The translations under genes were made by a program, and so were the position numbers. The notes under the pieces were generated by a model. The model was not told the DNA's origin. It saw only the letters and a program-made list of their open reading frames with translations, and made no database searches. Positions 1 through 64,000 of a stretch of DNA of 64,000 nucleotides are shown one piece after another. The stretch spans positions 1 to 64,000 of the forward strand of contig JAEUWI010000023.1 of NCBI GenBank assembly GCA_016791475.1. The letters run 5' to 3'. The stretch's first letter is position 1. Every line of letters starts with the position of its first letter. The DNA is from Candidatus Hydrogenedentota bacterium (GTDB lineage Bacteria > Hydrogenedentota > Hydrogenedentia > Hydrogenedentales > JAEUWI01).

Positions 1-853
1 CTCGCTTCGCTCGCGCCCACCACGGCGGGTCTTCGACCTGGGCTACGATATGCCGCTCCTTCGGAGCTAATACGGCGAAAGTACGTACTGTCAACGGCGG
101 TTAGTCTCCCCCATTATCGTCACAAAGATTGACGGTGGAACGACGGAGCCTGATGAATTCTCACCGGCAAAGCCGGTGGATTAGCTTGGATTTAGACTTG
201 CCAAGCTTTGTTCCGATCTGATGCCTCGTAGATTGCTTTTCGCTTGCCAATATAACGCCGAGAGCGATTTCAAAATCGCACAGGAACTCGAAGTTGGCAA
301 CTTAAATTCGATCAAAGCCCAAAGCGTCTTGACCGAAGATAGAATGTGAACAGTCGGTCATTGTTGGAGCGCACAGGGTGTTACGCAATCTTGCTCAAGC
401 AACTTCGTTTTCGTGAGATTCCGTACTTCCCTGCGTCATTGCCTTGCGTTCTTCGCAGGTAGTTTCGAGCAATCTATCCTCCATTCCCACACGCCCCGCA
501 CTTAAGAACGGGAACTCGCGGAAAGAGCCTATTTACCACGAAGGCACTTAGAACTCGAAGAGAAACGAGGTTGTGGCGTTGCAGGATTTCGGCGGTCGTT
601 CAGTCGCGCTCGCCATCCACCCTTCCTGTTGGATCGCACGCAATGGCGCGAAGGGGCAAAGATGATTGGGGAGATGAGCTCGATTTGCTCTTGCCCGGAC
701 CGCGGGGATAATTGCAACTCAGAACGCATGCTTCCCTCTTTCTTGCTCGTGCTCCTGATGGCCTTCGTGGTGAAAGATCGGGCTGCCGCCGGAGGCTGCT
801 CAAGACAGGCTCGCGGCCGGCGCAATTGCACGTTGTTCGAAGCGGTATCTCCG
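1..853. other. Intergenic region with REP-like hairpins, no gene
   Basis: I see no convincing coding region here; the open frames in 529-1014 and 629-1870 are antisense or out-of-frame shadows of the gene ending at 854. There are small hairpins at 55-67 (GCTCC-TTC-GGAGC) and 162-178 (CACCGGC-AAA-GCCGGTG). Around 532-550 the text resembles the ACCACGGAGGCACGG-type repeat arms seen at 46.3 kb. The first 550 bases look less GC-rich than the genes. It may be debris of repeats or of a mobile element. Confidence 0.45.
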
Positions 854-2188
854 TTACCGCATTTCCAGCGCGCTGGCCTCGATCTCGTAGGCCACGGGCA
901 CGAGGCCCTGCTCCACGACGATATAGTAGCGCCCGGGCTTATCGAAGACCTGTGTCCGCATGCCGAGAAAATCCGGATCGGCGATGCGGGTGAAGGGCTT
1001 CCCGGATTCCGCATCGTAAAGGGTCACCGCGAAGCCTTCCTCCGAGCCCGGACCAACGAGACGGCACTCGATCTGCCAGATTCCGGGACCTGCGATGAAC
1101 TCGGGCAGTTGGGTCGCCGCCAAACCCTGCCACGCGTTGATCGTCAGTGCCCGCAGTTGCGGCACGTAGCCCGTCTCGGTCGCCTCGGCGAGGGCCGCAG
1201 CGCGCGTCTGCCGGTTGCCGAAGCGTCGCTGTTCGTCGTTGCTCTTGGCCACGGCGGCCTTGGCCGCGCGCTCCTGCCGGCTCATGGCCCGCTCGACGGA
1301 ATTCAATTGATTGCCGTAGGCGGAAGCCTGGCGGGCATAGGCCTGCTCCGCCGCGCCAATCCTGTTCCGCGTCCGAGAGCGCTCGGCCATGGCCGCATCG
1401 TAGAGGGACGCATCTTCGGTGTACCACCAGATCGGCACAGTGCGCAGCCCCTCGCATTCGTCATGATAGTAGGCGTAGGTTCGGTAGTAGCCTTTCGAAC
1501 TTTCGTAGGCGTTGAGATAAAAGTCGGAGCTGTCTTCCGCGCGGGCCTGTTCCACGGCCGATGCCCGCGCCTGGGCGGCGGAGTACATTTGCTGCTGTAC
1601 CGCCGAGCGGGTGTCATCGAGCTGCCCCATCCTGGCAAGGGCCCGATCATGGTCGGCCGCGCGACGCGCCGTGCGCTCGGCCAGCGTCTCATACAGGCCG
1701 GCCTGAATATCTTCGCGCAGCGCTTCGGGAAGGGTCTTCCAGTGGGCAAGCTGGGCCTCGAACTCGGCCAGCCCCTTCATCTGCCGCCGGTGCTTGACCA
1801 GATCACCGTCCAATATCGCGGTCTGAGCAGGCTTCGAGGCCTTGATCGAAACCGGGGCTTCGGACGGTGAGCCTGCTGGGGTGGGCTTGTTTTCGGCCCT
1901 GTGGGTGGGCGATTCCGCTCGGGCCACGCCGGGGTTTGAATTGTAGCGTGCGAGCAGGGCCTCTCGATACGCCGTATCCTCGCTGATCTCCACTTCCGAG
2001 ACGCCCGCCCCCTTGTTCACCCGCTCCATTCGCCCTTCTTCCGGGTGATAAACATAGTAAGCGTCTTTGCCCTCGCGGATGTAGACCTCGGTAAAGTGCC
2101 GATCCCCCACGCGAATGGAATCCGCCGGTACAACTGCCGGTGCAAGTACCGCAGCCACAATAAGATAGAACCGTTTGCCCATGCCCAT
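854..2188 (-). CDS. Exported protein of unknown function, 444 aa
   Basis: Predicted exported protein that I do not recognise. The chosen ATG at 2188 has AGGAAAGG a few bases upstream and gives MGMGKRFYLIVAAVLAPAV, a normal signal peptide ending near VVPADS; an ATG ten codons earlier lacks a ribosome site. Residues 60-330 are rich in Ala, Arg, Glu and Gln and probably helical or coiled coil. The last 100 residues are beta-rich (GPGIWQIECRLVG, then PGRYYIVVEQG) and recall small beta-sandwich domains of secreted proteins. It is divergent from the glycosidase at 2653, separated by a 460-bp gap. No enzyme motif is visible; an envelope or surface role is inference. Confidence 0.6.
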   Translation of the reverse strand: MGMGKRFYLIVAAVLAPAVVPADSIRVGDRHFTEVYIREGKDAYYVYHPEEGRMERVNKGAGVSEVEISEDTAYREALLARYNSNPGVARAESPTHRAENKPTPAGSPSEAPVSIKASKPAQTAILDGDLVKHRRQMKGLAEFEAQLAHWKTLPEALREDIQAGLYETLAERTARRAADHDRALARMGQLDDTRSAVQQQMYSAAQARASAVEQARAEDSSDFYLNAYESSKGYYRTYAYYHDECEGLRTVPIWWYTEDASLYDAAMAERSRTRNRIGAAEQAYARQASAYGNQLNSVERAMSRQERAAKAAVAKSNDEQRRFGNRQTRAAALAEATETGYVPQLRALTINAWQGLAATQLPEFIAGPGIWQIECRLVGPGSEEGFAVTLYDAESGKPFTRIADPDFLGMRTQVFDKPGRYYIVVEQGLVPVAYEIEASALEMR

Positions 2189-2652
2189 GCCCTTTCCTAA
2201 TGGTTCCGACCGCGCCACATTTGTCTTGCTTGTTACGACTATGGGACGAAATCACGCGGTGCATATTCAAATTGGCTCCGGTGTATGCTGAACCTCACCA
2301 TGTATACGCTTCCCCATTGCGGTAAACCTTTCACCATCGGGCGATCCGACCACGGGTATGGGCAGGAGCGGGCAAGGCACGACGGGGCCGAGCATTCGCG
2401 ACGAAACAGGCCCAGCATAACCCAGCGCCCATTCTCCTTTGGCCTGCCAACACTTGGCGATACTCTGATATGGGGCGCATCGCCGAGATGGTGCTGCTCT
2501 CCAGCAAGAAAACAACGCGGCGGTTCGCCTCAGGGACCGCAAACCTTGATTCGAGACCACGGTTTTGTTCGCACTATGGCGCCATTGTTCTTGACTCCCC
2601 CAACTTCGATCGGGTGCAATAGGATAGCGCTGTTTCAACCGGGAGATTCCTA
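2189..2652. other. Divergent intergenic region
   Basis: About 460 bases separate two divergent genes. Open frames on both strands (2267-2638 minus, 2285-2653 plus) overlap each other and show no family signature, signal peptide or ribosome site, so I do not call them. Promoters for both neighbours should lie here, but I could not identify a clear -35/-10 pair. Confidence 0.4.
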
Positions 2653-4992
2653 ATGTCTTGTCGCATCATTGCCTTGTTCCTTTCACTCCTCGTCTTATGC
2701 CCATCTCCCGCCGAATCTCCAGCCACGCTTCTGTTCCACGCTTCGTCCGCCGAACCTGCGCTTGCGACACTGGCGAATCGCGCGTTGACCCATAGCCTGC
2801 AGCGCGGGGGCGTGGGGACGCTGGATATTGCTCCGGACCGCGACGCGTACAGCAAGGTGACCTGGGACTTTCGGTTTGCCGGACCACTTTTTCCCGAGTC
2901 GGAAAAGGTATTTGTGGAAATCGAGTTCTTCGATGATAACGCCGGCGTAATCCAGCCGACGTTGCTGACGGACGATGCCTTCAAGGGGACCTACGGCTTG
3001 CCGCTTCGGGCGGTTTCGTTCACGCGATTGAACCAGCAGCGGGTGCGGACGGCGCTGTTTGAGTTCGCGAATCCGAAGCTGCCGGCGGGGACTGTCCACC
3101 CACAATTGAAGATCGCGGGCCTGCAGGGGCTGATTGCGATACGGGCATTTGCGACGGTGGACGAGGCGCGGTGGACGGCACTGGCGGCGGAGGTGCCGCT
3201 GCTGGTGGAGCCGATGCTGACCCTTCAGCGGCCGATGCAGCTTAACTGCACCGTTGGCATTCCCGACACGGGCGATCCGCCTTCGCTGGAGACGGCGCTG
3301 AACAATATCCGCGAGTATGCGCCCCTGGCGCGGCTCATGGGCTTTACCTCGGCGGAGTGCTTCGTGCGCTGGAACCTTATCGAGCCCGCGCCGGGTAAAT
3401 TCGAATTTACCCACTACGACACCATCGTAGACGCGCTTACGGCGCGGGGCCTTAAGTGGTTCCCCAATCTGGTGGTCACGTCCGCCTTTGCTTTGCCCGT
3501 GTGGTATCTGGAGTCGGCGGAAAATGTGGGCTTCAAGTGCCTGGAGCATGGCGACGAGAACGCCGTGCCCTCGATTTGGAATGGGGGCAATCTGCGTCAT
3601 GTGGAGCGGGTGCTGAAGGCCTTTGGCGATCACTATGAGCCCATGGGCGTGTTGGAAGCGGTGCGCCTCGGGCCGAGCGGCAATTTTGGCGAGGCCCAGT
3701 ATCCGGCGGGTGCGGGCGGCGCGCTGGGGGCGCGGGGACAAAAGATGCATGCCCACATCGGCTGGTGGGCCGGGGATGACCTGGCGAGGGCCGATTTTCA
3801 AGCGTGGCTGCGGGAACGCTACCCCACGCTCGAAGCGCTGAACGCGGCGTGGGACGAGGACTTCGCAAGCTTTGACGCCATCGCGCCGCAACTGCCCGAG
3901 ACCTATCGCACGCCTCGCGGCCGCCTGGACATGACGGCGTGGTACACGGATTCGATGACGGAATGGTGCGACCATTGGGCCCATGCGACGCGGGCCGCCT
4001 TACCGAAGACGCTCATCTACGAGTCTTCGGGCGGCTGGGGATTCCGCGAAGCGGGTACGGATTTCACGGGGCAGGCGGAGTCCATGAAGACCATTGGCAA
4101 CGGCGGCATCCGACTGACCAATGAAACCGACAGCTTCGAGCAGAATTTCTACGCCACGCGCCTGGCCGCGACGGCCGCCCGGCTCTACGGCATCGACCTG
4201 GGCTATGAGCCCGCGGGCTACCACAGCGCGCGGGGCGTGGCCGGGCGCTTCTTCAGCACCCTCACCACGAACGGCGACAACATCTACACGCGCCACAATG
4301 TGCTTTTCGAGCCGCCCTACGCGGTGGCGCAGTGGCAGCGCGACTTCCACCTCCTCGATGAACGCGCCGATCCCATCATCGACGTGGCGGTCTACTACCC
4401 CGAGACCATGAACCAGCTCGACGACGGCACCTTCCGCCACCTCTATGCCTGGGGCTTCAACACCCGCGCGGCCGAAGTCCGTCGCCGCATCGACAACGAC
4501 TTCCTCGACGAACGCCTGATCCGCCAGGGCTACCTCGACCGCTACAAGGTCCTTGTCTTCTGCTGGGGCAACGTCATCGAGCCCGACGTGCAGCAAAAAA
4601 TCGACGAATGGATCCGCAAAGGAGGCGTCGCCATCTACCCCACCTATCCCCGCGTGCCCCAGGAAACCACCGAGGGTGATCAGACCGTTTTTCGCGCGTG
4701 GGAGAGCGGCGACACCGGCCAGGGCACCTTCCACCGCTTCCAGGGCGACATGGAACCCATCGCGCTCTATGGCGATTACATCGAAGGCATATTGCGCGGT
4801 CTCGACAACCTCCACCCACTGACGAAGCAGGCCTTGACGGTGGAGCGACCGGAACGGGTCTTCGTCAGCGCGCTGGAGACGGGAAAACTCGTGTTCCTGA
4901 ACTACCGGGAGGACGCGGCGCACGTGAAGCTGGAGGGACGGTTGGATGAGGAAATGGCGCCGTACAGCATTCGGGTGCTGGCGGGGAAGTAG
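2653..4992 (+). CDS. Secreted GH42/GH14-like glycoside hydrolase (clan GH-A)
   Basis: Predicted secreted glycosidase of 779 aa, probably acting on beta-galactosides or related plant or algal sugars in the periplasm or outside the cell. Residues 1-22 form a signal peptide (MSCRIIALFLSLLVLCPSP). An N-terminal beta domain precedes a TIM barrel with FVRWNLIEPAPGKFEF near residue 240 and the likely acid/base segment LGPSGNFGEAQYPAG near 340, close to the beta-amylase/GH42 pattern. The nucleophile may be the Glu in LTNETDSFEQ near 490. The C-terminal third (DVAVYYPETM, then WIRKGGVAIYPTYPRV) looks like the glutamine-amidotransferase-like trimerisation domain of GH42. Family placement is fairly sure; the substrate is unknown. 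Confidence 0.7.
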   Translation: MSCRIIALFLSLLVLCPSPAESPATLLFHASSAEPALATLANRALTHSLQRGGVGTLDIAPDRDAYSKVTWDFRFAGPLFPESEKVFVEIEFFDDNAGVIQPTLLTDDAFKGTYGLPLRAVSFTRLNQQRVRTALFEFANPKLPAGTVHPQLKIAGLQGLIAIRAFATVDEARWTALAAEVPLLVEPMLTLQRPMQLNCTVGIPDTGDPPSLETALNNIREYAPLARLMGFTSAECFVRWNLIEPAPGKFEFTHYDTIVDALTARGLKWFPNLVVTSAFALPVWYLESAENVGFKCLEHGDENAVPSIWNGGNLRHVERVLKAFGDHYEPMGVLEAVRLGPSGNFGEAQYPAGAGGALGARGQKMHAHIGWWAGDDLARADFQAWLRERYPTLEALNAAWDEDFASFDAIAPQLPETYRTPRGRLDMTAWYTDSMTEWCDHWAHATRAALPKTLIYESSGGWGFREAGTDFTGQAESMKTIGNGGIRLTNETDSFEQNFYATRLAATAARLYGIDLGYEPAGYHSARGVAGRFFSTLTTNGDNIYTRHNVLFEPPYAVAQWQRDFHLLDERADPIIDVAVYYPETMNQLDDGTFRHLYAWGFNTRAAEVRRRIDNDFLDERLIRQGYLDRYKVLVFCWGNVIEPDVQQKIDEWIRKGGVAIYPTYPRVPQETTEGDQTVFRAWESGDTGQGTFHRFQGDMEPIALYGDYIEGILRGLDNLHPLTKQALTVERPERVFVSALETGKLVFLNYREDAAHVKLEGRLDEEMAPYSIRVLAGK

Positions 4993-5085
4993 TTCTCACT
5001 GGGCAGCAACCGCAAAGTTAGTCTTTCAGCATCCGCCTCCACACTGGTACAATAGGGTCTCGGATCGTTCAAGGAGTCCAATCCC

Positions 5086-5337
5086 ATGACAACACTTACA
5101 GTGGAGCTTCCCGATGGCGTCCTCTCCGCATTGCGGCTTTCTCCTTCGGAGTTTTCGGGTGAGTTGCGCCTCGCCGCAGCTATGACCTGGTACGAAGCTG
5201 GCAAAGTATCTCAAGAGGTCGCCGCCGAGATTGCGGGACTTTGCAGGACTGATTTCCTGTTGGCTTTGGCCCGCATGGGACAGAATTCCTTTCGAGTAGA
5301 CTTGAACGATCTGGACCGAGAACTGGCACGTGGCTAG
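5086..5337 (+). CDS. UPF0175 family antitoxin-like protein
   Basis: Small 83-aa protein resembling the UPF0175 family, which supplies the antitoxin half of many PIN-toxin pairs. After a beta strand (TLTVELPDGVLSAL) comes the family's helix-turn-helix-like stretch, LRLAAAMTWYEAGKVSQEVA followed by EIAGLCRTDFLLALAR. It overlaps the PIN-domain gene by 8 bases, the usual antitoxin-first order with translational coupling. It is expected to bind and neutralise the toxin and probably to repress the shared promoter. A TACAAT box at 5048-5053 is a possible -10 element, with no clear -35 partner. Confidence 0.75.
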   Translation: MTTLTVELPDGVLSALRLSPSEFSGELRLAAAMTWYEAGKVSQEVAAEIAGLCRTDFLLALARMGQNSFRVDLNDLDRELARG

Positions 5338-5815
5338 CACGGTGATCGTGAATGCCTCCCCGCTCATCTTCCTGAGCCGGGGGCATCACTTGGATCTGCT
5401 TCAGCATTTTGCGGATCGTGTCGTCGTACCTCAGCCGGTAGCGAACGAGGTATTTCGCAAGGGGCCAGTTGACACCTCCGCAGCCGCACTTGCCAATACT
5501 CCCTGGCTCGAAATCATCACACCGCCACCCATTCCAGCCGCAATTCTCGAATGGGGATTGGGGTCTGGGGAATCTTCCGTTCTCTCGGTCGCCTATCTTC
5601 ATGATGAAGCAGAAGTCATCATCGATGATCTGGCGGCAAGGCGTTGTGCGGATGCACTGAGCATTCCCGTGCGTGGCACTCTAGGGATTGTGCTTGCAGC
5701 CCGCCAGCGGGGTATCGTCCCATCCGCACGAGCAGTAATGGAGGACCTCATCCAAGGCGGAATGTACCTCTCGCGAGACGTGCTCAACGCAGCGTTAAGT
5801 CGCGTAGGAGAGTAA
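5330..5815 (+). CDS. PIN-domain toxin, DUF3368 family (VapC-like)
   Basis: Predicted toxin ribonuclease of 161 aa. PIN-domain acidic residues are visible: Asn/Ala in VIVNASPLIFLSR at the start (the N-D variant typical of DUF3368), Glu in PVANEVFRKG, Glu in LGSGESSVLSVAY and Asp pairs in VIIDDLAARRCA. The GTG start at 5330 lies inside the upstream antitoxin gene, giving an 8-base overlap. Related proteins cleave tRNA or rRNA when freed from the antitoxin. The module looks intact. The gene converges with the small minus-strand cluster at 5873-6550; a short inverted repeat ACGACT/AGTCGT lies between them. Confidence 0.8.
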   Translation: MASTVIVNASPLIFLSRGHHLDLLQHFADRVVVPQPVANEVFRKGPVDTSAAALANTPWLEIITPPPIPAAILEWGLGSGESSVLSVAYLHDEAEVIIDDLAARRCADALSIPVRGTLGIVLAARQRGIVPSARAVMEDLIQGGMYLSRDVLNAALSRVGE

Positions 5816-5872
5816 AGGAATGACGATCAAACGACTGGACCAACTAGTCGTCAACAGCGGATGCTGGATCGC

Positions 5873-5965
5873 TTATACTTCGGAGTTGCCTCGAAAATAC
5901 TGCGGGTTGTTATCGTTGAAATACATGCGGATGACAATACCGTAGAAACGGGATATCTCAGGCAT
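5873..5965 (-). pseudogene. Truncated DUF4160 gene (30 aa)
   Basis: The minus strand from 5965 reads MPEISRFYGIVIRMYFND, which matches the start of DUF4160 proteins, then NNPQYFRGNSEV and a stop at 5873. Intact family members run to about 80 aa and continue through an HFH-type motif; here that motif is YFR and the remaining two thirds are absent. The ATG overlaps the end of the DUF2442 gene by 8 bases, the usual DUF2442-DUF4160 arrangement. I read it as the 5' remnant of a decayed partner gene. A functional micro-protein is possible but less likely. Confidence 0.65.
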
Positions 5966-6242
5966 GCGCGCCCGTCCGGTCGAGCGCGGGAAACAGATCT
6001 TCCGGCTGCTTCCCGGTCGCTTCCAAATAGAGGGCATCTGGGCAGAGGTCGATCTCCTCGCCCCAGGCAAGCTCCCCATAGGGGCCGATCTGTACCGAAC
6101 GAAACACATCCATGTCGTTCCACGCTGCGAAGACACCTTTTCCCGCAAGATGGGCGAGATCGACGACACCTTGCTCACCGGTATCGAAGGTCAACGCGAG
6201 CTTGTAGTCATCAAGCACGTCGAGCGCAGCTACCTGTCTCAT
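5958..6242 (-). CDS. DUF2442 domain protein
   Basis: 94-aa protein with the DUF2442 pattern: ALDVLDDYKLALTFDTGEQG at the start, VVDLAHLAGKGVFAAW in the middle and IGPYGELAWGEEIDLCPDAL toward the end. The family commonly pairs with DUF4160 in what are thought to be toxin-antitoxin-like modules. Here its ATG overlaps the stop of the upstream ParD-like gene (ATGA, 6239-6242), while its own downstream DUF4160 partner survives only as a 30-residue stub. Three genes in a row therefore share translational coupling. The biochemical role of DUF2442 is not established. Confidence 0.75.
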   Translation of the reverse strand: MRQVAALDVLDDYKLALTFDTGEQGVVDLAHLAGKGVFAAWNDMDVFRSVQIGPYGELAWGEEIDLCPDALYLEATGKQPEDLFPALDRTGAHA

Positions 6243-6550
6243 TGAATGAACGCGACATTTTTCAAAGCAGCCAGCCTCTCCAAGCCGCGACGTATCACCC
6301 GTTGGCCAAGCGCATCAATATCTTCTCGGCTATTTAATTCGATATACCGCCCGGCCTCAATATCATCGAAGCCCCGCTGCAACTCGGCCCGCAACACGTC
6401 CAGTTCCGCCTCTTCGTCGTCCTGCCTGGCCACAAGAAGGCGCAAAGCTTCGTCCACGACGTGACTTGCATCGCCGTAACTGCCGTTCGCCACCATCTGG
6501 CGGATGACTTCGGCTTGTTCGTCGGTGAGATGTAGGGTTTCGGTTGCCAT
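6239..6550 (-). CDS. ParD-like antitoxin
   Basis: 103-aa protein of the ParD/CopG ribbon-helix-helix type. The start at 6550 gives MATETLHLTDEQAEVIRQMV, then the typical NGSYGDASHVVDEALRLLV; an upstream in-frame Met adds a non-conserved 34-residue leader and is rejected. The C-terminal half (ELQRGFDDIEAGRYIE) matches the toxin-wrapping region of ParD. No ParE toxin follows; instead the gene overlaps a DUF2442 gene by 4 bases. It may have lost ParE or been co-opted as the regulator of the DUF2442/DUF4160 module. It probably binds the promoter just upstream of itself. Confidence 0.75.
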   Translation of the reverse strand: MATETLHLTDEQAEVIRQMVANGSYGDASHVVDEALRLLVARQDDEEAELDVLRAELQRGFDDIEAGRYIELNSREDIDALGQRVIRRGLERLAALKNVAFIQ

Positions 6551-6613
6551 GAATTGAGTATCGCATGAGTGGGTATTGTTGTCAATATCACGAATTGCCC
6601 GTAAAAAGTAAAA

Positions 6614-6646
6614 TCGGGCATGGCGCCCTAACCGCGCCATGCCCGA
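6614..6646 (-). terminator. Rho-independent terminator of the prepilin gene
   Basis: A perfect 13-bp stem (TCGGGCATGGCGC at 6614-6626 pairing with 6634-6646) closes a 7-base loop. Read on the minus strand it is followed by TTTTACTTTTTAC, a U-rich tract. It lies downstream of the prepilin-like gene that ends at 6757 and upstream of the ParD-like gene. Confidence 0.8.
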
Positions 6647-6661
6647 CGGCATAGAGACTTT

Positions 6662-6690
6662 CCGCCTGACGCACGGTGTGCGTCAGGCGG
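6662..6690 (-). promoter_or_regulatory. Second perfect hairpin after the prepilin gene
   Basis: A second perfect 13-bp stem (CCGCCTGACGCAC, loop GGT, GTGCGTCAGGCGG) stands between the prepilin stop and the terminator. It lacks a U-tract of its own, so it may protect the 3' end of an abundant mRNA rather than terminate. Confidence 0.55.
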
Positions 6691-6756
6691 CATGATTTGG
6701 GTACTACCTGCTTCAAATGACGGTCGGTTTTTCGATCCGCCGGTCTTCCGTGTGGC

Positions 6757-7776
6757 TTAGAACTGGCCGTTGTCGGTCTGGGTGTCCACAGCGACCTTGC
6801 TGCAGAACCAGGTGCGCTGCGACAGGGGCGCGGGGTACTTGACGAATTCGACGTGGCCGTCCATGTAGAGGGCGTTCACGCCGCCGGGGGCGTGGTTGAA
6901 GTTCGGAGCCAGGCTGCCGGAGGTCTGGGAGAAGAGGCCGTCGATGCGGTTGGCGTCGTACATTACGACCACGTCGGACTGGGCGTTGGCGGAGGCGCCG
7001 GCGTTGTTGATGTCGGTGATGAGGAAGCGTTCCGCGCCTTCACGCATGAGGGGCACGGTCACGGTGCCGGCGGTGGGCAGGGTCACGGAGACCGTGGCGG
7101 CCTTGTCGGTGCCGAGGTCGCGCACGGCGGCGGCGGGGTTACCGTCCGCGCCGAGCTGGGTGGCGAGGGTATTGTAGTCAACCGTGGTCGTAACCCAGTC
7201 GACCTTGATGATGCGATTGAGGTAGGTGTAGTCCATCGTGCTGGACACGAGGCGCGAGGCGCCGGCGGACGGGACGAAGCGGCGGGTTCCGAAGAAGGGG
7301 GTGTAACCGCCGCAAACGCCGATGGCGGAGCACCAGCTCGCGCTCTGGGGGGCGAGGGGCACCTGAGGGAAGGTGCTGCTGCCGGCGCCCAGCGGGTACA
7401 TGAAGGTGGGCAGTTCGGGGCCGTTGAGACTGGCGGCGCCCATCTGACCGGAGGAGGGGCACTTGCCGATCTGGTAGTCGGAGAGGTACTCGGGATAGAC
7501 CAGCGCGCCGCAGGGGCCGGCGGCCTGGATCCACAGGTTTGCCGTGTCGGTGTAGAATGCGCCCGTGTCGAGTTCGTGGTGGGGGAACACGTTGCCCTTC
7601 GACTCGTTGGCATACATTTTGAACACGAGTCCCCACTGCTTCAGATTGTTCTGGCAGCTTGCGCGTCGGGCGGCCTCGCGGGCGCGTGCGAGGGCGGGGA
7701 GCAGGATGGCGGCGAGAATGCCGATGATCGCGATGACCACCAGCAGTTCGATCAGGGTAAAGCCTTTTCTTTTCAT
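6757..7776 (-). CDS. Type II/IV pseudopilin-like protein with H-PGG-DG motif
   Basis: 339-aa prepilin-like protein. The start at 7776 has AGAGGAA upstream and gives [20 protein letters not shown]: a short basic leader, the peptidase cleavage site after Gly and a hydrophobic helix. It continues [24 protein letters not shown], the classic pattern of DUF1559-type proteins of Planctomycetes, Lentisphaerae and relatives. The C-terminal signature [18 protein letters not shown] is the family's H-PGG-DG motif. Such proteins are exported and probably assemble into or decorate fibres or the surface; functions are largely unknown. Two hairpins follow the gene. A related gene lies directly upstream on the same strand. 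Confidence 0.85.
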
Positions 7777-8088
7777 GACAGTTCCTCTGTTAGAGTCCAG
7801 TTTTGAATGACACCATGAAGCGGCCGAGTTCCGGTGCATTGTTCCCCGCAGTCGCTGGCCACCCCGTTTTCGGGGGCACGTGTTCCTCCTTTCTTTGAGC
7901 GGTGGGAACCTGCGCCCGGCGCGAACTTCAGCCTCTTTGCATCAGGGTAGCAGTGGCGGGCGCGTCTGACTACGGGGAGATGCCTGATTTTCCTGTGGGT
8001 AAGTTACCCACAGGAATAACGCGCCATAGCCACATGCAGGGGGGCGCAGCACGCCCGGGCACATTCGCCGGGAGGGGACGGTGCGGTG
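7777..8088. other. Intergenic region between two prepilin genes
   Basis: About 310 bases without a gene. It holds a near-perfect hairpin at 7990-8016 (TTCCTGTGGGTA, loop AGT, TACCCACAGGAA), without a U-tract on either strand. The 5' untranslated region and promoter of the downstream prepilin gene must lie here, which argues that the two prepilin genes are separate transcription units. Confidence 0.5.
7990..8016. terminator. 12-bp perfect hairpin between prepilin genes
   Basis: The stem TTCCTGTGGGTA/TACCCACAGGAA is perfect with a 3-base loop. It lies 72 bases beyond the stop of the 8089-9117 gene. On the minus strand the following bases are AAAATCAGG, not U-rich, so termination would be atypical. 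A structured 5' leader for the next gene is an alternative. Confidence 0.4.
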
Positions 8089-9117
8089 CTACCAGGCCCA
8101 GCCCGGGCTCTTGGGGATGGAGCGTCGGTCGACCGAGATGGTGGCGAGTGGCCAGGTGTCCTGGGTCATGGGGGCGGGATATTTGACGAACTGGACGTGC
8201 CCGTCCATGTAGAGGATGTTTGCGCCGCCGGGAACGTGGTTGTACATGGTGATGGGGTCCTGGCTGGCCCATTCTCCGTCCTGCTTTGTGGTGTCCCACA
8301 CGACAGGAATGACGGACTGGGCCTGTGCCGAGGCCCCCGGATTGTTGATGTCGGTGATGAGCATGCGCTCTATGCCCTCACGGATAAACAGTGATTCAAC
8401 CTGGCCAAAGGAAAGCGCGACCCGAATAGAATCGGCCTGATCGTCACCGAGATTCAGAATGCCCCCCATGGGCTTGCTGGTGGAATCGGACACAAGCGCC
8501 CGGGCCATCAGGGCGTTGTCCTGGATGTTGGTTATCCAATCGGCCTTGACCAGCCGGTTCAGGTAACCGTAGTCGAAACTGCAGAAGACACGCCGCGTCG
8601 TATCGGCGGGGCCCCGCATATACCGCCGCGTGCCGAAGAATGGGGTTTCGGTGACGCCCCCCCAGGTGGCGCAGTCCTCGACACTCAGGGGCACAAAGTG
8701 TCCGGCGGAGGTGAAATTGCCGAGGGGCGCGAAGAAGGATGCCTCGAAAGGCCCGCAGCCCGGCGACCAGCAGGTGGGATGATCGGCGACCGAGGTGGGG
8801 CAAATACCGATCTCGGGATCGGACATGTAGTCCGCAAACACTTCGATACCCGCGGGTCCGGAAACCTTGGGCCAGGCGGGGGACAGGGGCGCGATGGGGG
8901 CGCCTTCATCCGGCTGGTGATTGGGGAATCGCCCCCGCTCCGACTCGCTGGCGTACATTTTGAAGACGATGCCCCACTGGCGCAGATTATTGGCGCAGGT
9001 GGCCCTGCGGGCCGATTCCCGGACCCGCGCGAGGGTGGGCAGAAGGATAGCGGCGAGAATGCCCATAATCGCGATGGTAATCAACAGTTCGACGAGACTG
9101 AAACCGCGTGCTCTCAT
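8089..9117 (-). CDS. Type II/IV pseudopilin-like protein, second copy
   Basis: 342-aa paralogue of the gene at 6757-7776. From 9117 it reads MRARGFSLVELLITIAIMGI, a prepilin leader with cleavage after Gly and the +5 Glu, then LLPTLARVRESARRATCANN. The C-terminal signature NHVPGGANILYMDGHVQF matches its neighbour. Shared internal blocks ([29 protein letters not shown]) show tandem duplication with strong divergence elsewhere. The start is chosen because GAGGGTGGAAA lies just upstream of the ATG and because prepilin leaders are short. It probably uses the same type II secretion-like assembly machinery, which is not in this window. Confidence 0.85.
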   Translation of the reverse strand: MRARGFSLVELLITIAIMGILAAILLPTLARVRESARRATCANNLRQWGIVFKMYASESERGRFPNHQPDEGAPIAPLSPAWPKVSGPAGIEVFADYMSDPEIGICPTSVADHPTCWSPGCGPFEASFFAPLGNFTSAGHFVPLSVEDCATWGGVTETPFFGTRRYMRGPADTTRRVFCSFDYGYLNRLVKADWITNIQDNALMARALVSDSTSKPMGGILNLGDDQADSIRVALSFGQVESLFIREGIERMLITDINNPGASAQAQSVIPVVWDTTKQDGEWASQDPITMYNHVPGGANILYMDGHVQFVKYPAPMTQDTWPLATISVDRRSIPKSPGWAW

Positions 9118-9253
9118 AATTTCCACCCTCAGTTGGCCAGAAGACATCTTCTTGTCGGGCCCGCCCTCCCGTGTTTCGCCTTATTAATCTAGCATACACC
9201 CCGCGCATTTTTCATATCTTCCGCAGGCGAGGGCCGTGGTGCTCCAGCCCAGT

Positions 9254-9955
9254 TTATTCGTCGCTTCCCACGGGCTTCCCACCCAATGCATGGTCCTGTC
9301 GGGTTACCCACTCCACGGCCTGTCGGACCAGCCGGGCGCTGGAATCAAGTCGGAGCTTGGTCAACATGCGTTCGCGATGGGACTCGATGGTTTTCACACT
9401 CCGGTTCAGGCGTTCGGCTATCTCCCGGATGGTCAATCCACGGCCCAGCAGTTCGAACACTTCGAGTTCGCGGGTGGAGAGGGCCTCCAGGCAGGTCCTC
9501 GGCGCTTCCCCCCCGGCCCCCACCATGGCCGCCATCAGGGAATCGGTCACCCGCTGGCTGACGGCCAGGTGCCCCCGGAGCACTTTTCGGATGGCGTCGA
9601 TCGTGTCGCGGGGGTGAGCGCTCTTTTCGATATACCCCATGGCGCCGGCCTGAATGGCCCGAACGGCAAACAGCTCTTCGTCGTGCATGGAATAGACGAG
9701 CATCTTCTGGGCCTTGAACTTCTTTTTTATATCCTGGATAAGGGTCAGCCCGCTGCTGTTTTCGAGGGATATATCCACGACCACGAGGTCCGGGCGGTGC
9801 GTTTCGATAAACGGCAGGACGCCACCGGCTTCCTCGCACTCTCCGCACACTTCAAGGTCGGGCTGGGCGCTCAGGAGCTGGGCGAGGCCCGCGCGTATCA
9901 TGGGGTGGTCATCAACGATGAGCACAGTCGAAACGGCCCTGGGACTACTCGGCAT
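9254..9955 (-). CDS. NarL/LuxR-family response regulator
   Basis: 233-aa two-component response regulator. The receiver domain (residues 10-125) shows VLIVDDHPMIRAGL with the acidic pair, the phospho-acceptor Asp61 in LVVVDISLENSSG and Lys in GYIEKSAHPRDT. The C-terminal LuxR helix-turn-helix (residues 165-225) is clear: LSTRELEVFELLGRGLTIRE, IAERLNRSVKTIESHRERM. The ATG at 9955 follows GTGGAG and overlaps the 3' end of the histidine kinase gene by 11 bases, so the pair is co-transcribed and translationally coupled. It should be phosphorylated by that kinase and act as a DNA-binding regulator; targets are unknown, the adjacent prepilin genes being one possibility. Confidence 0.9.
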   Translation of the reverse strand: MPSSPRAVSTVLIVDDHPMIRAGLAQLLSAQPDLEVCGECEEAGGVLPFIETHRPDLVVVDISLENSSGLTLIQDIKKKFKAQKMLVYSMHDEELFAVRAIQAGAMGYIEKSAHPRDTIDAIRKVLRGHLAVSQRVTDSLMAAMVGAGGEAPRTCLEALSTRELEVFELLGRGLTIREIAERLNRSVKTIESHRERMLTKLRLDSSARLVRQAVEWVTRQDHALGGKPVGSDE

Positions 9956-12224
9956 GCCAGTGGACTCCACTTTCGGACCGAAGGTCGCCGTGCAGTTCCC
10001 GGCTGAGAACGCACTTCACCTGGGTGCCTTTTCCATTTGCGCCGGAGATCCGCAACCAGGCACCGATGGCGGCCGCCCGGGAACGCATCGTCTGCAGGCC
10101 GAGTCCATCGGGAGACTTTGCCCGCGCTTCAAGCCCCACGCCGTCGTCGGCTATGGTGAGGGCGACGCGGTCCCCGGCCGAAGCGAGGGTGACCACGATG
10201 TGTTCGGCCCGGGCATGCTTGATAGCATTCGTGAGGGCCTCCTGGGCTATCTGGAAGAGTTGGGTGGCGACGCCGTAGTCTTCGATGTCGATCGCGGTCG
10301 TGCATACGAATCGGATATCGACCCGGTGGCAGTCCACGAGTCTTTCGACGAGTTGCTGCAGCGCCACTTCGAGTCCACGGGGATGAAGCTCGATGGGCGC
10401 AATGCCGAGAATGGCCTTGCGCACATCGTCCATGGTGCGCTGGACGCCTTCGACGATGGCGTCGGCCTGGGTGGCCAGGGGCGCCGAGACTGATTGCAGT
10501 TCCATTGCCAGACTCCCGGTCATACAGAGCAATCCCGCCAGGTCTTGTCCCACGGTATCGTGCAGATTATAGCGAATGAGTTGTCTTTCGTCCGTTCGGG
10601 CGGAGCGCAGCCGTTCTTCCATCGCTTTTCGCTCGGTGATGTCGCGGGCGTTCACAATTACGCCGTTCAAGACGGGGTCGAACTGCAAGTCACTGATACA
10701 CTCGAGGACTCTCCAGGAGCCATCGGGAACTCGCACGCTGATCTCGACGGACTGTACGGGGGTAGCCAGCGGAGAAATGTGCTTGAGGGCGTGGGCCAAC
10801 TTGAAGTGATCTTCCGGGTGGCAGAAACTGGCGACCGTCCTTCCCACAAGTTCCCCCGGTCCATAGCCCAGGATTCGCGCGACGGAGGCGCCGACATCGA
10901 GGACTATGCCGTCATGTCCCAGAATGACTACCAGGTCGGTGCTGTTCTCCACCAGCCGGCGGAAGCGCCGTTCGCTCGCCTGGAGTTCCCGCTCGGCGTG
11001 CTTCCGTTCGGCGATTTGTTCGACAAGCTGGCGGTGCTCCAGGAGGAGCCGTCTGCGGACCTCCCCCGCCTCAATGCCCGACAGTGAGAAGGCGGTGAGC
11101 AGGAGCAGCAGGCCGAGAATCCAGAGGAGATCGCGCATGGGACTATGAAGCATGCCTCGCGTGGCCTGGATGAAGGAGCCCGAAAAATTTGGCACGGCAT
11201 AGATGATATCCGCGAGTTGGGGCAGGGCGATGATTGCGAGGGCTCCCACGGCGAGGATGCGCATTTCGACGCCACTGCCCGCGCGATTCAGGACCGAGAT
11301 GGTGGCCTGGCCCATACCAAGGAGCGCCAGCAGAATAACCGCGCTCTCGAATCCATTCCAGGCGAGGGCCTGGGCCGCCGAGACGAGAAACATGGCCATG
11401 ATCAGGCCGATAAGCGGGTTGTGTTCCCAGGAGGTTTCTCGGGCCACCCGGATATCGGGCGGGGGATAAACGCGACGTGTCGCGCTCCGGGCCGCCGTGC
11501 GGCTGTTCGCCCTGTCCGGCGGGTGCAATCCCTCGGGGCAGAGCAAGAACACGATCAACATGAGCACCAGCCCGAAGGGCGCGAGGTAGATGTCGTCGGC
11601 GAAATACATGTCGTGCATGTTTTCGAGGAATACAACGGATGCCAGGAGCGCGCAGCGCATGGCGAGGGCGGTCTCGGCGCGCCGGTGGAGGCGCCAGCAG
11701 GCCCAGGCGATGGCGATGAAGGCAACGCTGTTGGTCAGGTCTACCGGAGCTTTCCACACGGCATAGGGCACGCGGGAAACGAGCAAGTCCCGGAGAATGG
11801 GGAGCGGGTGAATGTGGATTTCGCCGAAGTAAGAGACAAAAGTCCCGGAAACCGACACGACGTGCATCAACGCCGCCGCCGCGTACGATCCTGTCAGGGC
11901 CACCAGTGCGCTCCGCGGAACTGCATTGGTAAGGCGCGTTACCAGCAGAACGAGGCTTACTTGCCCGACGAGTGAGGCCATCTGGGACCACTTGACGACT
12001 TCAACATAGGTGGTTGTACTGGCAGCCTGTTGAGAAGCGATGGCCGTCACGGTGAAGGCGGCGATAAGATAGGCCCCGGCGGAAAAGGAGATGCGGAAGT
12101 GGTTCTTGCCTCGGGCCCGTGCGGCAAAATAACGTCGAAAAGCGAAGAAAAGATAGACGCTTGCCAGCAGGCAGATTGAACCGTAGAGTGGCCCTTTCCA
12201 TTCGAACTCAGAAAGTATGCTCAT
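9945..12224 (-). CDS. Membrane sensor histidine kinase (HisKA_3 type) with PAS domain
   Basis: 759-aa sensor kinase. The first 380 residues contain about nine to ten hydrophobic segments (such as ICLLASVYLFFAF, AYLIAAFTVTAIA, LLWILGLLLLLTAF), an unrecognised multi-helix membrane sensor. A short coiled coil leads to a PAS domain (residues 410-530: RRFRRLVENSTDLVVILGHD; ITERKAMEERL). The HisKA_3 dimerisation helix has the phospho-accepting His near 553 in RYNLHDTVGQDLAG, followed by a HATPase domain with EALTNAIKHA and IADDGVGLE. The start at 12224 has AGGA upstream. It is the partner of the overlapping NarL-type regulator. The signal sensed cannot be told from sequence. Confidence 0.9.
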   Translation of the reverse strand: MSILSEFEWKGPLYGSICLLASVYLFFAFRRYFAARARGKNHFRISFSAGAYLIAAFTVTAIASQQAASTTTYVEVVKWSQMASLVGQVSLVLLVTRLTNAVPRSALVALTGSYAAAALMHVVSVSGTFVSYFGEIHIHPLPILRDLLVSRVPYAVWKAPVDLTNSVAFIAIAWACWRLHRRAETALAMRCALLASVVFLENMHDMYFADDIYLAPFGLVLMLIVFLLCPEGLHPPDRANSRTAARSATRRVYPPPDIRVARETSWEHNPLIGLIMAMFLVSAAQALAWNGFESAVILLALLGMGQATISVLNRAGSGVEMRILAVGALAIIALPQLADIIYAVPNFSGSFIQATRGMLHSPMRDLLWILGLLLLLTAFSLSGIEAGEVRRRLLLEHRQLVEQIAERKHAERELQASERRFRRLVENSTDLVVILGHDGIVLDVGASVARILGYGPGELVGRTVASFCHPEDHFKLAHALKHISPLATPVQSVEISVRVPDGSWRVLECISDLQFDPVLNGVIVNARDITERKAMEERLRSARTDERQLIRYNLHDTVGQDLAGLLCMTGSLAMELQSVSAPLATQADAIVEGVQRTMDDVRKAILGIAPIELHPRGLEVALQQLVERLVDCHRVDIRFVCTTAIDIEDYGVATQLFQIAQEALTNAIKHARAEHIVVTLASAGDRVALTIADDGVGLEARAKSPDGLGLQTMRSRAAAIGAWLRISGANGKGTQVKCVLSRELHGDLRSESGVHWHAE

Positions 12225-12462
12225 TCGGTTCCTGAAGGTTCCGTCGTGTCGATGGTTGCTTCCCCTGATTGATTGAACCAGTACAGAGTTTACCAGCCGC
12301 CCTAAAGTTGAATCAAACGATCATGGGGAATGTGAATCCCGCGTCCCATGAAAACCGCCAGCGGGGTGATCCCGCCCCCTGCCACGCGCTACAATAGGGG
12401 TTCTCCCCTGCTTATTACACACTCCGCATCTTTCGATGCCAACGCTTAGGAAGTGTTCCGAA

Positions 12463-13824
12463 ATGTCCGATGTACGCGCCGCTCTTGAAGCCCAGTTGAA
12501 TGATTTTGACCCCGCCGTCCGCGAGGAGGCCCTGGATGGGCTGCTGGACCTTGCGGCCGAGGGCGAGATTGAATTGCCGGAGCCTACGAAAGCCTTTAAC
12601 CTTCACTGTCACTCTTTTTTCTCCTTCAACGGCTATGGCTACTCCCCCACCGCGCTGGCGTGGATCGCGCGCTGCCAGGGATTGAGCGCGCTGAGCATTG
12701 TGGATTTCGATGTGGTGGAGGGCGTGGATGAATTCCTCCAGGCCTGCAAGCAACTCGGCATTCGGGCGGGCGCGGGCATGGAAACGCGCATTTATATCCC
12801 CGAATTCGGTGACCGCGTCATCAACTCCCCCGGCGAGCCCGGCATCTGCTATCACATGGCCACGGGCCTGACGACTTCGGATGTGCCGGCGGACGCGATT
12901 GTCCACGAGTTGAAACGAATTTCCGCGGAGCGTACGCGGGGCCTGGTGGAGCGGGTGAACACGCTATTGGACGCCATCGCTCTGGATTTTGAAGCAGAAG
13001 TCCTTCCGCTCACGCCGAAAGGCAATGCGACCGAGCGCCACGTGTGCGCGGCGTATGACGCGAAAGCGAAATCGGTCTTCCCGGATGCGGGCGCCCGCGC
13101 GGCCTTCTGGGCGGAGAAGCTGGGCACGCCGGCGGACAAGATCGCGGCGATTCTGGATGACGGCCCCACGCTTCAGGGGCTGATTCGCGCGAAGACGATG
13201 AAGTCCGGCGGCGTGGGCTATGTCCAGCCCGACGGCGAGGATTTCCCGAAGATGGAGGCGGTGAACCAGTTCGCGATTGATGCGGGCGGCTTCCCCATGC
13301 ACACGTGGCTGGACGGCACCTCCGAGGGTGAAACGGCCATGGAAGAATTGCTGGCCCTCTCCATGCGCCAGGGCTCGGCGGCGCTGAACATCATCCCTGA
13401 TCGCAACTGGAACATCAGCGATGCGGCGACGCGCGAACTGAAGGTGAAGAAGCTTCACGAAGTCGTCGAGATCGCCAATCGCCTGGACCTGCCGGTCATG
13501 GTGGGCACGGAACTGAATGCCTACGGCCAGCCCTTTGTCGATAATTTCGATGTACCGGAGATGGCCCCGCTCTTTGAGACTTTTCAGAAGGGCGCCTTCA
13601 TCCTCCACGCCCACACCATCCTGCAGAGCGCGGCGGGCCTGGGCTATCTGAGCGACTGGGCGAAGCGGAACTTTGACTCGGTTGCGGCGAAGAACGAATT
13701 CTATGCCGAGGTGGGCCGCGACGTGCTCTACCCGGATATCGTGGCGATTGAGATGATCGACAGCGCCTTGAAGCCCGAGCGCGTGCTGGAGATTCTCCGC
13801 GCGGTGGATCCCACGGAGGCATGA
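12463..13824 (+). CDS. PHP-domain metal-dependent hydrolase
   Basis: 453-aa protein of the PHP superfamily, metal-dependent phosphoesterases or nucleases. The HxH metal motif appears in FNLHCHSFFSFNGYGYSP near residue 50, followed by LSALSIVDFDVVEGVDEF and GIRAGAGMETR. Further metal ligands are probably the His of FPMHTWLDGT and of FILHAHTI. The start at 12463 (MSDVRAALEAQL) has AGGAAG upstream; the ATG at 12436 has none. A TACAAT box at 12390-12395 may be the -10 element. The gene overlaps a HAD phosphatase gene, so the two probably act in one pathway on a phosphorylated substrate, still unidentified. Its length exceeds that of simple histidinol-phosphatase types. Confidence 0.7.
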   Translation: MSDVRAALEAQLNDFDPAVREEALDGLLDLAAEGEIELPEPTKAFNLHCHSFFSFNGYGYSPTALAWIARCQGLSALSIVDFDVVEGVDEFLQACKQLGIRAGAGMETRIYIPEFGDRVINSPGEPGICYHMATGLTTSDVPADAIVHELKRISAERTRGLVERVNTLLDAIALDFEAEVLPLTPKGNATERHVCAAYDAKAKSVFPDAGARAAFWAEKLGTPADKIAAILDDGPTLQGLIRAKTMKSGGVGYVQPDGEDFPKMEAVNQFAIDAGGFPMHTWLDGTSEGETAMEELLALSMRQGSAALNIIPDRNWNISDAATRELKVKKLHEVVEIANRLDLPVMVGTELNAYGQPFVDNFDVPEMAPLFETFQKGAFILHAHTILQSAAGLGYLSDWAKRNFDSVAAKNEFYAEVGRDVLYPDIVAIEMIDSALKPERVLEILRAVDPTEA

Positions 13825-14783
13825 ACGCGATGAGCGACAAAGGCCTCTTTCTCCAGAACATCATCGCCATTATCTGGGACTTCGACAAGACCCTGACACC
13901 GCGCTATATGCAGACGCCCCTCTTCGAGGCCTATGGCGTGGATGAGAAGACGTTCTGGAAAGAGGTCAACGGCCTTGCCGCGTACTACAAGCGTGCGGGT
14001 GTCCAGGTTCAACCGGACACGAGCTATCTGGGCCATCTCCTCACCTATGTGAAGGAAGGCCGGATGCCCGATCTCACCAATGCCCGCCTCCGCGAACTCG
14101 GCGCGGAAATCGGCTTCTTTCCCGGCATCCCCCAGCTCTTCGGCGAACTCCAGAGCATCCTCGATGCGCCGGAATACCGCGAGGGCGATCTGCGCCTGGA
14201 GCACTATGTCGTCAGTACGGGACTCACCGAGATGATCCGGGGCTCCAAGATCGCCAGCCACCTCAGCGGCGTGTGGGCGTCGGAATTCATCGAAGTCCCC
14301 GCCCTGCCCGGCGACGACCTCAGCGGCACGCCCGGCGCCGGACCCATCTCCCAGATCGCCGGTTTTCTGGACAACACCACGAAAACCCGCGCCATCTTCG
14401 AGATTAACAAGGGCGTCCACAAACTCGAAGGGGTCTCCGTGAACGATCTCATCCCCGAGGAAGATCGCCGCGTCCCCATGAAAAACATGATCTACGTCGC
14501 CGACGGCCCCAGCGACATCCCCAGCTTCTCCGTCATCCGCAAGCACGGCGGCCTGGCCTATGCCGTCTTCCAGCAGGATTCCGAGGCCCAGTTCGCCCAG
14601 GTGGACGAACTCCTCCACGCCGACCGCGTCGACGCCTATGGTCCCGCAGACTACACCACGGGCAGCACCACGGCCATGTGGCTCCGCCTCCACGTTAAGA
14701 AGATTGCCAACCGAATCCTGGCCGAGCGCGAGAAAGCCCTCCACAGCAGGCGCGGCAGCAGCCCGAAACATTTGGCGGAATAG
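13821..14783 (+). CDS. HAD-superfamily hydrolase
   Basis: 320-aa haloacid dehalogenase-type phosphatase. Motif I is IIWDFDKTLTPRYM near residue 19 (nucleophile Asp in DFD), motif II is the Ser/Thr in YVVSTGLTEM, and the motif IV region is MIYVADGPSDIPSFSVI with the metal-binding Asp residues. The first ATG overlaps the PHP gene stop by 4 bases (ATGA); a second Met three codons on (13830) has the better spacing to GGAGG and may be the true start. The tight overlap predicts a joint function with the PHP hydrolase. The substrate is unknown; phosphoserine phosphatase-like members are the nearest in style. Confidence 0.75.
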   Translation: MNAMSDKGLFLQNIIAIIWDFDKTLTPRYMQTPLFEAYGVDEKTFWKEVNGLAAYYKRAGVQVQPDTSYLGHLLTYVKEGRMPDLTNARLRELGAEIGFFPGIPQLFGELQSILDAPEYREGDLRLEHYVVSTGLTEMIRGSKIASHLSGVWASEFIEVPALPGDDLSGTPGAGPISQIAGFLDNTTKTRAIFEINKGVHKLEGVSVNDLIPEEDRRVPMKNMIYVADGPSDIPSFSVIRKHGGLAYAVFQQDSEAQFAQVDELLHADRVDAYGPADYTTGSTTAMWLRLHVKKIANRILAEREKALHSRRGSSPKHLAE

Positions 14784-14801
14784 GCGGGACGGGACAGTCC
14801 C

Positions 14802-15935
14802 TCAGAGAGATCCTCGCTGTCGTCTCGATGCTTTCGAAGCTTCCTCACGAACATGCATGAGGTGCTCTCGTCGCTCTGCAGGTAACGATTCAAGCGCCAC
14901 CCATTCCCCGTTCAGGTAACCTTTGGATACGATGCCCGTTCCGTCTACCGGGGTCTCCAAGATGGTCACCGAGTCTCGATCAAACGTCATGGATTCCAAC
15001 GTGAACTGGGAGTCTGGAAGCGTGTCTCCGATTCGAACCTCTCGCACTTCATACTTCGAATTCTCTCCTTTCGCGCGGCGAAGCTGATTGGCCGAACGTG
15101 GAAACCACTGGCCGTCGGGAAGCTCAATGAGGTCTACTTTGGTCTCCATGCGCAGACTACCATCCGAGTCATACCAGCGATGCTCCGAAACAAGGTAGTC
15201 ACGGTCCGGCTCGACAACGCTTTCTTCGCGGAGCCAGGTGGAATCTTCACCAAGCCGCTCTGACCGAACCATTAAGCGCGACCTGCCCAGAGTGTCGTCG
15301 CTCGCCACAGTCCAGCGAAAAGCCGGCGGTGAGAAACCTGATTGATTCTCGAATTTCTGTTGAAGAAACGAAGACCCCGCCTTGAATCCGAATTTCATTA
15401 TCTCTGGCTGCGGGAACATCTTGGTCATAGAGCGAACGGACTCCGGCATACTACTGAAACTCTCGAATCGGTAAAGTTCTATGTACTTAAGAAACTTGAA
15501 ATACCGGGCAAAATATCGATCATTCAGCACCATTTCGCAACTCGCGTCATCCGAAGTACCATTCAGGTATGTGTGAACGAGATTCAAGTCCTGGTGATAC
15601 CAGCTTCCTTTGCGCCAGATTCTGGTGTTCCCCTCCGTCTGCCGGGTACCGCCAGGCATCGAGAATCCTCGGAGTTGGGTGGGCTGCTCGGTTGCCCGCT
15701 GACTCCACGTGAAATCAACATAGTACTGCGTATCCTTTACGGACTCATACGATTGACGATTGTTGACGAGGACCTTTTCGAGTAAAGCGCGCTGTTCCTC
15801 AGGTACTTCCACCCGACCCAGCCCCCCTTGGTCGCTCCTGGCCTCTTCCGCCGAAACGTCAGAAACAAGCAATGACAGGAGCATCAGGTACAAAAGTGTG
15901 GCGTGGCGGGTGGTGCGAATGACCAACTGAATCAT
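14802..15935 (-). CDS. Exported protein of unknown function, 377 aa
   Basis: Predicted secreted or periplasmic protein. The ATG at 15935 has AGAGAGAG upstream and gives MIQLVIRTTRHATLLYLMLL, a signal peptide ending near VSDVSAEE; longer in-frame starts add an unlikely hydrophilic leader. The body is beta-rich with repeated short strands (WFPRSANQLRR, YEVREVRIGDTLPDSQFTL) and recalls LolA/LppX-type lipoprotein-binding folds, as in proteins that test a substrate's YDSDGSLRMETKV segment. This resemblance is weak and only inferred. Base composition is nearer 53% GC than its neighbours, hinting at acquisition. It converges with the HAD gene 18 bases away. Confidence 0.55.
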   Translation of the reverse strand: MIQLVIRTTRHATLLYLMLLSLLVSDVSAEEARSDQGGLGRVEVPEEQRALLEKVLVNNRQSYESVKDTQYYVDFTWSQRATEQPTQLRGFSMPGGTRQTEGNTRIWRKGSWYHQDLNLVHTYLNGTSDDASCEMVLNDRYFARYFKFLKYIELYRFESFSSMPESVRSMTKMFPQPEIMKFGFKAGSSFLQQKFENQSGFSPPAFRWTVASDDTLGRSRLMVRSERLGEDSTWLREESVVEPDRDYLVSEHRWYDSDGSLRMETKVDLIELPDGQWFPRSANQLRRAKGENSKYEVREVRIGDTLPDSQFTLESMTFDRDSVTILETPVDGTGIVSKGYLNGEWVALESLPAERREHLMHVREEASKASRRQRGSL

Positions 15936-16081
15936 AGTGACTCTCTCTGCGATGATTGGATTCGTACTGCCGTGAGTATTCTCAAGATAGCACGCATCTT
16001 CGTCGGTTGCAATGACCCAGTTACAAGAGTGTATTCGGGAGTTCGGACCTCCCGGCCTTGCTCGAATGTTCATCTTTTATT

Positions 16082-16110
16082 TTGACAAAGTCCAATCTTT
16101 ATGTTATATT
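16082..16110 (+). promoter_or_regulatory. Sigma-70 promoter of the dps-fur operon
   Basis: A consensus -35 TTGACA (16082-16087) and -10 TATATT (16105-16110) are separated by exactly 17 bases. The dps-like ATG follows 37 bases later with AAAGGAGT as ribosome site. Confidence 0.8.
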
Positions 16111-16113
16111 GGA
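16091..16113. promoter_or_regulatory. Candidate Fur/PerR-type operator over the -10 box
   Basis: A dyad TCCAAT (16091-16096) / ATTGGA (16108-16113) with an AT-rich centre covers the spacer and the -10 element. The operon encodes a Fur-family repressor, so autoregulation through this site is a natural hypothesis. The sequence is not the textbook Fur or PerR box. Confidence 0.5.
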
Positions 16114-16146
16114 TTCAGTACAAACAACCCAAAGGAGTACCTGACC

Positions 16147-16617
16147 ATGAAACTTCACTCGCAAACATTACCGGAAGATGTCTGTAAGCAAATTGCACAG
16201 CCGCTGCAGGAGACGGTGGTGGATTATATCAGCCTGGCCTCGGTGGCGCGGCAGGCGCACTGGGCGGTGGTGGAGCGGGAATTCCGCTCGTTCCATGCGT
16301 ATATGGATGAGCTGGGCGCGGAGCTGGACCTGCTGATTGATACGACGGCGGAGCGGATGCTGGCCGTGGGTGAATTACCCCTGGGCCAGGTGGACTATGT
16401 GGCGCGCCATTCTCAGGTGGAGCCCCTGCCGGCGGATTTCGTTCAGAAAAAGGATCTGGTACCCGCGTTGAGCGAGCGCATCGCCGAAGTGGTGAAGCGC
16501 ATCCGCATCCGCATTGGGGTGGTGGAAAAAATTGACCCGGTCAGTGCCGACCTGCTCATTACGGCGGCGGCGGGTCTGGAGAAGACGTTGTGGATGCTTC
16601 AGGCGGAAAACTCGTGA
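16147..16617 (+). CDS. dps: Dps-like ferritin (DNA-protection/miniferritin)
   Basis: 156-aa Dps-family miniferritin, expected to form a 12-mer shell that oxidises and stores iron with peroxide and protects DNA. The inter-subunit ferroxidase pattern is visible: ARQAHWAVVEREFRSFHAYM with His residues, then DELGAELDLLIDTTAERML with acidic ligands, then GELPLGQVDYV. The ATG at 16147 is fixed by AAAGGAGT nine bases upstream; the reading frame extends further upstream without support. A near-consensus promoter precedes it, and a Fur-family gene overlaps its stop (GTGA), linking iron or peroxide sensing to iron storage. The length is normal for the family. Confidence 0.85.
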   Translation: MKLHSQTLPEDVCKQIAQPLQETVVDYISLASVARQAHWAVVEREFRSFHAYMDELGAELDLLIDTTAERMLAVGELPLGQVDYVARHSQVEPLPADFVQKKDLVPALSERIAEVVKRIRIRIGVVEKIDPVSADLLITAAAGLEKTLWMLQAENS

Positions 16618-17060
16618 CGACGGAATCGATAGAATCTCGCCTTCGGGAGGCCGGTCTCCGGGTGACCGGCCCCCGCACGGCGGTGTACAACCTGCTGAAG
16701 TCGCTGGGCGGCCACCATAGCGCGGACGACCTTGCCCAGCGCCTGGAGGCGGAGGGCACGGGCATGTCGCGCGCTTCGGTGTTCAACGTGCTCAACGATC
16801 TGTCGAGCGCGGGCCTGATCATGCTGAGCGATGCGGGCCCAGGCCGGGCCTTTTACGAAGCATCCGACAAGTGGCACCACCACTTTGTGTGTCGAGGGTG
16901 CGGGGAGATCTTTGACGTGCCTTGCGCGACGGGGCGCAAGCCCTGCCTGACGCCCAGATTACCAGGAGATGGATTCTCTGTGGATGAGGCGCAGGTTATC
17001 TTCCGGGGCTATTGCCCGGCGTGCAATCCGGAGATTGCGCCAGGGATTGTGATGGCGTAG
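16614..17060 (+). CDS. Fur-family metalloregulator (Fur/PerR/Zur type)
   Basis: 148-aa Fur-family repressor. An N-terminal winged helix (IESRLREAGLRVTGPRTAVY; RASVFNVLNDLSSAGLI) is followed by a dimerisation domain with the regulatory metal ligands in KWHHHFVCRGCGEIFDV and a C-terminal CPAC. The two CxxC pairs suggest a structural zinc site as in PerR/Fur. I chose the GTG at 16614 because it overlaps the dps stop as GTGA and starts the protein exactly where homologues start; an ATG at 16590 is the alternative. Together with the operator-like dyad upstream of dps, this looks like a self-regulating peroxide or iron response operon, most like PerR. Confidence 0.85.
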   Translation: MTTESIESRLREAGLRVTGPRTAVYNLLKSLGGHHSADDLAQRLEAEGTGMSRASVFNVLNDLSSAGLIMLSDAGPGRAFYEASDKWHHHFVCRGCGEIFDVPCATGRKPCLTPRLPGDGFSVDEAQVIFRGYCPACNPEIAPGIVMA

Positions 17061-17066
17061 GTGGAG

Positions 17067-17105
17067 AAGGACTTAAGGGACTTGAAGGACTTAAGGGACT
17101 TGAAG
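17067..17105. repeat. 9-mer tandem repeat (ARGGACTTR)
   Basis: Two copies of an 18-base unit AAGGACTTAAGGGACTTG (17067-17084, 17085-17102) plus AAG; each unit is itself two diverged 9-mers. It lies in the intergenic space between the Fur gene and the AmrS-like gene. Confidence 0.8.
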
Positions 17106-17190
17106 TACACCTCAGTTACAGGGCGTGTGGCGAGCAGATGATGGATGGTGGAATGGGCTATTCAGATTCCTTCAGTTTGCTGCTGAGCAA

Positions 17191-18309
17191 TTAGAAATTC
17201 AGCGCCCTCGGTGTTCCCGTGCCGGTGCTTTCGCGGGGCGGGTTGCGCTCCCAGACGCCGGGGATTTCGGCTTTGCAGGACGGGCAACACGAGCCCGTCA
17301 TGCGGTTTTCGACGACGTAGAAGCCGTGGCGCCGGATCAGTACATCGCCGCAGTCGGGGCAATCGGTGTGCTCCCGCTCCCCTACCTGACCGGGGAGGTT
17401 TCCGGGGTAGACGTAGCGCAGGCCCGCTTCTCTGCCGATGTTCCATGCGCGAATGAGCGACTCGCGGGGGGTACGGCCGGTGTCGGTCATCTTGTAGTCC
17501 GGATGAAAAGCGGTGACGTGCCACGGGATATCGCATGAGATGTCGGCCAGAAATTCGGCAATGCCGTGCAGTTCGTCGTCGGAGTCGTTGAAGTCGGGGA
17601 TAACGAGGGTGACGATTTCGATCCAGAAGCCCATGGCGTGGAGCCGTCCGATGGTGTCGAGGACGGTGCCCAGTTTGCAGCCGAGTTCGCGGTAGGATTT
17701 TTCCTGAAAGCCCTTGAGGTCCACCTTGTAGAGCGAGACCCAGGGCTGGAGATAGGACAGCACTTCCGGGGTGGCATTGCCATTGCTCACGAAGCCGCAG
17801 GCCAACTCGGCCTTCAGGGCTTCCTCGAAGACTGCGGCGGCCCAGTCGGCGGTGATCAGGGGTTCGTTGTAGGTGCTGACTACGACGGGGGCTTCCAGCT
17901 CCACGGCGCGGGCGATCAATTGCTTGGGGGTGACGAAGCGGGGCATGGCGACGGCGGACTCGTCGCGGAGGGTCTGGCTGGTGACCCAGTTCTGGCAGTA
18001 GGCGCAGTGGAGGTCGCAGCCGAGCATGCCGAAGGAGAGGGCATCGCGGCCGGGGTAGGCGTGATAAAAGGGCTTTTTTTCGATGGGATCGACCTGCACT
18101 CCGGCCACGTAGCCCCAGGGCACGCGCAGGGTGCCGCCCTGGTTGAAGCGCACGCGGCAGACGCCGGCTTTACCTTCGCGCACCAGGCAGTGGTGGCCGC
18201 AGGCCAGGCACCGCACGGCACCGTCCTTCTCGGAGCGCACGAGCGCCTCCGCACTGGGTGCGGTGTGATTCGAGAGGAGCTCTTTCAGCCCCATGGTGGC
18301 GCGTGACAT
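17191..18309 (-). CDS. AmrS-type radical SAM enzyme (AmmeMemoRadiSam system)
   Basis: 372-aa radical SAM protein close to pyruvate-formate-lyase activating enzymes and AmrS. The 4Fe-4S motif is CDLHCAYCQNW (CxxxCxxC) near residue 95, preceded by an N-terminal Cys cluster CLACGHHCLVREGKAGVC typical of the AmrS branch. A C-terminal zinc ribbon is unusual: CPDCGDVLI and CCPSCKAEIPGVW. Conserved core strands include VVVSTYNEPLIT and YKVDLKGFQEKSY. The start at 18309 has AGAGG upstream; earlier in-frame Mets give a basic, non-conserved leader. The Memo-like and AMMECR1 partners are not adjacent here. The reaction is unknown in most organisms. Confidence 0.8.
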   Translation of the reverse strand: MSRATMGLKELLSNHTAPSAEALVRSEKDGAVRCLACGHHCLVREGKAGVCRVRFNQGGTLRVPWGYVAGVQVDPIEKKPFYHAYPGRDALSFGMLGCDLHCAYCQNWVTSQTLRDESAVAMPRFVTPKQLIARAVELEAPVVVSTYNEPLITADWAAAVFEEALKAELACGFVSNGNATPEVLSYLQPWVSLYKVDLKGFQEKSYRELGCKLGTVLDTIGRLHAMGFWIEIVTLVIPDFNDSDDELHGIAEFLADISCDIPWHVTAFHPDYKMTDTGRTPRESLIRAWNIGREAGLRYVYPGNLPGQVGEREHTDCPDCGDVLIRRHGFYVVENRMTGSCCPSCKAEIPGVWERNPPRESTGTGTPRALNF

Positions 18310-18409
18310 GTTGGTAAATCCTCTTCGGGCCACGGCAGGCCTCGCGTCCATCATAGCACGGCTGGCCAAGGGGGGCGCGGGAAAAAAGTGATGTCTGCGG
18401 GGCCCGGTT

Positions 18410-19753
18410 TCAGTCCTCCGGCCCCGCTTCAATTGTCGGGTGCAGGGGGGTCAGCAGGACTTCTCGAACCCGGCGCACGTCCGCCAGAGAGACCGTCCAG
18501 GTATAGGGGCCCACTTCGATTGCCTCGCCGACCACGGGCAGTCGCCCGATCACCTGAGAAACATAGCCGCCCACGGTGTCCACGTCTTCCTCCGCCGGGT
18601 CGATATCGAGACCGGGCACATACTGTACAAATTCGTGGAGCGGAAGCCGTCCGTTGACCCGATAGCCGTCCCCTTCGGGCTTGACCATGTCGGCGGCGAA
18701 GAGGTCGAATTCGTCCTTGATGTCCCCCACCATTTCTTCGATGACATCTTCCAGGGTGACAATGCCGATGGTGGCGCCGTATTCGTCGACCACGACGGCG
18801 AGATGGAGCCGGGCGCGCTGGAAGTGTCGGAGGGCCTCCAGCACGTTGAGGTGGTCGGGCAGAAAGACGACATCGCGCTTGATCTTCATGAGGTCAATCT
18901 CGGCGGTGCCGAAGACGTGGAGGGCCGTTCCGGGAACGGCGGCCACCTTCTCCGGACCGGGCTTCGGCGCCACGGACTCGATATTGAAGCGCCCCGGTGT
19001 GAGATCCATGACTTTCATCAGGTCTTTGCCGTGAACCATGCCGACAACATGATCGATGTCGCCATCGCACAAGGGCAGGCGGGTATAGGGGCAGCGTTTT
19101 ACAATCGAAAGTATTTCTTCGATGGGCTGGCTGACGAGGAGATACATGACTTCGGTGCGCGGGGTCATGATCTGGCGCACGCGGATGCTTTCGAGTTCGG
19201 AGGCGGCCTGGATCATGCGGGACTGATGGGGGTCCATGAGGGGCGAACTGGCGGCCAGCGCGGCGATTTCCTGGAGGGTGGTGTCTTTGCCCGTATCCTC
19301 GGAGCCGGAGAAGGGCCGGTTGATGAGCTGAATAAACCACAGTACCGGACTCAAGAGTCGAACAAGGACCTCCAGCGGGGGGGCGATGAGGGGCGCGAGC
19401 ACGCCATTGTAGCGGACGCCGATGGTCTTGGGGAGGATCTCGGTGAACTGTAGCATGAGGTAGGTAAAGACGACGGAAAAGATCACCAGTCCCTTGGGCC
19501 CGAAGCTGGTCTCGAACTGGGCACCCGCGATAGTGGCTCCCACGGTGTGCGCCGAGGTGTTTACGATGAGGATTACCGCAATCGGCTTTTCGATGTTGCC
19601 TTTGAAGTGCCGCCAGATTTTCGCGATGCCCGGCCGCTTCGCCTCCAGCGCGGCCACCTGGCTCGGCGTGTAGCTCAGCAGGGTGGCCTCAAGTAGAGAA
19701 CACAGGAAGGACAGCACAAGCGCGGAACCTACGCTGACAAAGAAGATCGTCAT
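18410..19753 (-). CDS. CNNM/CorC (HlyC)-family membrane protein
   Basis: 447-aa member of the CNNM/CorC family, implicated in Mg2+/Co2+ efflux. The order is: N-terminal DUF21 membrane domain (MTIFFVSVGSALVLSFLCSL, SVVFTYLMLQFTEILPKTIG), a CBS pair (VRQIMTPRTEVMYLL; HLAVVVDEYGATIGIVTLED, VIEEMVGDIKDEF) and a C-terminal CorC_HlyC domain (YRVNGRLPLHEF, EEDVDTVGGYVSQVIGRLP). All domains are complete and the length is typical. The start at 19753 places the first transmembrane helix immediately, as in homologues. It stands upstream of the AmrS-like gene on the same strand, 100 bases apart, possibly co-transcribed. Confidence 0.85.
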   Translation of the reverse strand: MTIFFVSVGSALVLSFLCSLLEATLLSYTPSQVAALEAKRPGIAKIWRHFKGNIEKPIAVILIVNTSAHTVGATIAGAQFETSFGPKGLVIFSVVFTYLMLQFTEILPKTIGVRYNGVLAPLIAPPLEVLVRLLSPVLWFIQLINRPFSGSEDTGKDTTLQEIAALAASSPLMDPHQSRMIQAASELESIRVRQIMTPRTEVMYLLVSQPIEEILSIVKRCPYTRLPLCDGDIDHVVGMVHGKDLMKVMDLTPGRFNIESVAPKPGPEKVAAVPGTALHVFGTAEIDLMKIKRDVVFLPDHLNVLEALRHFQRARLHLAVVVDEYGATIGIVTLEDVIEEMVGDIKDEFDLFAADMVKPEGDGYRVNGRLPLHEFVQYVPGLDIDPAEEDVDTVGGYVSQVIGRLPVVGEAIEVGPYTWTVSLADVRRVREVLLTPLHPTIEAGPED

Positions 19754-19881
19754 TGAAACCCTGTCGCCTTTCGGATTGTGTGGTTGCTCAGGCTTCCCAG
19801 CATACGCGAAGCCGCCCCGTCGGGTCCAAAACACCCAAAAATTTGTATCCTCACCCGCCTTTTAAGTAGACTTCGCTCCCC

Positions 19882-19956
19882 GCCCCGATAGTTCAACGGA
19901 TAGAACGTTCGCCTCCTAAGCGAGCGATACAGGTTCGATTCCTGTTCGGGGCACCA
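19882..19956 (+). tRNA. tRNA-Arg (anticodon CCT)
   Basis: A full cloverleaf is visible. The 7-bp acceptor stem is GCCCCGA/TCGGGGC, the D arm contains AGTTCAACGGATAGAA, the anticodon loop CTCCTAA gives anticodon CCT, and the T arm is ACAGG-TTCGATT-CCTGT. CCA is encoded at 19954-19956. It lies between two protein genes and ends 6 bases before the convergent FapA-like gene. No integrase or duplicated 3' end was seen. Confidence 0.95.
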
Positions 19957-19962
19957 TTTCTG

Positions 19963-21981
19963 CTATCGCTGGGGCAATCGCACGACGACCCCGTTTCGTA
20001 TGCCATAGGCCGCCGCCTCTTCGGAGTTGTCCCCCGTCGTGAAGAGCACGCCCCCCGCGCCCGCGCCGCTCTGCAGCACGAGTTCCTCCACGTGGATTCG
20101 GACTTGCCCGCGAAATATACCCTCGGCGCGGGGATCCGGCTTCTGGGCCGTCAGATCGAGGTGGTACGATTCCCGGAGCTTCTTCTGGGCCTGGGCCAGT
20201 TCCGCCTCCCGCTCGGCGGCCTCTTCCCGATAGCGTTGAACCCACTCGTTGCGCTTCTTGAGCAGGCCGAGCATCCGCCGCACAAAGGGCGTCTCCATCC
20301 GCTTGACCACCGGGTCTTCCGGGCCCCGCTGCCGGGCCGCCCGGGCCAGTTGCAGAAGCACGGGCTGGCTGGTGCCGGCGGCCTGGGTCCGCTGGATAAG
20401 GGCCTTGCGGCTCTCGTCCCCCGCCACGCGAAGCTGGAGCGCACTGACCTTTTCCTCCAATTGAAACACTTCCTCCTGCCAGGATTTTCGCGACTCGTGG
20501 AAACGGAGAATCGCTCGCGACAGGGCATCGTCCGCGCCGGCGCCCGAGGATTGGGCGTGGAGGGCCACCAGTTCTTCCCACTCTCGGTCGAGTTCCTCGG
20601 GATAGCTGCCCTCCATCTTCAGCTCGCCCAGCTCTTTTGTGACCTCGGCCAGGCTGCGCTGAATCGCGCGCTGCACGGAGTGCCGGCTGGCGGGATCTTC
20701 CGACCCGTTGGTTTTGCGGTCGCGCAGGATACCCGTCAGTGATTTCGTCAGCAGGTGCAAGCCCATCATGAGGCGCAATAAAAAGGCGCGGCGGCGCTTG
20801 AGGGAATCGACCTGCAGCAGATCTTCCGGCGCTCCGGTTCCGCTGCAGATGTACAGGAGCGCGGTACTCGCGTAGTGCTCCGCTTCATCGGCCTGGCGGT
20901 CCCGCAACTGATCAAGATAGGCGATTCGGGCCTGCAGGCGGTTTGCGGCGCGCAGAAGCGTCACCGCGTCCTTGGGCAGCGACTCACCAAAATCTTCATA
21001 TCCGATGGTGGTCCTGAGCACGATATCGACGGGGCGCTGCTCCGTGTGGACGAACGCCTCCGCCTTGAGCAGGTTTGTGACGTGCCAACACCCCCCGTTC
21101 ACGGACTGATCTACGCGAATTCGCGGGGAAAAGTAGGTGCCCTGGATGGCGGACTCGCGAACCCGCAACTGGGTTCCGGCGTAGACCAGATCGGGCGACT
21201 GGGAAACCGCGCAGGCGATACGCCCGAGCTTGGCGATCACCGTCGCGCGGTTTACGATGCCCCGGGCGCGGATACTTCCATGTTGCGCGATGAGTAGTCC
21301 CGCGATATTCTCCTGCACCTCGGCATGCTCGCTGACCAGCAGGCGCCCCAGCACATAGCCACTCACATAGCAGGTGCCCCGTTCGGCCACGACCGCCGTA
21401 CCGTCGGGCACGTCACCCACAATCTTGATGCCGCCTCCGTGAACCAGCACCGGGCCGCGAAAGACTTCCGGGAGGCCGCCAAAGCTGCGGATTTCCCGGT
21501 GGGGCGCCTCGCGAATCGTCGCTTCCGTGGCGATGAGAATGCGCCGCGAAAGATTGGGCAGTCCCCGTAGCGGGGCCAGGGTCTCCCGTCGCTTTTCGAT
21601 GGCCTCGATATGGGGCCCGATCTGATCGAGGGGCCGCTGGAACTGACTTCTCACCTTGGCGCGAAGGATGAGGCCATGGACAAAGAAAAGAAAGTCCAGC
21701 TCATCGCGCAAGAGGCCATCCGGCCCCTGGGTGAGCAGGGCATCGATGCTGAGCCGGAGCACCGGCTGTTGACGAGCGCCCTCGGTGACGCGTTGCAGGC
21801 GAACCTTGTCCGCCGACCACTCCGCGATCCGTACGGGCAGCTCTGCAAAGGGTCCGATCGCGCCGGGCTCGTCCAGCCAGGAGTTGTACCAGGCCTGTGC
21901 GAGGGCGATATCTTCCAGTGTCAACGCGAGCAGGCGCTCGGACGGCGCGTCTACGATATATCGCGCCAGATGTTCATCCAT
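19963..21981 (-). CDS. FapA/DUF342-like beta-helix protein with coiled coil
   Basis: 672-aa cytoplasmic-looking protein, probably of the DUF342/FapA (polymer-forming) group. The start at 21981 has GGAGG seven bases upstream (MDEHLARYIVDAPSERLLAL). Residues 180-300 show the short repeated strands of a right-handed beta-helix: GPVLVHGGGIKIVGDVPDGT, AVVAERGTCYVSGYVLG, IAGLLIAQHGSIRARGIV, NRATVIAKLG. A long helical and coiled-coil region (380-620) follows, rich in Glu, Arg, Gln and Leu. DUF342 proteins in flagellated bacteria relate to flagellar placement, but no flagellar gene is near, so the role is open. Family assignment rests on pattern, not search. Confidence 0.5.
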   Translation of the reverse strand: MDEHLARYIVDAPSERLLALTLEDIALAQAWYNSWLDEPGAIGPFAELPVRIAEWSADKVRLQRVTEGARQQPVLRLSIDALLTQGPDGLLRDELDFLFFVHGLILRAKVRSQFQRPLDQIGPHIEAIEKRRETLAPLRGLPNLSRRILIATEATIREAPHREIRSFGGLPEVFRGPVLVHGGGIKIVGDVPDGTAVVAERGTCYVSGYVLGRLLVSEHAEVQENIAGLLIAQHGSIRARGIVNRATVIAKLGRIACAVSQSPDLVYAGTQLRVRESAIQGTYFSPRIRVDQSVNGGCWHVTNLLKAEAFVHTEQRPVDIVLRTTIGYEDFGESLPKDAVTLLRAANRLQARIAYLDQLRDRQADEAEHYASTALLYICSGTGAPEDLLQVDSLKRRRAFLLRLMMGLHLLTKSLTGILRDRKTNGSEDPASRHSVQRAIQRSLAEVTKELGELKMEGSYPEELDREWEELVALHAQSSGAGADDALSRAILRFHESRKSWQEEVFQLEEKVSALQLRVAGDESRKALIQRTQAAGTSQPVLLQLARAARQRGPEDPVVKRMETPFVRRMLGLLKKRNEWVQRYREEAAEREAELAQAQKKLRESYHLDLTAQKPDPRAEGIFRGQVRIHVEELVLQSGAGAGGVLFTTGDNSEEAAAYGIRNGVVVRLPQR

Positions 21982-22004
21982 AGGGGCCTCCGCGACCACT
22001 ATAG

Positions 22005-22203
22005 CAATTGACAATTGACAATTGACAATTGACGACGGAGAAGCCTATGAGTCTTATGAGTCTTATGGGTCTTATGGGTCTTATGGGTCTTATGGGTCTT
22101 ATGGGTCTTATGGGTCTTATGGGTCTTATGGGTCTTATGGGTCTTATGGGTCTTATGGGGCGTATGGGGCGTATGGGGCGTATGGGGCATGGGGCGTATG
22201 GGG
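22005..22203. repeat. Compound tandem array: CAATTGA x4 and GTCTTATGR x12
   Basis: The heptamer CAATTGA occurs four times (22005-22032). After a 16-base gap, the nonamer GTCTTATGG/A occurs twelve times (22051-22158), then GGCGTATGG three times (22159-22185) and degenerate copies. A single inverted heptamer-like GTCAACTG follows at about 22214. The array lies between the divergent FapA-like and ychF genes. The same heptamer/nonamer combination recurs at 58201. Confidence 0.95.
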
Positions 22204-22333
22204 AATCTGGATTGTCAACTGGTTTGCCCCCATTTCCGCCGCCGTGCTACACTCTCGGCTGCTTCCCCTTCACTTCGATGCCGCCCCGCGTGTGCCCCGG
22301 AGTCCGAAAACCAACCCCCGCATGAGGAATACC

Positions 22334-23434
22334 ATGGCACTGAGCATCGGCATCGTCGGCCTGCCCAACGTAGGCAAGAGCACCACTTTCAACGCCCTCA
22401 CCAAGGCGCAGAACGCGGAGGCGGCCAACTATCCCTTCTGCACGATTGAGCCGAACAAGGCCATCGTGCCGGTGCCGGATCCCCGAATCGCGAAGCTGGT
22501 GGAGATTGTGAAGCCCCAGCGCGTGCAGTATGCCACGGTCGAATTCGTCGATATTGCCGGCCTTGTGAAGGGCGCGAGCAAGGGCGAAGGCCTGGGCAAC
22601 CAGTTCCTCGGCAACATCCGCGAAACTCAGGCCATCGTTCACGTTGTGCGCTGCTTTGAGGATGCCAACGTCATCCATGTGAACGCCCAGCCCGACCCGA
22701 AGGACGACATTGAGACGATCCAGACCGAGCTGCTCCTGGCCGATCTTCAGCAGCTTGAGAAGAAGATCGACAAACTAAAGAAGCAGGCCAAAGGCGACAA
22801 AAAGCTCCAGTCCCAGCTCGATGTGGCCGAGTCGCTGGCAAAACACCTCGAGAGCGGCGAGCCCGCGAGCAACTTCGCCGACCGCAATTCAGACGCCTAC
22901 CTGACCCTGGAGCAGGAGATGAAGTTCATCACGGCAAAGACCGTGATTTACGCCGCCAACGTGGATGAGGCGGGCCTCGGCGAAGACAACGCCTACGTGG
23001 CCGTCGTTCGCGAGATCGCTGCGCGGGAAAATGCCGAAGTGGTGAAGCTCTGCGCGAAGATGGAAGAAGAAATGGTCGACATGAGCGACGAGGAGCGCCA
23101 GGAATTCCTGACCGATCTCGGCGCGGAAGAGAGCGGCCTGGACCAGGTGATTCACAAAGGCTTCAAGGCGCTGGGGCTCATCGCCTATTTCACCGCGGGC
23201 GTGAAGGAAGTGCGCGCCTGGACGATCCACAATGGGGACACCGCCCCCCAGGCGGCCGGCGTGATCCACACCGACTTCGAGCGCGGCTTCATCCGCGCGG
23301 AAGTCATCGCCTACGACGCGTATTGCCAGCACAACGGTGAAGCCGGGGCCAAGGCCGCCGGCGTCATGCGCGTGGAAGGCAAGGAGTACGTGGTGAAGGA
23401 CGGCGACGTGATGCACTTCCGGTTTAACGTGTAG
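22334..23434 (+). CDS. ychF: Redox-regulated ribosome-associated ATPase YchF
   Basis: 366-aa Obg-family P-loop NTPase, of the usual family length. The G1 motif [18 protein letters not shown]3 region [17 protein letters not shown], a central coiled coil ([20 protein letters not shown]) and a C-terminal TGS domain ending [13 protein letters not shown] are all present. YchF binds ATP in preference to GTP and associates with ribosomes. The ATG at 22334 has GAGGAA upstream; the frame is open further upstream only because the 9-mer array has a unit divisible by three. The promoter region contains that array. A structured intergenic element follows the stop by 4 bases. Confidence 0.95.
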
Positions 23435-23438
23435 AAAA

Positions 23439-23517
23439 GCGGGAGAACGGACTTTCCTGTCCGTTTAAGCGTGCAACTTTGATGCACGATACGCGGGTTG
23501 AAAACCCGCGCTCCCGC
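23439..23517. repeat. Four-stem cloverleaf-like intergenic element
   Basis: An outer stem GCGGGAG (23439-23445) / CTCCCGC (23511-23517) encloses three hairpins: AACGGAC/GTCCGTT (23446-23465), CGTGCA/TGCACG (23470-23488) and CGCGGGTT/AACCCGCG (23492-23510). It fills nearly the whole gap between the convergent ychF and phosphatidyltransferase genes. It may act as a bidirectional terminator or be a REP/BIME-type repeat. Confidence 0.7.
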
Positions 23518-24126
23518 CTAAATATTCCGCCGTATCCCCCGGAATCCGGTCAGCACCTTGACCGTCAACACCGCCACGCAGATCCACAGCACCCAATCCA
23601 GGCTTCCGGGCCACCACCACCTCTCCACGGCGATCCACGCGTACACATAGAAGCGTGGACGAAATAGCCACGTGTAGGGGTCCTTCATCGCATTTCGCGC
23701 CATGGCGAAGAGCACCACCACCGTGTAGGTCACGATGTACAACACGCCCGGCAGCATGCCCACGGTCCCCGCCCACATGAGCATGATGGTCGAGGCTGCG
23801 ATTACAGTCTGATCGGCCATGCTGTCGGTAAACGAGCCCTTCCGCGAATCCGTCCCCAGGTGACGCGCCAGCGGGCCGTCCAACCCGTCGATGACCACGT
23901 GCAGCACCAGCGCAAACAACGCCCACGCCGGACTGACAGGATAGAGCGGGCAAAAGGCCAGCCCCGCCAGCAACGACAGGACCGTCAGGTGGTCCGGCGT
24001 CACGCGGCATGCCGCCAGCAGTCGAAGCAGCGGTCCGAACCACCGCGCGCGCATCTGCTGCGTACGCACCATCCAGGCACGCTCCCCCGCCGAGTAGACA
24101 TCGGCTTTCGCGTCATTCTCGTGCAT
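23518..24126 (-). CDS. CDP-alcohol phosphatidyltransferase family protein
   Basis: 202-aa membrane enzyme that joins a CDP-activated lipid or alcohol to an acceptor alcohol, releasing CMP. The full catalytic signature is present at about residues 75-101: DGLDGPLARHLG then G-SFT-D-SMA-D, fitting DxxDGxxAR-8-GxxxDxxxD. Several membrane helices follow (WALFALVLHVVIDG, VLYIVTYTVVVLFAMA, WVLWICVAVLTVKVL). The start at 24126 has GAGGAG upstream. The gene is divergent from a PHP-glycosyltransferase fusion; the two together suggest glycolipid or phosphoglycolipid synthesis, but the acceptor is unknown. The length fits the phosphatidylglycerol- or inositol-phosphate-synthase class. Confidence 0.85.
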   Translation of the reverse strand: MHENDAKADVYSAGERAWMVRTQQMRARWFGPLLRLLAACRVTPDHLTVLSLLAGLAFCPLYPVSPAWALFALVLHVVIDGLDGPLARHLGTDSRKGSFTDSMADQTVIAASTIMLMWAGTVGMLPGVLYIVTYTVVVLFAMARNAMKDPYTWLFRPRFYVYAWIAVERWWWPGSLDWVLWICVAVLTVKVLTGFRGIRRNI

Positions 24127-24305
24127 GCGACTTGCTCCTCTATTACCGAAGCCAGTATACGCGGACCGATGGTCCCCCTTCGAATTGACGGAATGGCACA
24201 CGCATTTTGAATGCCCCCTTAGCGCTCCGCTAACCGCGCACCGGTATTATCAGTACAGACGCGAAAAGAAATTGGCGGCTACCAAGAGAGAGGATGCTCC
24301 TGAAT

Positions 24306-26792
24306 ATGCGCGTGGATCTGCACTGTCACTCCAAATGGTCGAAGCGTCCGTCCCTGTGGCTGATGCAGAAGATCAACTGCCCCGAAAGCTTCTCCGAACC
24401 GCTGGCCATGTACCGGATCCTGCGGGAGAAGGGTATGGACGCCGTCACCATCACCGACCACAACGTGATCGACGGGGCATTGGAGATCGCACACCTCCCC
24501 AATACTTTTGTCGGCTGCGAGTACACCACCTACTTCCCCGCCGACAACTGCAAAGTGCACATTCTCGTCTACCGCCAGTCGGAGCGCCAGCACCGCGAAC
24601 TCACCGAAGCCCGAAAGAACATCTTCGACCTGGTGAGTTATTTGCAGCAGAGCGGACTCCCCCATGTCTGCGCCCACCCCTTCTTCTGGATCAACGACCG
24701 TCTCACGCTGGAGCACGTGGAGCAGCTCGTGCTCCTCTTCAAAAACTGGGAACTCAACGGCGACATGAACCCCGCCATGAACGACGCGGTGAGCACCCTG
24801 GTGCGGCACCTGAACCGGGCCGACATCGAGCGGCTGAGCAACAAGCACGGCTTCGCGCCGAACTTTGAGCGCCCCTGGGAAAAGAACTTCACCAGCGGCA
24901 GCGACGACCACAGTTGCCTCGGTTTGGCGACCTCCTACACGGAGGTGGCCCGGGCCGCGGACATCGACGATTTCTTCGCCGGCATCGATGAAGGGCAGAC
25001 GGCCATCACCTGCGGCGTCGCCACGCCCAACGCCTTCGCCCGCCGGATCTACAGCATCGCGTTCCAATTCTATAAGTCCCGCTTCAACCTCGATCCTTAT
25101 GTCGAGAAGGATGTATTCCTGAATTTCCTGGATCGCACGCTGACCACACCGCAGGACGCCACCCCCCAGGCGCCGCCGTGGTATCACGTGCTCCGGTCGC
25201 GCCGCCGCGCCGCGCGCAATCTGAAGGACGAAAACTCCATCTTCCGAATCGCGCGCCACGAAGCCGAGCGGCTCATCCTGAGCGACCCCAAGCTCATGAC
25301 CATCGTGAAGGGCGCCCACAACACGCCGGAAACCCTGGACTGGCAGTGGTACGACTTCGTGACCCAGGTGACCGGCCGCGTGCTGCACCATGTGGAGAAG
25401 CACTTCTTTGAGCGCATCCTCAAGGGCCAGTTCTTCGATATTTTCCACACCGCCGGTGCCGCTGGCGCGCTCTACACCCTCCTCGCGCCCTACTTCGTGT
25501 CCTACTCCCTCCATCGGAAAGAGCAGACGTGGAGCCGCGAGGTGCTGGAACATTTCCACGGCGACAAACCCTGGTTTAGAGCCGAGGAAGCCAAGCCCCG
25601 CGTCGCCCACTTCACCGACACCTATTTCGAGGTGAATGGTGTGGCCCGCACGCTCCAGCAGCACCGCGACATGGCCCAGCACCTCGAAATGGATTATGAG
25701 ATCATCACCTGTGTCGCCGAGAAGCACGCGGCCCAGCGGGGCGTGCGCCACTTCAACGCCGTGGGCAGCTTCGCCTTTCCGGAGTACCCCGAGATCAAGC
25801 TGCTGACGCCGCCCTTCCTCGAAATGCTCCACCACTGCTACGAAGCGGGCTACACTCACATCCATTCGGCCACCCCCGGCCCCATGGGCCTCGCCGCCCT
25901 CGGCATCGCCCGGATCCTCCACCTCCCCATCAGCGGCACCTATCACACCGCCTTTCCGCAATACGGCAAGAACCTCACGGAAGACCGCTACGTGGAGGAT
26001 ATGCTCTGGAAGGCCATGATCTGGTATTACGATCAAATGGACGCCGTCTTCGTCCCGTCCGAAGTATTTGGAAAAGAACTCATGGAACACGGCATCAAAA
26101 GCGAAAAAATCAAGACCTACCCCCGGGGCTGCGACATCGTGCAGTTCCACCCGGACAAGCGCTGCAACATTCTCCACGAGCGCTTTGGCGTGCCCGACGA
26201 CGGCGCGGTCAAGATCCTCTATGTGGGGCGCGTGTCCCATGAAAAAAATCTGGCCCTACTCGTGGAGGCCTTCTGGCAGCTCTACACCGAGGGCATCAAC
26301 GCGCGCCTCATCGTCGTGGGCGATGGCCCCTATCGCGCGGAAATGACCGCCGCGCTGGTGGATGCCCCGGCCCACTTCACCGGCTATGTGGAGGGTGAGG
26401 AACTGGCGCGGATCTACGCCTCCGCCGATTTCATGGTCTTCCCCAGCACCACCGACACCTTCGGCAACGTCGTGCTCGAAGCCCAGGCCAGCGGCATCCC
26501 CATCATCGTCAGCGATCAGGGCGGACCAAAGGAGAACCTCATCGACGGCGAAACGGGCTTCGTCGTCCAGGCCAGCCTGGCCGACGGCTTCGCCGCAGCC
26601 ATGCGCACCCTTTGCGCCGACGCGGCGCTCCGCCAGCGCATGGGCGCCGCCGCCCGCCGCTACATGAGCACCCGCGACTTCCAGAGCGCGTTCAAGACCC
26701 TGGTCGATCTCTACACGGGAGAGACCACCGAACCCACGAGCCGACCCGAAGACCTCCCCTTCTCCGGCCTCCTCAAAATAGGCGGCCTCTAA
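24306..26792 (+). CDS. PHP phosphoesterase - GT4 glycosyltransferase fusion
   Basis: 828-aa two-enzyme fusion. Residues 1-210 are a PHP domain: MRVDLHCHSKWS, VTITDHNVIDGAL, VGCEYTTYF, HVCAHPFFWIND and SGSDDHSCLG supply the metal ligands. Residues 210-430 form a helical linker. Residues 435-815 are a GT-B family 4 glycosyltransferase with ARVAHFTDTYFEVNGVAR, ILYVGRVSHEKNLALLVEAF, LIVVGDGPYR and the nucleotide-sugar segment TDTFGNVVLEAQASGIPI. The GT half most resembles mannosyltransferases acting on lipid acceptors. The ATG at 24306 is preferred on spacing to GAGAGG, though 24294 is possible. A lipid glycosylation role fits the neighbouring CDP-alcohol enzyme; this is inference. Confidence 0.8.
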   Translation: MRVDLHCHSKWSKRPSLWLMQKINCPESFSEPLAMYRILREKGMDAVTITDHNVIDGALEIAHLPNTFVGCEYTTYFPADNCKVHILVYRQSERQHRELTEARKNIFDLVSYLQQSGLPHVCAHPFFWINDRLTLEHVEQLVLLFKNWELNGDMNPAMNDAVSTLVRHLNRADIERLSNKHGFAPNFERPWEKNFTSGSDDHSCLGLATSYTEVARAADIDDFFAGIDEGQTAITCGVATPNAFARRIYSIAFQFYKSRFNLDPYVEKDVFLNFLDRTLTTPQDATPQAPPWYHVLRSRRRAARNLKDENSIFRIARHEAERLILSDPKLMTIVKGAHNTPETLDWQWYDFVTQVTGRVLHHVEKHFFERILKGQFFDIFHTAGAAGALYTLLAPYFVSYSLHRKEQTWSREVLEHFHGDKPWFRAEEAKPRVAHFTDTYFEVNGVARTLQQHRDMAQHLEMDYEIITCVAEKHAAQRGVRHFNAVGSFAFPEYPEIKLLTPPFLEMLHHCYEAGYTHIHSATPGPMGLAALGIARILHLPISGTYHTAFPQYGKNLTEDRYVEDMLWKAMIWYYDQMDAVFVPSEVFGKELMEHGIKSEKIKTYPRGCDIVQFHPDKRCNILHERFGVPDDGAVKILYVGRVSHEKNLALLVEAFWQLYTEGINARLIVVGDGPYRAEMTAALVDAPAHFTGYVEGEELARIYASADFMVFPSTTDTFGNVVLEAQASGIPIIVSDQGGPKENLIDGETGFVVQASLADGFAAAMRTLCADAALRQRMGAAARRYMSTRDFQSAFKTLVDLYTGETTEPTSRPEDLPFSGLLKIGGL

Positions 26793-26892
26793 GGGACTGG
26801 CACGCCACACAACTCGCAATAGCGGATCCGACTATCGGTCAAACCCAATGATCCGAATCAAAGCAATGCACTCCAACCGGCGTGCCTGTCCC
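26793..26892. repeat. Inverted-repeat pair GGGACWGGCACGCC, 100 bp
   Basis: Arms GGGACTGGCACGCC (26793-26806) and GGCGTGCCTGTCCC (26879-26892) match at 13 of 14 positions and frame 72 bases. The left arm begins at the last base region of the glycosyltransferase stop. REPIN-like in layout. The rest of the 225-base gap to the next gene shows nothing recognisable. Confidence 0.65.
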
Positions 26893-27017
26893 GATCCGTC
26901 GCGGCAGTGACGCCAGCCTACGACACCCGCCCTGAGCGAGCGGCGCACTTTTCCCTTGACCCCTGCCGAGAATTCCTCTAGCATAACGCTATTCCGGCAG
27001 TACACGAGGGTCAGCCC

Positions 27018-27455
27018 ATGCAGCAAACCGTAAGCCTCAGTGACGTAGTCTTCCAGCTCTCCATAAATGGCCTGATAAACCGATTATCCGTTATGGCAGG
27101 TATTACTGTTGGAACCGTTCAGATCCTCATAGGCTGTGCGGTATTGGGACTCATCGCGTTGATAATCATACGCTTCAGCGAACCGCTTCTCTGGGTCATC
27201 TTCGGAAAGCCCGAGCCCGTCGAGCCCGCCCCCCTCCTCTTCAACGACGACCTCAACCCCATCACCGCCCAGGTGCTCGTCGGCCGCGAGGGCGTGGTCC
27301 AGGCCCCCCTCCGCCCCATGGGCAATGTGAAGCTCGACGGGCGCACCTACGTGGTCAAGTCCGAAGGCGAATACATCGACCCCGGCACGCCCGTGCGCGT
27401 GGACCGCATCGAGGGACCGCACATCATCGTGGTGCCCGTGACGGAGGAGGCGTGA
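27018..27455 (+). CDS. NfeD-like membrane protein (short form)
   Basis: 145-aa protein with one or two membrane helices (VQILIGCAVLGLIALIIIRF) and a C-terminal NfeD OB-fold domain: LVGREGVVQAPLRPMGNVKL, then DGRTYVVKSEGEYIDPGTPV and RVDRIEGPHIIVVPV. Short NfeD proteins lack the ClpP-class protease domain of long forms and normally pair with a stomatin/flotillin-type protein; none is adjacent here. The gene ends in GGAGGAGG that serves the next gene, with which it overlaps by one base (TGATG). Two NfeD-type proteins flank an unknown membrane protein in one operon. Confidence 0.8.
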   Translation: MQQTVSLSDVVFQLSINGLINRLSVMAGITVGTVQILIGCAVLGLIALIIIRFSEPLLWVIFGKPEPVEPAPLLFNDDLNPITAQVLVGREGVVQAPLRPMGNVKLDGRTYVVKSEGEYIDPGTPVRVDRIEGPHIIVVPVTEEA

Positions 27456-28312
27456 TGGCTTGGAAAGAGGACACATTCTGGGAGAAACACCCTCAACCAA
27501 CGTCGCCTCCCGATTGCTGGCATTGGAAACCTGCGCCGCGACCGAGACAGGGGCTGCGACTGAAGCCACGATTTGAAATTACGAGCGAGATGCTCTCTCT
27601 CCACTTTCTCGTGCTCATAATGCTCCACCATCTTGCACCGGAACTCTTCGATCCATGGCTCTATATCGCGACGTTTCCCGCGTTTATTGTCGCATGGTGG
27701 ACTTTTTTCAACAACCTGATCCCGTCCGCCCTATCCCGCTACTACATCTTTGACGGTGTAACGAAAGCCTTCGTCTCGCGAAAACCCGTCCATCGCTTTA
27801 CCGTCCTGACACGTATCGCATCCGATCCGCAATTGATGGAACATCTTGGAGAAAGCGACTGGCGAAGGACACCGGCAGGCCTCGTTTGGTCCGCGCTATA
27901 CGGCAAGGTCAGTATTGTGTTTTGCGCAGGATTGGTTGCGCTTGGGGTACTTGGGGGGCCGGTTGAAGGTGTGAACAGTAACTGGCTCTTTAACATGGCT
28001 ATCCTCGTGGCTACCACCATTCTCCTGGTACGAAAGTACAATCACATCGCTCCGAGCCGTCCGCGCAATGAATATGAAGGCCGGGGCGAACCGCCCGACG
28101 ACAGCGACCGCGTTCCCTACGACCGAGTACGGACAGCTACCCTTCATTGGGATCGCCTTCTCCAGCGCGAATACTTGCTGCTGGAACACGACAGCGGCCA
28201 CATGCGCTACTACAATTTCACCGGCGACCCGCTGTATCTGCTGCGGCTGTGGAAGCAACGGATGCCTAGATCGCTTCTCCAGGTGGACCATCCTCCCGCC
28301 GGAACCTCATGA
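27455..28312 (+). CDS. Membrane protein of unknown function in nfeD operon
   Basis: 285-aa protein I do not recognise. A Pro/Trp-rich N terminus (MAWKEDTFWEKHPQPTSPP) precedes two pairs of membrane helices (LHFLVLIMLHHLAPELF, YIATFPAFIVAWWTFF; VSIVFCAGLVALGVLGG, LFNMAILVATTILLVR) and a soluble C terminus (TLHWDRLLQREYLLLEHDSG). The ATG at 27455 sits four bases after GGAGGAGG; a GTG at 27452 is the alternative. Its stop overlaps the following NfeD-like gene (ATGA). The sandwich between two NfeD-domain genes implies a shared membrane complex; function unknown. Confidence 0.6.
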   Translation: MAWKEDTFWEKHPQPTSPPDCWHWKPAPRPRQGLRLKPRFEITSEMLSLHFLVLIMLHHLAPELFDPWLYIATFPAFIVAWWTFFNNLIPSALSRYYIFDGVTKAFVSRKPVHRFTVLTRIASDPQLMEHLGESDWRRTPAGLVWSALYGKVSIVFCAGLVALGVLGGPVEGVNSNWLFNMAILVATTILLVRKYNHIAPSRPRNEYEGRGEPPDDSDRVPYDRVRTATLHWDRLLQREYLLLEHDSGHMRYYNFTGDPLYLLRLWKQRMPRSLLQVDHPPAGTS

Positions 28313-28635
28313 TGGAAACCATCGCTGGTGTCGCGTTCGCTGTCCTGTGGGTTCTGCTATGGCTTTGGACCCCGACCGACTTTGTGCTCTGGGGTAAGAA
28401 ACCGGAGTATCCCGAACCCTACCGGCCTCCGGGAGCGCCACCGCCGGACCTGTCATTCCTCGGCAAAGTTGGAGAGGCGCACACCCCGCTCCGCCCCGTT
28501 GGAAGCGTATTGATTGACGGAGAGCAACACACCGCCCGCACCAAGGGCGAATTCATCGACGCGGGTAGGCCGGTCGTGGTGTTGCGCTGGGCCGCTGGGG
28601 AGTTGATCGTGGAAGCCGTGCGGGAATCGGAATAG
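28309..28635 (+). CDS. Second short NfeD-like protein
   Basis: 108-aa protein with one N-terminal membrane helix (IAGVAFAVLWVLLWLW), a proline-rich linker (EPYRPPGAPPPDLSF) and an NfeD-type beta-barrel domain: LGKVGEAHTPLRPVGSVLI, DGEQHTARTKGEFIDAG, RPVVVLRWAAGELIVEAV. It parallels the C-terminal domain of the gene at 27018 (both contain the LRP-G-V-I/L-DG core), so the operon carries two diverged NfeD copies. It starts within the stop of the preceding gene (ATGA overlap). Confidence 0.75.
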   Translation: MMETIAGVAFAVLWVLLWLWTPTDFVLWGKKPEYPEPYRPPGAPPPDLSFLGKVGEAHTPLRPVGSVLIDGEQHTARTKGEFIDAGRPVVVLRWAAGELIVEAVRESE

Positions 28636-28665
28636 TCCGACTTCCCCTCAACAACTCAAGAGAAT

Positions 28666-28865
28666 GCGGCGCAAAGGGGCTTGGGCATTCCTGCCCGAGG
28701 CAAAGCCTGCGTCTATTTGGACAGGCCCTTCCGGTTTGTGCGACCGCCCAGGAAACTCAATATCGCGAACTCTGGCATACGAGGCGCGCGTCCATGATTG
28801 GAGAACGTTTCGGCGATTGAGTGTGCCTTGTCTCGGGCAGGAATGCCCAAGCCCCTTTGCTCCGC
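28666..28865. mobile_element. REPIN-like element, copy 1 (200 bp, inverted hairpin arms)
   Basis: Left arm 28666-28701 and right arm 28830-28865 are inverted copies about 36 bases long with two or three mismatches (core AAAGGGGCTTGGGCATTCC). Each arm folds into an 8-bp hairpin CTTGGGCA-TTCC-TGCCCGAG. The interior 128 bases encode nothing recognisable. A related element stands at 60142-60326. Confidence 0.75.
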
Positions 28866-28911
28866 TCTTTTTCGCGAACTTCCGTCACACGCAGGGAACC
28901 TGCCCCAATCA

Positions 28912-29718
28912 TCAATCCGCGGTTGCGTGCTTCACGATAAACTCCACAATCGGCGCGGGGTCCACGAGGCTGTGGGGATGGTGGCCGACGCCGGGCTTGT
29001 TGATGATCTCGATGGCCCCGCCGAGGGCGCGGTAGCGCTCCGCCAGGACGTCGGTGTTCTCCGCGACGGGAACAACATCGTCGGCATCGCCCACGACGTG
29101 GAGCAGCGGAATCCCCGCTTTGGCCAGGGGGGCGAGACGGTCGATGGGGTTGCGCTTGAAATCCTTCGCGGTGGATTCGTCGAGGCCCCAGGCGGCGAGG
29201 CAGACTTTCCAGTCCTCGGGGCTGCCCAGGCCCTTGCCGAGGCCGCCGGGCCAGCTCCGGATGTCGCACACGGGCGCGTCGCCGTATATGCAGGAAACCT
29301 GGTCGGGATGCTCAGAGGCCCAGTTGTAGGCGATGAGGCCGCCCCGGCTCAGCCCTTCCAATGCGGGCCGCTTGCCGAATCCGTGTTGCTCGGTGAGGAA
29401 AGCGTAGAGGCTGTCGAATATTTTCACGGCAGTGTCGTTGCCGTGAAACTCAAAAACGTCGATGTAGGCCACATGGAAGCCTTTGCCCAGCAACGCCACG
29501 TCCGCCTGAGGCTCGTGTCCCCAGAAGAGGGCCCGCCATACCCAGGGCTTGCCCGGTGCCGATTCCTTTGGACAGGCCACCTTGCATGCGCGCCCCTCGA
29601 TCTCAAAGTCGAACTGCTGGTAGCCGTGGAAGTCGGATGCTGTGCCGCCGAAGGCGCAGGGTTCGGCGAAGGATGGAACGGTGACGGGCAAGAGCAATAA
29701 GGTGAGGACGAAACGCAC
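28912..29718 (-). CDS. Secreted alpha/beta hydrolase
   Basis: 268-aa predicted exported hydrolase. The GTG at 29718 is chosen because AAAGGA lies upstream and it opens a signal peptide (RFVLTLLLLPVTVPSFAEP); an ATG at 29751 has no ribosome site. The nucleophile elbow is LEGLSRGGLIAYNWA (Ser near 117), the acid is probably Asp in VVGDADDVVPVAENTD and the base is His in PGVGHHPHSLVDP. The fold resembles prolyl-oligopeptidase/esterase enzymes acting on plant-wall esters. It is divergent from the two large esterase paralogues and may belong to the same carbohydrate-ester degradation set. The substrate is not known. Confidence 0.75.
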   Translation of the reverse strand: MRFVLTLLLLPVTVPSFAEPCAFGGTASDFHGYQQFDFEIEGRACKVACPKESAPGKPWVWRALFWGHEPQADVALLGKGFHVAYIDVFEFHGNDTAVKIFDSLYAFLTEQHGFGKRPALEGLSRGGLIAYNWASEHPDQVSCIYGDAPVCDIRSWPGGLGKGLGSPEDWKVCLAAWGLDESTAKDFKRNPIDRLAPLAKAGIPLLHVVGDADDVVPVAENTDVLAERYRALGGAIEIINKPGVGHHPHSLVDPAPIVEFIVKHATAD

Positions 29719-29858
29719 GACGGGATCCTTTCGGTAGAGGTGACGCCGCATAGTACACAACAACACCGGCTGCGGAAAACAGAATTCGACAGCGTCCCCC
29801 CGAGCGTGCGAAACTTTGCCCTTGCGTGATGTAAAAGCCAACTTGAAAGAAATCCACC

Positions 29859-31922
29859 ATGAGCATAACAGGCACCCTGCTTCTCCTCTCCGCCGCCCTC
29901 CTGGGCGCGGAAGCCCCCGACTTTGAAGCCGAGATCACCAAGGCCCTCGGCGGCACGCCCCCCCAGCAGATGATGTCGGTTTTCCTCGACAAGACCTGCA
30001 ACGCACACCTGACGGCACGGAAGGAACGCTACGAAGCCCTGAAGACGCCGGACGAAATCCGCGCATGGCAGGAGGCTAACCGTGACTATTTCATCCAGGC
30101 CCTGGGCGGCTTTCCCGAGCGCACGCCGTTGAATGCGCAGGTCGTGAGCAGCGGCACGGGCGAGGGCTTCCGCTATGAGAACCTGATCTACGAGAGCCGT
30201 CCCCAGTTCTACGTCACCGGGACCCTCTTCCTGCCCACGACACCCGGGCCCCACCCTGCCGTGCTCTTCCCCTGCGGCCACGACGATCCACCCCGGGGCA
30301 TGGACACCTACCAGCGCGCGTGCATCCTCCTCGCGCGCTACGGCATCGCCGCGCTGATGTATGACCCCATCGGCCAGGGCGAGCGCGTGACCTACCTGAA
30401 AGACGACAACACCCCCGCCGTCTACTCCACGGTGGAGCACACCCTCTTCGCCGCCAGCGCGATGCTCGTGGGCACGAGCTTCGCCCAATACCGCATCTGG
30501 GACGGTATGCGCGGCATCGACTATCTCCAGAGCAGACCGGACATCCTCCCGGACAAAATCGGCGTCACGGGCCACTCGGGCGGTGGGACGCTCACAAGCT
30601 ACCTCATGGCGCTGGATCCGCGCGTAACCGCGGCGGCCCCCTGCTGCTTCATTACATCGTACGAGAAGCTCATATCCGAAATGGGCCCGCAGGACGGCGA
30701 ACAGAACACCTTTGGCCAGTTGAAGCAGGGCATCAACCACGCGGATTACATCCACATGCGCGCGCCGAAGCCCACGCTACTGCTGACCGCGACCCACGAC
30801 GCCTTCAGCATCGAAGGAAGCTGGGATACCTTCCGCGAGGCGAAGCGAATCTACGCGCGGCTGGGCCTTTCCGAGCGCGTCAGCCTGGTGGAGGCGGACA
30901 ACGACCACGCCTACAGCAATCCCCTGCGCGTGGGCATGGTGCAGTGGATGCGGCGCTGGCTGCTGGATGTGGACGGTCCCGTAGTTGAAGTGGAAACGCC
31001 CCTGCTGTCGCTGGAGCAAATCCGCTGCTCGCCCGAGGGCCAGGTGGTGAAGATCCCCGGCGCGCGCACGGTCACCGATTTTAATGTGGAGCGCAATAAC
31101 GGACTCGCCGAAGGGCGCGCGAAATTCTGGAAGGACAGCACGCGCGAAGCGGCGCTGGCGAAGGTGCGGGCACTGACGGCGACGCGCCCGGTGGCGGACT
31201 TGCCGGATCCGACGGGCACTTCGCTGGGTGAAGTCGAAGTCGAGGGTCGGAAAGTAAGCTATGAATTGTTTCATCCGGAAGAAGGCATCGCAATTCCCGC
31301 GATTCTCTATTCCGAGCGCAACGGCTCCGCCATTGAGGCCGCCCATATTATCGTCGCGGGCGATGGTCTGGCCGAGGCCCAGTCAATCTTCGCGACGCAC
31401 CCCGAGCGCGACAATCCTTCCCACCTGTTTGTTCTGCTGGAGTTACGCGGAACGGGCATGACCCAATCGCAGAAGTACAACAGCGGAACCTGGCCCCTCG
31501 CGGGCTCCGATTTTCAGGATTTCTTCCGCGCCTATCTCAACGCCGATTCTTTCGTGGGCATGCGCGTGGAAGATATCCTCCAGATGGCCCGATTGTTCAA
31601 GCAGGAATTTCAGATCAAGCTGTTTGGCAAGGAGAGCAGCGTCCGAATTCTCGGCCCCGAGGGCAAACTGCACCTCTACGCCACGGGCGAAGCCACGGTG
31701 CCCGCGCTGCATGCGGCCGCCCTGGCGCCGGAATTCATCGATCACACGACGCTCAAGAGCGGCATCCCCAGTTGGAGCGCCGTGGTTGCCGAGCCTCAAG
31801 CAAAAGACCAGCTCATCAATGGCGTACACAATGCGCTGGCGTATTACGACTTGCCGGATCTGGTGCGTTCGCTGCCTGAGGGAAAGGTAGAAATTGTGGA
31901 TGCGGCGGTGCCGGTCTTTTAG
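29859..31922 (+). CDS. Secreted acetyl-xylan-esterase-like alpha/beta hydrolase (paralogue A)
   Basis: 687-aa exported hydrolase. Residues 1-19 are a signal peptide (MSITGTLLLLSAALLGAEA). The N-terminal half is an alpha/beta hydrolase: VLFPCGHDDPPRG, YDPIGQGERVTYL, nucleophile Ser in GVTGHSGGGTLTSYL (about 241), acid Asp in LLLTATHDAFSIEG and base His in VEADNDHAYSNPL. A large second half (from about 400), with FVGMRVEDILQMARL and GEATVPALHAAALAPEF, looks like a second, catalytically uncertain hydrolase-like domain. The next gene is a tandem paralogue sharing ERYEALKTP, GGFPERTPLNAQVV and the GPQDGEQN block. It likely deacetylates or de-esterifies polysaccharides; the exact ester is unknown. 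Confidence 0.75.
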   Translation: MSITGTLLLLSAALLGAEAPDFEAEITKALGGTPPQQMMSVFLDKTCNAHLTARKERYEALKTPDEIRAWQEANRDYFIQALGGFPERTPLNAQVVSSGTGEGFRYENLIYESRPQFYVTGTLFLPTTPGPHPAVLFPCGHDDPPRGMDTYQRACILLARYGIAALMYDPIGQGERVTYLKDDNTPAVYSTVEHTLFAASAMLVGTSFAQYRIWDGMRGIDYLQSRPDILPDKIGVTGHSGGGTLTSYLMALDPRVTAAAPCCFITSYEKLISEMGPQDGEQNTFGQLKQGINHADYIHMRAPKPTLLLTATHDAFSIEGSWDTFREAKRIYARLGLSERVSLVEADNDHAYSNPLRVGMVQWMRRWLLDVDGPVVEVETPLLSLEQIRCSPEGQVVKIPGARTVTDFNVERNNGLAEGRAKFWKDSTREAALAKVRALTATRPVADLPDPTGTSLGEVEVEGRKVSYELFHPEEGIAIPAILYSERNGSAIEAAHIIVAGDGLAEAQSIFATHPERDNPSHLFVLLELRGTGMTQSQKYNSGTWPLAGSDFQDFFRAYLNADSFVGMRVEDILQMARLFKQEFQIKLFGKESSVRILGPEGKLHLYATGEATVPALHAAALAPEFIDHTTLKSGIPSWSAVVAEPQAKDQLINGVHNALAYYDLPDLVRSLPEGKVEIVDAAVPVF

Positions 31923-32297
31923 GGACCGACACGGACCCACGAATTTGATTCGCGACGAGTTCGACAAATCACGCAGGGCTACCTCTCCAGGCGCCATGAC
32001 TGCCAAGTCCGTGGCTGTTCCATCGTGGTCCGGGCGAACTCGGGACTATCACAACGCCCGTATTCAGGGGCCGTGTCGCGGACTGGGTACGTGTTGGCAT
32101 CTTGCGTTCACTTCCCCTACAACGGGACAGCCACGGACGTTGTGGCGACCGCCCCTCGGAAAAGTGGCGAGGCCCATTCCAGGAGACTTTCGTGTTCGTC
32201 ATCTCGGGTCCGCGTCAGTCCCTATGCACCTCGACAGCGCCCCTTCGTTCGTGGCAAACTGGGGGCTTGCAGGCTTCATTTTTCGGAGGATTCACGT
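31923..32297. other. Intergenic region with inverted-repeat pair
   Basis: 375 bases between the esterase paralogues. It holds no gene I can support; frames open here are upstream extensions of the second esterase without a start signal. It contains the inverted repeat at 32007-32138 described separately and related GGGACNG-CACG-type words at 31922. Confidence 0.5.
32007..32138. repeat. Inverted-repeat pair, 22-base arms
   Basis: Arms at 32007-32028 (GTCCGTGGCTGTTCCATCGT...) and 32117-32138 pair at 18 of 22 positions, with all four differences being transitions, as expected from decay of an originally perfect inverted repeat. Span 132 bp, no coding content. Confidence 0.65.
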
Positions 32298-34295
32298 ATG
32301 CGCATCATGATGCTCTTTTTGCTCGCCGTTACTGCCGCTGCAACCGCACCCGCCGATCCCTTCGCCGATGCCCTTGAAAAGGCCCTCGGGGTAAAGCCCG
32401 ATACCATGATGTCTGCCGCGCTCGATAAGGTCTCCTTCGAGAATCTCGCGAAGCGTGCGGAGCGCTACGAGGCCCTCAAGACCCCCGAAGACATCCAAGC
32501 CTGGCAACGCACTCAGTACGACTACTTCGTCAGCGCCCTTGGCGGCTTTCCCGAGCGCACCCCGCTGAATGCGCAAGTCGTGGGTGGCGGCGAGGGGGAA
32601 GGTTTCGCCTATGAAAAAGTGATCTTCGAGAGCCGTCCCCAGTTTTACGTCACGGGTGTTTTCTACCGTCCCCTCACGCCCGGCCCATGGCCCGCAGTGC
32701 TGATGCCCTGCGGCCACGATCAGAATGGCAAGGCCGCGCCGGACTATCAGCGCGGCTGCATACTGCTGGCGCGCCTCGGCATCGCGGCTTTTTGCTACGA
32801 CCCCATCGGACAGGGCGAGCGGGTGTTTTATATGACTGAGGCGGGTGAGCCCACCATGGGCGCCACGGCGGAGCACACGCTCTTTGACGTGGGCGCGATT
32901 CTGACAGGAACGAGCATCGCCCAATACCGCATCTGGGATGGCATGCGCGCGATTGACTATCTTCAAAGCCGGCCCGATGTGAAGGGCGACAAGATCGGCG
33001 TCACGGGCTGCTCGGGCGGTGGCACCCTCTCCAGTTATCTCATGGCGCTCGACCCGCGCATCACCGCCGCTGCGCCGAGCTGCTATATCACTTCCTGGAA
33101 GCGCCTGCTGGAAACCATCGGACCGCAGGACGGCGAGCAGAACATCTTCGGCCAGTTGCGGCAGGGCCTGGAGCACGCCGACTTTATCCACCTCCGCGCG
33201 CCGAAGCCCACGTTGATCATGTCGGCCACAAAAGACTTTTTCGATATACAGGGAAGCTGGGACACCTACCGCGAAGCGAAGCGCACCTACACGCGCCTGG
33301 GCGCGCCCGAGCGTGTGGCACTGCTGGAGGCCGACGAGGGCCACGGCTATCTAGAGCCCCATCGCGAGGGCATGGCCCACTGGATGCAGCGCTGGCTGCT
33401 GGATGTGGATCGGCCCGTGGACGAAGTGGCCGTGGGCGTGCTGACGGACAAGGAGTTGCAAGCATCGCCGAAGGGCCAGGTGCTGTGGATAGCTGGTGCG
33501 CGTACGGTCATCGATTTGAATCGTGAACGCGCCGAAGGGCTGAAAGCGGGCCGCGCGGCCTTCTGGCAAAGCACACCGGCACCCGATGCGCTGAACAAAG
33601 TGCGGGAGCTCACCGGCATTCGACCCGAAGGCACGCTGCCCGCAACCACGGCGCAGGTAATTGCCGAAGGCGAAACGGACACGCACCGCACGCAGGATTT
33701 GCTGCTGACCATCGAGCCCGGCGTGCTCCTCCCCGCGCGCGCGTGGTTGCCCAAATCTGGCCCTGCTGTGAAGGCCCACCTCTCCGCACCCGGTAAAGAT
33801 TTGGATAACACAATACCGGCCGTCGATGAAGGTCTACCGCCCAACGACGCGTTCCTCGTTATTTACTTGCGCGGCATCGGTCCCACGGAATCGCACCAGT
33901 GGGGCGGCACCTGGCTCAACGTGGGGAATGATTTCAGCACCTATATGCGTGCGTATCTGAATGGTCTGTCTTTCGTGGGTATGCGCGCGGAAGATATCGC
34001 GCAAACCACTGCCTGGTGGGCGCAGACCGCCGGAGCACCGGTCGCGCTGCTGGCCACCGGCGAAGCCACGGTGCCCGCGCTCCACGCCGCCGCGCTGAAG
34101 CCGGATTTGTTTGCCCACGTAACGCTCGACGGCGGCATCCCCACATGGCAGGCCGTGGTGGAAGTGGCCAATCCAAAGGACCAATTGATCAACACGGTGC
34201 ACAATGCGCTGTCGTTTTATGACCTGGATGATTTGCACGCTCTGTTGCCTGCGGAGAAGCTTACAGTGACGAATGCGGCGGTGCCGGTGTTCTGA
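32298..34295 (+). CDS. Secreted acetyl-xylan-esterase-like alpha/beta hydrolase (paralogue B)
   Basis: 665-aa paralogue of the preceding gene. The ATG at 32298 has CGGAGGA upstream and opens a signal peptide (MRIMMLFLLAVTAAATAPA). The catalytic set matches: nucleophile Ser in GVTGCSGGGTLSSYL (near 238), acid Asp in IMSATKDFFDIQG and base His in LEADEGHGYLEPH. The C-terminal domain with FVGMRAEDIAQTTAWW and GEATVPALHAAALKPDLF is also shared. The Cys before the nucleophile replaces His of paralogue A, and the interior differs widely, so the pair may have split substrates. The duplicate probably arose by tandem duplication, with a repeat element now between the copies. Confidence 0.75.
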   Translation: MRIMMLFLLAVTAAATAPADPFADALEKALGVKPDTMMSAALDKVSFENLAKRAERYEALKTPEDIQAWQRTQYDYFVSALGGFPERTPLNAQVVGGGEGEGFAYEKVIFESRPQFYVTGVFYRPLTPGPWPAVLMPCGHDQNGKAAPDYQRGCILLARLGIAAFCYDPIGQGERVFYMTEAGEPTMGATAEHTLFDVGAILTGTSIAQYRIWDGMRAIDYLQSRPDVKGDKIGVTGCSGGGTLSSYLMALDPRITAAAPSCYITSWKRLLETIGPQDGEQNIFGQLRQGLEHADFIHLRAPKPTLIMSATKDFFDIQGSWDTYREAKRTYTRLGAPERVALLEADEGHGYLEPHREGMAHWMQRWLLDVDRPVDEVAVGVLTDKELQASPKGQVLWIAGARTVIDLNRERAEGLKAGRAAFWQSTPAPDALNKVRELTGIRPEGTLPATTAQVIAEGETDTHRTQDLLLTIEPGVLLPARAWLPKSGPAVKAHLSAPGKDLDNTIPAVDEGLPPNDAFLVIYLRGIGPTESHQWGGTWLNVGNDFSTYMRAYLNGLSFVGMRAEDIAQTTAWWAQTAGAPVALLATGEATVPALHAAALKPDLFAHVTLDGGIPTWQAVVEVANPKDQLINTVHNALSFYDLDDLHALLPAEKLTVTNAAVPVF

Positions 34296-34328
34296 GTAGT
34301 ATTCAAGAGGAAGGTTCAGCCGCGAAAG

Positions 34329-35412
34329 AACGCAAAGAGCACAAAGTAGAATTGTTTAGGTCTGTTTGACTTCCTTTGTGCCTTCGCGTCTCTGCGTGAC
34401 CCAATTTTAGTAGCTCACGCAAAGACGCTAAGGCGCAAAGGGGAATTAAATTCTGTTTGAACCGACCAAATCAGACGTCGGAGGGTTGGATCGTATTGGT
34501 GCCATGAGTCAATAGGGGTGTTCACCATGTCTAGAATGTTTTGTACGTTGGCCCTCGCCGTCGCGTTCACGCTGCATTCAACTGCACAGCTTGCGCCGCC
34601 GCCGGATCAAGAGTTTGTGTATTTGGGAGAGCAGGGCGAACTAATTGTCCCGTTGCCAAACACCGCACGTCCGCTTGGGAGTGCATTGGCTGTTGTAAGA
34701 AATGACGATGGCGTTGTACTTTCAGACTGGGAAAGTAGCGCACACATAGCCGGTATCAAGAACAGCGGTGAAGTTACTCTTTCGAAAACCGTTCCCCATG
34801 GCGTAACGAATATGACGCAGTTTCCCACAACCGTGACTCTCGCAAATGCCAAGGTCGCCACGTCGGTTTTTGCTCCGGGGACCGTAATCGCACGTGAATT
34901 GAGCGAAGGAAAAAAGGACGCGCCTGCTAATTGTGTCGGATGGGCAGTGCAAATTGCGGGAAGAAGTGTCTTCATGCCACGACAGGACTCGCAAAAGCCC
35001 TCTGATTTCTTGTGGATTGTGGCTCCCGGCACCGGCGAATTTAGCTTAGTACATAGTGGAGCACGACATACCGGAATACTTGTCAGTGTGGGCAAAGATC
35101 GTGTGATTACATTTGGTGAGGCAGCAGTGAAGTTTGTTAACGAGGACGACAAGCCCAGATATTGGCAGTACATATTTGAAGAAGGTGGTATAAAAGTACC
35201 ACTGTCGGTTGGCGCAGCTGTGGGTATTAGCGGTGAAGAGTCGCACGAGCAGATCATTTATTATCGGGACGGTAAGATTTGGGCCTTCAAACGGGGGCTG
35301 GACCGATAGTGAAGATGCTCACCTGGTCCGATTTGTTCAAACTCGCATCGTGTAACGCCGATATGTGAGGTTTTGTCGATTAAGAAAAGAACACCTTTGT
35401 GCTCTTTGCGTT
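34329..35412. mobile_element. Inverted-repeat-flanked gene cassette (orphan gene)
   Basis: An 18-base perfect inverted repeat, AACGCAAAGAGCACAAAG at 34329-34346 and its complement at 35395-35412, brackets 1.08 kb holding one orphan gene. Just inside the left end a long imperfect hairpin with 27-base arms (34373-34399 and 34415-34441, 24 of 27 paired) is built from the same CGCAAAGACGC-type words. The interior is visibly poorer in GC than the flanking esterase and glycosidase genes. No transposase is present. Confidence 0.65.
34527..35309 (+). CDS. Orphan exported protein inside the inverted-repeat cassette
   Basis: 260-aa protein with no family I recognise. The ATG at 34527 has AGGGG upstream; a GTG at 34518 is less likely. 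Residues 1-21 form a signal peptide (MSRMFCTLALAVAFTLHSTA), so it should be exported. The remainder is beta-rich without obvious catalytic motifs (FVYLGEQGELIVPLPNTARP; VGWAVQIAGRSVFMPRQDSQ). It stands between two inverted repeats and its codons use more A and T than the genes on both sides, as expected for a recently acquired cargo gene. Function unknown. Confidence 0.6.
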   Translation: MSRMFCTLALAVAFTLHSTAQLAPPPDQEFVYLGEQGELIVPLPNTARPLGSALAVVRNDDGVVLSDWESSAHIAGIKNSGEVTLSKTVPHGVTNMTQFPTTVTLANAKVATSVFAPGTVIARELSEGKKDAPANCVGWAVQIAGRSVFMPRQDSQKPSDFLWIVAPGTGEFSLVHSGARHTGILVSVGKDRVITFGEAAVKFVNEDDKPRYWQYIFEEGGIKVPLSVGAAVGISGEESHEQIIYYRDGKIWAFKRGLDR

Positions 35413-35454
35413 TTTTGTGGTTGCAATTTTACTAACCATCAAAAGGAGTCGGGA

Positions 35455-36717
35455 ATGTTTCGCTGTGTAGTTCAGACTTGTGCTATGACTTCGTTCCTGT
35501 TCGCGCTGACCGCCGTAGCTACCGAGCAGAATGGCTTTATCCAGTCCCACGGCCAGGACCTCTTCCCCATCGGCTTCTATTCGACACCCGAGGATGAGAC
35601 CGCCTATGCCGACATGGCGGCGGCGGGCGTCAATCTGGTCCGCTGCGGGAACGCCGCCGATCTGGATCGTGCCCACGGCTATGGCATGTACGGCTGGGTT
35701 TCCCTGCCGATGCATGCCGAGTTGACGCCCGAAGGGGAGAAACAGATTACCGATATCCTCGATCACCCGGCCCTGGCCGTGTGGGAAGGGCCCGATGAGA
35801 TGGTGTGGAACTTCACCACCTACAGCGGCCTCGTCCGCAGCGGCGTCCACGAACGCAAGGGCGAATGGTGGGATCAGACGCCGCGCGCCACGAAGCACGC
35901 CGACGAACAGGCGGCGATCATAATGCCGAACGTCCATCGCTGGGCCGCGCGCATCCGCGAGCTGGACACGAAGCAGCGGCCCATCTGGTTCAACGAGGCC
36001 TATACCAGCGACACCATTTATGTCCGCCAGTATCTGAGTTCCGTGGATATCACCGGCTGCGATCTGTATCCCGTCAAAGCGGCCTCGCGCAATATCGCCG
36101 AGGTGGGCGACTTCACCGAGCGCTTCAACAAGGTGGGCAAGGGCAAGCCGGTCTGGATGGTGCTTCAGGGCTTCTCCTGGCACGAGCTCCAGGAGAAAGC
36201 CGGTGAAAACCTGCCCGACGCCTACCCCACCTTCGCGGAGTCGCGCTTCATGGCCTGGAACGCCATTACCCACGGCGCCGAAGCCATCCTCTACTGGGGT
36301 TCGGCCTACACGAAGAACGAGGCCTTCCGCCAATCCCTCTACGCCGTCACCAGCGAACTCGCCGCCCTTCAGCCCTTCCTCACCGCCCCGGACGAGCCCG
36401 GGGTCAGCATCAATCTGATCGAAGAGCCCGTCCAGGCGCCACGACGCGGCGTGAGCAGAATCGCCCGATACGTCGATGGCGAGGCGCTGGTTGTGCTCGT
36501 CAATGAAGACGAAGTCACCCACTTCGGCACCGAAGTCCAGGGCCTCGACGCCCTCAAAGATCGAAGCCTCCACCTGCTCTACGGCAACGAAAAAGTCCAA
36601 GTGGTGGATGGCGCCTTTGTAACGCGGATGCGGCCTTATGAAGTGAAGATTTTCTCAACGACCCAGGAGGCCGCCACGACGCGGGTGACGGGGCGGGATT
36701 TTGGGGTGACGGAGTAG
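35455..36717 (+). CDS. Secreted TIM-barrel glycosidase-like protein
   Basis: 420-aa predicted exported protein. The ATG at 35455 has AAAAGGAG nine bases upstream; Cys-rich upstream codons are rejected. The signal peptide (MTSFLFALTAVATE) leads into a TIM-barrel-like body: FPIGFYSTPEDETAYADM, AAGVNLVRCGN, LAVWEGPDEMVWN with a candidate acid/base Glu, RPIWFNEAYTSD, ITGCDLYPV, VWMVLQGFSWHE and AEAILYWGSAY. The C terminus is a small beta domain (VVLVNEDEVTHFGTEV). It resembles clan GH-A hydrolases and sits among secreted esterases and a GH42-like enzyme, so polysaccharide degradation is plausible; the substrate and family number are uncertain. Confidence 0.6.
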   Translation: MFRCVVQTCAMTSFLFALTAVATEQNGFIQSHGQDLFPIGFYSTPEDETAYADMAAAGVNLVRCGNAADLDRAHGYGMYGWVSLPMHAELTPEGEKQITDILDHPALAVWEGPDEMVWNFTTYSGLVRSGVHERKGEWWDQTPRATKHADEQAAIIMPNVHRWAARIRELDTKQRPIWFNEAYTSDTIYVRQYLSSVDITGCDLYPVKAASRNIAEVGDFTERFNKVGKGKPVWMVLQGFSWHELQEKAGENLPDAYPTFAESRFMAWNAITHGAEAILYWGSAYTKNEAFRQSLYAVTSELAALQPFLTAPDEPGVSINLIEEPVQAPRRGVSRIARYVDGEALVVLVNEDEVTHFGTEVQGLDALKDRSLHLLYGNEKVQVVDGAFVTRMRPYEVKIFSTTQEAATTRVTGRDFGVTE

Positions 36718-36866
36718 ACTCCTGCGTTCATGAGATCACGACACAAAGGAGCTTGGCGGCGGTACGTCCCTCGAAGTCACCCATTGCAGTCCCGGGGCCG
36801 TTATACTATACTGAGTCACAGTGGCGCATAACCGCGCGGCAGCTTAAGTTCATGGAGGTAGGGATC

Positions 36867-38510
36867 ATGTCTCCGTTACACGTACAACTCAACCGGGTGC
36901 GCAAGCGTATCTGGGCCCAGACGGGGGTGGCCTGTCTGTCTACCGCGCTTTTATGGACCGCGTCCCTCGCCTGCGTGTGGCTTCTGGTATGCCGGCTCTT
37001 TCCTGTGCTCCCCTATACCCTTGAAGGCGCGGGGGTTATCGTGTTTATTGGCGTGGCTGCGGCGCTGGTTCTGGCCTGGCGGCAGCGCCCCGATATCCGC
37101 ACGGCGGCCCTGGCCGCAGACGAACGCCTTGGCCTCCGCGAGCGACTCACTTCGTCCCTCGAACTTGCTGATCAGCACCATCCCATGGTGGAGGCGGTGC
37201 ACAAGGACGCGCTGAAACATCTGGGCCTGCTGGAAGCGGGACGGGATTTCCCCCTCTTCCCTACCCGTCGCACGAAGCTGGCTATCGTCCCGATCCTCCT
37301 TTTCGGCGTGGGGTATGTGCTCCTGCCGGAATTTGACCTCTTCGGGTATCAGGAGCGGGCCCTGGAGGCGAAAGTTCAGGCCGCCGACCGCCAGGAAAAG
37401 GCGGAGCGCCTGGAAAAGGTGGCCAAGGCACTGAAGGCGCCGGAAAAGATGCCCGTCGGCGCGTTGGATGCCAAGGCGCTGGAACTGGAGAGCCTCTCCG
37501 AGAAACTGCAGGAAGGCAAAATTTCTGAGAAGCAGGCCCTGGCCAAGGTACAGGATCTTCGGGAATCGCTCCAGCAGGAAAAGCAGGCGCTGGAGTCCAA
37601 GTCTCAGTTGAACAAGAGTCTCGGCAAGGCCTCCGACTCCCCCCTGACCAAGGGTCTCGCGAAAGATCTCCAGCAGGGCAACGTAGGCGAAGCCAAGAAG
37701 AAATTGGAAGGCCTCCAGAAGAAGCTGGCTGCGGATAAACTGTCCCTGGAAGATAAGAAAAAGCTTTCCACCGAGTTGAAGGAGATGGCGAAGGAGTTGA
37801 GCAAGCCGGGCAGCACCCAGACCGACGCCGCGCTGGCGGAGGCCCTCTCCAAGGCTGCGGCCGCGCTGGATAGCAGCAGTCCCGATGGCATGAAAGAGGC
37901 TGCGGAGGCCTTGGCGCTTTCGGCGAAGGATCTGGAGTCCGTCATGCAGCAGCTTGCCCAGCTCGACGCGGCCATGGCCTCCATGAGCGCTTTTGAGAAG
38001 AGCATGATGGGCAAGAGTTCCTTCTGCCGCAGTTGCGGCGCCAAGCTTGGCAAGTGCACCCTGGGCTCGAAGTGCCAGGGCAACTGCGCCGGCAAGGACT
38101 GCTCCGGACAATGCGGATCCGGACAATGCAGTGGTTCCGGCTCGGGCGGCGGCAAGGCGGCGACCTTTCAAAAGGGCCTGGCCCTCGGCGGCGGCGGTAA
38201 AGGCGGCGGCATGAAAGGCCCCGGTCAGGGCCAGGGCGGCCAAGTGGGCGAACTACCCGACGTGAATGTCAGCCTGACCCCCACCATGCTTCCGGGGCAG
38301 GTGCAGGAAGGAAAAATGCTGGCCAGCATCATGCAGAAGACGGCGCCGGAGACCGATGCGGATAACAGCGTTGAGGTCATTTCAGGCGCGGTGGTACAGG
38401 CCCAGCAGGCGGCGGAAGAAGCCCTGACCCGCGAGGAGATCCCCCGCGGCTCCGAGGAGTTCGTCCGCCAGTACTTCGGCACCCTCGAGGGGGAAAAGCC
38501 GGCGGATTAG
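36867..38510 (+). CDS. DUF4175-like membrane coiled-coil protein with Cys-rich segment
   Basis: 547-aa protein heading the MoxR/VWA cluster. Two N-terminal membrane helices (LLWTASLACVWLLVCRLF, VIVFIGVAAALVLAW) and a third near 150 (AIVPILLFGVGYVLLPEF) are followed by about 250 residues of coiled coil rich in Lys, Glu, Leu and Ala. Then comes an unusual 40-residue stretch with eight cysteines (FCRSCGAKLGKC, SKCQGNC, KDCSGQC, GQCSGS) and glycine runs, possibly a metal site. The C terminus has LPDVNVSLTPTML. Similar DUF4175 proteins head such clusters in Planctomycetes-like bacteria. The ATG at 36867 follows GGAGG by 8 bases. Role unknown, probably structural. Confidence 0.6.
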   Translation: MSPLHVQLNRVRKRIWAQTGVACLSTALLWTASLACVWLLVCRLFPVLPYTLEGAGVIVFIGVAAALVLAWRQRPDIRTAALAADERLGLRERLTSSLELADQHHPMVEAVHKDALKHLGLLEAGRDFPLFPTRRTKLAIVPILLFGVGYVLLPEFDLFGYQERALEAKVQAADRQEKAERLEKVAKALKAPEKMPVGALDAKALELESLSEKLQEGKISEKQALAKVQDLRESLQQEKQALESKSQLNKSLGKASDSPLTKGLAKDLQQGNVGEAKKKLEGLQKKLAADKLSLEDKKKLSTELKEMAKELSKPGSTQTDAALAEALSKAAAALDSSSPDGMKEAAEALALSAKDLESVMQQLAQLDAAMASMSAFEKSMMGKSSFCRSCGAKLGKCTLGSKCQGNCAGKDCSGQCGSGQCSGSGSGGGKAATFQKGLALGGGGKGGGMKGPGQGQGGQVGELPDVNVSLTPTMLPGQVQEGKMLASIMQKTAPETDADNSVEVISGAVVQAQQAAEEALTREEIPRGSEEFVRQYFGTLEGEKPAD

Positions 38511-38645
38511 GTAGCATGCGTGCGATATCTTCAGGGGGCTGAATCATCGTGCTTCAGCGGTACAGAAGGGGAGTTGTTTGCGGAAACCAGGTGCGAAGTC
38601 AGGTTGGGGTTTGCGTCGGACGAAGCGGTCCAGGGCGGCGGCTTC

Positions 38646-39572
38646 ATGGTGAACCGTCGTCGTTTCATGATCCTCTCGGGCCTCGGTCTGCTTTCCGCCT
38701 GCGGTGCGCAGCCGGGCGGTATCGCCGGGCCCGTCCAGACCTGGGGCAAGCAGGGCCGTCGCTTCGGCGAATTTCTGCGCCCCCGCGCCGTCGCCGTCAA
38801 GGCGGGCGAGGTCTATGTCATCGACACCACGGGACGCCTTCAGGTCTTTGGCGAGGACGGCATTTTCCGCCGCAGTTGGGACATACCCAAGCCGGACAAC
38901 GGCACCCCCACCGCAATCACCTTTCATGAAAACGGGCGGGTGCTCGTGCCCGACACGCACAACAGCCGCGTGCTCGAATATACCCCCGAAGGCGAACTGC
39001 TCGATCAGTGGGGCAGCTATGGCAACGGCCCCGATCAGTTCATCTACCCCACCGGACTCGCCATGGGGTCCGGCGGCGAATATTTCCTCTCGGAATATGG
39101 CGATGGCGCGGAGCGGGTGCATGTCTTCGATGCCAACCGAAAGTTTCTCCGGCAATGGGGCAACCACGGCGAAGACCAGGGTCAGTTCAATCGCGCCATG
39201 GCCATCGGTATCAACAGCGCCTTTGAAATTGTCGTGGCGGACACGGCCAATCATCGGGTTCAGTGCTTTTCCCCCGAGGGCGCGTGGATTCGCTCCATCA
39301 GTGGGCCCGGCACGGAGCCGGGTCAGTTGAAGTTTCCCCACGACCTCTGCATCGGCCCGGATGACTGCGTCTACGTCGCGGAATACGGCACCCACCGCAT
39401 TTCGCGCTTTGCGGCGGACGGCAAGTTCATTCAGGCCTATGGCGGCGCGGGCCGGCAGCCGGGCCAATTCAACGCACCCCGCGGCGTGGCGGTTTCCGAA
39501 AACAACCGCGTGTACGTGGCCGATACCGACAACCACCGCATTCAGGCCTTCGACGCGGGATCGGTCGCATGA
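38646..39572 (+). CDS. NHL-repeat lipoprotein
   Basis: 308-aa beta-propeller protein. The leader MVNRRRFMILSGLGLLSAC contains a Tat-like RRRF and a lipobox ending at Cys19, so it is probably an anchored lipoprotein. About six NHL repeats follow, for example VAVKAGEVYVIDTTGRLQVF, LVPDTHNSRVLEYTPEG, IVVADTANHRVQCFSPEGA, YVAEYGTHRISRFAADGK and VYVADTDNHRIQAFDAG. NHL propellers bind ligands or partners; no catalytic residue is evident. The gene ends overlapping the VWA gene by 4 bases (ATGA), so it belongs to the cluster. The ribosome site before 38646 is weak (GGCGGCGG), leaving the start somewhat uncertain. Confidence 0.75.
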   Translation: MVNRRRFMILSGLGLLSACGAQPGGIAGPVQTWGKQGRRFGEFLRPRAVAVKAGEVYVIDTTGRLQVFGEDGIFRRSWDIPKPDNGTPTAITFHENGRVLVPDTHNSRVLEYTPEGELLDQWGSYGNGPDQFIYPTGLAMGSGGEYFLSEYGDGAERVHVFDANRKFLRQWGNHGEDQGQFNRAMAIGINSAFEIVVADTANHRVQCFSPEGAWIRSISGPGTEPGQLKFPHDLCIGPDDCVYVAEYGTHRISRFAADGKFIQAYGGAGRQPGQFNAPRGVAVSENNRVYVADTDNHRIQAFDAGSVA

Positions 39573-42451
39573 GCACGCTGCGCTTCGCCGAACCCTGGAT
39601 GTTGCTGCTGCTCTTGCTTATCCCCTGGGCCATCTATCGCGGCCTGTGCATCAAATCGCTCAACACCGCACGGCGCAACCTTACGATCATCCTCCGCACG
39701 GTATTGCTGTTGCTCGTTATCTTTGCGCTCGCGGGGGCCGAGTGGGTCCACCGCCGCGACCGCCTTGCCGTCTTTTTCCTTCTCGATCAGTCCAACAGCA
39801 TTCCCGATGCCGTGCGCCTGGCATCCACCCAATGGATCCGCAACTACTGCGACACCTTCATGACCGAGAAGGACGAAACAGGCGTCATCGTCTTCGGGAA
39901 AGACGCCAGCATCGAGCTGGACGTGGACCCGACCCTGAATCTCGGCAGCATCCAGTCCTATGTTGAAGGCGATCAGACCGATGTGGCCGGGGCCGTTCGC
40001 CTGGCCATGGCGGCATTCCCCCAGGGCTACATGCGGCGCATCGTGATCTTCAGCGATGGCAACGAAACCCAGGGCGCAGCCCTTGAGGAGATCAAGCTGG
40101 CCCAGGCCGACGGCATCGCGGTGGATGTGGTGCCGGTTCATATGGAACGGCCAAGTGAAGTACGCATCGAGGAAGTGAGCACGCCCCAGCAGGCGAGCAC
40201 GGAGGAACCCTTCCAGCTTCGGATTGTCGCCGAAGCGGATCAGGCCGGCAAAGCCACGCTGAACATCCTTCGCCGCTCGGGCAGTCAGCGCCAGATGCTC
40301 GCGCCGCAGGAAGTCCAGCTCCAGCCGGGCGACAATGTCTTCCTGCTTACGCAGGAGGCGGATCAGGCGGGCTTCTTCGAATACGAAGTCAGCCTCGAGA
40401 GTGAATCTGACACGATCCGGGAAAATAATGTCGGTCGCGCCTTCACCACGGTCCACGGCGAGCCCCGGGTGCTGTACGTGGACTCCGACGAAGTCGAGGG
40501 CGCCAACCTCCGCGAGGCCCTGGCCCGGGAGGGCATCCATGTTGAATACACCCATCCCGGCAATGTTCCACCGGACCTCGCCCAGATGCAGAGCTATGAC
40601 GGGGTCATTCTCGCCAACGTCAGCAGCACCGAACTGAGCCCGGAGCAGCTCAACACGCTGGAGACCATGGTGCGCGATCACGGCATCGGGCTCACCATGA
40701 TCGGCGGGCCGAACAGCTTCGGCGCGGGCGGCTACCTCAACACGCCCGTGGAGAAAGCCCTGCCCGTCTCCATGGATATTAAAGAGAAGAAGGTTCTGCC
40801 CCGTGGCGCGCTTGCGGCCATTCTCCATACCTGCGAATTCGCCGACGGTAACGCCTGGGCCGCCGAGATCGCCAAAGCCTCCCTGGAGGTGCTGTCCTCC
40901 CGCGATCTCATGGGGACCCTGGGCTACCTTCAGGGGGGCGATTCCTGGATCTTCGATCTCCAGCCCGTGGGCGACAAGTCCATGATGCGCAATACCATCG
41001 ACGCCCAGAGCCGGAAACTGGGCGACATGCCCGATACCGGACCCACCCTTCAAATGGCCTTCAACGCCCTGAAGAATGCCGATGCCGGCGTGAAGCGCGC
41101 CATCCTCATATCCGACGGCGACCCGGCCGCCCCCGCCGCGAGCCTACTCGCTGCCTACGCCAGCGCGGGCATCTCCATCAGCACGATCTGCATTAACCCC
41201 CACAGCAACAGCGACCAGAACATGCTGCGCGACATCGCCAGGGCGACCGGCGGCGAGTATTACTTCGTCAACGATCCCCGCAAGCTGCCCCAGATTTTTA
41301 CCAAAGAGGCGTCCGTGGTGAAGATGGGCGTCTTCCGCGAGGTTGAGTTCGTGCCTCAGACGCTCCACAGTTCGGAAGTGCTCGCCGGTGTGGCGACAGC
41401 GGCGCTCCCGTCGCTCAAGGGCTATGTAGTCACCTTCCCCAAAGATACGGCCACGGTGCCCCTCGTTTCGGATGAGGGTGATCCGGTGCTGGCCCACTGG
41501 CGCTATGGGCTGGGCAAGGCGGTGGCCTTTACCTCCGATTCCACAAGCCGCTGGGGCGCAAACTGGATGAACTGGGAGGGCTACGACCGCTTCTGGTCCC
41601 AGGCGGTCCGCTGGAGCCTCCGCGAGATCACGCCTTCCGAGTTCCGCGTGGAAACCCGCCGCGAGGACGGCTACGGCGTGGTCCGAATCGACGCGGTGGA
41701 TAGCGAGGGCAAGTTTGTCAATTTCCTCCGGCCCACCGGTGTGGTGACGTCGCCCGACTTCAAGTCCCAGAACATCACGTTGACCCAGGAGGGACCCGGC
41801 ATCTACGAAGGCCGCTTTCCCATCGCGGACACGGGGGTCTACATGGTGAACCTCGCTTACGCCGACGCCGATGGCACACAGCGCATGATCCCAACCGGGC
41901 TGGCCGTGGACTACTCGGCGGAGTATGAGTACAACACCACGAACATGCCCCTGCTGGAGAATCTTGCACTGGCCGGGAACGGGCGCATTCTCGACGAAAC
42001 GATGAATCCCTTCGAGCACAACCTGGCGGCGTCGGCCAACATCTTCCCCATCTGGCACTGGCTCGCGGCGATCGCGGCGTGCCTGTTGCTTGTCGAAGTG
42101 TTCCTCCGGCGCGTGATGATTTCGCCCTTGATGGTGATCGCCCCCGCCTGGCGCCTTGTCCATGCCCTGCCCGGGCTCAAACGATTCATCCCAAAGCCGC
42201 CGAAGCGGGCTCAACCCGTCACGGGAACCTATCGCGCGGCGGCGCAGGAACACGACTTCGGAGCTCCGACAGAAATTCAATCCTTCGGCACCATCAGCGC
42301 GCCGACGGAGACTGTTGCCCCTACCGCGATCCGCACGGTGCCCGACGCCGTGCTGCAGGAAGAATCGCGGGGTAAGACCGACTACACCAGCCGCCTTCTC
42401 GCCGCCAAGGACCGGGCGCAGAAGAAGACCGACAAGAACAAAGGAGAGTAA
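39569..42451 (+). CDS. Large VWA/glutamine-amidotransferase-like membrane protein
   Basis: 960-aa membrane protein. Two N-terminal helices (WMLLLLLLIPWAIYRGL, ILRTVLLLLVIFALAG) precede a VWA domain with a complete metal-adhesion site: FFLLDQSNSIPDA, QTDVAGAVRLA, VIFSDGNETQG. A middle glutamine-amidotransferase-like domain follows (YDGVILANVSSTELSP, GLTMIGGPNSFGAGGYL), with a second VWA-like half (AILISDGDPAAPAA) lacking a full site. A beta-sandwich and a membrane helix (WLAAIAACLLLVEVFLRR) close the protein. Homologues sit next to MoxR and DUF58 in chaperone-like clusters thought to assemble or insert metals or membrane proteins. It overlaps the NHL gene and ends 3 bases before moxR. Confidence 0.75.
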   Translation: MSTLRFAEPWMLLLLLLIPWAIYRGLCIKSLNTARRNLTIILRTVLLLLVIFALAGAEWVHRRDRLAVFFLLDQSNSIPDAVRLASTQWIRNYCDTFMTEKDETGVIVFGKDASIELDVDPTLNLGSIQSYVEGDQTDVAGAVRLAMAAFPQGYMRRIVIFSDGNETQGAALEEIKLAQADGIAVDVVPVHMERPSEVRIEEVSTPQQASTEEPFQLRIVAEADQAGKATLNILRRSGSQRQMLAPQEVQLQPGDNVFLLTQEADQAGFFEYEVSLESESDTIRENNVGRAFTTVHGEPRVLYVDSDEVEGANLREALAREGIHVEYTHPGNVPPDLAQMQSYDGVILANVSSTELSPEQLNTLETMVRDHGIGLTMIGGPNSFGAGGYLNTPVEKALPVSMDIKEKKVLPRGALAAILHTCEFADGNAWAAEIAKASLEVLSSRDLMGTLGYLQGGDSWIFDLQPVGDKSMMRNTIDAQSRKLGDMPDTGPTLQMAFNALKNADAGVKRAILISDGDPAAPAASLLAAYASAGISISTICINPHSNSDQNMLRDIARATGGEYYFVNDPRKLPQIFTKEASVVKMGVFREVEFVPQTLHSSEVLAGVATAALPSLKGYVVTFPKDTATVPLVSDEGDPVLAHWRYGLGKAVAFTSDSTSRWGANWMNWEGYDRFWSQAVRWSLREITPSEFRVETRREDGYGVVRIDAVDSEGKFVNFLRPTGVVTSPDFKSQNITLTQEGPGIYEGRFPIADTGVYMVNLAYADADGTQRMIPTGLAVDYSAEYEYNTTNMPLLENLALAGNGRILDETMNPFEHNLAASANIFPIWHWLAAIAACLLLVEVFLRRVMISPLMVIAPAWRLVHALPGLKRFIPKPPKRAQPVTGTYRAAAQEHDFGAPTEIQSFGTISAPTETVAPTAIRTVPDAVLQEESRGKTDYTSRLLAAKDRAQKKTDKNKGE

Positions 42452-42454
42452 ACC

Positions 42455-43450
42455 ATGGACGTCGAAAAACAGGCCGCCGAATTCCGCGAGGTCTTCGACA
42501 AGCTGAAGGACGAGATCGGAAGGGTCATCGTTGGCAGCACCGGCACGGTCGAGGCTGTGCTCACGTGCATCTTCGCAGGCGGCCACTGCCTCCTCGAAGG
42601 CGTGCCGGGCCTGGGCAAGACGATGCTCGTGCGCACTATCAGCGAAGCGCTCCACCTCCACTTCAGCCGCATCCAGTTCACGCCCGATCTGATGCCGGCC
42701 GATATCATCGGCACCAACATGCTCGTGGAGGATGCCCACGGGCACCGGCAAATGGAATTCCGCGCCGGCCCCATCTTTGCCAATATCATTCTGGCGGACG
42801 AGATTAACCGCGCCACGCCGAAGACCCAGTCGGCCCTGCTGGAAGCGATGCAGGAGCATACGGTTTCGGTGGCGCGTACCGTCCACAAGCTGCAGGAGCC
42901 CTTCTTCGTGCTGGCCACGCAGAACCCCATCGAAATGGACGGTACCTATCCCCTGCCGGAGGCCCAGCTCGACCGTTTCCTGCTCAAGGTCACGGTGGAC
43001 TACCCCAGTCGCGAGGAACTCACGAAGATCCTCGACCGCACGACCAACCGCGATATCGCCACAGGCAATATCGTCATGGATGGCACGGAGATTCTGAAGT
43101 GGCAGGGCTTTGTTCGCGATGTGGTCGCCGCGCCGCAAGTGACGGACTATGCCGTGCGCCTCGTGCTGGCCACGCAGCCGGGCAGCGCCTATGCCACCGA
43201 AATGGTGAACAAGTACGCGCGCTACGGATCCAGCCCCCGCGGCGCCCAGGCCCTCCTCCTCGCCGCAAAGGTGCAGGCCCTCCGCGCGGGGCGCTTCAAC
43301 GTGAGTTTCAAAGACATCCAGCAGGTGGCGCTTCATGCCCTGCGCCATCGTGTGCTGGTCAATTTCGAGGCCGACGCGGAAGGCATCACCTCGGATCAGA
43401 TCGTCAAAGGCATCCTGGACGGCGTAAAGACCGCGGAGCTCGTTGCGTGA
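42455..43450 (+). CDS. MoxR-family AAA+ ATPase
   Basis: 331-aa AAA+ ATPase. Walker A is LEGVPGLGKTMLVRT near residue 45, Walker B IILADEINRATPKTQSALLE near 108, sensor I FVLATQNPIEMDG and the pre-sensor loop PLPEAQLDRFLLKV. The lid domain follows (SPRGAQALLLAAKVQALRAG). MoxR ATPases act as chaperones with VWA proteins, usually on metal-enzyme or membrane complex assembly. Here it lies between two VWA genes and the DUF58 gene, the canonical order. Its stop overlaps the DUF58 start (GTGA). Confidence 0.95.
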   Translation: MDVEKQAAEFREVFDKLKDEIGRVIVGSTGTVEAVLTCIFAGGHCLLEGVPGLGKTMLVRTISEALHLHFSRIQFTPDLMPADIIGTNMLVEDAHGHRQMEFRAGPIFANIILADEINRATPKTQSALLEAMQEHTVSVARTVHKLQEPFFVLATQNPIEMDGTYPLPEAQLDRFLLKVTVDYPSREELTKILDRTTNRDIATGNIVMDGTEILKWQGFVRDVVAAPQVTDYAVRLVLATQPGSAYATEMVNKYARYGSSPRGAQALLLAAKVQALRAGRFNVSFKDIQQVALHALRHRVLVNFEADAEGITSDQIVKGILDGVKTAELVA

Positions 43451-44346
43451 GTCTCGTCGCCCCCGATACGGGCCCCATCCTCGATGCGGCTTTTCTGCGT
43501 CGCCTCGAGCGCATGGCCATTTCCGTGAAAAAAGTGCACCTGGGCGCGGCCAAGGGCGAGCGCCGGAGCAAGCGCAAGGGCACGAGCATGGAGTTTGCCG
43601 ACTATCGGGGCTATGTTCAGGGCGACGACCTGCGCCATGTGGACTGGAATATCTATAGCCGCCTCGACGAACTCTGTCTGAAGCTGTTTCAGGAATTCGA
43701 AGATATCACGCTGCACCTGCTGCTCGACGCAAGCCTTTCCATGAATTTTGGCACGCCGCGAAAATTCGAGTTCGGCCGCAAGCTCCTCGCGGCCCTGGGA
43801 TATATCGGACTCGCGGGCTACGACCGGGTGTCCATCGGCCTGTTGATGGGCGGGCGCGTGGAAGCGCTGACGCCCGTGCGCGGCAAGGCCTCGGCCAATA
43901 AAATGCTCGCCTTCCTTCAGGATATCGCCCCGGAAGGAAGCACCAGCCTCGACGAAGCGGTGCGCACTTATGCCCTGCGCCAGCGCAGTCGCGGCGTCTA
44001 CGTCATCATCTCCGATTTCATGGACGAACAGGGTTTCGAGGGCCCCTTAAGGCGGCTCTGCGCAACACGCTCGGACATCTATGTGATCCAGGTCCTCGCA
44101 CCGGAGGAGATTACGCCCCAGCTCAGCGGCGATCTCAAACTCATCGACAGCGAGTCCGAAAGCGCCACGGAGATTTCCGTCAGCCGCGCGCTCATGAAGC
44201 GTTACTTCCAGAACCGCGATGCCTTCATCGAGCAAGTGCGCACCTATTGCCTGGGCCACGGCATGAGTCACTTTCTCGTGTCCAGTCAGACGCCGGTGGA
44301 GAATGTTCTCCTCGACGTGCTGCGCCGTGGAGGCCTCATCCGATGA
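43447..44346 (+). CDS. DUF58 domain protein
   Basis: 299-aa DUF58 protein, a VWA-like fold that partners MoxR. The signature RSKRKGTSMEFADYRGYVQG, DDLRHVDWNIYSRLDEL is clear, followed by HLLLDASLSMNFG (degenerate metal site), IGLAGYDRVSIGLL and VIISDFMDEQGFEG. The GTG at 43447 overlaps the moxR stop by 4 bases and has GGAG eight bases upstream. The frame is open much further upstream, but this is the antisense-like GC-rich shadow within moxR. It probably forms a complex with MoxR and the VWA proteins on either side. Confidence 0.9.
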   Translation: MSLVAPDTGPILDAAFLRRLERMAISVKKVHLGAAKGERRSKRKGTSMEFADYRGYVQGDDLRHVDWNIYSRLDELCLKLFQEFEDITLHLLLDASLSMNFGTPRKFEFGRKLLAALGYIGLAGYDRVSIGLLMGGRVEALTPVRGKASANKMLAFLQDIAPEGSTSLDEAVRTYALRQRSRGVYVIISDFMDEQGFEGPLRRLCATRSDIYVIQVLAPEEITPQLSGDLKLIDSESESATEISVSRALMKRYFQNRDAFIEQVRTYCLGHGMSHFLVSSQTPVENVLLDVLRRGGLIR

Positions 44347-46241
44347 ACTGGATCAACGCCATCGCGAACAGCTTCATTGCGCCCCAGGCCTTCTGGTTTC
44401 TGGGGCTGATTCCCCTGCTCGTGCTGCTCTACATTCTCAAGCTGCGCCGATCCGAGGTGATCATCCCCAGCACCATGCTGTGGATGAAGAGCCTCCAGGA
44501 CCTCACGGCCAACGCGCCCTTTCAGAAGCTCCGGCGCAATCTCCTGCTGCTGCTGCAGATTATCATCCTGCTCCTGATCGTATTCGCCTTGACCCGACCC
44601 TTTATTCAGACCAGCGGCATCGAAGGACGCAACCTCTGCCTTCTAGTCGACCACTCCGCGAGCATGCAAACCAGAGAAAACGACAAGAGTCGTCTCGATC
44701 TGGCCAAAGAGGAAGCGCTCAAGATTGTGGAGTCCATGGAGAGCGGCGACCGCGCCATGGTCATCGGCTTCGCCGAGTCCGCCAGCGTCCAGGCCGAACT
44801 CACGAACGACCGTTTTCACCTCCGCAACGCGATCAAAAGCCTGACGGCCCACGACACCCGGAGCAACGTGGAGGATGCGGCCCAAATCATTCGCTCCATC
44901 GCCCCCATCAACCCCGATGTGACCGCTGTCGTATCCAACCTGGAAGTCCTGATGTTCAGCGATGGCAACATCACCGAAGGCGACCGCCTGGCGGCCCTGA
45001 GCGTGCCCATCCAGTACATCCGCATTGGCGAAACCCGATACAACGCGGGCATCATCAATTTCAGCACCCGCGACGCGGACGGTGAGGGCGAAGGGCGCCA
45101 ATGCTTCGTGCAGGTGTACAACGATGCGGGCACCCCACTGGACACCACCCTCACGCTCTATTTCGGCGAAGAGATTCTCGGGGTCGACGAATTGTCCATC
45201 CCGCCCGGCGACACCGATGAGGCCGTGTTCGTCCTGCCCGAGTTGCAAGATGGAATCCTCCGCGCGGAGCTGGATCACGAGGACGCGCTGGCGGTGGACA
45301 ATCGGGCCTGGCTCGCCCTCCAGCAGGACACCTACATCGATGTGCTCATCGCGGGCGGCGCGGACAGCATCGGCGGCGCCATGCTGCGTCATGTATTCTC
45401 GCTCGAGCCGCGCGTACGCCTTTCCGTCACCACGCCGGATCAATACGCGGGCCTCACCGATTCCTTCGATCTGTATGTTTTCGACGGCTGGTCGCCCCCC
45501 ACCCTTCCGGCGGGCGCCCTGATATTTATCAATACTCTGCCGTCGCTTCCGGGTCTCGTCTCCGTGGGCGAGCTCACCAATCCGCCCATCATGGCCCTGG
45601 ACAAAGACCACCCCGTGATGCGATTCACCAATCCCAGCAACGTATCCATCGGCAAAGCGCTCAAAGTCACCCTGCCGGAAGGCGCGCGGACCCTGGTCTC
45701 TACGGACGGCGGCCCACTGGTGGCGGACATCAGCCAGGCCCTCCAACCCATGCTGTTCATTGCCTTCGACATCGGCGACTCCAACTGGCCGCTGCATCTC
45801 TCCTTTCCCCTCTTCATGCAGAACGTACTCGCGTGGGTGCCCGCGACCGGAAGCGGTGGCGAACCCACGCTGGCGACGGGCAGCGCCATCGAAATCCACG
45901 CATTGCCCGAAGTGGCCGAGGCCCACGTCCACACACCGGGCGGTACCGAACAGTCCATCGCCCTCGACCCGCTCCGTCCGGTCTACTTCGCCGCCACCAA
46001 CACCGCAGGACCCTATGAGGTGGAGCGCGGCGAGAACCACCGACATTACGCCCTGAACCTACTCAGCCGCGAAGAATCCACCATTCACCCCGCCGAAACT
46101 CTCGCACTGGGCGACCTCCAAGTTGCCGTCGCCGAGGGACCTGTTACCTTCAACAAAGAACTGTGGCGCTGGCTGCTCCTGGGAGCCCTCGCCGTACTCG
46201 CACTCGAATGGTGGGTGTACACCCGCCGCGCGGAGTTTTGA
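44343..46241 (+). CDS. BatA/VWA-domain membrane protein
   Basis: 632-aa protein with the BatA-type N terminus: a membrane helix (FWFLGLIPLLVLLYILKLRR), a characteristic basic segment, then a second helix (LLLLLQIIILLLIVFALTRP). A VWA domain follows with the metal site LCLLVDHSASMQTRE, DTRSNVEDAAQII and EVLMFSDGNITEGD. The C-terminal half is beta-rich, with a last membrane helix (WLLLGALAVLALEWWVYTRR) near the end. It starts within the DUF58 stop (ATGA). Its stop is followed only 20 bases later by the left arm of an inverted-repeat cassette, which separates it from the rest of the cluster. Confidence 0.85.
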   Translation: MNWINAIANSFIAPQAFWFLGLIPLLVLLYILKLRRSEVIIPSTMLWMKSLQDLTANAPFQKLRRNLLLLLQIIILLLIVFALTRPFIQTSGIEGRNLCLLVDHSASMQTRENDKSRLDLAKEEALKIVESMESGDRAMVIGFAESASVQAELTNDRFHLRNAIKSLTAHDTRSNVEDAAQIIRSIAPINPDVTAVVSNLEVLMFSDGNITEGDRLAALSVPIQYIRIGETRYNAGIINFSTRDADGEGEGRQCFVQVYNDAGTPLDTTLTLYFGEEILGVDELSIPPGDTDEAVFVLPELQDGILRAELDHEDALAVDNRAWLALQQDTYIDVLIAGGADSIGGAMLRHVFSLEPRVRLSVTTPDQYAGLTDSFDLYVFDGWSPPTLPAGALIFINTLPSLPGLVSVGELTNPPIMALDKDHPVMRFTNPSNVSIGKALKVTLPEGARTLVSTDGGPLVADISQALQPMLFIAFDIGDSNWPLHLSFPLFMQNVLAWVPATGSGGEPTLATGSAIEIHALPEVAEAHVHTPGGTEQSIALDPLRPVYFAATNTAGPYEVERGENHRHYALNLLSREESTIHPAETLALGDLQVAVAEGPVTFNKELWRWLLLGALAVLALEWWVYTRRAEF

Positions 46242-46295
46242 TGATGAGCTGGACAGAACGGATTTGACCACGGAGACACGGAAGCACGGAGAAGA

Positions 46296-46344
<49 letters not shown>

Positions 46345-46415
46345 CACAATAGGAACAACCCCTAAAGTAAGTCAGGTAGTACTGGAGAGTGACCATCGAA
46401 CAGAGGAGCGATGAC

Positions 46416-46787
46416 ATGTTGGAAGAGGAACTTACGGAAAACATTATCGGCGGTGCCATTGAGGTTCACAAGTACTGGGGGCCTGGACTTTACGAGCAGA
46501 TCTACGAAAGAAGTCTTTGCCGGGAGTTGCAGCTTCGCGGATTGAAGTACGAACAGCAACTTCATTGTCCCCTGGTATACAAAGGGGAGACGGTGGGAGA
46601 CGAACTCAAGCTCGACCTCTGGGTTGAGCGGCGAGTCATTCTTGAACTGAAGGTCGTGACGGAGCTCATGCCCAAACATGATGCACAAATATTGTCGTAT
46701 ATGCGGCTCACAAAATGTCGTGTGGGCCTCCTTATCAATTTCAATGTGGCGGTACTGAAGGACGGCATCAGGCGCTTCGTACTCTAG
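46416..46787 (+). CDS. GxxExxY protein, predicted PD-(D/E)XK nuclease fold
   Basis: 123-aa protein of the GxxExxY family. The naming motif appears as GPGLYEQIYERSLCREL, and residues ELKLDLWVERRVILELKVV supply the Asp and Glu-x-Lys of a PD-(D/E)XK nuclease core, followed by HDAQILSYMRLT and KCRVGLLINFNV. Family members occur in several to many copies in Planctomycetes, Bacteroidetes and Verrucomicrobia; their function is not known. The ATG at 46416 has AGAGGAG 7 bases upstream; a GTG at 46389 is less likely. The gene is the only cargo of an inverted-repeat cassette inserted in the VWA/ABC cluster. Confidence 0.85.
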   Translation: MLEEELTENIIGGAIEVHKYWGPGLYEQIYERSLCRELQLRGLKYEQQLHCPLVYKGETVGDELKLDLWVERRVILELKVVTELMPKHDAQILSYMRLTKCRVGLLINFNVAVLKDGIRRFVL

Positions 46788-46982
46788 ACACAAGCAATGC
46801 AGCACATTCCATACCCATACAGCACCAGAAACGTCCCGTGGAGCCAGACAACAATGCAGCAACCTCCCAACAATCTCCCACATGAAGGTCTCCTCTCGGA
46901 GTCCGCTGCCAAGTCGCCATGGAACTCCGTGTCGCCGGGTACCCCCCCTCTCTCTTCTCTTCTCCGTGCCTCCGTGTGCTCC

Positions 46983-49673
46983 GTGGTCAAATCAATTTCT
47001 CCCTGCCCTGTCGGATTTTCCCTGCTTCAAGCTATTCTCTTCCTCACTCCCCTCCTCGCCCTCGTGCCCGCCGCGGCCCAGGACGACACGCCGGACGAGA
47101 CCATCCTCATCGACCTTACGATCAACCATGGCGTGGCCTACCGCGAGGGCACCTGGGTGCCGGTGGATGTGTTCATCAACAACACCGAGCGCGATATCGA
47201 GGGCTTCGTCGAAGTCACCACCTACGACTTCAGCAGCGAGCGCCTCAGCCCCGTCTACCGCGTTCCGGCCCTTTCTCCGAAGGGCTCCCGCAAACATTTC
47301 CGGCTCTACTGCAAGCTCCAACAGGCCAGCCGCGTCGAGGTCCAGCTTTACCACGGCAACCGCGCGGCGGTTCCCGTGCCCACCTGGGTCAATGTGGCGC
47401 CCATCGAGCGAAGGGACTATCTGGGCCTGGTGCTCGACAACAACCACCACGATTACGGGTTTCTCAGCAGCGAGCAGGTTATTGGCAAGACCGAGGTGCG
47501 CTTTCACCGTGAGGGGTTGAACACCGATCAGCTTGGCCTGCTGGCGGATCGCCTGCCCTGCTACACGGCCTTCGATCTGATCGTGATGGGCGATATCGAC
47601 CCGGAGCGCATCGCCCCGGAGCACCGCGCGCTGCTCCAGCAGTACGTGGAACTGGGCGGCACCCTGGCCATCAGCCTGGGGGAGAACGCCGCGCGCTACA
47701 AGGGCTCGTGGCTTGAGCCGCTCATGGGCGTCGTCATCGGCGAGAACACTTTCACCCCCGAGGATACGCTGGCCAGCCAGGCCTTCGGCAGAGCGGGCGT
47801 GGCAAAGCGCGAAGGCATGGTCACCGCCCTCTCGCCCGCGGGGGAAAAGGTTCAAGCCATCGGAAGCAACTTCACCCTCGGCGCCTTGAACCCGGTGGGT
47901 AACGGACGCGTCGCCACCTTCACCATCGATACCGTCAGCGGACTGATGCACAATGATCCGGACTTCCTCCGCGTCTGGAATGACCTCCTGAGCCGAAGCA
48001 TCATGGACCGGCCACTGAACCTTCCCGCAGTGATTGATGCCGCGGTACAACGCCTCCCCGCCCTCGCCGGTGTGAAGCTCTTTCCCGTTTCCTCGGTCAT
48101 CACCTACCTCCTCCTGTATTTCTTCATCGCCATCGTCGGCAATTGGTTCTTCTGGAACTGGATGAAGCGTCGCGAGATGGCCTGGGTCTGCCTGGTCTTC
48201 TTCTCGCTCGCGTTCACGAGCTACGCGATGATCTTCGGCACCCAGGGCCGCGCGCGGAGCACGAAACTGGAGCAACTGGAGATTCTCGAAGTCAGCGCCA
48301 ATTCCACCCGCGCGACTCTCCATGGCGTCACGGGCCTCCTCGCCAAGGGCAGTGGACGCTTTGAAGGTACCCTCATACATCCCCAGACCCTCGCGTCCGA
48401 CGTCGTGTCCACCGTGTACACGCCCGACGGCGTCACCTTTGGCTCTCAGAGCCAGTCGCCCTTTCAATTTGTTCAGGGAGAACCGGGCACGGTTCAGAAT
48501 GTCGCCGTGGGCGCGAGTGAAATGCGCTTCCTCCAGACCCAGGCGCCCCTCGACCTGTCCGGAACGCTGGAGGCGGACCTCGAAGAGGCGGATGGCAAGC
48601 TCAGGGGCACGATTCAGAACAAGACGGGACTGCTCCTCGGCCCCGCCATGCTGGTCTACAATGGTCGGGGAATGGCCCTCACATTGCCGGACGGCACGAA
48701 GAACGTCGATTTCAATCTGAAGGAGTTTCGCGGTCCTCGATCTGCAGTTTGGCAGCTCTCCCCCAACGATGCGATGACCGTCCCGGCTCTTTTCGAGCTT
48801 CAGGAGCGCAGCCAATTCTCCCAGTTTCTCTCTGAGATACCCCAATGGCTCTTCTCCGGCAATGGCTCGTCCCCGCCTCCCTGTCTGGTCGCGTGGGTGA
48901 ACGCCCCACCCGTGGGGAGCATCGATCTCGGCACGTCCGCCGACGATGACCTCGGCGCGACCCTGGCCGTGATGTGGCTCAATGTGCGGCCGGAAAGCGC
49001 GAATGGGGAAGTGAGTCTGGCCGTGGAATTGCGGGACCCGCAGTTCGCGCAGGCGAATTATTATCCCATGATGCAGACGATGGGCGGGCGGGGAATGACG
49101 GATACCGCTTTTCCCGACGGATTGCCCCTTACGCCCGACGACTGGAGTCGGAAGGCCCGGGCCATCAACCTCGGCGAATTCTGGACGGTCAACGTTACCC
49201 TTCCCACCTGGGTCCGCGCGTCGGACGACTACCTGCTCCAATTCGAAATCGTGACGGCGAATGCCTCGTATGCTTCGGAGACCGGAGGGCGTCGCCGCTC
49301 CAACCTGGGGATTGAGGAATACCCCCACGCAGCCTGCGAAGCGACGACAACCACCTCCGGCCAGCGCACGGTGACGCTGCGTCTGAGCGATATGGAAAAT
49401 CAGGAGCTGGAAATGCCCGGTCCGGCGGCCACCACAACCCCGCTGGAGAACAACGTTGTTCTGACGAGAGAGACCTATACGGTCGACGATTGGAAGGCGT
49501 GGTTACAGCCCCGTTCGTCAACCATCGCCCTGAAAGCCCAGGCCACCACCCTGGACGGCGGCACCGATCCGGTTGAGCTCACCCGGACGCGCGCGACGGC
49601 TCAGAACGCACACTATCACGCCTACATCGCCGCCCGCCTTGTCAAGCGCACACCCTCAACGGTTGGAGAATAA
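46983..49673 (+). CDS. Large membrane protein of the VWA/ABC cluster
   Basis: Protein of about 896 aa that I cannot name. From a GTG at 46983 it opens a good signal peptide (VKSISPCPVGFSLLQAILFL, then TPLLALVPAAAQ). A beta-rich exported half (TILIDLTINHGVAYREGTWV; PTWVNVAPIERRDYLGLVLD) contains a GATase-like segment (FDLIVMGDIDPERIAP, ELGGTLAISLGENAARY). Two or three membrane helices lie near the middle (VITYLLLYFFIAIVGNWFFW, WVCLVFFSLAFTSYAMIFG), followed by another exported beta domain. The frame is open from 46797, but that part is the cassette end, and no ribosome site precedes any candidate start, so translation initiation is uncertain. It ends 5 bases before the ABC ATPase gene. Confidence 0.65.
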   Translation: MVKSISPCPVGFSLLQAILFLTPLLALVPAAAQDDTPDETILIDLTINHGVAYREGTWVPVDVFINNTERDIEGFVEVTTYDFSSERLSPVYRVPALSPKGSRKHFRLYCKLQQASRVEVQLYHGNRAAVPVPTWVNVAPIERRDYLGLVLDNNHHDYGFLSSEQVIGKTEVRFHREGLNTDQLGLLADRLPCYTAFDLIVMGDIDPERIAPEHRALLQQYVELGGTLAISLGENAARYKGSWLEPLMGVVIGENTFTPEDTLASQAFGRAGVAKREGMVTALSPAGEKVQAIGSNFTLGALNPVGNGRVATFTIDTVSGLMHNDPDFLRVWNDLLSRSIMDRPLNLPAVIDAAVQRLPALAGVKLFPVSSVITYLLLYFFIAIVGNWFFWNWMKRREMAWVCLVFFSLAFTSYAMIFGTQGRARSTKLEQLEILEVSANSTRATLHGVTGLLAKGSGRFEGTLIHPQTLASDVVSTVYTPDGVTFGSQSQSPFQFVQGEPGTVQNVAVGASEMRFLQTQAPLDLSGTLEADLEEADGKLRGTIQNKTGLLLGPAMLVYNGRGMALTLPDGTKNVDFNLKEFRGPRSAVWQLSPNDAMTVPALFELQERSQFSQFLSEIPQWLFSGNGSSPPPCLVAWVNAPPVGSIDLGTSADDDLGATLAVMWLNVRPESANGEVSLAVELRDPQFAQANYYPMMQTMGGRGMTDTAFPDGLPLTPDDWSRKARAINLGEFWTVNVTLPTWVRASDDYLLQFEIVTANASYASETGGRRRSNLGIEEYPHAACEATTTTSGQRTVTLRLSDMENQELEMPGPAATTTPLENNVVLTRETYTVDDWKAWLQPRSSTIALKAQATTLDGGTDPVELTRTRATAQNAHYHAYIAARLVKRTPSTVGE

Positions 49674-49678
49674 TACCC

Positions 49679-50608
49679 ATGGCCATGATTGAAACCATCA
49701 ACCTGACCAAAAACTACAACAAGTTTGAGGCGCTCAAGGGCCTCAATCTGCAGATCGAAAAGGGCGACATCTTCGGCTTCATCGGGCCCAACGGGGCGGG
49801 AAAAACGACGACCATCCGCATCCTCTCCACGCTGTTAACGCCCACGGCGGGCCGGGCCACGATTAACGGCATCGACGTGATGCGGAACCCGTATGAGATC
49901 AAGAAGATCATCGGCTATATGCCCGATTCCTTCGGCGTATACGACGGCATGCGTCTCCGCGAATACCTTGATTTCTTCGGTGCGGCCTACAAGATTCCGA
50001 GCAAGCAGCGCCGCGCGATTATTGACGACGTGCTTACCCTCACCGACATGACGAGCCGCGCCGACGACTACGTGAGCGCCTTCTCCCGGGGCATGAAGCA
50101 GCGTTGCTGCCTGGCGAAGACGCTGATTCACGATCCCCAGGTGCTCCTCCTCGATGAACCCGCGAGCGGCCTCGACCCCCGCGCCCGCATCGAGATCAAG
50201 GAACTCCTCAAGGCCCTGCGCGACATGGGCAAAACCATCCTCATCTCCTCCCATATCCTCTCGGAACTGGGCGACATGTGCACGAAGATCGGCATCATCG
50301 AGCGGGGAACACTTCTGGCCTTCGGCAATCACAAAGAGATTCTTCGCAGCATGCGCCAGAACAAGGAGGTGCGCCTTCAGGTTCTCGACGGCGCGGACAA
50401 GGCCGCGGCCGTCCTCGCGGAGTTTCCCGGCATCGACAACGTAGAGCACGCGGGGAACGAATTCCAGATGGAGACCGCCATGAGCAACGAAGAGCTCGCA
50501 GGCGTCCTCACGAAGCTGGTGCAGGAAGGCGTGCGCGTGCTGTCCTTCAGCGAGCAGGAGGGAACGCTGGAAGATGTCTTCCTCCATGTGACCAAGGGCG
50601 GGATCTGA
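49679..50608 (+). CDS. ABC-2 type transporter ATP-binding protein
   Basis: 309-aa ABC ATPase of the NatA/CcmA type. Walker A is GFIGPNGAGKTTTIRIL (near residue 40), Q-loop in IGYMPDSFGVYDGM, the signature FSRGMKQRCCLAKTL (a natural variant of LSGGQ), Walker B VLLLDEPASGLDPRAR and H-loop ILISSHILSELGDM. A C-terminal extension of about 75 residues (VQEGVRVLSFSEQEGTLEDV) matches exporters of this class. GGAGAA precedes the ATG. It should energise the permeases that follow at once (2-base gap). Export of a lipid, polysaccharide or protein is plausible, but the substrate is unknown. Confidence 0.9.
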   Translation: MAMIETINLTKNYNKFEALKGLNLQIEKGDIFGFIGPNGAGKTTTIRILSTLLTPTAGRATINGIDVMRNPYEIKKIIGYMPDSFGVYDGMRLREYLDFFGAAYKIPSKQRRAIIDDVLTLTDMTSRADDYVSAFSRGMKQRCCLAKTLIHDPQVLLLDEPASGLDPRARIEIKELLKALRDMGKTILISSHILSELGDMCTKIGIIERGTLLAFGNHKEILRSMRQNKEVRLQVLDGADKAAAVLAEFPGIDNVEHAGNEFQMETAMSNEELAGVLTKLVQEGVRVLSFSEQEGTLEDVFLHVTKGGI

Positions 50609-50610
50609 GC

Positions 50611-52365
50611 ATGACCGCTTCCCCCGCCCTGGCCGTAATCAAGCGCGAACTCCTCACGGGCCTGCGCAGTCCCAAGCCTTTTCTCTTCCTGGCGGTGCTG
50701 CTGCTGATCATGATCTCGGCCCTCGTTTTCATGCTCGGCATCGTGGCGCAGGAAATGGTCCGCTATGGGGGAAGCATTTCCATCCGGGATGTCCGCAGCC
50801 TTTTCATGGTCTTCTCCTTCGGCCTCTATTTTAGCGCCATGCTGCTGGTGCCGCCCATGGCCGCCGTGTCCATCTGCGTGGAGAAGCAGCAGGACAGCTA
50901 CGACCTGCTGCGGATGACCTATATCAGCCCCTTTGCCCTGGCCCTGGCCAAGCTCTTCAACGTCCTCGGCATCTACAGCCTGGTCGCCATCGCCACCCTG
51001 CCCCTGGTCGGCGTTTTCTTCTTTCTCGTGGGCATCGACTGGCCCCAGTTCGTCCAATCGGCGCTGATTATCGCCCTTTCGGCCCTGTCCTCCGCCGTCA
51101 TCGGGCTCGCCTGCTCCGCGAAGTTCTATCGCACCCTGCCCGCCATCATGACGACCTACGCCATCGGATTTCTGCTCCAGGGCGGCATTCTTCTGCTCTT
51201 TGCCCTCGTGACCGAGGTGCTCTGGCCCTATACCTGGCTCAGTTCCCTTTTCAATCGCTTCGGGGAGGAGATTGTGGCCACGCTCTGCCCCATGTTCGCG
51301 CTCGTCGTCCTGGCGGAGGGTCGACTATCCGTCGTAATTCTTGGGGCGAGTATCTTCTATCAGTTCGCCATCATCGTCGTCGGCCTGAGGATCGCCCTGA
51401 GCATCCTGCGCAGACCCGCCGAACCCATGAAGGTGGACCAGGAAAAGCCCATCGACGATCAGGCGGTGCTTCAGGCGCGGCGTAAGAGTTTCCCGTACTA
51501 CCTCATCGATCCGCGCCGACGCCGTGCGATGATCCCCGATGGCGCCAATCCGCTCTACCACAAGGAACTGCAGACCGGCCTCCTGGGCAAGGGCACCTTC
51601 AGTGTGCGCATCTTCTATGGCTTTACCATCTTCTGTCTCGTCGTGTCGATCTTTGCCGTCGTCGGCGGCGATTTCGGCATTCGCGATATTTCCGCCTTCA
51701 TCGGGTGGCCCATACTGATCGACACCCTCCTCATCCTCATCCTGACCCCGTCGCTCGTCGCCATGGGCATGTCGAAGGAGCACGAGTGGGGCAATCTGGA
51801 CATGCTCCGTATGACGCTGCTGGAACCGCGGCAGATCATCAATGGAAAATTTCGCACGGGCATGTATACCGCGCTGATTCCCGTGACGGCCGCCGTGCTC
51901 GGGAGCATCCCGCTGGGGGTATTCGGTTGGCACTCGGGCGAGGCCTGGGCCGCCGGCATAACGGGTTTCGGCACGATGATCATCTGTGTGTTGTACGTTC
52001 TCGCCATCACGCTCACGGCCACGGCAACCTGCAAGCGCGGCGTGACGGCGCTGCTGCTGGGCTATGGCGCCAGCATCGGCGCGCTGGTGCTCCTTCCCCT
52101 GACGCTGCTGGTGTTTCTCTATGCGGGTCGGACCTACACGCGAAATTTCAATGTCATCGGAGATTTCGAAGAGCACTTGATTTCCTTCACCTCGCCACTC
52201 TCGGCACAGCTCGCCAATCTGGAAAACACCGGCTACTACAACAACAACTCGATGTTCAGCCTGTACTGGCTCGCGAACAGCCTCTTCTTCGCCCTCGTGA
52301 CCCTGGCGCTCTTCCGCTTCGCCGGACGCCGCCTCGCGCGGCACCTCCAGAAGGGAGTCGGATAA
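50611..52365 (+). CDS. ABC-2 type transporter permease (large)
   Basis: 584-aa membrane protein starting 2 bases after the ATPase gene. It opens with LAVIKRELLTGLRSPKPFLF, the conserved amphipathic start of this permease group, and has about 12 helices in two halves (LAVLLLIMISALVFMLGIV, FNVLGIYSLVAIATLPLVGV, IICVLYVLAITLTATATC, ASIGALVLLPLTLLVFLYAG). A soluble linker (EPMKVDQEKPIDDQAVLQAR) divides the halves, and each repeats the PHYHKELQ/RREL-type motif (NPLYHKELQTGLLGKG), as in fused permeases. The ribosome site is weak, fitting translational coupling. Confidence 0.85.
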   Translation: MTASPALAVIKRELLTGLRSPKPFLFLAVLLLIMISALVFMLGIVAQEMVRYGGSISIRDVRSLFMVFSFGLYFSAMLLVPPMAAVSICVEKQQDSYDLLRMTYISPFALALAKLFNVLGIYSLVAIATLPLVGVFFFLVGIDWPQFVQSALIIALSALSSAVIGLACSAKFYRTLPAIMTTYAIGFLLQGGILLLFALVTEVLWPYTWLSSLFNRFGEEIVATLCPMFALVVLAEGRLSVVILGASIFYQFAIIVVGLRIALSILRRPAEPMKVDQEKPIDDQAVLQARRKSFPYYLIDPRRRRAMIPDGANPLYHKELQTGLLGKGTFSVRIFYGFTIFCLVVSIFAVVGGDFGIRDISAFIGWPILIDTLLILILTPSLVAMGMSKEHEWGNLDMLRMTLLEPRQIINGKFRTGMYTALIPVTAAVLGSIPLGVFGWHSGEAWAAGITGFGTMIICVLYVLAITLTATATCKRGVTALLLGYGASIGALVLLPLTLLVFLYAGRTYTRNFNVIGDFEEHLISFTSPLSAQLANLENTGYYNNNSMFSLYWLANSLFFALVTLALFRFAGRRLARHLQKGVG

Positions 52366-52370
52366 GCTTC

Positions 52371-53969
52371 ATGGGCCGTCCCGTCATCCAATTTTCCCTG
52401 TTGGACTGGGCGACTACGCCCATGACCGCGATTGTGTGGCGCGAGCTTCTGACGACGCTTCGCCAGCGGCGTTACGGTTACCTGCTGATCACCGCCGCGG
52501 CAACTGAGCTCATGGTTGCCTTCGGCGCCCTGCTTTCGTTGGCGGAACACAAATCGACACCGGTCGTCGCCATCGCCACCGTGCTTACCGTTCAATTCAG
52601 CACGCTGCTGCTCGTGGTCTTCCTGGTTGTCCCCGCCCTGGCCGCCATGAGCCTGGCCGCGGAACGGCACCAGCAGACCGATGACCTCCTCCGCACCGCC
52701 CTTTTCCACCCCGCCACGGTGGTCGCGGGAAAGCTCCTGGCCGTCCTCGCCGTCTTCGTGTTCTTTCACGTCGCCCTGCTGCCTCTGGGCGCGTTTGTGT
52801 ACTTCTTCGCGGGCATCGAGCTGCGCAGCATCTATCAGTCCACGCTGATGCTCTATGGAACCGCTCTAGCCCACGCCCTGATTGGTATCTCCCTCTCCCA
52901 TGTCATGGAAAGTCCCAGCCGCACCATCGTGGCATCCTACACCTGCGTCGCGCTGATCTATGCGGTACCCGCGCTACGCTACGTGTGGACCGGCGTCCCC
53001 GTGCCGCCCGCCAATCCCGTCACCCTGCTGATGGGGATAGTCTCCAGCGACGCCGACTGGTGGGACTGCCTGGCCCTCGCCAGGTTCCAGACGACGGGCG
53101 TCCTTCTTGTTGTCGTCGCCAGTCTCGTCGCAGGAAGGCTTGCGCGGCTGCCCGTGTTCAAAATGGCCGCTGCCAGGGGAAAGAATCGCCTGACCCACGG
53201 CCCGATCCCAGACTGGGGAAGCCCCATGTATCATCGCGAACGCCGCCGCGCCCGGCTGAACCGTCCCGCTTCGGCGCTGGCCGCTTTCTTTCTCTGCGCC
53301 GCCTTCGCCGCATGTTTTGACCGGTGGTCACTCGTCCGAATGGGCTGGACTGTGGATTCCTTCGACGCTGGCGCGGCCTTGCTCTATCTGCTTGTTCCCC
53401 TTATCGTGGTGGAACGTTGTGGCCGGGAAATGGACCCGGAGACGCTCCGCCACCTCAGGATGACCATCGAGGGATCGGATAGAGTCTTGAATGGCCTTGC
53501 GGCGGCCATGTTTGTCTCGCTGTTACCGGTCATAGTCGGGTTCATGGTGGGCGGCGGACTTCCCCGCATGCTCCCGGGCCAGGAGGCATTCACCGCAGTC
53601 CTTGCGCGAGGCGCCGATCCAGATGCCGTCATCTACAAGGTCGTGCTTCTGGCTCCCAGAACGATTTTCGTCATTGTAATCAGCCTCATGTGCGTTCGCT
53701 TTCGGGAGCCAAGCACGACGGACTTCGCCGTATCGCTGACCGCCATCTACGTGATGATTGCCGTGGGCGATGTCGTGCTTCGATTCGTGATGGATTCTAC
53801 GGGGGAGCTGGCGGCCATGGAAACGCTTTATACCAGTCTGGGCGTCACCGGCATAGTCCTGCTCTTCTCACTGGTTCCCCTGCTGTTCGCCCAGACGCGC
53901 TTCGATGAAGTCTTCGATACCGGCTATGTGCCCTACCGGCCAGAGGGATGGGAGCACAAGCCCGAATGA
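52371..53969 (+). CDS. ABC-2 type transporter permease, second copy
   Basis: 532-aa paralogue of the preceding permease. It begins with TTPMTAIVWRELLTTLRQRR, has about 12 helices (FSTLLLVVFLVVPALAAMSL, LLAVLAVFVFFHVALLPLGA, TLYTSLGVTGIVLLFSLVPL) and the internal motif PDWGSPMYHRERRRARLNRP marking the second half. It starts 5 bases after the previous stop. Its own stop overlaps an ATG (ATGA, 53966-53969) that begins the truncated third permease. Presumably it works with the ATPase at 49679 as heteromeric or alternative partner. Confidence 0.85.
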   Translation: MGRPVIQFSLLDWATTPMTAIVWRELLTTLRQRRYGYLLITAAATELMVAFGALLSLAEHKSTPVVAIATVLTVQFSTLLLVVFLVVPALAAMSLAAERHQQTDDLLRTALFHPATVVAGKLLAVLAVFVFFHVALLPLGAFVYFFAGIELRSIYQSTLMLYGTALAHALIGISLSHVMESPSRTIVASYTCVALIYAVPALRYVWTGVPVPPANPVTLLMGIVSSDADWWDCLALARFQTTGVLLVVVASLVAGRLARLPVFKMAAARGKNRLTHGPIPDWGSPMYHRERRRARLNRPASALAAFFLCAAFAACFDRWSLVRMGWTVDSFDAGAALLYLLVPLIVVERCGREMDPETLRHLRMTIEGSDRVLNGLAAAMFVSLLPVIVGFMVGGGLPRMLPGQEAFTAVLARGADPDAVIYKVVLLAPRTIFVIVISLMCVRFREPSTTDFAVSLTAIYVMIAVGDVVLRFVMDSTGELAAMETLYTSLGVTGIVLLFSLVPLLFAQTRFDEVFDTGYVPYRPEGWEHKPE

Positions 53970-54112
53970 AGGAACGCGCACCCTCCCTAACGATGACCAT
54001 CATCAAGCGGGAACTTCTCACCGGACTCCGGAGCTGGAAAAGTTTTATCCGGGTCCTGATCCCGCACCTAAGTCTCGCCAGCCTGGATAATCTCCCGGCT
54101 TCGCCGGGGTGA
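53966..54112 (+). pseudogene. Truncated third ABC permease gene (5' end only)
   Basis: The ATG at 53966 overlaps the previous stop and reads MKERAPSLTMTIIKRELLTG, then LRSWKSFIRVLI, plainly the same N terminus as the permease at 50611 (IKRELLTGLRSPKPFLF). After about 30 codons similarity ends and the frame closes at 54112, in a sequence with a CCCGGC-TTC-GCCGGG hairpin (54094-54108). The rest of the roughly 550-codon gene is absent. The next genes are an unrelated, AT-richer defence-like pair, so a replacement or insertion event probably removed it. Confidence 0.75.
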
Positions 54113-54121
54113 TTCGACTGC

Positions 54122-54151
54122 TTACAACCACGGGGCCATTTGTATTACAAT
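54122..54151 (+). promoter_or_regulatory. Candidate promoter of the AAA/DUF4276 pair
   Basis: TTACAA (54122-54127) and TACAAT (54146-54151) are 18 bases apart and about 50 bases upstream of the ATPase start. The -10 overlaps a small dyad TTGTA-T-TACAA. The match to consensus is moderate. Confidence 0.35.
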
Positions 54152-54200
54152 CTTCGTGTGACCAAGACGGTCGCCCCACAGCGTGACAGGAACAGGCCCG

Positions 54201-55316
54201 ATGCGAAAAGTTGATACATTGACGATTCGAGGATTCAAATCGCTACGAAACATAGTCGATTTCCCCCTCCGTGAGCTCAACGTATTGATTGGTGCGAACG
54301 GCACAGGAAAAAGCAATCTGGTCAGCTATTTTCGAATGCTTGGGGAGTTAGTCGAGGGGCGCTTGCAGCTCTGGACCCGAAACCAGGGTTCTGCCGACAG
54401 GATCCTAAGTTTTGGCGTAAAGTCAACTCTACAACTTGAATCTTCCATTGATTTCGGAAGAAACGGTTATCGATTCGTCCTGGAGCCTACCGTTGAAGGG
54501 GGATTCAGCTTCGCATCTGAATCGTTATTTTATCGTGGAGATTATCGAAACTCTAATCCGTTTCTGGGTTCCGGCCAAGCGGAGTCCCGACTCAAGGAAA
54601 GTGTGCTTTCAATCGGGAACGAGAGCATTCATGGCTACTGTTACCAATCGATTTCCGGTTGGAAAGTCTATCACTTTCACGATACCAGTACGACGGCGGG
54701 GGTAAAGCGGCCCGGGGCCGTACACGATAACCAGAGCCTGAGAACCGACGCATCGAATCTTGCGGCGTTCTTGTATCGCCTTAGAACTGAATATCCCGAG
54801 TCATACGCGCAGGTGCGAAAAACCGTGCAGCTTGCCATACCGTTTTTCGACGATTTTGATTTGCGGCCACAGCGGCTTGAGTCTGGTGAGGATCAGATTG
54901 CCCTCTTGTGGCGCCAGAAGGATAGCGACTATCCCTTCTGGCCCAGCCAGTTGTCGGATGGCTCTCTACGTTTCATCTGCCTGACCGCCGCTCTCCTGCA
55001 GCCTGATCCACCATCGACGATAATAATAGACGAGCCGGAACTCGGCCTTCATCCGTTCGCCATCACGTTGCTCGGGTCCCTGCTCCGATCGGCGTCTAAG
55101 CGAATGCAGGTTATTGTTTCCACGCAGTCGGTTCCTTTGGTCAATGAATTCGCACCCGAGGACCTCGTAATAGTTGAGCGCGAGAACGATGCAACGGTAT
55201 TCAATCGTCTGGAAGGGACTGAATTGGACGCATGGCTGGAGAAGTATTCGCTCGGAGAACTCTGGGAGAAGAATGTACTTGGCGGAAGGCCGGGCCAATG
55301 GTTCGGGTGCATGTAA
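54201..55316 (+). CDS. AAA/RecF-type ATPase of a two-gene defence-like module
   Basis: 371-aa P-loop ATPase of the AAA_15/AAA_21 (OLD/RecF-like) class. Walker A is LNVLIGANGTGKSNLVSYF near residue 27, the ABC-like signature is FWPSQLSDGSLRFICLTAAL, Walker B is TIIIDEPELGLHPFAITLL and the following QVIVSTQSVPLVNEF is the switch region. The ATG at 54201 is preferred over a GTG at 54183. Similar ATPases act with Toprim or nuclease partners in OLD, Gabija and PARIS-type anti-phage systems. It overlaps the DUF4276 gene by 19 bases. Composition is AT-richer than the ABC cluster it interrupts, supporting transfer. Confidence 0.8.
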   Translation: MRKVDTLTIRGFKSLRNIVDFPLRELNVLIGANGTGKSNLVSYFRMLGELVEGRLQLWTRNQGSADRILSFGVKSTLQLESSIDFGRNGYRFVLEPTVEGGFSFASESLFYRGDYRNSNPFLGSGQAESRLKESVLSIGNESIHGYCYQSISGWKVYHFHDTSTTAGVKRPGAVHDNQSLRTDASNLAAFLYRLRTEYPESYAQVRKTVQLAIPFFDDFDLRPQRLESGEDQIALLWRQKDSDYPFWPSQLSDGSLRFICLTAALLQPDPPSTIIIDEPELGLHPFAITLLGSLLRSASKRMQVIVSTQSVPLVNEFAPEDLVIVERENDATVFNRLEGTELDAWLEKYSLGELWEKNVLGGRPGQWFGCM

Positions 55317-55966
55317 TCTGTGAAGGGCAAACCGAGGAGACTTTTATCAAGGAGGTCTTGTCCAGGGGGCTTCGTGGAAGAGCCATTCACCTATTGCCGG
55401 CACTCGTGGGTAAACCCGGCCATAAGGGAGGAGCGCTGACGCCGCAACGCCTTCTGGGGGATATTCGAACACGACTCCTCGGAGATACGACTGCATACTG
55501 TACGACGCTTTTTGACTATTACCGGTTGCCAAAAGGATTTCCAGGCAGGGAGGAGGCATTGCGGGGACAGAATACTCGAGACAGAGCGCGGTGTATATGC
55601 AGCGGTTTGACTGAATACCTTCGACAAGCCTTGGGGGAGGATGCCGTGCGCCGTTTTGTCCCCTATGTTCAAATGCACGAGTTCGAGGGAATTCTGTTCA
55701 GCAGTCCCGTTGCGTTCGCTACGGGAATAGGCCAGCCTCAACTCGTGTCGGGTCTCCAGAACATTCGCAAGTTGTTTGATACGCCAGAAGATATCAATGA
55801 CGGTGATGAAACAGCTCCCAGCAAACGAATTTCGAGATTGTATCCGGCATATGACAAGCCTTTGTTCGGCTCACTGGCTGCGATGGAGATGGGATTGGAT
55901 GTCATCCGGAAGGAGTGCCCGCTATTCAACGAGTGGGTTTCGACGCTTGAAGCATTGCCCGAGTGA
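55298..55966 (+). CDS. DUF4276 protein (Toprim-like) of defence-like module
   Basis: 222-aa DUF4276 protein. The Toprim-like core is visible: the Glu of VRVHVICEGQTEETFIKEV at the start, Asp of TTLFDYYRLPKGFPGREEA near 70 and Glu residues in VQMHEFEGILFSSPVAF near 130, a layout like RloB/AriB-type effectors. The C-terminal part (FGSLAAMEMGLDVIRKECPL) is typical of the family. The ATG at 55298 has GGCGGAAGG upstream and lies inside the ATPase gene. It is probably the nuclease-type effector controlled by the ATPase. Family recognition is good; activity and trigger are inferred. Confidence 0.75.
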   Translation: MVRVHVICEGQTEETFIKEVLSRGLRGRAIHLLPALVGKPGHKGGALTPQRLLGDIRTRLLGDTTAYCTTLFDYYRLPKGFPGREEALRGQNTRDRARCICSGLTEYLRQALGEDAVRRFVPYVQMHEFEGILFSSPVAFATGIGQPQLVSGLQNIRKLFDTPEDINDGDETAPSKRISRLYPAYDKPLFGSLAAMEMGLDVIRKECPLFNEWVSTLEALPE

Positions 55967-56065
55967 CAGGCAAAGCTGAACTGTCTTGACAAACCAATCT
56001 GCCCCTGACGGGTGGCGGCACCAAGGCGGCACTACCCACGGAACGGACGCTTCTCAGACTGAATC

Positions 56066-56827
56066 TCAGCTCCCCAGCCTCCCGAAATAGATCTTGGTAT
56101 CGTAGGTCATGGCGACGCGCCCGTCTTTCTGGTGCATGTCGAAAACCCCTTCCAACTCGGCCATCATCGCGTCGTAGCCCGCCTCGCCCGGTGCGGGCAC
56201 GTAGGAGCAGGAGCGGACCCGGCCCGCGAGACCTTCGCGGTCGAGCCACTGGACGTTGTCGAGCACCGCGCGTTCGAATTTCCCGCCGTAGAAGGCGACC
56301 AGTCTCGTCTCGTCCACATTCCGGTGATCTACGAGGGCGTAGTCGGTGCCGTGGCGTTGAAGGAGGGCTTCGTAGTCGGCGAGAAAGCCCGATTCGGCGG
56401 CAGTGCGTTCATTCCAAACGAGCGCCACCCATCCCCCAGGGCGGAGGATACGCGCGAATTCCCGCCGCGCGGCCTCGGCGTCGAACCAGTGAAAGGCCTG
56501 GCCCGCCGTGACCAGATCCACCGACGCTTCGGCCAGTCCTGTGGCCTCGGCGCTGCCCGCCACGCTGTAGAAGCCCGGCGCGGCGCCGTAGAGGGACTCG
56601 GCGGCTTCGCGCATGGGGCCGTTGGGCTCCACGGCGAAGACGGTGTTGCCGTGGCGCAGAAAAAGCTCCGCCAGGAAGCCGGTGCCCGAACCCACATCGG
56701 CGATGACGTGGCCCGGTTTCAATCCGCAGCGGCCACGCAGCACGTCGATGAGGGATTCGGGATAGCGCGGCCGAAACCGCACATAATCCGAGACCCGGTT
56801 GGAAAATCGGGCCGCCGGATCCATCAT
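56066..56827 (-). CDS. Class I SAM-dependent methyltransferase
   Basis: 253-aa methyltransferase. Motif I for SAM binding is VIADVGSGTGFLAELFL near residue 43, with the acidic loop VFAVEPNGPMREAAE, motif III ASVDLVTAGQAFHWFD and motif IV LRPGGWVALVWNE, all typical of the UbiE/Trm9-like DUF methyltransferases. Its first ATG overlaps the stop of a 45-residue gene upstream (ATGA), so it is the last gene of a DUF481-small protein-methyltransferase operon. The substrate is not evident; members modify small molecules as well as RNA. Confidence 0.85.
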   Translation of the reverse strand: MMDPAARFSNRVSDYVRFRPRYPESLIDVLRGRCGLKPGHVIADVGSGTGFLAELFLRHGNTVFAVEPNGPMREAAESLYGAAPGFYSVAGSAEATGLAEASVDLVTAGQAFHWFDAEAARREFARILRPGGWVALVWNERTAAESGFLADYEALLQRHGTDYALVDHRNVDETRLVAFYGGKFERAVLDNVQWLDREGLAGRVRSCSYVPAPGEAGYDAMMAELEGVFDMHQKDGRVAMTYDTKIYFGRLGS

Positions 56828-56961
56828 AGCGGCATGATGATACCCAGTTCCTGAAGAATCTCGAAGAGCGCGACGAAGTCAGCGAACTGGGCGCGGATAA
56901 GCTCGATGAGGATGTCGATAAGGGTCTGCAGAATGCCGAAAAGGGGATCGGTCGTATCCAT
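56824..56961 (-). CDS. 45-residue hydrophobic small protein
   Basis: The minus strand from 56961 reads MDTTDPLFGILQTLIDILIE then LIRAQFADFVALFEILQELG and ends IIMPL. GGAGAAG lies seven bases upstream, and the stop TGA overlaps the methyltransferase ATG, so the gene is translationally coupled. The gene begins 25 bases after the DUF481 stop. The helix is amphipathic or membrane-active in pattern. I recognise no family. It is too short for usual gene finders; coupling and ribosome site make it credible. Confidence 0.65.
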   Translation of the reverse strand: MDTTDPLFGILQTLIDILIELIRAQFADFVALFEILQELGIIMPL

Positions 56962-56986
56962 GATGTCTTCTCCGAAGGCGCTACGC

Positions 56987-58150
56987 CTAGAAGTTGTAAC
57001 CGAGATTCAGATAATACGTCGTGTCGAGCTTGTCCACGTCTTCCTGGGGCGCGGCGTCAAACTCGTTGCGCACCCCCGCGCGAACGGACCAGTCGGGTTC
57101 CTTCCCCACCGGGAACTCCATCGAGGTGTCCGCCGTGACGCGGTACTGCTCGAAGGGATCGTCCACGGAAGGATAGTAGGTGATCCCGTGCTTCAATCGG
57201 AAATTTTTTCGGAGCTCCTGCTGGTAACTGTAGCCGGCTTCGGCCACCACCTCGTCCGTCGTGGTCGTGATGGTCTCGTTCTGCCGTGTGATCAGTAGGA
57301 TCTGGCGGATGGACTCTTCCAGCGTGGTGGGCGTGGGCAGGTCCTCCGGCACGGGTTCCGGATCCTTCTTGAAGGTTTCGTGCTCGTAACCCGCGCCCAG
57401 CCAGCCTTTCAGTTCGAGCTTTTCACGCTTCACGAAAAAATGTCCGAGACCCGTCGTGGCCGTTGCCCGAACATCGAGATCTTCGAACTCATCGTGCTCC
57501 AGATCGAGCTTTCCAAATACATAGGTGCGCTCGCTGATGTCCCACTCCGCCCGCGTGCCGCCCAGCACCTCATTGGCCGACTGCTCGCTGTTGGTCTCGG
57601 CGTACTGTCCTTTGACGTAGAGATTCAAACGCCAGTCTTCCGCTTTGCGATTCAAATCCACGCCGGCGCGAACATCGAAGCGTTCCTTGTTCCCCGTCTG
57701 GCCGTTCAGCCCCAGTTCCGCGCGACCGCTCCAGCGTTCCTCCGCCGGGGTCGGCTCCGAGCCCGTGAGGGGCGGCGCTGCGGGCGCCTCGACCGGCGGC
57801 GCATCCAGCGAGAGCGATTTCACGTTGGCCAAAGTCAATGGAACCACCCCGGCCGGTGCGCCGTGGACTTGTTGCGCACCCTCAACCACTTTGGGATTGC
57901 CTTTCAGTTGGGTTCCGTCCTGAAGGAGAAACGACACAACCCCATCCGACTGAAGACCCGTCACCTCCGCCCACGGGATGGAAAGACTCCCCCCGAATGA
58001 CGCCTCAAAGGTGAGTTTTCCCTCCGCAAGACCGCCCAACTTCCCCATCAGGACCGTGCCGTCCTTGAGGTTAACCTGATCTGTGGCGAAGACAGAAGGG
58101 GGGAAAGAGGCCGCTCCTAACAGCACCAGCAAGCAAGCCAGAATACGCAT
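56987..58150 (-). CDS. DUF481 outer-membrane beta-barrel protein
   Basis: 387-aa protein of the DUF481 (YdiY) family. The signal peptide MRILACLLVLLGAASFPPSV is followed by a small beta domain (DGTVLMGKLGGLAEGKLTFE; IPWAEVTGLQSDG) like the LysM-free pre-barrel region in SH3-type proteins, a proline-rich linker, and about 240 residues of alternating strands (RAELGLNGQTGNKERFDVRA, WRLNLYVKGQYAETNSEQ, LELKGWLGAGYEHETF). The end YYLNLGYNF with terminal Phe is the outer-membrane assembly signal. This shows the organism is diderm. AAAGGA precedes the ATG. The role is unknown. Confidence 0.85.
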   Translation of the reverse strand: MRILACLLVLLGAASFPPSVFATDQVNLKDGTVLMGKLGGLAEGKLTFEASFGGSLSIPWAEVTGLQSDGVVSFLLQDGTQLKGNPKVVEGAQQVHGAPAGVVPLTLANVKSLSLDAPPVEAPAAPPLTGSEPTPAEERWSGRAELGLNGQTGNKERFDVRAGVDLNRKAEDWRLNLYVKGQYAETNSEQSANEVLGGTRAEWDISERTYVFGKLDLEHDEFEDLDVRATATTGLGHFFVKREKLELKGWLGAGYEHETFKKDPEPVPEDLPTPTTLEESIRQILLITRQNETITTTTDEVVAEAGYSYQQELRKNFRLKHGITYYPSVDDPFEQYRVTADTSMEFPVGKEPDWSVRAGVRNEFDAAPQEDVDKLDTTYYLNLGYNF

Positions 58151-58200
58151 GATTCTAATCCTTTGTGTTCACTAAAGCCCGGTGAACATGCTATCACAAA

Positions 58201-58274
58201 CAGTTGACAGTTGACAGTTGACAGCGACGCTACCCATAAGACCCATAAGACCCATAAGACCCATAAGACCCATA
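58201..58274. repeat. Compound tandem array: CAGTTGA x3 and CCCATAAGA x4.7
   Basis: CAGTTGA occurs three times (58201-58221) plus CAG, then, after 8 bases, CCCATAAGA four times (58233-58268) and CCCATA. CCCATAAGA is the exact complement of the unit at 22051, and CAGTTGA differs from that locus's CAATTGA by one transition. It stands between divergent DUF481 and ABC permease genes. Confidence 0.95.
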
Positions 58275-58383
58275 CACGCTGCAGCCCAAAGCTCCATTGA
58301 AATTGACTTCCGCCACCCGCTGCGCTACCCTTCCCACAACGCCGCGACACGCGCGGCATCACGAGGGAGCATCGCGGCACACC

Positions 58384-59994
58384 ATGAATCCAGAACGTCC
58401 CCCATCTCCCGCATTCGCTCTCGTGCGGCGCGAGTTGCTGGTTCTGGCGCGCAATCCGCGCCTCTTTGGGCTGATGGCGGGCATGACCACGGTGCTTGCC
58501 CTGGCCGCGCTTACATCGCTCTCATTCACCAGCCTACGCAATGGACAGATGGCTGGATTTGCCCGTAGCATCTTCGGCACGCAGTTTTTCCTGCTCTACG
58601 CCGCCGCCCTCATCGTAGTGCCCGCCATGGCCGCCGCCGCCATCATCCACGAGCGCAAGCAGGACTGCTACCCCCTCCTTCTCACCACGCTCATCCCGCC
58701 CGGCTGGATCGTGTGGAGCAAGCTGATTGCGCTCATGGGCCTCTACGCGGGGCTCTATGCCGGAGTCCTCCCCTTCACGGGCATCATCTATTTCTTCGCC
58801 GGGGTGGAACCGCTGGCCCTGATCCAGGGAATCATCGTCTGCTTCAGCCTTGCCCTGGGCACGACGAGCATCGGGCTGCTGGCGTCCGCCTCCGCCAGAG
58901 ATCACAGCCGCGCTATCTACCATACAGGACTGGGCGTCCTGTGTATGTTGCTCCTACCCTGGGCCGCGCGGGTATTCCTTGAAGCGCTCGGTATTCCCCG
59001 AATGGACTGGCTCCAGTCCGTTGGCCCCTTCAACGCCTATGCCGTAGTGCGCAGCGGACTACCCGACTGGCGACCGCCCCTGGCCTTTGCGATGTATCAG
59101 GGGTGCGTGGCGTGTTTCTGCGTTGTCTTGACGCGACACTATGTGGTTCCGCGAAGAGGGGATTATGGCCAGCGCCTGCCGGCCAACATGCTTGATCGAC
59201 TTCGCTGGAGGCCAGCGTATCGATTCATTCCCATCGCGGATACGCAGAATCCGGTGGCGGCAAAAGACTATCGCGCGAGTGATTTCTCCCGGGGACTCGG
59301 CCCCTGGTTGCTGGTTGCGCTCGGCCTTGCGACCGGTAGCTTCGGCTATTCGATCACCCATACCTTCCCACAGCAATTTGCACCGCTTATAGAGTTCTAT
59401 CTTCTCATCGTCATCCTTCCCGCCGTCGTCTCATCGCTGGTACTCCGGGAGCATCAGGACAATATGATCGGTAGTCTGGGTGTGACCTTGCTCACGGCAA
59501 AGGAAATTACCCGAGGCAAAGTAACGGCGGCGTTGCGCATTCTCAGAATGCTCGTTTGGGGCTTCGTTCTCGGTCGCGTACTGGCCTATGGCGGCATCAC
59601 CTTATGGGGCTTGATCGAGGGCGGCCCCGGTGGCCCGCTAAGCGCGATCAATCCCGCGCCCCTGCTGCTGAGCCTCGCCGAGTTGTTCATCTGCCTTTGG
59701 GTCATCCCGAGATTCGCCCTCGCGGGAGCTTTGGCCAGTTCCAGCCCGCTCGCGGTGGTTTTTTCGAGCTATGCCTTCATATTGATATCGTGGGCTATTG
59801 TCTCTACATTAAGTGCAATTGTTACCGCTTTCATGATGATGGGCTCTTTCGGCGATCCTATGGATGGATATGAAATCGTGTTCCTCCTCGGCCAGAAAAC
59901 GGTGAAATACTTCTTCCTCATCGTTGCAGCACGAATCGCCATGGAAAGCGCGACGACGAAACTCGCCTCGAAATTGATATCCGGCTGGAAGTGA
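58384..59994 (+). CDS. ABC-2 type transporter permease, detached copy
   Basis: 536-aa permease of the same group as those at 50611 and 52371: it opens PSPAFALVRRELLVLARNPR, carries about 12 helices (FLLYAAALIVVPAMAAAAII, LIALMGLYAGLYAGVLPFTG, YLLIVILPAVVSSLVL, YAFILISWAIVSTLSAIVTA) and the internal AKDYRASDFSRGLGPWLLV. There is no ATPase next to it; the nearest is 8 kb away at 49679, from which the defence-like pair, a methyltransferase and DUF481 now separate it. It is likely a member of that transporter set displaced by rearrangement. The ATG at 58384 has a poor ribosome site. Confidence 0.8.
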   Translation: MNPERPPSPAFALVRRELLVLARNPRLFGLMAGMTTVLALAALTSLSFTSLRNGQMAGFARSIFGTQFFLLYAAALIVVPAMAAAAIIHERKQDCYPLLLTTLIPPGWIVWSKLIALMGLYAGLYAGVLPFTGIIYFFAGVEPLALIQGIIVCFSLALGTTSIGLLASASARDHSRAIYHTGLGVLCMLLLPWAARVFLEALGIPRMDWLQSVGPFNAYAVVRSGLPDWRPPLAFAMYQGCVACFCVVLTRHYVVPRRGDYGQRLPANMLDRLRWRPAYRFIPIADTQNPVAAKDYRASDFSRGLGPWLLVALGLATGSFGYSITHTFPQQFAPLIEFYLLIVILPAVVSSLVLREHQDNMIGSLGVTLLTAKEITRGKVTAALRILRMLVWGFVLGRVLAYGGITLWGLIEGGPGGPLSAINPAPLLLSLAELFICLWVIPRFALAGALASSSPLAVVFSSYAFILISWAIVSTLSAIVTAFMMMGSFGDPMDGYEIVFLLGQKTVKYFFLIVAARIAMESATTKLASKLISGWK

Positions 59995-60437
59995 GACAAA
60001 GTCCCAGTTACAGCATCGCACGGCGTCGCGTGAGGCGGATGGGAGCGACAGGCACGTTCAGCCCGCTCGATCGGGACAGCGCCCCTTCAGCCAAGTGAAG
60101 CAATGAGGCAAATTTCACATTTTTCAAAGTGATTGTCTGATAAAGGAGCTTAGAGAGTCTTGTCCGAGACAGGGGGCGCTTTGGGCCGAAAAGGCATGGT
60201 GAATGGGTTGGCGAGTTCTACGTAACCACAGTCACGTTATCGAATGGCGACGATTCCATACATGTAACTACACCTTTCCGATAAGGTGGTGGACCTTGCC
60301 TCAGACAGGACTGTCTAAGCTCCTTTGAAAATGGCCTCTCTTGAAATTCCATGGCCGTGTTGCATTTCGCAGGGCCCCCTCGCTAACCTTCCTCAAGACT
60401 TGAGCATTGAATGCCAACATGGGAAACGCGGCACGCC
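59995..60437. other. Intergenic region containing REPIN-like copy 2
   Basis: 443 bases without a supportable gene. Copy 2 of the REPIN-like element fills 60142-60326. The first 140 bases contain GGGA-GACAGGCACG-type words similar to the arms at 26793 and 32117, without a clear pair. Confidence 0.5.
60142..60326. mobile_element. REPIN-like element, copy 2 (185 bp, inverted hairpin arms)
   Basis: Left arm 60142-60170 and right arm 60298-60326 (29 bases, 25 matching) are inverted copies with core AAAGGAGCTTAGACAGTCC. The right arm folds as CTTAGACA-GTCC-TGTCTGAG. It is the same stem position as copy 1, with G-C pairs replaced by A-T pairs at two positions. Confidence 0.75.
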
Positions 60438-61445
60438 ATGAATCGATTGCTTACGCTATTCAGCCTCCTTCTGAGCGCGACCGTGCTCCACGCCTGCGGC
60501 GGCAGGGACCCCAACACGGTCGTGGTCTATACGGCTCTGGACGAGATCTACTCCCGGCCCATCCTTGATGCTTTTGAAGCGGAAACCGGGATTAACGTCG
60601 AGGCGGTCTACGACACCGAGGCCTCCAAGACCACGGGGCTGGTGACGCGCCTCATCTCCGAGGCGACTCGTCCGCGCTGCGATGTCTTCTGGAACAACGA
60701 GTGCGCGCAGACCATCCGCCTGAAGGAGAAGGGCGTCCTGGAAGCATTCACCCCCGAGGCGGCCGCCGCCATCCCGGCGCAATACAAGGATCCCGAGGGC
60801 TACTGGACCGGATTCGCGGCCCGGGCCCGCGTCATCATCTACAACACCGACCATGTGGCCATGCCACCCGCCTCGATCCACGATTTGATCCGTCCGGAAA
60901 GCCGGGGCAAGGGCTGCATCGCCCTGCCGCTCTTTGGCACCACCGCCACCCACGCCGCCGCGCTTTATGCCCTGTGGGGCCCGGAGAAAGCGTTCGACTT
61001 CTTCAAGAAACTGAAAGAAAACGAAATTGCTATCCTTGCCAGCAATGGCGAAGTGCGCGACCGCGTGGCCCGGGGCGAGTACGCCTTTGGTTTCACAGAC
61101 ACGGACGATGCCAACGGCGGCATCGAGGATGGCCTCCCGGTCCAGTGGCTGCTCCCCGATCAGAAGGATCTGGGCACCCTTCTTATCCCCAACACCGTGT
61201 CGCTGATCAAAGGCGCGCCCAATGGGGAAGGCGGGAAACGGCTCATCGAGTATCTGCTGAGTCCAGCCGTGGAGCAGCGCCTCGCCGAGGGCCGTTCCAT
61301 CCAGATTCCCTTGAACCCGGCCGTGAAGGCGCCCGAAAAATTGCCCGCGATTGCGGACATCAAGGTCATGGACGTGAGCTACGCCGCCACCGCCGCACAG
61401 ATGGAGACGGCGGCCACCCAACTCAGGGAACTCCTCCTTCGGTGA
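60438..61445 (+). CDS. ABC transporter substrate-binding lipoprotein (iron(III)-type)
   Basis: 335-aa periplasmic binding protein of the Fe3+/AfuA-FbpA type. The signal MNRLLTLFSLLLSATVLHAC has a lipobox ending at Cys20. Mature domains show NTVVVYTALDEIYSRPILDA, FEAETGINVEAVYDTEASKT, DVFWNNECAQTIRLKEKGVL, AARARVIIYNTDHV and PNTVSLIKGAPNGE, as in transferrin-like iron-binding proteins. The start at 60438 gives the proper leader. Its stop overlaps the permease GTG (GTGA), so binding protein and permease are co-translated. A gene for the ATPase subunit is missing in the window; the next gene is unrelated. Confidence 0.8.
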   Translation: MNRLLTLFSLLLSATVLHACGGRDPNTVVVYTALDEIYSRPILDAFEAETGINVEAVYDTEASKTTGLVTRLISEATRPRCDVFWNNECAQTIRLKEKGVLEAFTPEAAAAIPAQYKDPEGYWTGFAARARVIIYNTDHVAMPPASIHDLIRPESRGKGCIALPLFGTTATHAAALYALWGPEKAFDFFKKLKENEIAILASNGEVRDRVARGEYAFGFTDTDDANGGIEDGLPVQWLLPDQKDLGTLLIPNTVSLIKGAPNGEGGKRLIEYLLSPAVEQRLAEGRSIQIPLNPAVKAPEKLPAIADIKVMDVSYAATAAQMETAATQLRELLLR

Positions 61446-63064
61446 AGCCGCCACCGCGCTGGCTCTATCGTTTCGGCGTCCTGTGCGTCTATGGACTCTG
61501 CGCCGCGCCACTCCTGGCGATGGCCCTGCCCCTCCTGCTGTCGCCCTTCGATTCGACCCGCGATCTTTTCGACCTGCTGAGTTCAGGACGCCTTTGGACA
61601 CTCTGGGCGCGCACCTGCGGCACGGCACTGGTCACTGCCCTTGTTGCCACCGCCATCGGCGCGCCTCTGGGCCTCCTGCTGGATCAACCGGGTTTCCGCG
61701 AACGAGCATGGTTGCGACTGCTCCTCACCACCCCTCTCCTGCTGCCGCCCCACGTGCTGGCCGTGGCCTGGGTCGATCTGCTGGGACAGCAGGGCATCGT
61801 GAACGGCCTCTTTGCCCGATGGAGTCTGCCGCCACATCCGTTCCCCCTCTATTCCGCCGCAGGCGTGGCGCTCGTGCAGGCGTTGAGCCTCTATCCAATC
61901 CCTCTGTGGTGCCTGTGGAACGCCGCGCGCCAGATCGACCCCGCCCTTCCGGAAGCCGCCCGTAACCTGGGCGCGCGGCCCTTTGCGCGTCTCGGCCTCC
62001 TGTTTCCCCTGGTGCTTCCGGCCCTCTTGTCCGGCGCCCTCCTGGTCTTTGTTCTCTCCCTGCTAAGCTTTTCCATTCCGTCCCTCTTGCAGACCCCCGT
62101 GTTCACCGTGGAGATCTTCACCAGCTTCAACAGCTTCCTGGACCAACGCCAGGCGTCGCTCAGCGCCGTACCTCTCTGCCTCACGGGCGTGGCCGCCCTG
62201 TACCTCGCCATGCGCTTCAATAGGACCGGGCCGCCCGCGTCGGCACCGCGCCAAATCCGCCGTAATTGCTTTCATACGCAGGCGGCGGTATGGGGCTGGG
62301 CACCAGCGGTATTGGTTGTGCTCCTGGCCATCGGGCTTCCACTGGCGGCCCTGGCCTCGCGTTGCATGCCGCCGGCAACGCTCCTGGCCGCGTGGCACAC
62401 CGGCGCGGGCGAGATCGGCACCAGCCTGCTCGTGGCCACGGTCGGTGCGACGCTCATGATCGCCCTCGCCCTGCCCCTGGCCTGGGCAACGCCGACGCAC
62501 CGGGGGCGTCTCATACTTCTGCCCTGCGCAATGGCCTGGCTCGCCTCCGGCCCCGTCTTCGGTGTCGGACTCATCCAGGTATGGAACCACCCCGGCCCCC
62601 TCGGCTGGGTCTACGACCATTTTCCCATCCTCCTGCTCGCGGCAGTCGGCCGCAACATGCTTTTTGCCTGGCTCGGGTGCCGCCTTGCCGTCACCTGGCT
62701 GCCGGGCGAAGCCACGGAAGCTTCACGCAACCTTGGCGCTTCCCCACGGTATACCTTCCATGCTGTTGTATTGCCGCAGTTGCGGCGCCCCCTGCTGGCG
62801 ATCTGGGCATGCCTCGCCATTCTCATCATGGGCGAAGTGGAAACCTCCGTGCTCGTTGCCCCGCCCGGCTGGGTTCCCGTCTCCCTGCGCATCTTTACAC
62901 TCATGCACTACGGCCCTGCGGCGTCCGTATCGGCGCTGGCCCTCCTCCAGGCCCTGGCCACCGCGGGCCTGCTCGCGGTCGCTGGATTTTACGCGGGGGG
63001 TGCGGATTTTACTCGCCCGACAAAAGCCGGTATCATAGTTCGGGTGGAAACCAAATTCGTGTAA
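61442..63064 (+). CDS. ABC transporter permease, iron(III)-type (duplicated halves)
   Basis: 540-aa integral membrane protein with about 12 helices in two homologous halves, as in FbpB/AfuB. Each half carries the EAA-type loop for the ATPase: LPEAARNLGARPFARLGLLF near 165 and ATEASRNLGASPRYTFHAVV near 425. It opens VKPPPRWLYRFGVLCVYGLC and has helices such as LLAMALPLLLS, SGALLVFVLSLLSFSIP and LLAIWACLAILIMGEV. The GTG start overlaps the binding-protein gene. The following gene is a STAND-type protein rather than an ATPase, so the ATPase may be elsewhere or shared. Confidence 0.8.
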   Translation: MKPPPRWLYRFGVLCVYGLCAAPLLAMALPLLLSPFDSTRDLFDLLSSGRLWTLWARTCGTALVTALVATAIGAPLGLLLDQPGFRERAWLRLLLTTPLLLPPHVLAVAWVDLLGQQGIVNGLFARWSLPPHPFPLYSAAGVALVQALSLYPIPLWCLWNAARQIDPALPEAARNLGARPFARLGLLFPLVLPALLSGALLVFVLSLLSFSIPSLLQTPVFTVEIFTSFNSFLDQRQASLSAVPLCLTGVAALYLAMRFNRTGPPASAPRQIRRNCFHTQAAVWGWAPAVLVVLLAIGLPLAALASRCMPPATLLAAWHTGAGEIGTSLLVATVGATLMIALALPLAWATPTHRGRLILLPCAMAWLASGPVFGVGLIQVWNHPGPLGWVYDHFPILLLAAVGRNMLFAWLGCRLAVTWLPGEATEASRNLGASPRYTFHAVVLPQLRRPLLAIWACLAILIMGEVETSVLVAPPGWVPVSLRIFTLMHYGPAASVSALALLQALATAGLLAVAGFYAGGADFTRPTKAGIIVRVETKFV

Positions 63065-63212
63065 GACCTTACATGACGATGGCGTCGCGAGGCACTGCGC
63101 ACGAAGCGCGCTCTTTCCGTGGCGATGGAGAATGATTCGTTGGGACTTTCGGCCCTCGGCCCAGGCTTGCTTGCACGATCCCCGCGCTCGGCGCGCCGGG
63201 AAAGGCAGTGCC

Positions 63213-64000
63213 ATGCGTGACGAGGACGACTTCGAAGGCGGACACATCGATACGCCCTTCCCCGACAGCGAAGTCCAGCGAAATCGGCGCCGTCCTTCCG
63301 ATCCCATCGACACGCCCTATCCCGCCGATGGTTTCGCCAGCCGGCCCCAGCCGGTGCACAGCCCCGAGCCGCGCTTCTGGCGCCTTCGGCAGCGGGCAAA
63401 CCCCTATTTCATGGGCCGGGAAAACCTGCTGACGACGTTGCACAACACCTTTCAGAAGCACCCGATCGTTCATCTCCTCGGCCCCCTCGGTTCCGGCACC
63501 ACGCAGACCGCCCTGGCCTACGCGTTCCGGGCGCGCGCCAACTTCGACGGGGCCTTCTGGATCGACGCTAAGGACCCCACCCTGGCCCGGCTCGATCTGG
63601 TCCGTGCCGGTCGCGGTCTCGACGGAAAATGGGACGATGACGCGCCCATAAACGATCAGCTCGCCGCGATCAAGCACTGGATGGGCACCCACCTCCGGTG
63701 GCTCCTGATCTGTGACGGGGCGGAAGCGCTCGAACCCATCCTCGAACTCATTCCGGCCCAGCCCAATGGTCGAATCCTGATTACCGGGCAAAAATCGCTG
63801 AACGATGACCGCGTGGCCGTCCTGGAGCATCCCTCCTTTCCCCACCCCGCCGCATGTCTGTTCCTGGCCCATCGGAGCCAGCAGCAGCGCGACGAGCACG
63901 CCTCGGCCCTCGTGCGCTTCTTCGGCCACGCGACTCTCCCGGTCTTTCTCGCGGGGGCCTACTGCCACGTCACCGCCACCCCGCTCCAGGAATACCAGCG
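63213..64000 (+). CDS. STAND/NB-ARC-type NTPase, partial (runs off the edge)
   Basis: Open-ended frame of at least 262 codons, cut by the window end. After an acidic, disordered N terminus (MRDEDDFEGGHIDTPFPDS; repeated IDTP-P segments) comes the STAND entry motif NPYFMGRENLLTTLHNTF near 75, then the P-loop HLLGPLGSGTTQTALAYAF, the strand FDGAFWIDAKDPTL, the Walker B-like RWLLICDGAEALEPI and the sensor region NGRILITGQKSL. The P-loop has Thr where Lys is expected. AAAGGC lies nine bases upstream of the ATG. Full proteins usually end in TPR or WD repeats and act as signalling or anti-phage switches; the C terminus lies outside. Confidence 0.75.
   Translation, partial: MRDEDDFEGGHIDTPFPDSEVQRNRRRPSDPIDTPYPADGFASRPQPVHSPEPRFWRLRQRANPYFMGRENLLTTLHNTFQKHPIVHLLGPLGSGTTQTALAYAFRARANFDGAFWIDAKDPTLARLDLVRAGRGLDGKWDDDAPINDQLAAIKHWMGTHLRWLLICDGAEALEPILELIPAQPNGRILITGQKSLNDDRVAVLEHPSFPHPAACLFLAHRSQQQRDEHASALVRFFGHATLPVFLAGAYCHVTATPLQEYQ

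Follow-up and report, generated by a model that had tools for sequence, protein, structure and literature searches.

Two repeated elements, each an inverted pair of 33-nt arms in which every arm forms a hairpin, were located in the window, that is, in the whole 64,000-nt stretch of Candidatus Hydrogenedentota DNA that was analyzed. Copy 1 (28673-28858, 186 bp) is intergenic; the gene to its left ends near 28635, and the minus-strand gene to its right ends at 28912. Its left arm (28673-28705, plus strand) carries the tag GGGG at 28676-28679 and a hairpin at 28680-28699, and its right arm (28826-28858, minus strand) carries GGGG at 28855-28852 and a hairpin at 28851-28832. Copy 2 (60142-60326, 185 bp) lies between two plus-strand genes, with the stop of the first at 59994 and the start of the second at 60411. 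Its left arm (60142-60174, plus strand) has the tag GGAG at 60145-60148 and a hairpin at 60149-60168, and its right arm (60294-60326, minus strand) has GGAG at 60323-60320 and a hairpin at 60319-60300 with all pairs intact. Both copies belong to class I as described below. The original prediction had placed two elements at 60142-60326; both exist, but these coordinates cover copy 2 alone.

The four window arms align without gaps and were numbered 1-33, positions 1-7 being AAAGGRG, positions 8-15 and 20-27 the stem, and positions 16-19 the loop. Both arms of copy 1 have the stem CTTGGGCA/TGCCCGAG (28680-28699, plus; 28832-28851, minus), with G-C at pairs 11-24 and 13-22. The right arm of copy 2, with the stem CTTAGACA/TGTCTGAG (60300-60319, minus), has A-T at both of these pairs, whereas the left arm (60142-60174), with the stem CTTAGAGA/TGTCCGAG, has A-C at pair 11-24 and G-G at pair 14-21. 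In copy 2, compensatory change is therefore complete in the right arm but disrupted in the left, and the two G-C to A-T double changes that had been claimed for this copy hold perfectly in the right arm only. The loop and the flanking word GAGGC, both described earlier as constant, do vary, since the loops read TTCC versus GTCC and GTCT, and the flanking word is either GAGGC or GAGAC.

The 33-nt inverted repeat is 85% complementary, and the folds of both elements lie far below those of shuffled sequences (z -9.3 and -6.3). A covariance model built from nine arms, the four window arms among them, matched these four at E 2e-13 to 2e-10, and the next site in the window had an E of 1.3. The tags GGGG and GGAG place the window copies outside the canonical definition of GTAG REPs, which calls for a hairpin whose stem is at least 7 bp long, preceded on the 5' side by GT[AG]G at a distance of 0-2 nt.

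The hairpin at 23446-23465, which had been proposed to share its core with these arms, did not match the covariance model; it belongs to an arm of another repeat family, and what the two have in common is a similar hairpin. This copy of a separate REPIN-like family (23438-23516, plus strand) consists of a GGAG tag at 23442-23445, the hairpin at 23446-23465, a central hairpin, and a right hairpin with an inverted GGAG. The stretch is found at 34 places in the genome, itself counted, mostly over about 80 bp. Twenty other copies were aligned, and most comprise the GGAG-hairpin, the central hairpin and a different right hairpin with an inverted tag. Paired stem changes in the central hairpin of this family were seen by eye and left uncounted. 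Another repeat in the window, a short tandem repeat at 58218-58380, gives repeats of IRP or WVL when read in overlapping frames.

Searching the genome with the nine-arm model yielded 72 matches at E ≤ 10, and a wider model, R2, built from 31 arms, identified at least 102 arms at E ≤ 1. In the retrieved genome pieces, 108 arms were found at E ≤ 0.05, forming 37 inverted pairs within 320 bp, all with the plus arm first and the tag outside, while 34 of the 108 arms had no partner. Class I arms (AAAGG..., 33 nt) make up 20 pairs, 16 of which measure 182-190 bp; class II arms (mostly AACGTGG..., usually 32 nt) make up 17 pairs, 13 of which measure 147-154 bp. The arms are thus inverted palindromes at a preferred spacing, with many dispersed copies in one genome, the features by which REPINs are recognized. 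At arm positions 4-7, where GTAG sits in known REPs, class I mostly has GGGG, GGAG or GGAT, whereas class II in the same genome mostly has GTGG. Model R2 identified at least 100, 117 and 79 arms in three congeners and at least 38 in a second genus of the family, and it matched at least one of 55 other relatives, these counts being lower bounds from the part of the first-look candidates that was scored.

The spacers of the 37 elements are mostly dissimilar, with eight alignments at E < 1e-3 among them, and recent copying of whole units is therefore not evident. A single attempt to find an empty site for copy 2 revealed no movement, as its flank was not shared on both sides because the neighboring gene differs in G003. 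Several further arrangements were also observed in the genome (G000). On contig C47 (21543-22076), five same-strand class I arms stand in tandem with a 95-bp period, preceded by one opposite-strand arm, an array suggestive of a partial REPIN amplified in tandem. Two longer class I elements, of 254 and 259 bp, are located on C17 (57691-57944) and C21 (39570-39828), and their spacers match in inverted orientation (77% over 140 bp). An arm on C46 (6603-6656) has an insertion of about 21 nt in the hairpin loop.

As had been suggested, arms were collected with a covariance model and examined for stem covariation, and covariation was found in the additional copies; a set of further copies lacking covariation at the stem, which would have spoken against the prediction, was not encountered. 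The 31 distinct arms contain 241 stem cells, of which 97.5% are paired and 43 have two-sided changes, the latter at four stem pairs. The covariation score for these arms was 0.467, compared to 0.184 in shuffles, and pairing dropped to 21-44% when partners were slid. At the third stem pair, 27 of the 31 arms have T-G and the other four C-G; T-G would be an A-C mismatch on the opposite strand, which gives the arm a strand asymmetry. Because covariance models favor pairing, the search was repeated with a pattern that left the four varying stem pairs free. This blind pattern found 45 arms and its reversed control none. The 34 distinct strings obtained include one that is clearly unrelated; of their 136 free stem cells, 130 are paired, compared to a mean of 86.3 and a maximum of 106 in 10000 shuffles; shuffles ignore relatedness, so that these comparisons are not probabilities. 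The two window copies alone prove little, because one of their four arms breaks the pattern, but the results support the conclusion that the fold of the arm is maintained across the population, far past the two copies from which this was first proposed.

A search of the genome with PF01797 found 14 Y1 genes, five of which form one group (E ≤ 1e-25). HxH, W, Q and D are invariant in these five proteins, which therefore combine the HUH motif with the guide-reading motif of RAYTs (W94, Q95, [ED]100 and R104 in the numbering of PMC6006769, main text). They match the NCBIfam model REP_Tyr_transpos (NF047646) at E 2e-23 to 2e-15, with scores of 56.7-72.1 bits for the proteins on C89, C9, C50 and C17 and 81.4 bits for that on C6, relative to a cut-off of 80 bits, and align without gaps to the E. 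coli TnpAREP structure 4er8. Three of the five genes (C89, C50 and C9) are flanked on either side, at up to 600 bp, by arms whose stem is particular to the locus. RAYT loci C452 and C606 of G002 and C279 of G003 also have arms with their own stems within 600 bp, as does C59 of G005 on the downstream side, and the layout REPIN-RAYT-REPIN is common to C452 and C89. Related arms thus flank RAYT genes, each with its own stem, which supports the classification of the window elements as REPINs. The RAYT on C6 is accompanied by a GGAG-tagged hairpin that differs from these arms.

Arms with the exact stem type of the window copies were not found beside any RAYT gene in the genome. The C17 gene was considered as the RAYT for this stem, since a related element is located about 2.2 kb away, and was rejected, as its near flanks hold weak hairpins with a best E of 0.18. 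Beside this gene (L161, about 1189-1478) there is a tandem array of weak GGAG-like hairpins with a period of about 136 bp.

A survey covered 80 contigs with titled RAYTs, mostly from Verrucomicrobiota, plus Planctomycetes, Kiritimatiellae, Hydrogenedentota and others. Both flanks were present in 73 contigs, and 52 of these had an inverted repeat scoring ≥ 16 across the gene; scores in the swapped-flank control were at most 13. With a first tag caller, G[TG][AG]G was detected next to the hairpin in 33 of the 52 loci, against a background of 10%. A second caller, blind to the protein, assigned tags in 56 of 68 repeat-bearing loci (100 loci in total), and since it scans more positions and includes GGAT, the 10% background does not apply to it. 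One of the 56 tagged loci had no readable motif, leaving a discovery set of 55. A held-out set of 162 loci was reduced to 148 by dropping 14 identical ones; 65 of these had no inverted repeat, three had no flank, 17 had an untagged repeat and 63 were tagged, and seven of the tagged loci had no readable motif, so that 56 were tested.

Position 101, assigned here by ungapped alignment to 4er8, is reported among the GTAG-interacting residues in E. coli and is sometimes R (PMC6006769, main text). In the discovery set, GT tags occurred with 24 H and 7 R, and GG tags with 21 R and 3 T. A rule for tag and residue was then fixed before the held-out loci were examined, where GT occurred with 30 H and 1 R, and GG with 21 R, 2 T and 2 H. 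Of the 56 held-out loci, 52 agreed with the rule, as did 53 of the 55 discovery loci (Fisher p 2e-12 for the held-out set, with ancestry ignored). The two held-out loci with H and GG, L379 (2-nt offset) and L369 (whose loop suggests the wrong strand), look miscalled and were still counted. Loci with zero offset gave GT with 45 H and 7 R, and GG with 24 R, 4 T and 1 H.

By mutual information with the tag, residue 101 ranked first of 195 protein columns in the whole set and second and third in the halves. Residue 98 was considered as sole determinant and found to be weaker (rank 6 versus 1). The seven discovery loci with R101 and GT tags indicate that 101 alone is not sufficient. Other columns that follow the tag are residues 190, 37 and 43 of the C89 protein, with H at 190 in 45 of 49 GG rows and Y at 43 in 58 of 62 GT rows. 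Base 3 of the tag showed a loose trend with residue 102.

These results make it very probable that the window elements belong to a population of REPINs, inverted tagged hairpins recognized by a RAYT, an HUH/Y1 transposase, as single-stranded and strand-specific folds, with stems that co-vary and a GG tag that changed together with residue 101. The RAYT would recognize each arm as a hairpin on one strand, with the 4-nt tag at its foot and a T/C-rich loop held within narrow limits, and since the enzyme depends on the hairpin, changes in the stem would accumulate in pairs. With a stem of its own for each RAYT lineage, enzyme and repeat would thus change together. In class I, GG may have replaced GT[AG]G as residue 101, with 98 and others, changed alongside. 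The window copies are accordingly presumed to be, or to have been, mobile and to be served by a RAYT of this kind.

Hairpins kept for a role in RNA, as stabilizers of mRNA 3' ends or as terminators, would be consistent with the intergenic position of both window copies, copy 1 being downstream of a gene, with the frequent T-G (U-G) pairs in stems and with folds much stronger than those of shuffles. However, no Rfam family matched at the elements, tRNA being the only match in the window, fixed lengths and constant polarity are unexpected for terminators, and the arms flank transposase genes in lineage-specific forms, which makes an RNA role improbable. The elements are also under 300 bp with fixed ends, and their arms are able to pair over 33 nt, as in a MITE with long terminal inverted repeats, in which pairing of arm with arm matters and the hairpin of each arm is incidental. 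The two types of pairing could be compared in 31 of the 37 elements, in which 20 stem pairs differ between arms; at these, 33 of 40 cells pair within the arm and 24 of 40 between arms, counts that modestly favor the arm's own hairpin, although seven of the 20 pairs are broken in one arm. Arms without a partner keep the hairpin too, and RAYT genes are flanked by arms, and we therefore regard a MITE as unlikely. It is similarly doubtful that copying or conversion among a few founder stems produced the paired changes, with no selection on the fold itself. Many arms do share one of a few stems, and the relatedness of the rows means that shuffles overstate significance, but no fewer than 13 two-sided changes are required to link the 23 fully paired 7-bp stems, and arms of this design with different stems are also found in other genera and phyla.

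A more substantial alternative for the association of tag and residue 101 is that it reflects only common descent within a small number of RAYT clades, and to this we assign a real, though lesser than even, chance. In a tree of 111 rows, parsimony gave seven tag changes and six H101 changes; on supported branches there were three independent pairs of tag and 101 switches, on average 2.4 in the same direction (sign test p 0.25), and other protein columns are nearly as informative as 101. On the other hand, no column ranks above 101 in the whole set, this is a position already published as GTAG-interacting (PMC6006769, main text), and a switch is located within the RAYT clade of the window itself (support 99), which contains both states, GTGG with H and GGGG, GGAG or GGAT with R or T. 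A bolder reading, to which we give about even odds, is that REPs need not have GT[AG]G as their guide tag and include a large GG group, that residue 101 reads the second base (H where the base is T, R or T where it is G) with the help of 98 and residues near the first core strand, and that enzyme and repeat switch together, also within the window's genus.

The elements resemble the GI-GIII REPINs of P. fluorescens SBW25 as described in the main text of PMC3116915 in their inverted REP pairs of fixed length, compensatory changes, spacers more constrained in length than in sequence, tandem clusters, and groups that adjoin specific RAYTs. They differ in their lengths of about 150 and 185 bp, the GG-type tag of class I, the phylum, and the RAYT clade. 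The GTAG-tagged REPs of Di Nocera 2013 (PMC3733652, main text) likewise have an unpaired tetranucleotide at the hairpin foot, head-to-head dimers, and stem sub-families with complementary changes, and GTGG of class II is the tag of most O. terrae GTAG-20 elements; class I has GGGG, GGAG or GGAT, whereas the degenerations listed there are GYAG, GYRG, GTRG, GTMG and GTGG. The TIRs of TIRYT genes in the same text are also inverted repeats at Y1 transposase genes, some self-complementary and some with a GGGG-containing motif. That motif, however, is GGGGWSAS with no tag-then-hairpin arrangement, and the RAYTs studied here keep the W-Q-D-R guide-reading motif; 20 of 26 TIRYTs were placed in subclass 2.1 (PMC6006769, main text). 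E. coli TnpAREP and its REPs (4er8; PMC8266576 and PMC6006769, main texts) share with the present system the HUH/Y1 family by sequence, the ungapped WQxxxW[DE]HxxR alignment, and a GT tag with H101, although the sequence match amounts to just 25-34 bits; bulged stems are described for E. coli REPs in these texts, and GG tags are not.

Complementary stem changes were previously reported in the main texts on REPs (PMC2817692, PMC3733652) and compensatory changes in that on REPINs (PMC3116915), and the co-evolution of RAYTs with REPs is likewise a well-known concept. The stem covariation is therefore a further example of behavior already published for REPs and REPINs. The newer part of the finding is the GG tag and its link to RAYT residue 101, which were not found in the main texts and literature listings searched; GGAG has no occurrence in the main texts of PMC6006769, PMC3733652 and PMC2817692.

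In conclusion, the results bear on how RAYTs choose their REPs and cutting sites, and in one REPtron tag bases are reported to help pick the cut site (PMC8266576, main text). They indicate that REPs with GG tags would escape searches confined to GT[AG]G, such as that in the main text of PMC6006769. Closely related RAYTs of one genus that differ in tag (GTGG versus GGGG, GGAG and GGAT) and in residue 101 (H versus R or T) constitute a natural experiment, through which the co-evolution of enzyme and repeat becomes directly testable by single substitutions. If residue 101 does read the tag, this would provide a protein-DNA code for retargeting single-strand transposases.
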